From a virus, in IMG/VR virus record IMGVR_UViG_3300037508_001510, positions 1-22,160 of that record: DNA of 22,160 bases; one strand, 5' to 3'. Shown here one piece after another: positions 1-22,160 of this stretch; the stretch's first letter is position 1, and each line of letters opens with the position of its first letter. The translations under genes were made by a program, and so were the position numbers. Below the pieces are notes generated by a model, which was not told the DNA's origin, ran no database searches, and worked only from the letters and a program-made list of their open reading frames with translations.

Positions 1-502
1 CGCAGGCTATGTTAAAGCTAAATGCATCTATTTCATCCTTACAACCCAAGTAAGATTGTTCTTTTCTCTTATGATCCTGTTCTTCTTTACTTTTATAATC
101 TTTAGTATATTCAAAGTTTCTACGCCTATACTGTCTCATATGGATTATTTCATGTAAAATAGTATCCGAAATATTTTTACTGGTAAACACAAAATTTTCA
201 GCGGGCATTTTTAAATGTTTATCAAATGGGCAATAATATAAAAAAATAGTTATAGCCTTTTTATTTTCTTCATCCCATTCCGAGTTGTATTGTCCACCTA
301 CTATAACATTATTTCTACCTACATTATAGTTTATTTTTCTTTCTACTCTTATGGGCGCTATCTTTCTTATATGATTGCCTAGTATTTTATAGTGAGCATC
401 GGCAGTTAGCCTTTTATTAACTATGTTTTTTTGTAGCAGTTGAAGGTAATCGTATATTTCTAATCTTGTTAATGTTGACCAATCGAATTTTTTAATGGGC
501 AT
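1..502 (-). CDS. HExxH metallopeptidase-like protein (partial, C-terminus outside window)
   Basis: The frame is open from ATG at 502 to the window edge, giving 167 residues with no stop. Residues 117-121 read HEIIH followed by MRQ, the zinc-binding HExxH motif. An acidic run (DEID, residues 156-159) about 35 residues later is where gluzincin-like folds often place the third zinc ligand. The N-terminal part is basic and shows no signal peptide or membrane segment. It starts 7 bases after the carbamoyltransferase stop, so it is probably the next gene of the same minus-strand transcript. A protease role is inferred from the motif only; the SprT-like or phage 'putative metallopeptidase' classes are alternatives. 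The truncation is due to the window, not a mutation. Confidence 0.75.
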   Translation of the reverse strand, partial: MPIKKFDWSTLTRLEIYDYLQLLQKNIVNKRLTADAHYKILGNHIRKIAPIRVERKINYNVGRNNVIVGGQYNSEWDEENKKAITIFLYYCPFDKHLKMPAENFVFTSKNISDTILHEIIHMRQYRRRNFEYTKDYKSKEEQDHKRKEQSYLGCKDEIDAFSFNIAC

Positions 503-509
503 AGACAAG

Positions 510-1967
510 TTAATATACAGTTACTCCGTATTTATTTTGCCATCGTTCAGCATCCTGCCAAGAATTGACTAAAGGTTCCCCTTTGATATTAAGGCTAGTA
601 TTCATTAGGATTGGACATTCACTTCTATCGTACCATCTTTCCAATAGGTTTCGAAAAACAGGATTATCAGATGCTGTTACAGTTTGTACCCTACTGGTAT
701 TATCGTAATGACATATGCCTGGTAAAAGGTCAGGTTGTATACAGTCTGCTACAAACTGCATATATGGTGTACTTGGGACGGGCATGTCAAAATAGATTTT
801 AGCATGTTCTTCTAGTACAGCAGGAGCAAATGGCCTAAATGCTTCTCTTTTCTTCAAAGCATTCATTTTATCTTTAGCATCTGGTCCTCTTGGGTCACAG
901 AGTAAACTACGATTACCTAACGCTCTAGGCCCAAACTCTGCTCTACCATTAGCCACGGCTACGACTTTACCATTCATAAGGTCATCTACTATCTTATCTA
1001 TGTCTAATGGTCTGTCAATATTGGTTCCTAGATAAGGTCCTTGCCAGTTCAAATGTTGTTTAGTTAAGGCGGCTACACTACCTATGGCACTGCCTGCATC
1101 TCCAGGATTGGGCATAATCCAAATATTTTCGTATATACCTAGTTTTGCTATTTTATTATTAGCTACACAGTTTAGGGCGCAACCTCCCATTAATACTAAG
1201 TTTTTATTGACAGGTTTCCAAAGAGTTATATCTGTTAGCAATGCAACTATGTATAATTCATATATGGCCTGCACTGTGGCAGCTATGTCATAATCTGTAG
1301 CATCTTGGGGTCTGTCCCACCAACGACATCCTTGATGCAGGTTATAGCGTAACTTTAAACTAGGAGGATTCCAATCTACGAAAAAGAAATCTAGCATTTC
1401 ATTTATATACTTTGGCTTTCCTAGTGCAGCCATGCCCATAAGAATATATTCTTCTTCATTGGGCTTAAGTCCGAGGTAGTGGGTAAATGCTGTGTAAAAT
1501 AATCCTATGCTATTGGGGTATTTCTTACTCCACTGTTTCTTTATAGAACTACCTAACCCTTTCCAATAACTTACCGTATCCCATTCACCTATTGCATCTA
1601 TTACAACAATATCTGCACTATCAAATTTACTTGTGTAGTATCCGGCAGCAGCATGACTTTCATGATGCCATACATATTCTATTGGTATATTACCTAAACC
1701 CACACGTTTAAGTTCTTCCTTGGGACTTTTATGCCATAGACGCTCACCACTCCATAGCCTACGAATATTCTTTGGCCAAGGTTTCTCAAACCAAACTATT
1801 TGACTCGGTGACCCGTATTCGTATAGTTCTTTAACCATGTCTAAGTTTAGAAGTGGATCGTTCTTCAGTCTAGTGTAGCGTTCTGAATGTGCAGCCCACA
1901 AAATATTTTGGCCATCAATCAGAGCCATACTGGCATCATGATTCTGCCCTGTTATTCCTAAAATCAT
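510..1967 (-). CDS. Carbamoyltransferase, NodU/CmcH/TobZ family
   Basis: 485 residues. Enzymes of this family move a carbamoyl group from carbamoyl phosphate, via a carbamoyl-adenylate, to a hydroxyl of a sugar or antibiotic. The N-terminal Kae1-like part begins MILGITGQNHDAS and carries HHESHAAAG (from residue 101), which contains the metal-binding histidines. GGCALNCVAN and NPGDAGSAIG follow. The C-terminal YrdC-like part has FGPRALGNRSLL, the family signature, and ends with an NTSLN-KGEP block. It is somewhat shorter than many bacterial members but all core blocks are present. The start ATG overlaps the stop of the 36-residue gene upstream (ATGA). With four glycosyltransferase-like genes upstream on the same strand, a sugar or sugar-modified nucleotide is the likely acceptor (inference). 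The stop is TAA. Confidence 0.93.
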   Translation of the reverse strand: MILGITGQNHDASMALIDGQNILWAAHSERYTRLKNDPLLNLDMVKELYEYGSPSQIVWFEKPWPKNIRRLWSGERLWHKSPKEELKRVGLGNIPIEYVWHHESHAAAGYYTSKFDSADIVVIDAIGEWDTVSYWKGLGSSIKKQWSKKYPNSIGLFYTAFTHYLGLKPNEEEYILMGMAALGKPKYINEMLDFFFVDWNPPSLKLRYNLHQGCRWWDRPQDATDYDIAATVQAIYELYIVALLTDITLWKPVNKNLVLMGGCALNCVANNKIAKLGIYENIWIMPNPGDAGSAIGSVAALTKQHLNWQGPYLGTNIDRPLDIDKIVDDLMNGKVVAVANGRAEFGPRALGNRSLLCDPRGPDAKDKMNALKKREAFRPFAPAVLEEHAKIYFDMPVPSTPYMQFVADCIQPDLLPGICHYDNTSRVQTVTASDNPVFRNLLERWYDRSECPILMNTSLNIKGEPLVNSWQDAERWQNKYGVTVY

Positions 1968-2074
1968 TTATATATGAATGGATCTCTTTTGCGTAGCTCT
2001 TCAATACGTTTTTTAAGTTCTTTTTTACGTCTGCGTTCGGCCAGCCAGCGTTTTATAATATGAAATATGTTCAT
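1964..2074 (-). CDS. Small basic protein (36 aa)
   Basis: A 36-residue frame starting MNIFHIIKRWLAERRRKK and ending DPFIYK. It is rich in Lys, Arg and Glu and looks like one amphipathic helix. Its TGA stop overlaps the ATG of the carbamoyltransferase (ATGA), a translational-coupling arrangement seen elsewhere in the window, and this is the main reason to call it real. No Shine-Dalgarno sequence is visible. An AATAAATA octamer, one base off the T4-type late promoter, ends five bases before the ATG, the same spacing as the exact promoter at 15924-15931. The function is unknown. Confidence 0.55.
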   Translation of the reverse strand: MNIFHIIKRWLAERRRKKELKKRIEELRKRDPFIYK

Positions 2075-2075
2075 T

Positions 2076-2085
2076 TTAATATTTA
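2076..2085 (-). promoter_or_regulatory. Possible near-consensus late promoter (AATAAATA)
   Basis: On the minus strand AATAAATA matches the T4 late octamer TATAAATA at 7 of 8 positions. It lies between the terminator at 2093-2120 and the 36-residue gene. Transcription starting about six bases downstream would begin almost at the ATG. It is all A/T in an AT-rich context, so it is weak evidence on its own. Confidence 0.3.
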
Positions 2086-2092
2086 TTGAAAT

Positions 2093-2120
2093 AAAAAAGG
2101 GGATTATTTAAATCCCCTTT
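2093..2120 (-). terminator. Rho-independent terminator
   Basis: A perfect 10-bp stem (AAAGGGGATT / AATCCCCTTT) with a 5-base loop. On the minus strand it is followed directly by a T run (2093-2098), whereas the plus-strand side has no T run. It ends the transcript carrying the small secreted protein. The TAA stop of the open frame at 2104-2346 lies in the hairpin. Confidence 0.85.
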
Positions 2121-2346
2121 CAAAAGCAAGTAAAGCAAGTTGTCTAGCTAACCATAATCTAAACTTAACTTTATCTGATAACTCTGGTTCTGCAACAAGT
2201 CTTAATCTATTTAGATTGCGACCTATGCTGTCTTCAACCGTTATAATGTAGTTTTCGTCAAAATCCTGTCTAGGTATTAATGGTAAATCTCGACGCCTAG
2301 CTAATATTACTTCTTTGCTTCTGGCTTCTTGTCGTCTTTCTTTGCT
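2104..2346 (-). CDS. Open frame without a usable start codon, -1 to the secreted-peptide gene
   Basis: This frame is open from just after a TGA (2347-2349) to TAA at 2104-2106. It reads SKERRQEARSKEVILARRR, then a natural-looking globular sequence ending ARQLALLAFERGFK. There is no ATG, GTG or TTG in frame anywhere, so it cannot be started normally. It overlaps the last 13 codons, stop included, of the 46-residue gene (2307-2447) in the -1 frame. The overlap is rich in AAA and AAG lysine codons, on which slippage is plausible. It could be the downstream part of a programmed -1 frameshift product, a gene with a rare start such as ATA, or a gene that lost its start. That the stop sits inside the terminator hairpin favours a real gene end. 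I do not recognise the family. Confidence 0.45.
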   Translation of the reverse strand, partial: SKERRQEARSKEVILARRRDLPLIPRQDFDENYIITVEDSIGRNLNRLRLVAEPELSDKVKFRLWLARQLALLAFERGFK

Positions 2347-2447
2347 TCAGCCTTAGGAGCGTCTTTCTTTTCTTCTTTCTTTGCATCAGCAGCGAAAGCA
2401 GAACTAATACCAAAAGCAGCGATTAACATTGCAAGAGTAGTTTTCAT
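2307..2447 (-). CDS. Small secreted Lys/Ala/Glu-rich protein (46 aa)
   Basis: The peptide begins MKTTLAMLIAAFGISSAFA, a textbook signal peptide with an AFA-A cleavage site at about residue 19-20. The remaining 26 or so residues are almost only Lys, Glu, Asp, Ala and Pro (DAKKEEKKDAPKAEAKK). A GGAAA ribosome-binding site precedes the ATG, and a TATAAT box lies about 45 bases upstream. Mature peptides of this type are probably disordered and polycationic/polyanionic. A periplasmic or envelope role is inferred from the signal peptide alone. The gene stands apart from its neighbours, with its own possible promoter and a terminator at 2093-2120. Confidence 0.75.
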   Translation of the reverse strand: MKTTLAMLIAAFGISSAFAADAKKEEKKDAPKAEAKKDDKKPEAKK

Positions 2448-2492
2448 AATAATTTCCTTTTTAAAAAGCACAATTATTTACACTGTGTATAT

Positions 2493-2498
2493 ATTATA
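2493..2498 (-). promoter_or_regulatory. -10 box (TATAAT) for the small secreted protein gene
   Basis: A perfect TATAAT on the minus strand about 45 bases upstream of the ATG at 2447. The base run 17 upstream (CAACTT) is a poor -35; TTGTCA lies 21 bases away. It would be an extended or activator-dependent promoter at best. Confidence 0.4.
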
Positions 2499-2526
2499 AC
2501 GCCTAAAACACTTAAAAGTTGACAAT

Positions 2527-3669
2527 TTAGAAGGCTGATTTAGGAAAATGCCTACTAAAAAAGTCCAAATTCTGTCTTTCTGGTCTGGTCTGATACCAAC
2601 CACGACCTTGATATACATCCAATACCATTTGAAAGTATTCTTCGTATAGGGCACCTACACGCTCTAAACTAAAGTTTTGTTCTGCAAAACTACGGCAGTT
2701 TTTTGGGTCAATCTTGTTTATATTGTTTGCAGCCCATAAGAACTGCTCAAATGTTCTACATCTATATCCTGTAACACCGTTTATGTTATTTTCCGCAAAA
2801 GATCCCCAGTCTGTGGTAATAGTCGGAGTTCCGCTGAGTAACATTTCTATTTGAACACCACCGAAAGGTTCAAGATACATACTTGGAGCAAATGCTGCTC
2901 TAGCACGACTCATCAGTTCACGTCTAGTTGTGACATCCGCATAACCGATAAACTCGACATGATCAGGTGTGTTATCGTAGCCCATGGCTTTCAAGTTGTT
3001 TTGACCAGCTATCTTTAACTTAACGCCTGCTTTTTCTGCAACTTCTATGGCTATATGAACGCCTTTGCCCTCGTATACTCTGCCCAAATATAAAAAGTAA
3101 TCTTCTTTTTGATCACTATAGGTAAAGTCTTCCAAGTCAAAATAGTTGGGAATAACCGCTTCATACCAATCTTGTTTGCAGTTGCCCACACCTTCCAGCC
3201 CATAGTAGGCATGAAATATAGCGTATGACTCGAATATTTTCCAACGTGCCCAATGTCCTCCTGCATACCCAATACCGGGCTCTACGGTGATGAGATCAGG
3301 ATGTGCATCACATACTGGGCGAACACCATAACCCCAAAATGGTAAAATGAAATCATGTTTTTGTTTTCTTAGACCTACTTCACGTATGGCATTAGCATAA
3401 AAAGTTTGATAAGCATGGTCACCTGTATCAAACTTAAAAAAATGTTTACGCCAATCATAGTCACCATAGGCCTGTCGCCAATCGTCTGAAGTTAACACAG
3501 TAACATGCTCGTCACAGACCAGTTCTGATTCCTCGTGACCATAGTGAATAATCTCATGACCACGTGCCTTCATCATTTTGCCAAACTTCCATACTTTTTG
3601 TGTATAGGCGCAGGCATTATATTCTTTGCTGGTTACTGTATGGGGCAAGCCCAGAATATGAAATCTCAT
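2527..3669 (-). CDS. Glycosyltransferase, GT4-like (380 aa)
   Basis: GT-B type glycosyltransferase expected to transfer a sugar from a nucleotide-sugar donor. The N-terminal half starts [11 protein letters not shown] and has [24 protein letters not shown], the usual acceptor-domain start. The C-terminal donor domain shows [35 protein letters not shown] and then [20 protein letters not shown] near residue 270, the E-x7-E signature of GT4. It is a paralogue of the protein at 6650-7669, with the same blocks and the ITTDWG motif in both. The carbamoyltransferase region lies downstream and an odd tRNA upstream. Acceptor and sugar cannot be read from sequence. The product is probably cytoplasmic, as no membrane segment is seen. 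Confidence 0.9.
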
Positions 3670-3678
3670 GTTAATCCT

Positions 3679-3777
3679 TGGTACAGTCGGTAGGTTTCGA
3701 ACCTACAAAGGCGATGTCTAGGACGTTGCCCCGTCCTGCCATAAAGGCAGAGGTCTCCCAATTCCACTCACGACTGC
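3679..3777 (-). tRNA. Aberrant class II tRNA, Leu-like body, apparent anticodon UUA (99 nt)
   Basis: The 7-bp acceptor stem (GCAGTCG / CGACTGT), discriminator A, encoded CCA and T-arm (GTAGG TTCGAAA CCTAC) are all intact. The D-region contains GTGGAATTGGGAGAC, very close to that of tRNA-Leu at 11669-11749. The anticodon stem TCTGC/GCAGG holds the 7-base loop CTTTATG, giving anticodon UUA, which would read the stop codon UAA. The alternative stem CTGCC/GGCAG leaves only a 5-base loop. A hairpin GGACG/CGTCC sits in the variable region, and 14 further bases lie before the T-stem, making the gene unusually long. The D-stem is weak and base 37 is a U. It could be a suppressor, a degenerate tRNA-Leu or a tRNA-like RNA. 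Confidence 0.6.
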
Positions 3778-3783
3778 TATAGA

Positions 3784-3812
3784 AGCATAACATAATATAT
3801 TTAAAAAAGCAA
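3784..3812 (-). promoter_or_regulatory. Sigma70-like promoter for the aberrant tRNA (TTGCTT-17-TATGCT)
   Basis: On the minus strand TTGCTT (3807-3812) and TATGCT (3784-3789) are 17 bases apart. Start of transcription would fall one or two bases before the tRNA 5' end at 3777, the same placement as the promoters before the tRNAs at 11288 and 12186. Confidence 0.55.
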
Positions 3813-3816
3813 GTCA

Positions 3817-4320
3817 TTAATACACCTGAACTACATCTATTCCAGACTTCTTCAAAAACTCAACGCCCGAATCATCTCTGTATTGTGATTTAAAATAAAG
3901 CCGTCTTATTCCTGACTGGTAAATCAGTTTAGCACAGTCTAAACATGGACTATGGGTAACGAAAAGATCAGCACCATCGCCACTGTCGTTAGATTTGGCT
4001 AACTTGGCAATGGCGTTTGTTTCTGCATGTAGGACCTCGGGTTTAGTCTTTAATTTATACCTCCTGTCTACACTGTGTCCATTTATCCAAAATGTTCCTT
4101 GGAAAGGATAATCATCTAGTCTAGCATCAGCATCATTAATAGGCATGAACTCCATGTATTCGCAAAAATTATCCCACCCAGCAGGCATTCCATTATATCC
4201 TATGCTGATAATACGATCATCTTTTACAACAATGGCTCCTACTTTTAATCGTTGGGCATGACTTAGGTCTGATACACGAGCAGCCACATCCATGTAGAAT
4301 TTAATAAATTTAGATTTCAT
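3817..4320 (-). CDS. dCMP deaminase
   Basis: 167 residues. The enzyme deaminates dCMP to dUMP, feeding dTMP synthesis; T4-like phages commonly carry one. The zinc-dependent cytidine-deaminase fold is shown by HAETNA (H98, E100 as proton shuttle) and SPCLDCAK (C126, C129). The N-terminal part has LKVGAIVVKDDRIISIGYNGMP, typical of deoxycytidylate deaminases. Residues 50-95 hold an insert rich in aromatic and acidic residues, roughly where T4-type enzymes carry their extra segment; I cannot confirm an allosteric site. The start ATG overlaps the stop of the 85-residue gene upstream by four bases. It is the only clear nucleotide-metabolism gene in the glycosyltransferase cluster. Confidence 0.93.
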   Translation of the reverse strand: MKSKFIKFYMDVAARVSDLSHAQRLKVGAIVVKDDRIISIGYNGMPAGWDNFCEYMEFMPINDADARLDDYPFQGTFWINGHSVDRRYKLKTKPEVLHAETNAIAKLAKSNDSGDGADLFVTHSPCLDCAKLIYQSGIRRLYFKSQYRDDSGVEFLKKSGIDVVQVY

Positions 4321-4574
4321 TTTCTTAGTTTAACATTTAATACAAAGTTTTCAATAATAAGTTTACTTAAACTTGCCAACAATATTTTAACTTGATCCTC
4401 GTGTGACAATAATGTCCACCTTGTATTATACTGTTCTACCATTTGATTAATAATCATGCTCATAGCATTGTATTCATCTATAGCCAACATACCCCAGTCT
4501 ATAGGATCTTCAGATTCTATTTCTTTAACTATTTCTTCAATCTCTTCTATAGTCACTTTATTCGACATAGACAC
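4317..4574 (-). CDS. Hypothetical acidic helical protein (83-85 aa)
   Basis: Not recognised. The protein begins with a very acidic helix (VTIEEIEEIVKEIESEDP) and continues with a helical, hydrophobic second half ending VLNVKLRK. Two starts are possible: GTG at 4574, or ATG at 4568 two codons later, which I slightly prefer. Either way the 5' end overlaps the 3' end of the GT-A gene at 4558-5343, and its own stop overlaps the dCMP deaminase start. Such coupling suggests co-translation with the deaminase. No Shine-Dalgarno sequence is evident. Confidence 0.7.
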   Translation of the reverse strand: MSMSNKVTIEEIEEIVKEIESEDPIDWGMLAIDEYNAMSMIINQMVEQYNTRWTLLSHEDQVKILLASLSKLIIENFVLNVKLRK

Positions 4575-5343
4575 TACCGTCTTTGCTATTATACTTTACA
4601 TTAGGATCGTATTTTTCAAACTTTTCGTAATGCGGCTCATTGGGTAGGACTCTTTTACCTACAAAATATTCACCAATATGGTTTATTAAATGTTCTCCCT
4701 GTGCTCCTTTAAGTTTACCTGCAACTAGATTATGACCTTCCCACAGTACTTTGCCGATCATACCTTCATTATAGTTTATCTGCCACCAGTCTCTATCTGG
4801 ATAGGTATCTCTCAGCCATTGGCTGTAGTTGTATCGAACTCTTTCTATACTATATAAACTGGCCATAGGACTGAATATAGCACTGTTCTTTTCATATCTC
4901 CAATGCTTATATGTCCAGTCAGAACCTAATGCTTGACTAGGATGTTCTGTAAAGTACCAGGGTTGCCGTTGTAAAGTTAACTGACTAAGGCTAGTATCTC
5001 CGTTAAGTATCACAAGCATATCTTCTATAGGAATAGGTGTTAATATTTCAACATCATCTTCCTGATGCCAAATATAATCATAATCCCTGTCTTTGATTAA
5101 ATTCCAGCACTCTGACCAAGTAACACTCAATCCTTTATTTTCTTTATGTAGAATAACTTCGTTGTAGCCAAACGCCCTAACCAAAGTATCTAATAGTAAA
5201 TCATTTCTTCCATTAGGGAAATCGTCAAAGAATATACCATGTACCTCATGATTACCAAAGTCTAATAACTTTTGTGATTCTAATGTGCGAGTTAGATATT
5301 CTAGTCTATTTGTAGAAAATATAATCTTACAGATTTTTGCCAT
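4558..5343 (-). CDS. GT-A fold glycosyltransferase-like protein (261 aa)
   Basis: The N-terminus (MAKICKIIFSTNRLEYLTRTLES) has the nucleotide-sugar-binding start of family-2-like glycosyltransferases. YIWHQEDDVEILTPIP near residue 90 supplies the metal-binding acidic motif (EDD, in the place of DxD). The C-terminal part has WWQINYNEGMIGKVLWEGH and a histidine-rich acceptor region. No transmembrane segment is seen, so it is probably a soluble enzyme. Its start overlaps the stop of the DUF6445-like gene by one base, and its stop overlaps the next gene, placing it in the middle of a tightly coupled operon. Sugar donor and acceptor are unknown. Confidence 0.78.
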   Translation of the reverse strand: MAKICKIIFSTNRLEYLTRTLESQKLLDFGNHEVHGIFFDDFPNGRNDLLLDTLVRAFGYNEVILHKENKGLSVTWSECWNLIKDRDYDYIWHQEDDVEILTPIPIEDMLVILNGDTSLSQLTLQRQPWYFTEHPSQALGSDWTYKHWRYEKNSAIFSPMASLYSIERVRYNYSQWLRDTYPDRDWWQINYNEGMIGKVLWEGHNLVAGKLKGAQGEHLINHIGEYFVGKRVLPNEPHYEKFEKYDPNVKYNSKDGSVYVE

Positions 5344-5891
5344 CAGTGTCTTTCTGTATCAAAGAAGAATGTTTGAAAAAGTCTTCCATTGTGTAGATTA
5401 TCTCCAAAATAGTCTAAACTAGCATGGAACAGGTCACCTCTATATAGGATCAGTCTATTATACTTGTTACCTATCCTATCAAACAGTTCCCATTTAGTAT
5501 AATCATACCCCTCCCAATCTTGAGTTATCCTTTTGTGTTCTCCGGTTCTTCTATGACGGAATAATCCAGTACCGCCCGAACCAGGAGCATCTGGAGTAAG
5601 ATAGCACACGCCAGCCCACATATTATGAGGATCACTATGAATCCAAGTTCTATCCTGTGCAGTGGCTAGTTGAAAAGCTCCTGTATATCCACTACCTTCG
5701 TAGGTATTTGTTATTTTGCCGGCAAACTGCATATTATACTCTATAGCTTCTTTGACGTCATTTGTAAAAAATGGTCGAGTACGAGCACCTGGATAGTTTC
5801 CTTTCACAGCGAAATCTTGCGATAGTGCAAAGTTTCTTACTGCATCTGGATTAGTATAAAAGTTGTCAATAATTATTAGGCTTACTTCCAT
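5343..5891 (-). CDS. DUF6445-type 2OG-Fe(II) oxygenase-like protein
   Basis: 182 residues. The sequence matches my recollection of the DUF6445 pattern: a start like DNFYTNPDAVRNFALSQDF, then YPGARTRPF, IHSDPHNMWAGVCYLTPDAP, GGTGLFRHR, NRLILYRGDLFHAS and GRLFQTFFF. The likely iron ligands are H85, D87 and H156, with R170 binding 2-oxoglutarate. This is a jelly-roll oxygenase arrangement that would hydroxylate a protein or small molecule. The start codon directly abuts the TAA of the gene upstream. Its position inside the glycosyltransferase operon suggests action on the same product, but this is inference. The family assignment is strong; the activity is unproven. Confidence 0.82.
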   Translation of the reverse strand: MEVSLIIIDNFYTNPDAVRNFALSQDFAVKGNYPGARTRPFFTNDVKEAIEYNMQFAGKITNTYEGSGYTGAFQLATAQDRTWIHSDPHNMWAGVCYLTPDAPGSGGTGLFRHRRTGEHKRITQDWEGYDYTKWELFDRIGNKYNRLILYRGDLFHASLDYFGDNLHNGRLFQTFFFDTERH

Positions 5892-6653
5892 TTAGTATCT
5901 CCAAAATTTTCCTGTAGCACCGTCCCACCCATAAACGATCCAGGAAGTTTCTATTACTTGTTCTTCAAAAGGTCTGGTTAAAAAGTATCCTAGAGTTTCT
6001 ATATCAAGATGTATCATACTAGGTTGTTTTAGCATAGATGCCATGCCTGTAAATATATCCAGAAAATGGTCATAGTGGTCTTTACCCCAACCAAATAACA
6101 CACTACAGTATTGTCTTAGTGTATTCGTTCCTTGTTGCTGTCGTCTATCCACTATATGATAGTTCCATTCATCACGCCATTGAAACTCCAAAGGTCTTTT
6201 ATAAAATATTTTGTCTAAGTTATCTTCATTGCAAATAGTTATATCGAAACTTTTATCAACAAAGTATCTGCCACTAAGTTTAAAAATGTAGTCAAACTCT
6301 TTTAGTTCTTGTTTAAACTTACGTAAAAAGTTTGACATAATAATAGACTCGCAATAACTTTTGTTAGGATGAGTGGTAGCTTCCATATGAATATCTGGCA
6401 AATGTTCTTTAACACTAATGAACTTTAAGTTACGTTGATATTGGAAAAGTTGTTCAAAGGTCTGCCAATTCGTGCTGACATCTAATAGGTATATAGTAGT
6501 ATCTGAATCACCTAGCAGGTCTAGTGTGGCTATACTTACTATAGTTTGCCTTAGTCTTTCATCTGTATCAAAGTGGCTTCTTTTCTTTGAATAGGTCAAT
6601 GGAAAGTCATTGTTAATTTCGATGGCACTGGTTACAATAAATGCTTTTTTCAT
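5892..6653 (-). CDS. Putative glycosyltransferase-like protein (253 aa)
   Basis: Starts MKKAFIVTSAIEINN and has FDYIFKLSGRYFVDKSFD near residue 120, similar to the K-x-x-G-R-Y/F block seen in some envelope-sugar transferases of the GT-A type. The C-terminal part has SMIHLDIETLGYFL and IVYGWDGATGKFWRY. No membrane segment or signal peptide is visible. It overlaps the upstream GT4 gene by four bases (ATGA) and abuts the DUF6445-like gene downstream, so it belongs to the operon. I cannot place it in a named family with confidence; glycan synthesis is inferred from context and from the GT-like block. Confidence 0.65.
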   Translation of the reverse strand: MKKAFIVTSAIEINNDFPLTYSKKRSHFDTDERLRQTIVSIATLDLLGDSDTTIYLLDVSTNWQTFEQLFQYQRNLKFISVKEHLPDIHMEATTHPNKSYCESIIMSNFLRKFKQELKEFDYIFKLSGRYFVDKSFDITICNEDNLDKIFYKRPLEFQWRDEWNYHIVDRRQQQGTNTLRQYCSVLFGWGKDHYDHFLDIFTGMASMLKQPSMIHLDIETLGYFLTRPFEEQVIETSWIVYGWDGATGKFWRY

Positions 6654-7669
6654 CTGTAGAAGTTTGAATCTCTTATTTTACTAATATAGTTGTGTAGTTT
6701 TTCATGCACTACGCTGTCTTCATAGTTTTTCATTGCGTAATCACGACAGTCTTTTGGTTTAATCGTATGTATATTTTCTATAGCCTTTACAAACTCTCTA
6801 AACTCTCTACATCTAAAGCCGGTGTATCCATTTACAACTGTATCACAGAATCCTCCCCAATCGGTGGTTATGGCTGGAGTGCCGCTCATGAATCCTTCTG
6901 TTATCATATTACCAAATGGTTCTACATAATAGGTAGGACCGATGATAGCTTTAGCCTTGCTCATTAGTTTTCTTCTTTGTTCTGCGTCACACAGGCCCGC
7001 CATTTCTACGTGGTTTGGTATAGTGGTATATCCCATTGACTGCAAAGTCCCCGGACCTGCTATTACTAATTTTTGTCCTGTATGTTCTGCTACCTGTATA
7101 GCAAGTATAACACCTTTTGTCTCCATTACTCTACCGAAGAATAGTAGATAATCGTCCTTTTCTTCACAGTAGTCAAACTCACTGGCAGTCATCGCATTTG
7201 GTATAACAGCGTCAAACCAACTTGGACTCATTAGCATACCACGTTCTCCGTAGAACATATGCATCTGTGCTGTACTGACAAACGCTCTATATGGAGCAAA
7301 TACTGCCTTAGTGTCGTAGCCTATACTTGGTTCTATAGCTTTAAGATCCGGATTTTGATCACAGGCTCCTTTATTGTCCACACCATGAAAACAGATAATC
7401 ATGTCTCCTGGTTGTTTACGTTTGGCTATTTCTGGTCCAGCTCTTCTATTAAATTCTACAGTATTAGGTGGACGTTCTGGTAGTATTCTGTCGTTACAGA
7501 TTACATTTTCACAGGGCACTTCACTGCCTACTACGCTGTAATGAATACACCGCCATCCATAGTTCATCATATATGTTATAAACTTAAGAGCAGCTATGGA
7601 AAAAGGATCAATTCTATTGTTGATATGTGTAGGACTATAAGGACTGCCTAATATGTGTAATGTGCTCAT
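6650..7669 (-). CDS. Glycosyltransferase, GT4-like (339 aa)
   Basis: GT-B glycosyltransferase paralogous to 2527-3669. Shared blocks include HILGSPYSPTH at the start, LLFFGRVMETKGVILAIQVAEHTG, KLVIAGPG, HVEMAGLCDAEQRRKLMSKAKA, YVEPFGNMITEGFMSGTPAI (E-x7-E) and ITTDWGGFCDTVVNGYTGF. The N-terminal acceptor half differs more and is shorter, suggesting a different acceptor. It is the first gene after the terminator at 7704-7730 and has a possible promoter at 7678-7683. It therefore probably heads the operon running down to 4317. No membrane segment is seen. Confidence 0.9.
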   Translation of the reverse strand: MSTLHILGSPYSPTHINNRIDPFSIAALKFITYMMNYGWRCIHYSVVGSEVPCENVICNDRILPERPPNTVEFNRRAGPEIAKRKQPGDMIICFHGVDNKGACDQNPDLKAIEPSIGYDTKAVFAPYRAFVSTAQMHMFYGERGMLMSPSWFDAVIPNAMTASEFDYCEEKDDYLLFFGRVMETKGVILAIQVAEHTGQKLVIAGPGTLQSMGYTTIPNHVEMAGLCDAEQRRKLMSKAKAIIGPTYYVEPFGNMITEGFMSGTPAITTDWGGFCDTVVNGYTGFRCREFREFVKAIENIHTIKPKDCRDYAMKNYEDSVVHEKLHNYISKIRDSNFYR

Positions 7670-7677
7670 ATAACTTA

Positions 7678-7705
7678 ATTATACACATCTAGATAACGAA
7701 GTTAA
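7678..7705 (-). promoter_or_regulatory. Candidate promoter of the glycosyltransferase operon
   Basis: A perfect TATAAT (7678-7683) on the minus strand about nine bases before the ATG at 7669. A weak TTAACT lies 16 bases upstream. It sits just after the terminator that closes the preceding transcript, where a new promoter is expected. The very short leader makes it less certain. Confidence 0.4.
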
Positions 7706-7730
7706 AAAAATAGGTCCCGAAGGACCTATT
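7704..7730 (-). terminator. Rho-independent terminator with UUCG tetraloop
   Basis: The minus strand reads AATAGGTCC TTCG GGACCTATT followed by a T run: a 9-bp perfect stem, an extra-stable UUCG loop and seven Ts. It forms the 3' end of the structured RNA at 7731-7864 and also ends transcription from the Ro-like gene. No T run follows on the plus strand. Confidence 0.93.
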
Positions 7731-7864
7731 CAGTAGCAGGTTGGCTTACTACTTTTTGTTTACAGTGAGAACGTCGAAACTCACCTTGTATAGGAGTACG
7801 GAGTTTGATGTCCTTACCTTCCCTATACTAGCCATTGTCGTATGGTTTGCTGTATCCAACCTAA
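7731..7864 (-). ncRNA. Y-RNA-like structured RNA downstream of the Ro-like gene
   Basis: The RNA is predicted to start at about 7864 (6 bases after the late octamer) and to end at the terminator 7704-7730, about 160 nt in all. A 7-bp helix (7856-7862 with 7738-7744, AGGTTGG/CCAACCT) closes it. A 1x2 internal loop and a UAC/GUA helix follow. Inside are three hairpins: CCAT/ATGG (7842-7845 with 7832-7835), a long arm closed by GTATAGG/CCTATAC (7822-7828 with 7788-7794), and GTGAG/CTCAC (7780-7784 with 7765-7769) whose loop contains TTCGA. The cloverleaf-like layout resembles the tRNA-like bacterial Y RNAs (YrlA) that bind Ro proteins. No ORF of note lies within it. The Y-RNA identity is inferred; the fold was drawn by hand. 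Confidence 0.72.
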
Positions 7865-7869
7865 GAACT

Positions 7870-7877
7870 TATTTATA
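7870..7877 (-). promoter_or_regulatory. T4-type late promoter (TATAAATA) for the Y-RNA-like RNA
   Basis: The exact octamer lies on the minus strand and overlaps the TAA stop (7873-7875) of the Ro-like gene. T4 late transcription starts about six bases after the last A, which here gives a start at about 7864, two bases before the closing helix of the RNA. It would let the RNA be made late and independently of the Ro mRNA. Confidence 0.68.
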
Positions 7878-9264
7878 ATACATTATATCTAGGCACATCT
7901 ACAGTGGCCCGCATAATAGCCTCAGGAGTCATTGCGGCACCACTTAGGACACCTTTCATAACACTGGGACTAAAGCCGCTCACTAGAGCTGTACCTCGCT
8001 GGTCAAACTTTACCGGAACATTGTTAGTGGCTCTTAGGTTCCAAAAAACAATGTTAGGCATAGCGTAACCAGCATCTTCATACTTACGCTGAATCATTTG
8101 ATGTGCCGAATCGTCAAACTTAACACATTCATCGAACTGCATGTCACTTAGAATCAACAGAGTCTTTGGCATGTCTGCCTCCGCTACTGATCCTTCTTTA
8201 GCGATACGCAAAATCTCATTAAATGCCTTGTGTAGATTGGTATTCATTCCCCAATCGCTACGCACCATTTGAATAAGTTTTTGACTCAACGAACCTTTTA
8301 AAACTTCTGCTTTGGTACTAGCACTAAAGGTCAAGAATACATCTTTAAAGACACTGCGATTCTTATCCGCACAGTATAATCCTAAACTTACAGCCGCATC
8401 TAAACAGGTTACGTTTTTATTGTTACCTGCTGGCGTATGCATACTTCCACTAACATCTACTAACGGAATAACGCTGTTATCACCGATATAGTCGGGTAAA
8501 GCAGCCCATTGAGCATCCGCTACAACATGATCTCCACCACTATTAATGGTTTTAATTACATCGTAGGGATATACAGCACTGGCATTCACCTTATCCTCAC
8601 CTTTAGTAAGGCGCTCTTTGTAGGCTGCGTATGCTTCTGGAGCACGACGACCAAAGGCCTTGTTGTAGCGAGCCGCTGCTAATGAAGGTAGTTTTCCAAA
8701 CTCTATAGTGTTCCATTCCTGGGCACACATTTTGGTTTCTACTACATTGGTTAGGCCCACTAACAACTTACGGTAGCCTTTAGGAGTCAGCCCCATGAAC
8801 TGACGAAGTTCTACTGCCTGGGCGCCCTTACGAGGCATCCACTTAGCACATAACTTCTGTCCATCACGCAGAGCTTGGTGAATAAAGGTATGAGCTGCAC
8901 CTTTGAAGCGTAAGGTTTGAAAGATTAATAAATCATCCCAACGACCAAACTCTGGCACAAAGGTTAACACACGATCCAACATGTCAGGATGTTGGCTTTC
9001 TAGATGAAGGAGAATATCGCGGAACAACTGACGTTCACCCGCGCCACCACGAACATCACGAGCCCATAATGCAATTTTCATTGCTAGGCCCGAATCTTCT
9101 TGAAAGGCACGTTCAAAATCTCCAACAATGTTTTTACCACGGCTAGCACCGATCTTGAAGAATAGGTCCACAAGGGCATTACCACTGTGAGCCAAAGCCT
9201 TCATGTTATTTTCAGTGCGAGCTTCCGCTGGTTGAGTTTGAACTGCTTCTGCAAAGGTAGTCAT
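7873..9264 (-). CDS. Ro60-like RNA-binding protein (TROVE/DUF2828-type repeats plus vWA domain)
   Basis: 463 residues from ATG 9264, chosen because AAAGGAGAAC lies just upstream; the frame opens earlier at 9303 but without a ribosome-binding site. Residues 30-235 are a helical-repeat region with LWARDVRGGAGERQLFRDIL and VPEFGRWDDLL. Residues 263-460 are a von Willebrand A domain: DVSGSM (D270, S272, S274) forms the MIDAS metal site, with WGMNTN (T342) and ILSDMQFDE (D374). The GMNT, SDMQFDE, PNIVFWNLR and ALVSGFS blocks match the DUF2828 relatives of the TROVE/Ro family. Ro proteins are rings that bind misfolded RNAs and Y RNAs, and orthologues are known in some phages. Structured RNAs flank the gene on both sides. 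Whether it behaves as a true Ro or only shares the fold is uncertain. Confidence 0.88.
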   Translation of the reverse strand: MTTFAEAVQTQPAEARTENNMKALAHSGNALVDLFFKIGASRGKNIVGDFERAFQEDSGLAMKIALWARDVRGGAGERQLFRDILLHLESQHPDMLDRVLTFVPEFGRWDDLLIFQTLRFKGAAHTFIHQALRDGQKLCAKWMPRKGAQAVELRQFMGLTPKGYRKLLVGLTNVVETKMCAQEWNTIEFGKLPSLAAARYNKAFGRRAPEAYAAYKERLTKGEDKVNASAVYPYDVIKTINSGGDHVVADAQWAALPDYIGDNSVIPLVDVSGSMHTPAGNNKNVTCLDAAVSLGLYCADKNRSVFKDVFLTFSASTKAEVLKGSLSQKLIQMVRSDWGMNTNLHKAFNEILRIAKEGSVAEADMPKTLLILSDMQFDECVKFDDSAHQMIQRKYEDAGYAMPNIVFWNLRATNNVPVKFDQRGTALVSGFSPSVMKGVLSGAAMTPEAIMRATVDVPRYNVL

Positions 9265-9294
9265 TTTTGTTCTCCTTTCTGTGTGTAAAATGAC

Positions 9295-9353
9295 AGGATG
9301 CACACTGTAGTTTCAATTACGAGTTGAAGATAAAGTTGCTGTAGGCATCCTAA
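9295..9353 (-). promoter_or_regulatory. Structured 5' leader of the Ro mRNA, related to the downstream Y-like RNA
   Basis: Transcription from the promoter at 9360-9388 should begin near 9353 with UUAGG. A 7-bp helix AGGATGC/GCATCCT (9345-9351 with 9295-9301) is followed by a 1x1 internal loop, a UAC/GUG helix and then AGCAA. A hairpin TTCAA-7-TTGAA lies inside. The first 18 bases agree with those of the RNA at 7731-7864 at 14 positions, and the closing helices differ by two compensated pairs. The ribosome-binding site lies about 20 bases after the element. A role as a Ro-binding leader, allowing autoregulation, is inferred. Confidence 0.6.
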
Positions 9354-9359
9354 GTATTA

Positions 9360-9388
9360 AGTATATGAGAAAAAGATATCTAAGTCAA
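9360..9388 (-). promoter_or_regulatory. Sigma70-type promoter of the Ro-like gene (TTGACT-17-TATACT)
   Basis: The minus strand has TTGACT (9383-9388) and TATACT (9360-9365), separated by exactly 17 bases. The predicted start at about 9353 lies at the 5' edge of the leader hairpin. It is in the short gap after the lipoprotein gene. Confidence 0.75.
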
Positions 9389-9405
9389 CAACTAGTTTGC
9401 CCAAA

Positions 9406-9651
9406 CTACTTGGGGCAATCTAGGCTCATTGATTTGACATCGTGTTTTTGAAGTAGCATAAGACCAGTAGCACGAACACTAGGATCTGAACTTTTGGTCA
9501 TTTCTATAAGGGCTTGAATACGAGCGGCTTCCATGACTACTAGGTCTTTGCTAATCTTTTCCTGTGCCTGCATACAGACGGCATAGTTATTAGTAAAGGC
9601 ACATCCGCCTAAACTCAATGCACTGACAATAATAAAAAGATAGCGTTTCAT
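9406..9651 (-). CDS. Small lipoprotein (81 aa)
   Basis: Starts MKRYLFIIVSALSLGGCAF, a type II signal peptide with lipobox L-G-G-C, so Cys17 should be lipidated and the protein anchored in the membrane. The mature part (about 64 residues) is helical, with QAQEKISKDLVVMEAARIQALIEM, and has a second cysteine pair (C27, C79). The stop is TAG, and a hairpin TTGCCC/GGGCAA overlaps it without a T run. An o-spanin was considered, but the mature part is not proline-rich and no partner gene is adjacent. The function is unknown. An AGGA ribosome-binding site lies about 8 bases before the ATG. Confidence 0.78.
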   Translation of the reverse strand: MKRYLFIIVSALSLGGCAFTNNYAVCMQAQEKISKDLVVMEAARIQALIEMTKSSDPSVRATGLMLLQKHDVKSMSLDCPK

Positions 9652-9667
9652 AATAGTCCTTTATTTA

Positions 9668-10270
9668 TTACATTATAGGGCCGTTACCGTTGCGAAAACC
9701 AATATGTCCGCCTTCGTTAACTATTCTTACATTAACTTCTTCGAGACTAATAGGAGCAAAGCCAGTTTGTTCAACGCAGACACAATGATATCTGTTATCA
9801 ATCTCATTGCCATACTTGAGTTCTCCAGTTTTCACGTCCACACCCACAATCTTCATTACACGATTAGCATGAAGGTGTCCGTGGACATTGCAGCCGAACC
9901 TAGCAAGGCTTTCTGGATGAACAGGAACATGGCTGAATATCATGCCGTTCATAACATGATATCCTCTAATGTCTCTAAAGTATTTGGTATAGTCCTCGAG
10001 TTTAAAGATGTCGTGGTTACCCCGGATAAGCACCTTGTCACCGTTAAGCCTACCAAGAACATGGAGAAACTTACGATTGATTACAACGTCTCCAAGGTGA
10101 TAGACTTTGTCATTTGGACGAACACGTTCGTTCCATGCTTTGATCATAAATTCGTCCATTTCTTCAGCACAACTGAAGGGACGAAGTGGGCTACCATCTT
10201 GTTTAGTAAAGACGGTGCAGGTTTTTTCGTGACCGAAATGTGTGTCACTGACAAGAAAAGTTGTTGGCAT
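9668..10270 (-). CDS. Calcineurin-like metallophosphoesterase (200 aa)
   Basis: ATG 10270 is chosen because GGAG lies upstream and the protein then opens directly with the first motif; an in-frame ATG at 10309 would add an unlikely leader. The dimetal motifs are complete: DTHFGH (D9, H11), GDV (D61), RGNHD (N85, H86), SHVPVH (H114) and VHGHLHAN (H130, H132). The family hydrolyses phosphomonoesters or cyclic phosphodiesters, and small phage members of this kind are common. The substrate cannot be read from the sequence. It starts two bases after the stop of the 83-residue gene and precedes the lipoprotein. The intact active site contrasts with the degenerate relative at 19324-20025. Confidence 0.92.
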   Translation of the reverse strand: MPTTFLVSDTHFGHEKTCTVFTKQDGSPLRPFSCAEEMDEFMIKAWNERVRPNDKVYHLGDVVINRKFLHVLGRLNGDKVLIRGNHDIFKLEDYTKYFRDIRGYHVMNGMIFSHVPVHPESLARFGCNVHGHLHANRVMKIVGVDVKTGELKYGNEIDNRYHCVCVEQTGFAPISLEEVNVRIVNEGGHIGFRNGNGPIM

Positions 10271-10271
10271 T

Positions 10272-10523
10272 TTATACTCCTGAATGTTTAATAATATACA
10301 TAGAAACAATAGGACCTTCTAACTTAACCACGTCAGATGCATATTTGTTCCATGTACTGGGTTGCCAACGCTTTAGAGGTTCTATCTTTTTTAACTTAAC
10401 CATCTTTGGATTAAGTTTAACAATAATGCCTATTTCTAAATGGTTATGGATAGGCCAAACTACACAGTCACCTACTTTCAGTTTCTGTCCTAGTTTATCA
10501 ACATGTAGGGATTCTTCTGTCAT
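10272..10523 (-). CDS. Hypothetical protein, small beta-barrel-like (83 aa)
   Basis: Not recognised. The sequence has LKVGDCVVWPIHNHLEIGIIVKLNPKMVKLKKIEP, a KOW/SH3-like alternation of short strands often seen in small nucleic-acid-binding phage proteins. It begins six bases after the 3' end of tRNA-Pro and ends immediately before the metallophosphoesterase start. No Shine-Dalgarno sequence is visible in the short gap, because the tRNA occupies it. Expression from the tRNA-containing transcript is likely. Confidence 0.72.
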   Translation of the reverse strand: MTEESLHVDKLGQKLKVGDCVVWPIHNHLEIGIIVKLNPKMVKLKKIEPLKRWQPSTWNKYASDVVKLEGPIVSMYIIKHSGV

Positions 10524-10529
10524 TGTGTT

Positions 10530-10606
10530 TGGTCGGTGATGAGAGATTCGAACTCCCGACCCTCTGCTCCCAAAGCAGATGCGCTACCAGCCTGCGCTAA
10601 TCACCG
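10530..10606 (-). tRNA. tRNA-Pro(UGG)
   Basis: Cloverleaf with acceptor CGGTGAT/ATCACCG, anticodon loop TTTGGGA (anticodon UGG), T-arm GGGAG TTCGAAT CTCTC and encoded CCA. It decodes CCA, a fitting codon for an AT-rich phage. The TAA of the 64-residue gene ends one base before its 5' end. Confidence 0.95.
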
Positions 10607-10801
10607 TTATATTGCAATTCGTAGTTTATTTAATTCTTCGTTGGTTAGAAACATTTGAAACTTTTTATGATATTCATTTGGATTTTTAGCATCTTTCCAT
10701 TTGGTATAAAAAGTTACAGATAGCTTTCCCACATCATATGATGGAATTGATGTTTCTATAAAAGTCTGATATCCATCGGTGTCGCTGATTAAGATTTTCA
10801 T
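10607..10801 (-). CDS. Hypothetical protein (64 aa)
   Basis: Not recognised. It begins MKILISDTDGYQTFIETSIPSY and ends NEELNKLRIAI, a mixed strand-helix composition without a signal peptide or cysteines. It fills the space between tRNA-Val and tRNA-Pro exactly: it starts nine bases after the tRNA-Val CCA and its stop abuts the tRNA-Pro 5' nucleotide. Excision of the tRNAs would release it as a separate mRNA piece. No clear ribosome-binding site is seen. Confidence 0.65.
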   Translation of the reverse strand: MKILISDTDGYQTFIETSIPSYDVGKLSVTFYTKWKDAKNPNEYHKKFQMFLTNEELNKLRIAI

Positions 10802-10809
10802 ATTATGTT

Positions 10810-10886
10810 TGGTGGACGGTAGAGGGTTCGAACCTCTGACCTACGCCTTGTAAGGGCGCCGCGCTACCAGCTGTGCCAACCGTCCT
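10810..10886 (-). tRNA. tRNA-Val(UAC)
   Basis: Acceptor AGGACGG/CCGTCCA-type pairing, anticodon loop CTTACAA (UAC), T-arm AGAGG TTCGAAC CCTCT, encoded CCA. It reads GUA. Its first two bases are also the last two of the TAG stop of the omega-like gene. Confidence 0.95.
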
Positions 10887-11115
10887 ATCTAACCTTTCTC
10901 AAATAATCTGTTTTAACAAGTCCTACCTGAATATCTAACAGAGCACTAACTGGCGTGCATTCATGTTCAATCTTACCATTTGCTCTGTTACGCTTTACAA
11001 TCTCTCTAGCTCTAGCGGCACCTATAAGCACCATGTTAAACTTATTGCCATCAAGATTTTTCAAGCAGGTATCATAATCAATACCTGGACCACGACTGAG
11101 AATTAACTTTTTCAT
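10885..11115 (-). CDS. rpoZ-like: RNA polymerase omega subunit-like protein (76 aa)
   Basis: From ATG 11115 the product is MKKLILSRGPG...; AGGA lies upstream. An open extension to 11181 is rejected because it runs through tRNA-Gly. NKFNMVLIGAARAREIV (residues 24-40) matches the omega signature (N-R-F-x-L-V-x-x-A-x-x-R-A-R), and CTPVSALLDIQVGLV fits its second helix. Cellular omega is about 90 residues and assists assembly of RNA polymerase by clamping beta'. A phage copy could modify host polymerase specificity or assembly, which suits a genome with two promoter classes (inference). The TAG stop overlaps the 5' end of tRNA-Val by two bases. It lies between tRNAs, downstream of the promoter at 11298-11327. 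Confidence 0.78.
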   Translation of the reverse strand: MKKLILSRGPGIDYDTCLKNLDGNKFNMVLIGAARAREIVKRNRANGKIEHECTPVSALLDIQVGLVKTDYLRKVR

Positions 11116-11128
11116 TACTATCCTAAAA

Positions 11129-11203
11129 TGGAGCGGGTAGCGAGAATCGAACTCGCGACGAACAGCTTGGAAGGCTGACACTCTACCACTGAGTTACACC
11201 CGC
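11129..11203 (-). tRNA. tRNA-Gly(UCC)
   Basis: Acceptor GCGGGTG/TACCCGC, anticodon loop CTTCCAA (UCC), T-arm GCGAG TTCGATT CTCGC, discriminator U, encoded CCA. It reads GGA. Confidence 0.95.
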
Positions 11204-11212
11204 ATGTTAAAA

Positions 11213-11288
11213 TGGTGCTGCTTGTCGGATTCGAACTGACCACCTACTGATTACAAATCAGTCGCTCTGCCAACTGAGCTAAAGCAGC
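11213..11288 (-). tRNA. tRNA-Thr(UGU)
   Basis: Acceptor GCTGCTT/AAGCAGC, anticodon loop TTTGTAA (UGU), canonical D-arm TAGCTCAGTTGGCAGAGC, T-loop TTCGAAT, encoded CCA. It reads ACA. A strong sigma70-type promoter ends three bases upstream. Confidence 0.95.
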
Positions 11289-11297
11289 ATAAAAACT

Positions 11298-11327
11298 ATT
11301 ATATACTATTCCATTGTATTGTGTCAA
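11298..11327 (-). promoter_or_regulatory. Sigma70-type promoter for the tRNA-Thr/tRNA-Gly/omega group
   Basis: Perfect TTGACA (11322-11327) and perfect TATAAT (11298-11303), 18 bases apart on the minus strand. It lies in the last codons of the 78-residue gene. The predicted start is two or three bases before tRNA-Thr. Confidence 0.82.
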
Positions 11328-11535
11328 GAACATCTTCGAATGATTCAACCACTTCCCAGGTTCCGTGTGGCGGACAAAACACATATGTTACTTCATCACT
11401 TGAACCATCTTCTCTCAATACTGTTCCTGGGTATACAGTAACAATAAGGTCTCGCCTAATAGCTATAGGCTTACCTTTATGTCCAGGACTGGCATTAGTA
11501 AGTGTTACAAACACGTCTCTATTTACCTTGACCAC
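11299..11535 (-). CDS. Hypothetical small beta protein, FlbD-like pattern (78 aa)
   Basis: Begins with GTG at 11535 inside the end of the 44-residue gene; a second GTG seven codons later, better spaced from AAGG, is possible. The pattern VTLTNASPGHKGKPIAIRRDLIVTVYPGT, then a strand and ESFEDVLDTIQ resembles the small FlbD-like fold (x-L-T-x-x-N-G-x-x, I-x-x-x-x-I-x-x-V, V-x-E-S-x-E-x-V). This is a pattern impression, not a firm family call. Its 3' end contains the promoter for the next tRNA group. The stop is TAG. Confidence 0.65.
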   Translation of the reverse strand: MVKVNRDVFVTLTNASPGHKGKPIAIRRDLIVTVYPGTVLREDGSSDEVTYVFCPPHGTWEVVESFEDVLDTIQWNSI

Positions 11536-11653
11536 GATAGGCCTTATAGGCTCTACGTTTATGTTTATTCATTGCGCTAGTTTTTGGTGTAGAGCCACCT
11601 TGACTAGTTCTTTTTACAACGACCTTACGATTTTGATTTACTGTCTTTGCCAT
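11519..11653 (-). CDS. Very basic small protein (44 aa)
   Basis: Starts MAKTVNQNRKVVVKRTSQGG and ends HKRRAYKAYRGQGK, with many Lys and Arg and almost no acidic residues, so a nucleic-acid-binding role is plausible. AGGAT lies six bases before the ATG. It starts 15 bases after tRNA-Leu and overlaps the 78-residue gene by 17 bases. The composition resembles ribosomal-protein-like or DNA-binding phage peptides, but I do not recognise a family. Confidence 0.72.
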   Translation of the reverse strand: MAKTVNQNRKVVVKRTSQGGSTPKTSAMNKHKRRAYKAYRGQGK

Positions 11654-11668
11654 GATTATCCTTTATTG

Positions 11669-11749
11669 TGGTGCCCCAGGCGAGACTCGAACTCGCACCC
11701 GAAGACTGGCTTCTAAGACCAGCGTGTCTACCAATTCCACCACCGGGGC
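11669..11749 (-). tRNA. tRNA-Leu(UAG)
   Basis: Class II tRNA with acceptor GCCCCGG/CTGGGGC (one wobble), D-arm TGGTGGAATTGGTAGACAC, anticodon loop CTTAGAA (UAG), short variable arm TCTTCGGG, T-arm GCGAG TTCGAGT CTCGC and encoded CCA. It reads CUA. The HNH gene ends one base before it. Confidence 0.94.
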
Positions 11750-11750
11750 T

Positions 11751-12071
11751 TTAATCGTTTAATTTTCCTTTACGCCTATAATGATCTTCCATTTTTTCGA
11801 TAAGCGTTCTATTCTCATACTTAACTCTATCCATTCTGTTTTCACTTGGCGTGCCCCAATATAAGTGTTTGGGGTTACTGCATTTACCATTGTTACAGGC
11901 ATGGCATACTAAAATCATATAACCATTTGGTATAGTTGTTTCTAACAAATGTGCTAATAATCCTTTACATAGAGTAGAGCCACCACCTCTTTCAATACAA
12001 TAATCGTCTAGATCTAGGTGTTCTTGCCTAACTGTTTTTGGACGTTTAATATATTCATATATATCCTGCAT
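11751..12071 (-). CDS. Free-standing HNH endonuclease
   Basis: 106 residues. The C-terminal half has CHACNNGKCSNPKHLYWGTPSENRMD, the HNH pattern with catalytic H57, N66 and H69 and paired cysteines (C56/C59/C64) that may hold a zinc. The N-terminal half has DYCIERGGGS. Such small HNH proteins are usually homing-type nickases or nucleases and often lie among phage tRNA genes. Here it fills the gap between an aberrant class II tRNA and tRNA-Leu almost exactly. No interrupted gene or intron is evident around it. No convincing ribosome-binding site precedes the ATG. Confidence 0.85.
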   Translation of the reverse strand: MQDIYEYIKRPKTVRQEHLDLDDYCIERGGGSTLCKGLLAHLLETTIPNGYMILVCHACNNGKCSNPKHLYWGTPSENRMDRVKYENRTLIEKMEDHYRRKGKLND

Positions 12072-12091
12072 CCAATATTTACAAATGATTT

Positions 12092-12186
12092 TGGTAGTAG
12101 GTTAAGGAATCGAACCTTACCGTTCCAGCCCATCTGACCAGTCTCCCGGGTTTATAAGTCCCAGCCGCACACCAGTGCTACCTACC
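12092..12186 (-). tRNA. Aberrant class II tRNA, apparent anticodon UAU (95 nt)
   Basis: Acceptor GGTAGGT/ACCTACT, T-arm TAAGG TTCGATT CCTTA and encoded ACCA are sound. The D-arm is a hairpin GCAC-TGGT-GTGC with only four loop bases. The anticodon stem is CTGGG/CCCGG around ACTTATAAA: a 9-base loop, or 7 bases closed by an A-A mismatch, centred on anticodon UAU, which reads the Ile codon AUA. A long variable arm (CTGGTC/GGCTGG, with wobbles) follows. Ile tRNAs are normally class I, so the combination is odd. Ile(UAU) would suit an AUA-rich genome. Alternatives are a Tyr- or Leu-derived tRNA, or a tRNA mimic. Confidence 0.6.
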
Positions 12187-12190
12187 ATAC

Positions 12191-12198
12191 TATAAATA
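12191..12198 (+). promoter_or_regulatory. T4-type late promoter (TATAAATA) for the GNAT-SGNH-ACP operon
   Basis: The exact octamer lies 28 bases before the GNAT start codon, giving a leader of about 23 bases. It overlaps the -10 box of the opposing sigma70-type promoter. Confidence 0.68.
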
Positions 12199-12223
12199 TA
12201 CTATCCCTTCCACTGTATGTCAA
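12195..12223 (-). promoter_or_regulatory. Sigma70-type promoter (TTGACA-17-TATATT) for the tRNA array
   Basis: The minus strand has a perfect TTGACA (12218-12223) and TATATT (12195-12200) with 17-base spacing. Transcription would start about two bases before the tRNA at 12186 and run through the HNH, Leu tRNA and small-gene series. Confidence 0.8.
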
Positions 12224-12226
12224 CAT

Positions 12227-12670
12227 ATGATTCGCCCAATAACATGGAGTCAAATACGAAAAATCTGGCATACTAGATTATGGCCTGATAGAACCAATGC
12301 CATTGAACCAGCTAGTGCTATGGTATACATAGAAGGACATAACATACATAACATGAATTTTTCACCTAGCTTTTTTGGATATTTCGTAGATAACGACCTT
12401 GTGGGTGTTAACAGTGGACATCTATGCGACGATAATTCTTTTAGATCCAGGGGGCTTTGGGTTGATGAAAATCATAGAGGTTATGGATACGGAAAAGAAT
12501 TATTAAAGGCTGTTATTAACCAAGCCAAACTAGAGTCAGCCGACTTCATATGGAGTTTTCCAAGAAAGACTAGTTGGCCTACATATAAGTCAGTTGGTTT
12601 TAAAAAAACCAGCGATTGGGTTAAAAGCGACACAAGTGAAGCTAATGTTTTTTGCAAGTTAGAATTTTAA
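12227..12670 (+). CDS. GNAT-family N-acetyltransferase
   Basis: 147 residues. The acetyl-CoA-binding motif A is seen as LWVDENHRGYGYGKELLKAVINQA (R/Q-x-x-G-x-G/A form, residues about 84-107). WSFPRKTSWPTYKSVGFKKT follows, the usual motif-B end with Y-x-x-x-G-F. It transfers an acetyl or acyl group to an amine of unknown identity. It is the first gene of a plus-strand group behind the late promoter at 12191. Its TAA overlaps the next ATG (TAATG), indicating coupling with the SGNH protein. No strong Shine-Dalgarno sequence is seen before ATG 12227. Confidence 0.88.
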   Translation: MIRPITWSQIRKIWHTRLWPDRTNAIEPASAMVYIEGHNIHNMNFSPSFFGYFVDNDLVGVNSGHLCDDNSFRSRGLWVDENHRGYGYGKELLKAVINQAKLESADFIWSFPRKTSWPTYKSVGFKKTSDWVKSDTSEANVFCKLEF

Positions 12671-13425
12671 TGGGCCAATTAATTGTATGTGGAGACAGCT
12701 TTATGAGCCCAGTCCAAGGAAAATTTGCTGGTACACACTTTAGTGAGTTAATAGCAAAAGAATTAAAATATGAATTAATCGCCTATAGTAGAGGAGGTAT
12801 GAGCAATGGCGGAATATGTTTACAAATTCAGGCAGCTATAGATTTACAACCTAAACCTAGTTTAATATTACTTGGAACTACAAGTCCGGATAGAATGGAA
12901 TGGCCCATTAATGAAATAAATGAAGTTGAAAAATTTAATTTGAATGATGTACTGTATGATGACGATAGATTTACAAGTTTTAACAATTTTGGATCAAACG
13001 AAAATGCACAACTAGTTTCAACACCAATTAGTGACATTTTTGGCCATTACAAAACTAAAGCCTATTACAAATTAGACAACCAAATAGGTAATAGAATCAG
13101 TGCGTTACAAAATTACTTTGAATTTTTATATCATCCTGACTGGAAACGTGAGCAAGACAAACTAATGTTATATGCTATGTTTCATAAACTTCATAAATCA
13201 GGAATACCTTACATAATTTGTTATGAAGGAGTGAAAGGTATAGTGGACCAATGCGAATGGTTAAATTATGGTGGAATAAGCAAAAACTACGCTGCCAGTG
13301 AAATAACGACATTAATTTCTAAATTTTATGACAATAGATATAACGACAGTGAAATCGCAGAATACCATACATCTGTTCATACACAGATAACCATAGCAAA
13401 TATATTATTAGAGAAATATATATGA
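12670..13425 (+). CDS. SGNH-hydrolase-like protein, copy 1 (251 aa)
   Basis: The start at 12670 is chosen by alignment with its paralogue (MGQLIVCGDS against MKKIIVCGDS) and by the TAATG overlap. The block I serine motif GDSFMSP is followed by GTHFSELIAKEL, AYSRGGMSNGG (block II glycine region) and LILLGTTSPDRMEW. The C-terminal EYHTSVH supplies a histidine where the SGNH family has D-x-x-H, but the aspartate is not evident. The family contains esterases and O-acyl hydrolases acting on sugars or lipids. Together with GNAT and an ACP-like protein it suggests acyl-group chemistry. No signal peptide is present, so it is probably cytoplasmic. Confidence 0.75.
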   Translation: MGQLIVCGDSFMSPVQGKFAGTHFSELIAKELKYELIAYSRGGMSNGGICLQIQAAIDLQPKPSLILLGTTSPDRMEWPINEINEVEKFNLNDVLYDDDRFTSFNNFGSNENAQLVSTPISDIFGHYKTKAYYKLDNQIGNRISALQNYFEFLYHPDWKREQDKLMLYAMFHKLHKSGIPYIICYEGVKGIVDQCEWLNYGGISKNYAASEITTLISKFYDNRYNDSEIAEYHTSVHTQITIANILLEKYI

Positions 13426-14177
13426 AAAAAATTATAGTTTGTGGTGATAGTTATATGAGTCCAGTTATTGGAAAACATGCTGGTACTCATTTCAGTGAAT
13501 TAATAGCTAAACATTTAGGATGTGAGTTAATAGCCTATAGTAGGGGTGGGATGAGCAATGGCGGAATATGTATTCAGATTGATACTGCTATCAACTTAAA
13601 TCCAAAACCAGATCTTATCCTAGTAGGAACTACGTCTTTTAATAGAATAGAATGGCCTATAACACTTGATCCTGTAGAAAAATTTACTGTGCATGATTTA
13701 GTATATGCGGATCATAAAACTTTTTTAAGTAGTTCATATGATTGGTTAGATAAATCTCCCAAAATGATTAGTACAGTTATGCGTGATATTTGGGGAAACT
13801 ATAAGAATTGTGCTTATTATAAATTTGATCCATTAATAGAACATAGAGTTAGAGCATTATATAGGTATTTTGAACTACTTCATTATCCAGATTGGAAGAG
13901 AGAGCAAGATAAGTTAATGCTATATGCAATTTTACATAAACTCCATCTATCAAACATTCCATACATAATTTGCTATGAAGGTATTAGGTATTTTGCAAAG
14001 GAATTTCCTTGGTTAACCGAGACAAATTGTTATAACTATGCTTTTCCTAAGTTTGCCGAAGTATTAGACAACACACCGGCGACACATGAAACAGATCCTG
14101 GTTACCATAGCTTACCAGCCTGTCAGCAAACATTAGCAGAATACCTTATTGAAAATCACACTTCAAAAATGTTATAA
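13422..14177 (+). CDS. SGNH-hydrolase-like protein, copy 2 (251 aa)
   Basis: Tandem paralogue of the preceding gene, colinear throughout: CGDSYMSPVIGKHAGTHFSE, AYSRGGMSNGGICIQI, LILVGTTSFNRIEWPI, YPDWKREQDKLMLYA and PYIICYEG all match. The C-terminal catalytic region reads DPGYHS, nearer to the family's D-x-x-H than copy 1, so this copy may be the active one. The gene overlaps copy 1 by four bases (ATGA), and its TAA shares one base with the ATG at 14177. The middle parts (residues about 85-125) differ most, which may set substrate specificity. Confidence 0.75.
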   Translation: MKKIIVCGDSYMSPVIGKHAGTHFSELIAKHLGCELIAYSRGGMSNGGICIQIDTAINLNPKPDLILVGTTSFNRIEWPITLDPVEKFTVHDLVYADHKTFLSSSYDWLDKSPKMISTVMRDIWGNYKNCAYYKFDPLIEHRVRALYRYFELLHYPDWKREQDKLMLYAILHKLHLSNIPYIICYEGIRYFAKEFPWLTETNCYNYAFPKFAEVLDNTPATHETDPGYHSLPACQQTLAEYLIENHTSKML

Positions 14178-14401
14178 TGATGACTAGGTTAGAAATTAAA
14201 CAAGTAATAGCAGATTTTTTTAATATCCCATTTGAAAGAATAAATGATAACAGTACATTTAGTGACTTAGGATTAGATTATATTGACTGTTTTGAACTAA
14301 TCTGTGAACTAGAAATAATTTACAAAATAGATATTCCTTACAAAAGTGAACATTTAAATGTTTCGGTGGGAAAATTAATTGATAGCCTGGTCCCACTTTA
14401 A
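14177..14401 (+). CDS. Acyl carrier protein-like protein lacking the carrier serine
   Basis: 74 residues with the full helical ACP pattern: IKQVIADFFNI, NSTFSDLGLDYIDCFELICELE, then IDIPYKSE. In true ACPs the centre reads D-S-L, with serine carrying 4'-phosphopantetheine. Here it is D34-Y35-I36, so the attachment residue is tyrosine. It therefore cannot be charged in the usual way and may act as a docking or regulatory protein, or be decaying. It is the last gene of the GNAT/SGNH operon and starts at the stop of SGNH copy 2. Its last 27 bases overlap the convergent gene at 14375-15262. An alternative start is the second ATG three bases on. Confidence 0.82.
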   Translation: MMTRLEIKQVIADFFNIPFERINDNSTFSDLGLDYIDCFELICELEIIYKIDIPYKSEHLNVSVGKLIDSLVPL

Positions 14402-15262
14402 TGGTTTTAACTTTGTCATTAATCCTTGATCATTTAACCATGTATTAACAATCTCCAGTTGTTTCTTAGTACATCCTTTAATAAAGTTCCTATGAAGGGT
14501 AAGTACAGTAATTTTATCTTTACGGTTGATATTTTCTAAAAACCTTATAGGATCTTTAGTAAATTTTTTAAGTTGATTAGTCGATAACCATTCATGGAAT
14601 AAGTCCTCTGTGATTTTCCAATGAAACTTATCATTCATTATAAATGAATAAAAGTGCCAATCTAATATACCTTTTACTTCGTCTTTGTATATTTTAACGC
14701 AAATATTATCCCAAAACCTGTCAAATGCTGTCATATCACCTAACCTATCTTTAAGCCTTTGATAGTTTATTACAAAAGGTGGATTGGATATAAAAACAAA
14801 CTGTGGTATCTCTTGTTGTAAAAATTCTGATATTTCTTTTTGACCATACACAGTTCGTCCTATGTTATCTATAACAGTTGCATTTCCTATAACCTTTCTA
14901 TATTTTTCAAGTTCTACCGGTTTAATGAAGAAGTTTTTAGGAGTAAGACACATATAATCGTCTTGTATAGTATTGGCGATTGTAAATTGATATTTCCAAC
15001 CATTGAAATATGTAGTGCCGTTTCGACTTGCTTCATATGGTAACTTATAAAAGTTTAGGTCATCTGGAAATATCAGTGCCAATTTATGATTAGTATAGTA
15101 TGGCCGTAGATACTCGCGCCACCTCTGTTTATTACCTTCTGTGATTTTGTATTGATTTACAATGACCCAATGTGTACAAGGTGATACAAATTTTTGAATA
15201 CTTTCTGCCTGTAGAATAGTCTGCCTCATATCCCTATTACAGGTTAGCGTTGCTAGGTGCAT
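14375..15262 (-). CDS. DUF6492-like / GT-A-like protein (295 aa)
   Basis: Begins MHLATLTCNRDMRQTILQAESI and continues CTHWVIVNQYKI, a start like that of DUF6492 proteins and other GT-A-like folds where the first strand binds a nucleotide sugar. YMCLTPKNFFIKPVELEKY stands where a D-x-D-like element would be, but the acidic pair (QDD) precedes it. The C-terminal 100 residues are rich in Trp, Lys and Phe. It lies 11 bases after the 2OG oxygenase gene at 15274-15924, and the two probably share the late-type transcript. It converges on the ACP-like gene with a 27-base overlap. Family confidence is moderate and the activity unknown. Confidence 0.6.
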   Translation of the reverse strand: MHLATLTCNRDMRQTILQAESIQKFVSPCTHWVIVNQYKITEGNKQRWREYLRPYYTNHKLALIFPDDLNFYKLPYEASRNGTTYFNGWKYQFTIANTIQDDYMCLTPKNFFIKPVELEKYRKVIGNATVIDNIGRTVYGQKEISEFLQQEIPQFVFISNPPFVINYQRLKDRLGDMTAFDRFWDNICVKIYKDEVKGILDWHFYSFIMNDKFHWKITEDLFHEWLSTNQLKKFTKDPIRFLENINRKDKITVLTLHRNFIKGCTKKQLEIVNTWLNDQGLMTKLKPLKWDQAIN

Positions 15263-15273
15263 TATAATATTTT

Positions 15274-15924
15274 TTATTTGTACATTTGTAAAAAATGTAG
15301 TATTCTTTCGTCTTCTATTACTTCTTCATCGTATAAAAAAGGATCTGATTCAAACCACATCACTACAGAATATCTCTCGCCTTTAACAGGATGAACTCCA
15401 TGTAAAAATTCCCATGATCCAGGAAAAGTTATAATTTCACCTGCGGATGGTTTAAAAGTTTTATTCAGCATCTTAAAGTATATTTCCCCGTTCTCGTAAT
15501 CGTCATTGAGATACAGTATACAAGATATATCGATTTTTTTCCTTCTTTTCATAGTATTGTTATCGAGAAACTGCCCATCTATATGAGGCCAATAGTAGGC
15601 ATTGTTATTGTAATATAAAAATTCGATTGAACTAACTTTACATTTTACCCTATATGATTCCTCACATAACAGCCTACATTGCTCTACTATTTCATTTAAA
15701 AAAGGCTCAAACCCACTAAAATCTATTCTCTTAGTGCTGCATAAATTTTTAATAATAACAGGCACATAAGTTTTATTCTCGATTGAACCTACACTGCCCC
15801 ACGCTGTTTTTTTAGACTCTTGAGCTAGCTCAAGCAGTTTTTCTATTTTTTCTTTTTGAATTATTGAATGGAAGTTTTTTATTTCTGCTTTTTTAAGTTC
15901 AAGGCGATCTGAAATTTTTGTCAT
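15274..15924 (-). CDS. 2OG-Fe(II) oxygenase, prolyl-4-hydroxylase-like
   Basis: 216 residues. The C-terminal double-stranded beta-helix has YYWPHIDGQF (H114, D116), then CILYLNDDYENGEIYF, FPGSWEFLHGV (H175) and GERYSVVMWFES (R184), the complete H-x-D...H...R iron and 2-oxoglutarate set of the P4H class. Residues 1-45 are a charged helical leader. Enzymes of this type hydroxylate proline or other residues in proteins. The ATG is one end of the 18-bp palindrome at 15922-15939, so its mRNA may have no leader. The divergent neighbour is the YkgJ-like Cys-cluster protein, which might handle iron. Confidence 0.88.
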   Translation of the reverse strand: MTKISDRLELKKAEIKNFHSIIQKEKIEKLLELAQESKKTAWGSVGSIENKTYVPVIIKNLCSTKRIDFSGFEPFLNEIVEQCRLLCEESYRVKCKVSSIEFLYYNNNAYYWPHIDGQFLDNNTMKRRKKIDISCILYLNDDYENGEIYFKMLNKTFKPSAGEIITFPGSWEFLHGVHPVKGERYSVVMWFESDPFLYDEEVIEDERILHFLQMYK

Positions 15925-15939
15925 ATAAATATTTATATG
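15922..15939. promoter_or_regulatory. Palindromic divergent late promoter containing both start codons
   Basis: CATATAAATATTTATATG is a perfect 18-bp palindrome. It holds TATAAATA on the plus strand (15924-15931) and on the minus strand (15930-15937). Its outer triplets are the ATG of the gene at 15937 and of the gene ending at 15924. With T4-type spacing both transcripts would start at or next to the A of their ATG, so both mRNAs would be leaderless. Confidence 0.72.
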
Positions 15940-16422
15940 GTGGCAAATAGAAACTGTACAGATTGTACAATGTGTTGTGAAGGATGGCTATCTGGAGATG
16001 CATATGGACATAAATTTTATCCTGGAAAACATTGTATCTTTTTGCAGTCAAAGACATGTGCTATCTATGAATCAAGACCCGCTATGTGTAAAGATTTTTT
16101 TTGCCAATGGAAAGTAGATCCTAATATTCCAACAGACTTTAAACCTAACGTAGTTAACTACATGATAATTAAAGGTCAGGTTAATGATATAGAATACCTT
16201 GCATTAATAGGCAATGATAAGGTTCCAGATTATACTGTTATAAATTATTTTATTAAAAAACAGCTAAATGGTGAAATAGAAAATCTAGTATATACCATAG
16301 ACGGTAATCCTTGTATAAAAGGAACCAGTGAATTTGAAAAGCTGTTTTCGAGAATTAATTTTTCAATAACTGCACCAACTTGTAAGCAGAATCGTTCTAT
16401 GGTCAGGCCATGTAGTAAGTGA
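15937..16422 (+). CDS. YkgJ-like Cys-cluster (Fe-S or zinc binding) protein
   Basis: 161 residues. NCTDCTMCCEGW (C7, C10, C13, C14), then GKHCIFL (C33), KTCAIYESRPAMCKDFFCQW (C41, C51, C56) reproduce the YkgJ/UPF0153 cysteine pattern, including Y-x-x-R-P-x-x-C-x-x-F. The family is thought to bind zinc or an iron-sulfur cluster. The last 100 residues are not recognised. The ATG is the right end of the divergent palindromic promoter, and no ribosome-binding site can exist there. The 3' end overlaps the convergent oxygenase gene at 16363-16887 by 60 bases. It is surrounded by iron enzymes, so a role in their metallation is a possible link (inference). Confidence 0.85.
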   Translation: MVANRNCTDCTMCCEGWLSGDAYGHKFYPGKHCIFLQSKTCAIYESRPAMCKDFFCQWKVDPNIPTDFKPNVVNYMIIKGQVNDIEYLALIGNDKVPDYTVINYFIKKQLNGEIENLVYTIDGNPCIKGTSEFEKLFSRINFSITAPTCKQNRSMVRPCSK

Positions 16423-16887
16423 AGGTGTTACTGAATGAGCTATATCTCTTGAATAAACCAGCAACTTATTGTAATGTGGAACAATAAGTTCATTTGCTCC
16501 ATTCCATAATCCTCCCATAGATTCTACCCAGTTATCTGTAAGGTATATTATACATGTATAAGATTTATCTAAAGACCTGCCATGGACGTAGTCATCTAAA
16601 TGTTTATGCATGTCATAGCTATCTGTAGTAACACTGATTTTGATGGAATATAACAGTAAATCTGAATTTATTATATTTCTTAAACTTGTTTTAATTTTAC
16701 TTAATATCGAAACCCATATTACCCCGAGAACACTTTTCATGTCATTCTCATTACCACTTTGACAGTTAAAGTTAATAAAAGTATTACCTAGTTTTTTAAG
16801 AGTATGAAAATCTATATTATCATTAGCATAACTTTTTAAAAACCGTAAATCTGAATCATTAAGAAAGCTATCAATAGTTTTTATCAT
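16363..16887 (-). CDS. 2OG-Fe(II) oxygenase-like protein (174 aa)
   Basis: The metal motif MHKHLDDY (H96, D98), distal RDIAHSVTP (H151) and DHRTILLTSW (R164) give the H-x-D...H...R set. YTCIIYLTDNWVESMGGLW lies between them, as in prolyl-hydroxylase-like folds. The N-terminus (MIKTIDSFLNDSDLRFL) matches the usual 'flexible start, D-x-F-L' of this group. It overlaps the upstream oxygenase gene by four bases, so the two are translationally coupled and follow the subtilase. The 3' end overlaps the YkgJ-like gene on the other strand by 60 bases. The substrate is unknown; hydroxylation of a phage or host protein is the family-based guess. Confidence 0.83.
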   Translation of the reverse strand: MIKTIDSFLNDSDLRFLKSYANDNIDFHTLKKLGNTFINFNCQSGNENDMKSVLGVIWVSILSKIKTSLRNIINSDLLLYSIKISVTTDSYDMHKHLDDYVHGRSLDKSYTCIIYLTDNWVESMGGLWNGANELIVPHYNKLLVYSRDIAHSVTPSLTTWPDHRTILLTSWCSY

Positions 16888-17573
16888 TGGGGTTTATATA
16901 ATAGTTTATCGATACTTCCGGGTAGAATTAGATCTTCCGGTAGAACGAACCTAAAAGTTATTCCAAGACGCTTTTCTGTGCAAGGAGCAACTCCGTGCAG
17001 CCATTTACTGCCTATATTAATTAAAACGCTATTTTCTGGTGGCTTGAAGAATAAGCCGCGCTCATCCCAAAATTCTCCACCACCTCCATCATTCTTAATA
17101 TAGTAAGTAGCACTCATTGTAGTTCCCTTTGTACAATAAGCATCTCCATCTGCATGTTTATCTAATGCCTGTCCGGGAGGCAGTAAGTTATATATTCCCC
17201 TTGTTATGATGTATGGTTTTTCTGAAAGAGGAAATAGTGTTAGTATTTTTTTAGCAAGTGTGAGAAATACTATAGGAATTAGTTTTTTATAGTTAGATTC
17301 TGCCCAGTCAAATATAGTTTCGGGTGTTTGATTCCAATATCCGTCTAGATCTCTAAGCTGCCATAGTTTATAATAAGGTCTATAAGACTTTACACCCATT
17401 AAGGTATAATCCTTATTATCAAAATTAATTTTTCTACCTTCAAAGTTGAAGGCCAAGTTTCCTTCTAAGCCTTCTAAGTAAGCACCTATATGTTGCTGTT
17501 GTTGAATAGTTAGGAATTTTTCGTAAACCCATACGTCATCGAAATCAGATATGGGCCGAGGCTCTATCCTCAT
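16884..17573 (-). CDS. 2OG-Fe(II) oxygenase-like protein (229 aa)
   Basis: ALDKHADGDAY supplies H140 and D142; WLHGVAP supplies H193; KRLGITFRF supplies the 2-oxoglutarate arginine (R202 or R208). GGGGEFWDERGLFFKPPENSVLI is the typical strand run between them. The front 120 residues include a YRPYYKLWQLRDLDGYW segment that I do not recognise. It starts inside the subtilase stop (ATGA overlap) and itself overlaps the next oxygenase gene, so subtilase and two oxygenases form one translational unit. It could hydroxylate a residue in the protease, a tail protein or a host target; sequence alone cannot choose. Confidence 0.85.
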   Translation of the reverse strand: MRIEPRPISDFDDVWVYEKFLTIQQQQHIGAYLEGLEGNLAFNFEGRKINFDNKDYTLMGVKSYRPYYKLWQLRDLDGYWNQTPETIFDWAESNYKKLIPIVFLTLAKKILTLFPLSEKPYIITRGIYNLLPPGQALDKHADGDAYCTKGTTMSATYYIKNDGGGGEFWDERGLFFKPPENSVLINIGSKWLHGVAPCTEKRLGITFRFVLPEDLILPGSIDKLLYKPQ

Positions 17574-19288
17574 TTAATAAGGAAAGGAATAGCAGGTTTA
17601 ACCCAAGCAGCGAAGAAGCTCTGGCTATCGATATTTTCAAGTGCTGTTGCTACTTCGCCGTCTAAACTAGTCTGTACATCTGGGTTAGCAGCGAAAAATA
17701 TTAGGTTAGGAGACCTATATGTGATTGAGCCGCTTAGTGTTCTTGCTTTGACAACAAAAGAAACTAATCTTATCTTTTCATCTGGTTGCCAATCTAATAC
17801 AGGAGGATTAACATTTAAAGTTCCTGATTGATCTACTGTAATATATTGTCCTATATCGCTAGGAACACATTCTATAATATATTCAAAACTTTCCCCTGTG
17901 TCTTGTGCGTATTTGTCGTAGGGTAAAACTGTTTGAATATTAGCTGTTATTGGTTCGGATGCCACACCTAAGTAAAAAGAATGTTCAACGAATGCTTTGT
18001 TGTTGTCAGCACTAATTAAAAATGCTACTCTATTTTGATGGTAAGTAAATTTTTCGCTGTCTAAAAGTAAAACACCCTTAGTTGAAAAATCTATAAGAAT
18101 CTGTTGAGCTGTTGCCCTATATGTATCTGGAACTTGTGCAAGAATTGCAGCCATACATCCTGCCACGAAACCTGCTGAAATAGATGTTCCACTATAGGTA
18201 GCATATATATTATCGCCTGTATGGTTCGCTCCAGGCACATCTACTCCTGGAGCAAAAATATCAATTTGTGTTCCATAGTTAGTAGTAATGTTCATGTCAA
18301 ACGTACTAAAGTTATTAAAACCTGCACCTACATCGTCTATATCACAGGCAGCAGCAGTAATAACGTCTACCATGCCAGCCGGAGTTAAGTTGCTAACATC
18401 CATCCCAACATTGCCCGATGCTGCCACCACAACTATGCCTGCTGATATTAAATCTTGGAACTTACCTTCTAGGTATGTATTTTTAGCTACGGTCCAACTA
18501 CAGTTAACTACCATTGGAATGGACGGGTCTGCTACGAATCTATTTAGACATGCATCTAGTGCATAACCTAGTTCAATAGCATTTGGTTTAAAGTTAGAAT
18601 TGAATACTTTACAGTTAAGGAGACGTAAATGTCTATGAACACCTATATTAGTACCGCAGGCAAAACTAGCCACTCCAGTCCCGTGGCCTGCTTGGTCTCT
18701 AAAATCGTTATCAAATACAGGAAGGGCATAAAAGTCTTCACATTCTAAACCTTGAAATTCGTCGTGAGTGAAATTAATACCGCTATCTATAATAACTAGA
18801 TTAGGTTTACGTGTAAAGTTTGTATCTGCTAACTGAAAGCTAGAAACAAAGGGTCTGTATCTTGATATAAGTCTTAGTCTTGCCCATTCATAATTAGTAG
18901 GTAAGCCTGTACTTAGGCCTGTGTTAATTTCGCTTAATAACTTAATAGGCGTATCTACCTGTTCAACTTCTCCGTTCAGTTCTCTATAAAGGTCTAAACC
19001 TTGAGTAGTTTCTACTAACCAATAGTCTTTATTATTTGCAACGAATTTTCCATTGTTGCCTTCGGATGTCACGACAGTAACAGGAGTTTGAATTTGCTCT
19101 GTGTTATCTATTCGCACTAAATACCTCGACATCACCGACGATGTTTGAGTAACAGAACCATTTAACTTTTCTGCTATCTTAATTAAGCTCATAGGTATAG
19201 TAAACACATTATTAGCATCAGGTGTAAGTCCGCTAAATGACTTAAACTGATCTGCATCGATATTAGATGGAAAAACACAATTAAGCAT
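17570..19288 (-). CDS. Subtilisin-like serine protease (572 aa)
   Basis: The catalytic triad is complete: D168 in VIIDSGIN, H202 in AGHGTGVAS and S369 in YSGTSISAGF, with N293 of ASGN as the oxyanion residue. This is an S8 peptidase. Residues 1-150 form a long N-terminal domain without a signal peptide, perhaps a pro-domain or particle anchor. Residues 430-572 form a C-terminal part with strand-rich, Ig/cadherin-like repeats (YDKYAQDTGESFEYIIE, IRLVSFVVKARTLSGS). A late-type promoter lies 22 bases upstream and AGGA precedes the ATG, so it is likely a late, possibly virion-associated or maturation protease (inference). Two 2OG oxygenase genes follow in coupled frames. Confidence 0.93.
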   Translation of the reverse strand: MLNCVFPSNIDADQFKSFSGLTPDANNVFTIPMSLIKIAEKLNGSVTQTSSVMSRYLVRIDNTEQIQTPVTVVTSEGNNGKFVANNKDYWLVETTQGLDLYRELNGEVEQVDTPIKLLSEINTGLSTGLPTNYEWARLRLISRYRPFVSSFQLADTNFTRKPNLVIIDSGINFTHDEFQGLECEDFYALPVFDNDFRDQAGHGTGVASFACGTNIGVHRHLRLLNCKVFNSNFKPNAIELGYALDACLNRFVADPSIPMVVNCSWTVAKNTYLEGKFQDLISAGIVVVAASGNVGMDVSNLTPAGMVDVITAAACDIDDVGAGFNNFSTFDMNITTNYGTQIDIFAPGVDVPGANHTGDNIYATYSGTSISAGFVAGCMAAILAQVPDTYRATAQQILIDFSTKGVLLLDSEKFTYHQNRVAFLISADNNKAFVEHSFYLGVASEPITANIQTVLPYDKYAQDTGESFEYIIECVPSDIGQYITVDQSGTLNVNPPVLDWQPDEKIRLVSFVVKARTLSGSITYRSPNLIFFAANPDVQTSLDGEVATALENIDSQSFFAAWVKPAIPFLIK

Positions 19289-19309
19289 AAAAGTTCCTGT
19301 TTTGTAAAA

Positions 19310-19317
19310 TATTTATA
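19310..19317 (-). promoter_or_regulatory. T4-type late promoter (TATAAATA) for the subtilase operon
   Basis: The exact octamer on the minus strand would start RNA near 19304, leaving a 15-base leader with AGGA before the subtilase ATG at 19288. It sits in the 35-base gap between the divergent subtilase and 19324 genes. Confidence 0.68.
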
Positions 19318-19323
19318 TATTTA

Positions 19324-20025
19324 ATGTCTAAATTCCATATTATTTCAGATCTTAACCTAGATCTTTTTGATCATGCAGAAGAACAACATATACTAGAACC
19401 TGATGTAGAATACGTTGTTTTAGCCGGTAATATTAGTGTCACTATAAAAAGAACCATGCTATTTGCCGAAACTTTGGCTAAGAAATATCCAAATGCTAAA
19501 CTTATCTTTAATTATGGATATCAAGAGCTACTTCAAATAGAATATTACAAAGTACAAAACTCGGTAATACAAAGAATAAAGTTTTTTGGAAAAAGTCCAT
19601 CTAACCTCTTTTTCCCAAAAGGAGAAGTTGTTGGTAGCTATGACTTTTTTTGTACAGAAGGATTTCCTTATTTAGATCATCAAGAATTTGAATTAAGTAT
19701 TTTTCCAAAAGAGTTTATCATAAAGGTCGATGGTGACTTATATATAGGCGATAGATTAGTATGCCGCCGAAATCCTAGGTACTTTGATTATAGTTATTAT
19801 TTAAATTTATACAAAAAAGAACTTGAAGAAATCACGACATGGTTAGGTATTGATAGAGGACTACCGAAAATATTAGTAACAGGGCTTGGTAAATATAACA
19901 TGCCTAAATATGATAGCAATCTTATATGTATTTCGACAGGGAAAGAGTTTCTTGATGAGCAAGTTGGTACCTTACGGAGCATAGTTATACCAGGTTTGAG
20001 CAGATCCGTATTTTTCGAAATTTAA
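19324..20025 (+). CDS. Catalytically degenerate metallophosphoesterase-like protein
   Basis: 233 residues. The fold signature is clear but each metal motif is altered: SDLNLDLFDHAEE where active enzymes have S-D-x-H; VVLAGNIS where they have A-G-D-I; FNYGYQEL where they have Y-G-N-H-E; and LVTGLGKYNMP where the family has T-H-H-x-P. N11, N36, Y66 and Q67 thus replace ligands, and no C-terminal G-H-x-H is seen. Spacing and hydrophobic strands are kept, so the protein is probably folded and used as a binding or scaffold pseudoenzyme. No ribosome-binding site lies in the AT-only stretch before ATG 19324. The 3' end overlaps the convergent PP-loop gene by 54 bases. Confidence 0.75.
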   Translation: MSKFHIISDLNLDLFDHAEEQHILEPDVEYVVLAGNISVTIKRTMLFAETLAKKYPNAKLIFNYGYQELLQIEYYKVQNSVIQRIKFFGKSPSNLFFPKGEVVGSYDFFCTEGFPYLDHQEFELSIFPKEFIIKVDGDLYIGDRLVCRRNPRYFDYSYYLNLYKKELEEITTWLGIDRGLPKILVTGLGKYNMPKYDSNLICISTGKEFLDEQVGTLRSIVIPGLSRSVFFEI

Positions 20026-20919
20026 CTTTTTTGAATTTTCTATAATAAATTCTTGGACAGTATGATTCATGAATGTTAGACTTTGGAAATTTCTATTATA
20101 ATAATATAACGGTGCTCGAAAATCTATTTCAAATGCTCCTTCGTACTTGTCATTATTATAATATTTTTTAAGTTGTTCAAACCCTGTACGCTTGGTCAGC
20201 TGGGGAACTATGTCTAAACCTAATCTTAGATAGTTATCTATTTTATTTACATACCTATCGTCAGATGTATTTTCTCTAATGGTACCACAACTTAGAGCTA
20301 CTTTGATACAAAGTTCTTTGTAAAACCCTAGAAAACTTTGTATACAGGGTATTTTTGATTTTAGGCTAAAGTTTTCGATATCAGTTAGCTGTGCTTTAGA
20401 TGATGCAAATAGTACCCAATTATTATATATAACAAAACTATTTCCACCCAAGGCGGCACCTGTGTATCCGAGGTCCTTTAGTTTGCAAATGTAATGTGCA
20501 TAAGTAGCGAACTGTGGACTACTCATATTATGAGTCTTACCAAAGTCTATTAAATCATGAGTTAAAAATCGTAACACATTTGACTTTATTACCTTAAATG
20601 GAATATCACGACTTTGTGCAAAGTTAACTGCATCTTCCACTTCTTCTTCATTTAAGTTATTTTCAAATTGAAATATTACTGCTGTGTATTGTACATCTTT
20701 ATCCCATAAACCTATCATAGCCTGACTATCTATGCCGCCAGATAGACAAAGAGCAGGATTATTACCTAAATATTTTGAAGCTATTTTAGTTGCATTTTTA
20801 CTGATTAAATCTAAACTAGTAGATTGTATACGATCTATATCATCCATGGTAATGAATGCATGTACATGTAGACCATCTTCAAATAATTCAGATCTACACC
20901 AGTTATCATAAAATAGCAT
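19972..20919 (-). CDS. PP-loop ATP pyrophosphatase, asparagine-synthase-like (315 aa)
   Basis: ALCLSGGIDSQAMIG (residues 57-70) is the PP-loop that binds ATP and adenylates a carboxyl or carbonyl group. It is followed by YTAVIFQFEN and NFAQSRDIPFKVIKS, typical of asparagine-synthase and tRNA-modifying PP-loop enzymes. There is no N-terminal glutaminase domain and no zinc cysteine set as in QueC. The first 35 residues are a short unique leader. It follows the beta-hydroxylase-like gene with one shared base, so the two are probably co-expressed. Amidation or nucleotide modification is possible; the substrate is not deducible. Confidence 0.82.
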   Translation of the reverse strand: MLFYDNWCRSELFEDGLHVHAFITMDDIDRIQSTSLDLISKNATKIASKYLGNNPALCLSGGIDSQAMIGLWDKDVQYTAVIFQFENNLNEEEVEDAVNFAQSRDIPFKVIKSNVLRFLTHDLIDFGKTHNMSSPQFATYAHYICKLKDLGYTGAALGGNSFVIYNNWVLFASSKAQLTDIENFSLKSKIPCIQSFLGFYKELCIKVALSCGTIRENTSDDRYVNKIDNYLRLGLDIVPQLTKRTGFEQLKKYYNNDKYEGAFEIDFRAPLYYYNRNFQSLTFMNHTVQEFIIENSKKLNFEKYGSAQTWYNYAP

Positions 20920-21551
20920 TAGTTTACTTTTAAGTTATTTAAGATTGTGGTAATGCTTCTATCTGTGCCAAATACATTCATTACAAAACAAATAGACATA
21001 TCCGTCATGCTAAAAAGATAATGTACTTTGGTTGTATTAATAAAATATACCTGTCCATGAACTAAGGATAGTATATTATTTTCTTGCACCCAAGTTAAGT
21101 TAGGTTGTTGAAAGTTATATACAGGAACTATTATTCTAAAAGTAAATGGCAAACTACTGCTAGTACCATTGTCTCTATGAGGCGGAAAAAATCCACCTTG
21201 ATCTAATTTTAAGAAATGACAACGACCATGATCCGGAAATGCGTCTAACAACTGATTAAGTTCTGAGATATGATTTGTTATACTTGTTCTATTTTTAAAA
21301 TCTAACTCAGTGTATTTTGTATTGTTGAGAATATTATATTCTCTTAAACTATCTAGATCAGGAATGCCGCTGAATCCGCCGTCTAAACTAGTAACTGATA
21401 GTCCTTTTCTGTTAATAGATTTTCTAGGGTTATATTGCACCCATCCGGGGTGTTTTTCTAACACAGTCTTTGCTTTGTCGCAATTCCATGCAGGAAAGTT
21501 TAATTCAATAACATCACCGTAATGGGTAATAAGATCAGTTAAGTTATTCAT
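20919..21551 (-). CDS. Aspartyl/asparaginyl beta-hydroxylase-like 2OG oxygenase (210 aa)
   Basis: HFLKLDQGGFFPPHRDNG gives H125 and D127. FRIIVPVYNF supplies R139, at the position typical of the aspartyl/asparaginyl beta-hydroxylase and cupin-like oxygenases. GQVYFINTTKVHYLFSM supplies the distal H177. This order (R between the two iron motifs) differs from the other oxygenases in the window. The front 100 residues are unrecognised. The gene lies directly after the GC-rich structured RNA, which forms its leader if co-transcribed. Hydroxylation of a protein side chain or amino acid is the family-based guess. It shares one base with the PP-loop gene downstream. Confidence 0.8.
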   Translation of the reverse strand: MNNLTDLITHYGDVIELNFPAWNCDKAKTVLEKHPGWVQYNPRKSINRKGLSVTSLDGGFSGIPDLDSLREYNILNNTKYTELDFKNRTSITNHISELNQLLDAFPDHGRCHFLKLDQGGFFPPHRDNGTSSSLPFTFRIIVPVYNFQQPNLTWVQENNILSLVHGQVYFINTTKVHYLFSMTDMSICFVMNVFGTDRSITTILNNLKVN

Positions 21552-21765
21552 TAGATAAGTAATTATTGTTGTAAGCCACTAGTTCCCACCAGCCCCTACT
21601 TGAGTTGTTACCCTGTCCGTGCCTTATTCAGAGAGGCCACCTCCACACATACTTTTACCCTGCCGGATGAATGGCCCGGAGGGAGGTGGGTATGATCACA
21701 CCTAATATGGTTCACGCACATATCAGACGCCTACTCAGTAACCGGCGTAGGGCCGGGGATTCTTC
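21552..21765 (-). ncRNA. GC-rich structured RNA or leader, unidentified
   Basis: This stretch has no convincing ORF and is far richer in G+C than the genes around it, as structured phage RNAs often are. Hand-drawn helices: CCGGC/GCCGG hairpin (21752-21756 with 21742-21746) with loop CCTAC; an 8-bp helix CCACCTCC/GGAGGTGG (21682-21689 with 21637-21644); ATATG/CATAT (21719-21723 with 21705-21709). The loop CCTAC can pair with GTAGG at 21730-21734. The whole segment 21747-21756 can instead pair with 21589-21599 near the other end (10 bp, one bulge). It is not a good match to tmRNA, RNase P RNA, 6S RNA or a group I intron as I know them. It may be a free RNA or the leader of the oxygenase gene. 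Confidence 0.5.
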
Positions 21766-21828
21766 TTAATATTTACGCAGTATAGCGTATAAAACAATTG
21801 AGATTGATGCAAGAACTATGATTGCCAT
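21766..21828 (-). CDS. 20-residue membrane peptide
   Basis: The peptide is MAIIVLASISIVLYAILRKY: one hydrophobic segment ending in a positive tail. A good ribosome-binding site (AGGAGC) lies eight bases before the ATG, which is the main support. It sits between tRNA-Arg and the structured RNA. It could be a true micro-protein or a leader peptide controlling what follows. Confidence 0.5.
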   Translation of the reverse strand: MAIIVLASISIVLYAILRKY

Positions 21829-21844
21829 GTTTGTGCTCCTAAAG

Positions 21845-21921
21845 TGGCACCACCTGAGAGATTCAAACTCCCGACCCCCAAGTTCGTAGCCTGGTGCTCT
21901 ATTCAGCTGAGCTAAGGTGGT
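21845..21921 (-). tRNA. tRNA-Arg(ACG)
   Basis: Acceptor ACCACCT/AGGTGGT, discriminator G, encoded CCA, D-arm TAGCTCAGCTGAATAGAGC, anticodon loop CTACGAA (ACG, expected to be modified to ICG), T-arm GGGAG TTTGAAT CTCTC. Confidence 0.94.
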
Positions 21922-21926
21922 ATTGT

Positions 21927-22000
21927 TGGTAGCCCCGACTGGAATTGAACCAGTAATAGCCGATTATCAGTCGACCGTTATACCATTTAACTACAGGGCT
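21927..22000 (-). tRNA. tRNA-Ile(GAU)
   Basis: Acceptor AGCCCTG/CGGGGCT, anticodon loop CTGATAA (GAU), T-arm ACTGG TTCAATT CCAGT, encoded CCA. Five bases separate it from tRNA-Arg. Confidence 0.94.
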
Positions 22001-22004
22001 GTTA

Positions 22005-22082
22005 TGGAGTGAGGGATCGGATTCGAACCGATGGCTTTACAGTTTTGCAGACTGTTCCTTTGGGCCTCTCAGGCACCCTCAC
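22005..22082 (-). tRNA. tRNA-Cys(GCA)
   Basis: Acceptor GTGAGGG/CCCTCAC, discriminator U (the Cys identity base), anticodon stem-loop ACAGT CTGCAAA ACTGT (GCA), T-arm ATCGG TTCGAAT CCGAT, encoded CCA. Confidence 0.94.
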
Positions 22083-22087
22083 ACAGT

Positions 22088-22160
22088 TGGTGGACCGGCG
22101 GAGGATCGAACTCCGACTAAAGGCTTGCAAAGCCCCTGTGCTACCATTATCACTACCAGC
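22088..22160 (-). tRNA. tRNA-Ala(UGC), first two bases outside the window
   Basis: Anticodon loop TTTGCAA (UGC), T-arm CGGAG TTCGATC CTCCG, 3' acceptor strand CCGGTCC with A and CCA. The visible 5' strand GCTGG pairs with it and includes G3-U70, the Ala identity pair. The window ends at tRNA position 3. Confidence 0.92.

Follow-up and report, generated by a model that had tools for sequence, protein, structure and literature searches.

The stretch of DNA analysed here, referred to as the window, comprises 22,160 nucleotides of a marine T4-like virus (IMG/VR record IMGVR_UViG_3300037508_001510). Two divergent genes meet in it with only 12 bases between their ATG codons, an ORF of 161 aa on the plus strand and an ORF of 216 aa on the minus strand. 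The 12 bases and the two start codons together form the perfect 18-bp palindrome CATATAAATATTTATATG, in which the late promoter octamer TATAAATA is present once on each strand (Table 1). The palindrome and both octamers were located exactly as originally predicted. A profile match confirmed the 2OG oxygenase, and the Cys-rich product belongs to phrog_9155. The two octamers have 2 bp (TA) in common, and the last base of each octamer is at the same time part of the ATG served by the opposite one. On both strands the octamer is separated from its ATG by the same AT-rich spacer of 5 nt, TTTAT. Even with up to three mismatches allowed, the palindrome was the single match to its own sequence in the window (0.10 expected). 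A role as a terminator or hairpin was set aside by reasoning, because the arms are nearly AT-only and there is no U-tract.

Table 1. Features of the palindrome locus and of two further late octamers in the window (start sites according to T4 numbering).
Feature	Position	Strand	Basis or remark
18-bp perfect palindrome CATATAAATATTTATATG	15922..15939	.	overlapping late octamers and both start codons
Late octamer TATAAATA, rightward gene	15924..15931	+	predicted +1 at 15937 (PMC2988020)
Late octamer TATAAATA, leftward gene	15930..15937	-	predicted +1 at 15924 (PMC2988020)
Rightward start codon and predicted mRNA 5' end	15937..15939	+	start site inferred
Leftward start codon and predicted mRNA 5' end	15922..15924	-	start site inferred
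161-aa Cys-rich protein, phrog_9155, function unknown	15937..16422	+	ORF list, phrog match
216-aa 2OG-Fe(II) oxygenase	15274..15924	-	PF13640, 7.8e-13
295-aa ORF following the oxygenase gene after 11 bases	14375..15262	-	ORF list
Separate late octamer, leadered, 28 nt before the ATG of run 12227-14401	12191..12198	+	octamer scan
Separate late octamer, leadered, 21 nt before the ATG of run 19288-16363, CAGGAAC between	19310..19317	-	octamer scan

In T4 late promoters the first base of the octamer lies at -13, with an AT-rich segment just downstream (PMC2988020). Counted in this way, the octamer ends at -6, and with a spacer of 5 nt the predicted +1 coincides, on both strands, with the first base (A) of the start codon. 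The T4-type spacing on which the original prediction relied is thus present in both directions. The predicted start sites are 13 bp apart, and the first transcribed bases would differ between the two directions (AUGGUGGC versus AUGACAAA). Conserved alternative starts upstream and in frame had been named as evidence against the prediction. No in-frame ATG, GTG or TTG was found before the nearest stop upstream of either ORF (8 open codons on the plus strand, 21 on the minus strand).

Homologues of the 161-aa protein were found in cyanophages. A search of IMG/VR for close relatives of the 216-aa oxygenase yielded none, and no nucleotide relatives of the palindrome locus were found in phage records. 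The 295-aa ORF is probably co-transcribed with the oxygenase gene. The bare octamer TATAAATA was seen five times in the window compared with 4.5 expected, and its over-representation was therefore rejected. Gene runs are headed by the octamers at 12191 (+), in the palindrome, at 19310 (-) and at 7870 (-), the last of which lies about 200 bases upstream of its gene. In the minus-strand segment 7704-7877, this octamer (7877-7870) precedes some 160 nt for which a stable fold was predicted (z -3.65), with an intrinsic terminator that has a UUCG loop (7731-7708) at the end. The segment is situated directly downstream of a DUF2828/DUF7788 gene (7873-9303). No Rfam match was obtained for it, and it is a possible late-transcribed noncoding RNA.

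Several other features of the window were recorded. A tandem pair of similar ORFs at 12652-14401 (+) has a GDS motif, looks SGNH-like and precedes an acyl-carrier-type protein (PF00550); the one ORF of the pair that was scanned (13422-14177) had no Pfam match. Oxygenase-like genes were located at five positions in the 22 kb (5343-5891, 15274-15924, 16363-16887, 16884-17573 and 20919-21551). Two of them gave clear 2OG-Fe(II) matches, one matched DUF6445, one is a weak match and one is a relative of the palindrome-linked gene of record G030. The window also contains two tRNA clusters (10530-11749 and 21845-22160 on the minus strand), with nine tRNAs called by both tools. A weak tRNA-Sec-like match (12095-12187) and a tRNA-His called by ARAGORN alone (3679-3777) are doubtful.

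The palindrome had originally been described as a one-off, but it proved to be one instance of a recurrent design. The exact 18-mer was present in 52 other IMG/VR contigs, compared with 4 for the control palindrome CATAATAATATTATTATG, which has the same composition and the same CAT/ATG ends. For TATAAATATTTATA scanned alone, the number of matches is a lower bound. With the window included, ORFs of at least 80 aa were found on both sides at 31 of the 53 viral sites, on one side at 14 and on neither side at 8. The latter two groups indicate that some copies of the palindrome are not two-gene promoters. The 53 sites fall into 29 clusters, and the 13 clusters with two long ORFs represent mutually unrelated gene pairs (no protein match between clusters at E < 1e-3). 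Six related contigs (L003, L007, L008, L017, L035 and L036) have a 205-aa-type ORF next to the palindrome, whose other side has an ORF of only 13 aa. Relatives of the window proteins occur in the palindrome-bearing records (58% to G013, 55% to G001, 46% to G004 and 42% to G030). A search for gp23 in 32 palindrome-bearing records, most of which are fragments, gave 4 clear matches. The palindrome core was absent from T4, KVP40, Syn9, S-PM2, P-SSM2, HTVC008M, Melnitz and AG-345-L05.

The same spacing was found at single genes. In 20 palindrome-bearing records together with HTVC008M and Melnitz, with the palindromes masked, ATAAATA was located exactly 5 nt before the ATG of 48 non-redundant ORFs; the remaining spacings from 0 to 14 nt averaged 3.6. 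Whatever the spacing, no 7-mer permutation of ATAAATA exceeded 15, a value reached by two permutations that are register shifts at the same sites; the Poisson and permutation counts for this class treat sites as independent. A second, broad class of ATAAATA genes has the motif about 15 nt and further before the ATG. Shine-Dalgarno-like 4-mers were present in 81% of genes with an octamer at 12-38 nt, in 38% of genes without an octamer and in 4% of the spacing-5 genes, the last value being partly forced because there the octamer occupies the usual Shine-Dalgarno position. Since T4 numbering places +1 on the A of the ATG, the genes with ATAAATA-5-ATG look like leaderless late genes. The octamer-5-ATG unit could also aid annotation as a marker of likely true starts in viral metagenomes.

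Relatives of palindrome-linked genes were compared at their start codons. Relatives of the HNH family with 59-67% identity are without the palindrome. In L357/L358 and L361, TATAAATA-5-ATG is kept on the partner strand, with the HNH gene 35-44 bases away. Among the P-loop-family relatives without the full palindrome, L369 keeps the octamer-5-ATG unit with TATAAATA, and L374, L375-L377, L382 and L384 carry GATAAATA-5-ATG next to other neighbours; the remaining relatives of this family have lost the unit. These cases argue that the one-sided unit is retained and that a head-to-head encounter of two such units gives rise to the palindrome. A second geometry of this kind is CAT-N5-TATTTATAAATA-N5-ATG, in which the octamers share TATA and the predicted start sites are 23 bp apart. 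It was found in 113 contigs (L386 onward, e.g. L398:6476-6503), with divergent ORFs of at least 60 aa on both sides in 101 of them. They form 23 clusters, and in 14 of these each of the two ORFs reaches at least 80 aa. In HTVC008M (KC465899, record positions 18914-18945; L265, L496) the divergent genes for the DNA end protector and head completion have abutting octamers, each 5 nt from its ATG and one of them with one mismatch, so that the arrangement could be tested in a phage that is in culture. At G029:C1:27873 (in L230) and G031:C1:1451 (in L197), longer inverted repeats containing octamers flank the divergent starts, with gaps of 29 and 54 and one mismatch per side.

The spacing-5 class was absent from T4, Syn9, S-PM2, P-SSM2 and AG-345-L05, each of which had at most one ATAAATA site at this spacing. 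It was present in the cultured SAR11 phage HTVC008M (9 of 45 ATAAATA sites) and weakly in the cultured phage Melnitz (3 sites). At all six spacing-5 sites in the annotated stretch of HTVC008M that was read, the predicted ATG is the deposited start codon. The products are a phytanoyl-CoA dioxygenase-domain protein, CsgF, a tail-tube-associated baseplate protein, a baseplate wedge protein, a putative tape measure protein and the DNA end protector. A scan of 17 phage records for TATAAATA-5-ATG gave 5 matches in HTVC008M, 3 in Melnitz and 1 each in T4 and Campylobacter phage NCTC12673, the T4 match having no ORF of at least 40 aa at that spacing. None was found in the remaining 13 records, which include KVP40, Aeh1, phiM12, S-CRM01, CP220, PhiW-14 and P10VF. 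Iterated profile searches with T4 gp55 detected gp55 in the palindrome-bearing records G009, G011, G013, G017 and G030 as well as in HTVC008M, Melnitz and cyanophages. In the gp55 tree the four cyanophage-type sequences, from phages without the spacing-5 class, form one supported group, and many other forks are unresolved. The window, a 22-kb fragment, did not contain gp55, gp33 or gp45. It is likely that in one part of the T4-like phages (the pelagiphage HTVC008M, Melnitz and relatives known only from uncultivated viruses) the octamer became fused to the start codon of some late genes, which thereby went over to leaderless mRNAs. By the same reading, overlapping versions that work in both directions, with two genes per polymerase site, evolved more than once in these phages and took at least two geometries. 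If true, such a lineage-specific class, resolved to the single base and found in a cultured SAR11 phage, would mean that some of the genes of one temporal class can go over to another way of initiating translation.

The octamers might be late promoters whose mRNAs are not functionally leaderless, either because the starts scatter by a few bases or because the genes are translated for the most part from longer transcripts with starts elsewhere. Sigma-70-like matches are indeed found near the palindrome, for example at 15990-15962 (-), at about chance level. However, the spacing peak is only one nucleotide wide, falling from 48 ORFs at 5 nt to 9 at 4 nt and 6 at 6 nt. This suggests that the position of the start site matters for translation, since it would otherwise not be held so exactly. 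The lack of upstream in-frame starts likewise speaks for the ATGs of the palindrome, and we regard non-leaderless mRNAs as unlikely.

A perfect palindrome that recurs between unrelated genes, and whose single-gene relatives have other neighbours, could also be the operator of a dimeric regulator or a seam of gene-cassette exchange, its promoter content being secondary. Yet the one-sided octamer-5-ATG unit is common without the palindrome. The second geometry reverses the order of the octamers and keeps both 5-nt spacers, which an operator would not require, and no partner swapping was seen within clusters that have the palindrome in common, as opposed to what a seam would predict. Both roles are thus very improbable. 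Chance formation in AT-rich DNA would agree with the chance frequency of TATAAATA in the window and with the bacterial and archaeal collection, where the exact 18-mer occurs 42 times without the gene arrangement. This same collection contrasts with the viral sites: none of the 42 cellular sites has two divergent ORFs of at least 80 aa, or even of at least 60 aa, compared with the 31 viral sites given above. Moreover, CAT-N12-ATG occurs 472 times in the 20 palindrome-bearing records, and of the 17 occurrences flanked on both sides by ORFs of at least 80 aa, 16 are CATATAAATATTTATATG. A chance origin is hardly credible against these counts.

We conclude with good confidence that the palindrome is a bidirectional T4-type late promoter, with a complete late promoter on each strand and two divergent leaderless mRNAs as its predicted products. 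In the proposed mechanism, TATAAATA would occupy -13 to -6 on each strand, and +1 would coincide with the A of the start codon that the promoter serves. A gp55-type sigma factor and the sliding clamp would load the host RNA polymerase in either orientation, presumably also in the window virus. Each mRNA would begin with 5'-AUG, and translation would be initiated by recognition of this 5'-AUG without a Shine-Dalgarno site. The unit of the system would be ATAAATA-5-ATG, used one-sidedly at other genes of the virus group, and the palindrome of the window is best read as the tightest head-to-head nesting of two leaderless late promoters. Leaderless mRNAs, as originally proposed, remain the best reading of the sequence data in view of the genome-wide, single-nucleotide-precise class in the related viruses and HTVC008M. 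Since the design recurs at many gene pairs that are unrelated to one another, some of the late mRNA of these phages probably begins exactly at the start codon.

The original prediction further held that two polymerases compete for the site and that the two genes are locked in equal initiation. Two polymerases should not fit the site at once, and mutually exclusive occupancy is plausible from the geometry. The outputs would not thereby be equal or locked, and this part of the claim is not supported: the predicted first transcribed bases differ, and at bidirectional promoters of E. coli competition is confined to high activity (PMC12825309). Both predicted start sites of the palindrome double as start codons, so that polymerase competition and leaderless translation could be tested cleanly on it. 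In size it comes near the minimum for a divergent promoter under the late-octamer consensus.

In the textbook picture of late expression in T4-like phages, late genes have leaders, which in T4 mostly contain a Shine-Dalgarno site. The palindrome has the octamer TATAAATA and the AT-rich spacer in common with the late promoters of T4, which are served by gp55, gp33 and gp45, and gp55 is present in palindrome-bearing relatives. In T4, however, about 13-34 nt separate the octamer from the ATG of a leadered gene, and 91% of T4 octamer genes with the start 12-38 nt away have a Shine-Dalgarno-like 4-mer; in the palindrome the distance is exactly 5 nt and the site is common to two genes. The NATAAATA late promoters of marine cyanomyoviruses (S-PM2, Syn9; PMC2984593, PMC3037559) have the same motif in related marine T4-like viruses. 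Unlike the group of the window, the cyanophage-type S-PM2, Syn9, P-SSM2 and AG-345-L05 have neither the spacing-5 class nor the palindrome core. The literature searched, with most subscription journals outside its scope, contained no account of T4-type late promoters that are leaderless or work in two directions. Bidirectional promoters of E. coli with a symmetric -10 element are similar in that overlapping symmetric elements fire divergently and binding events are mutually exclusive; their commonest start-site distances are 18, 10 and 23 bp, with variation allowed (PMC12825309). The palindrome differs from them in its predicted distance of 13 bp, its late-octamer consensus and the placement of both predicted starts on start codons. 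Judged by these elements, it would work like a bidirectional promoter, but outside the sigma-70 class. With the leaderless mRNAs of bacteria and phages, the palindrome genes share a predicted 5'-terminal AUG and the lack of a Shine-Dalgarno site. They are distinguished from other leaderless mRNAs by the tie to a T4-type late promoter, by membership in a lineage-specific class and by their head-to-head pairing. The palindrome is thus a combination of known kinds: the T4 late promoter, the bidirectional promoter and the leaderless mRNA.
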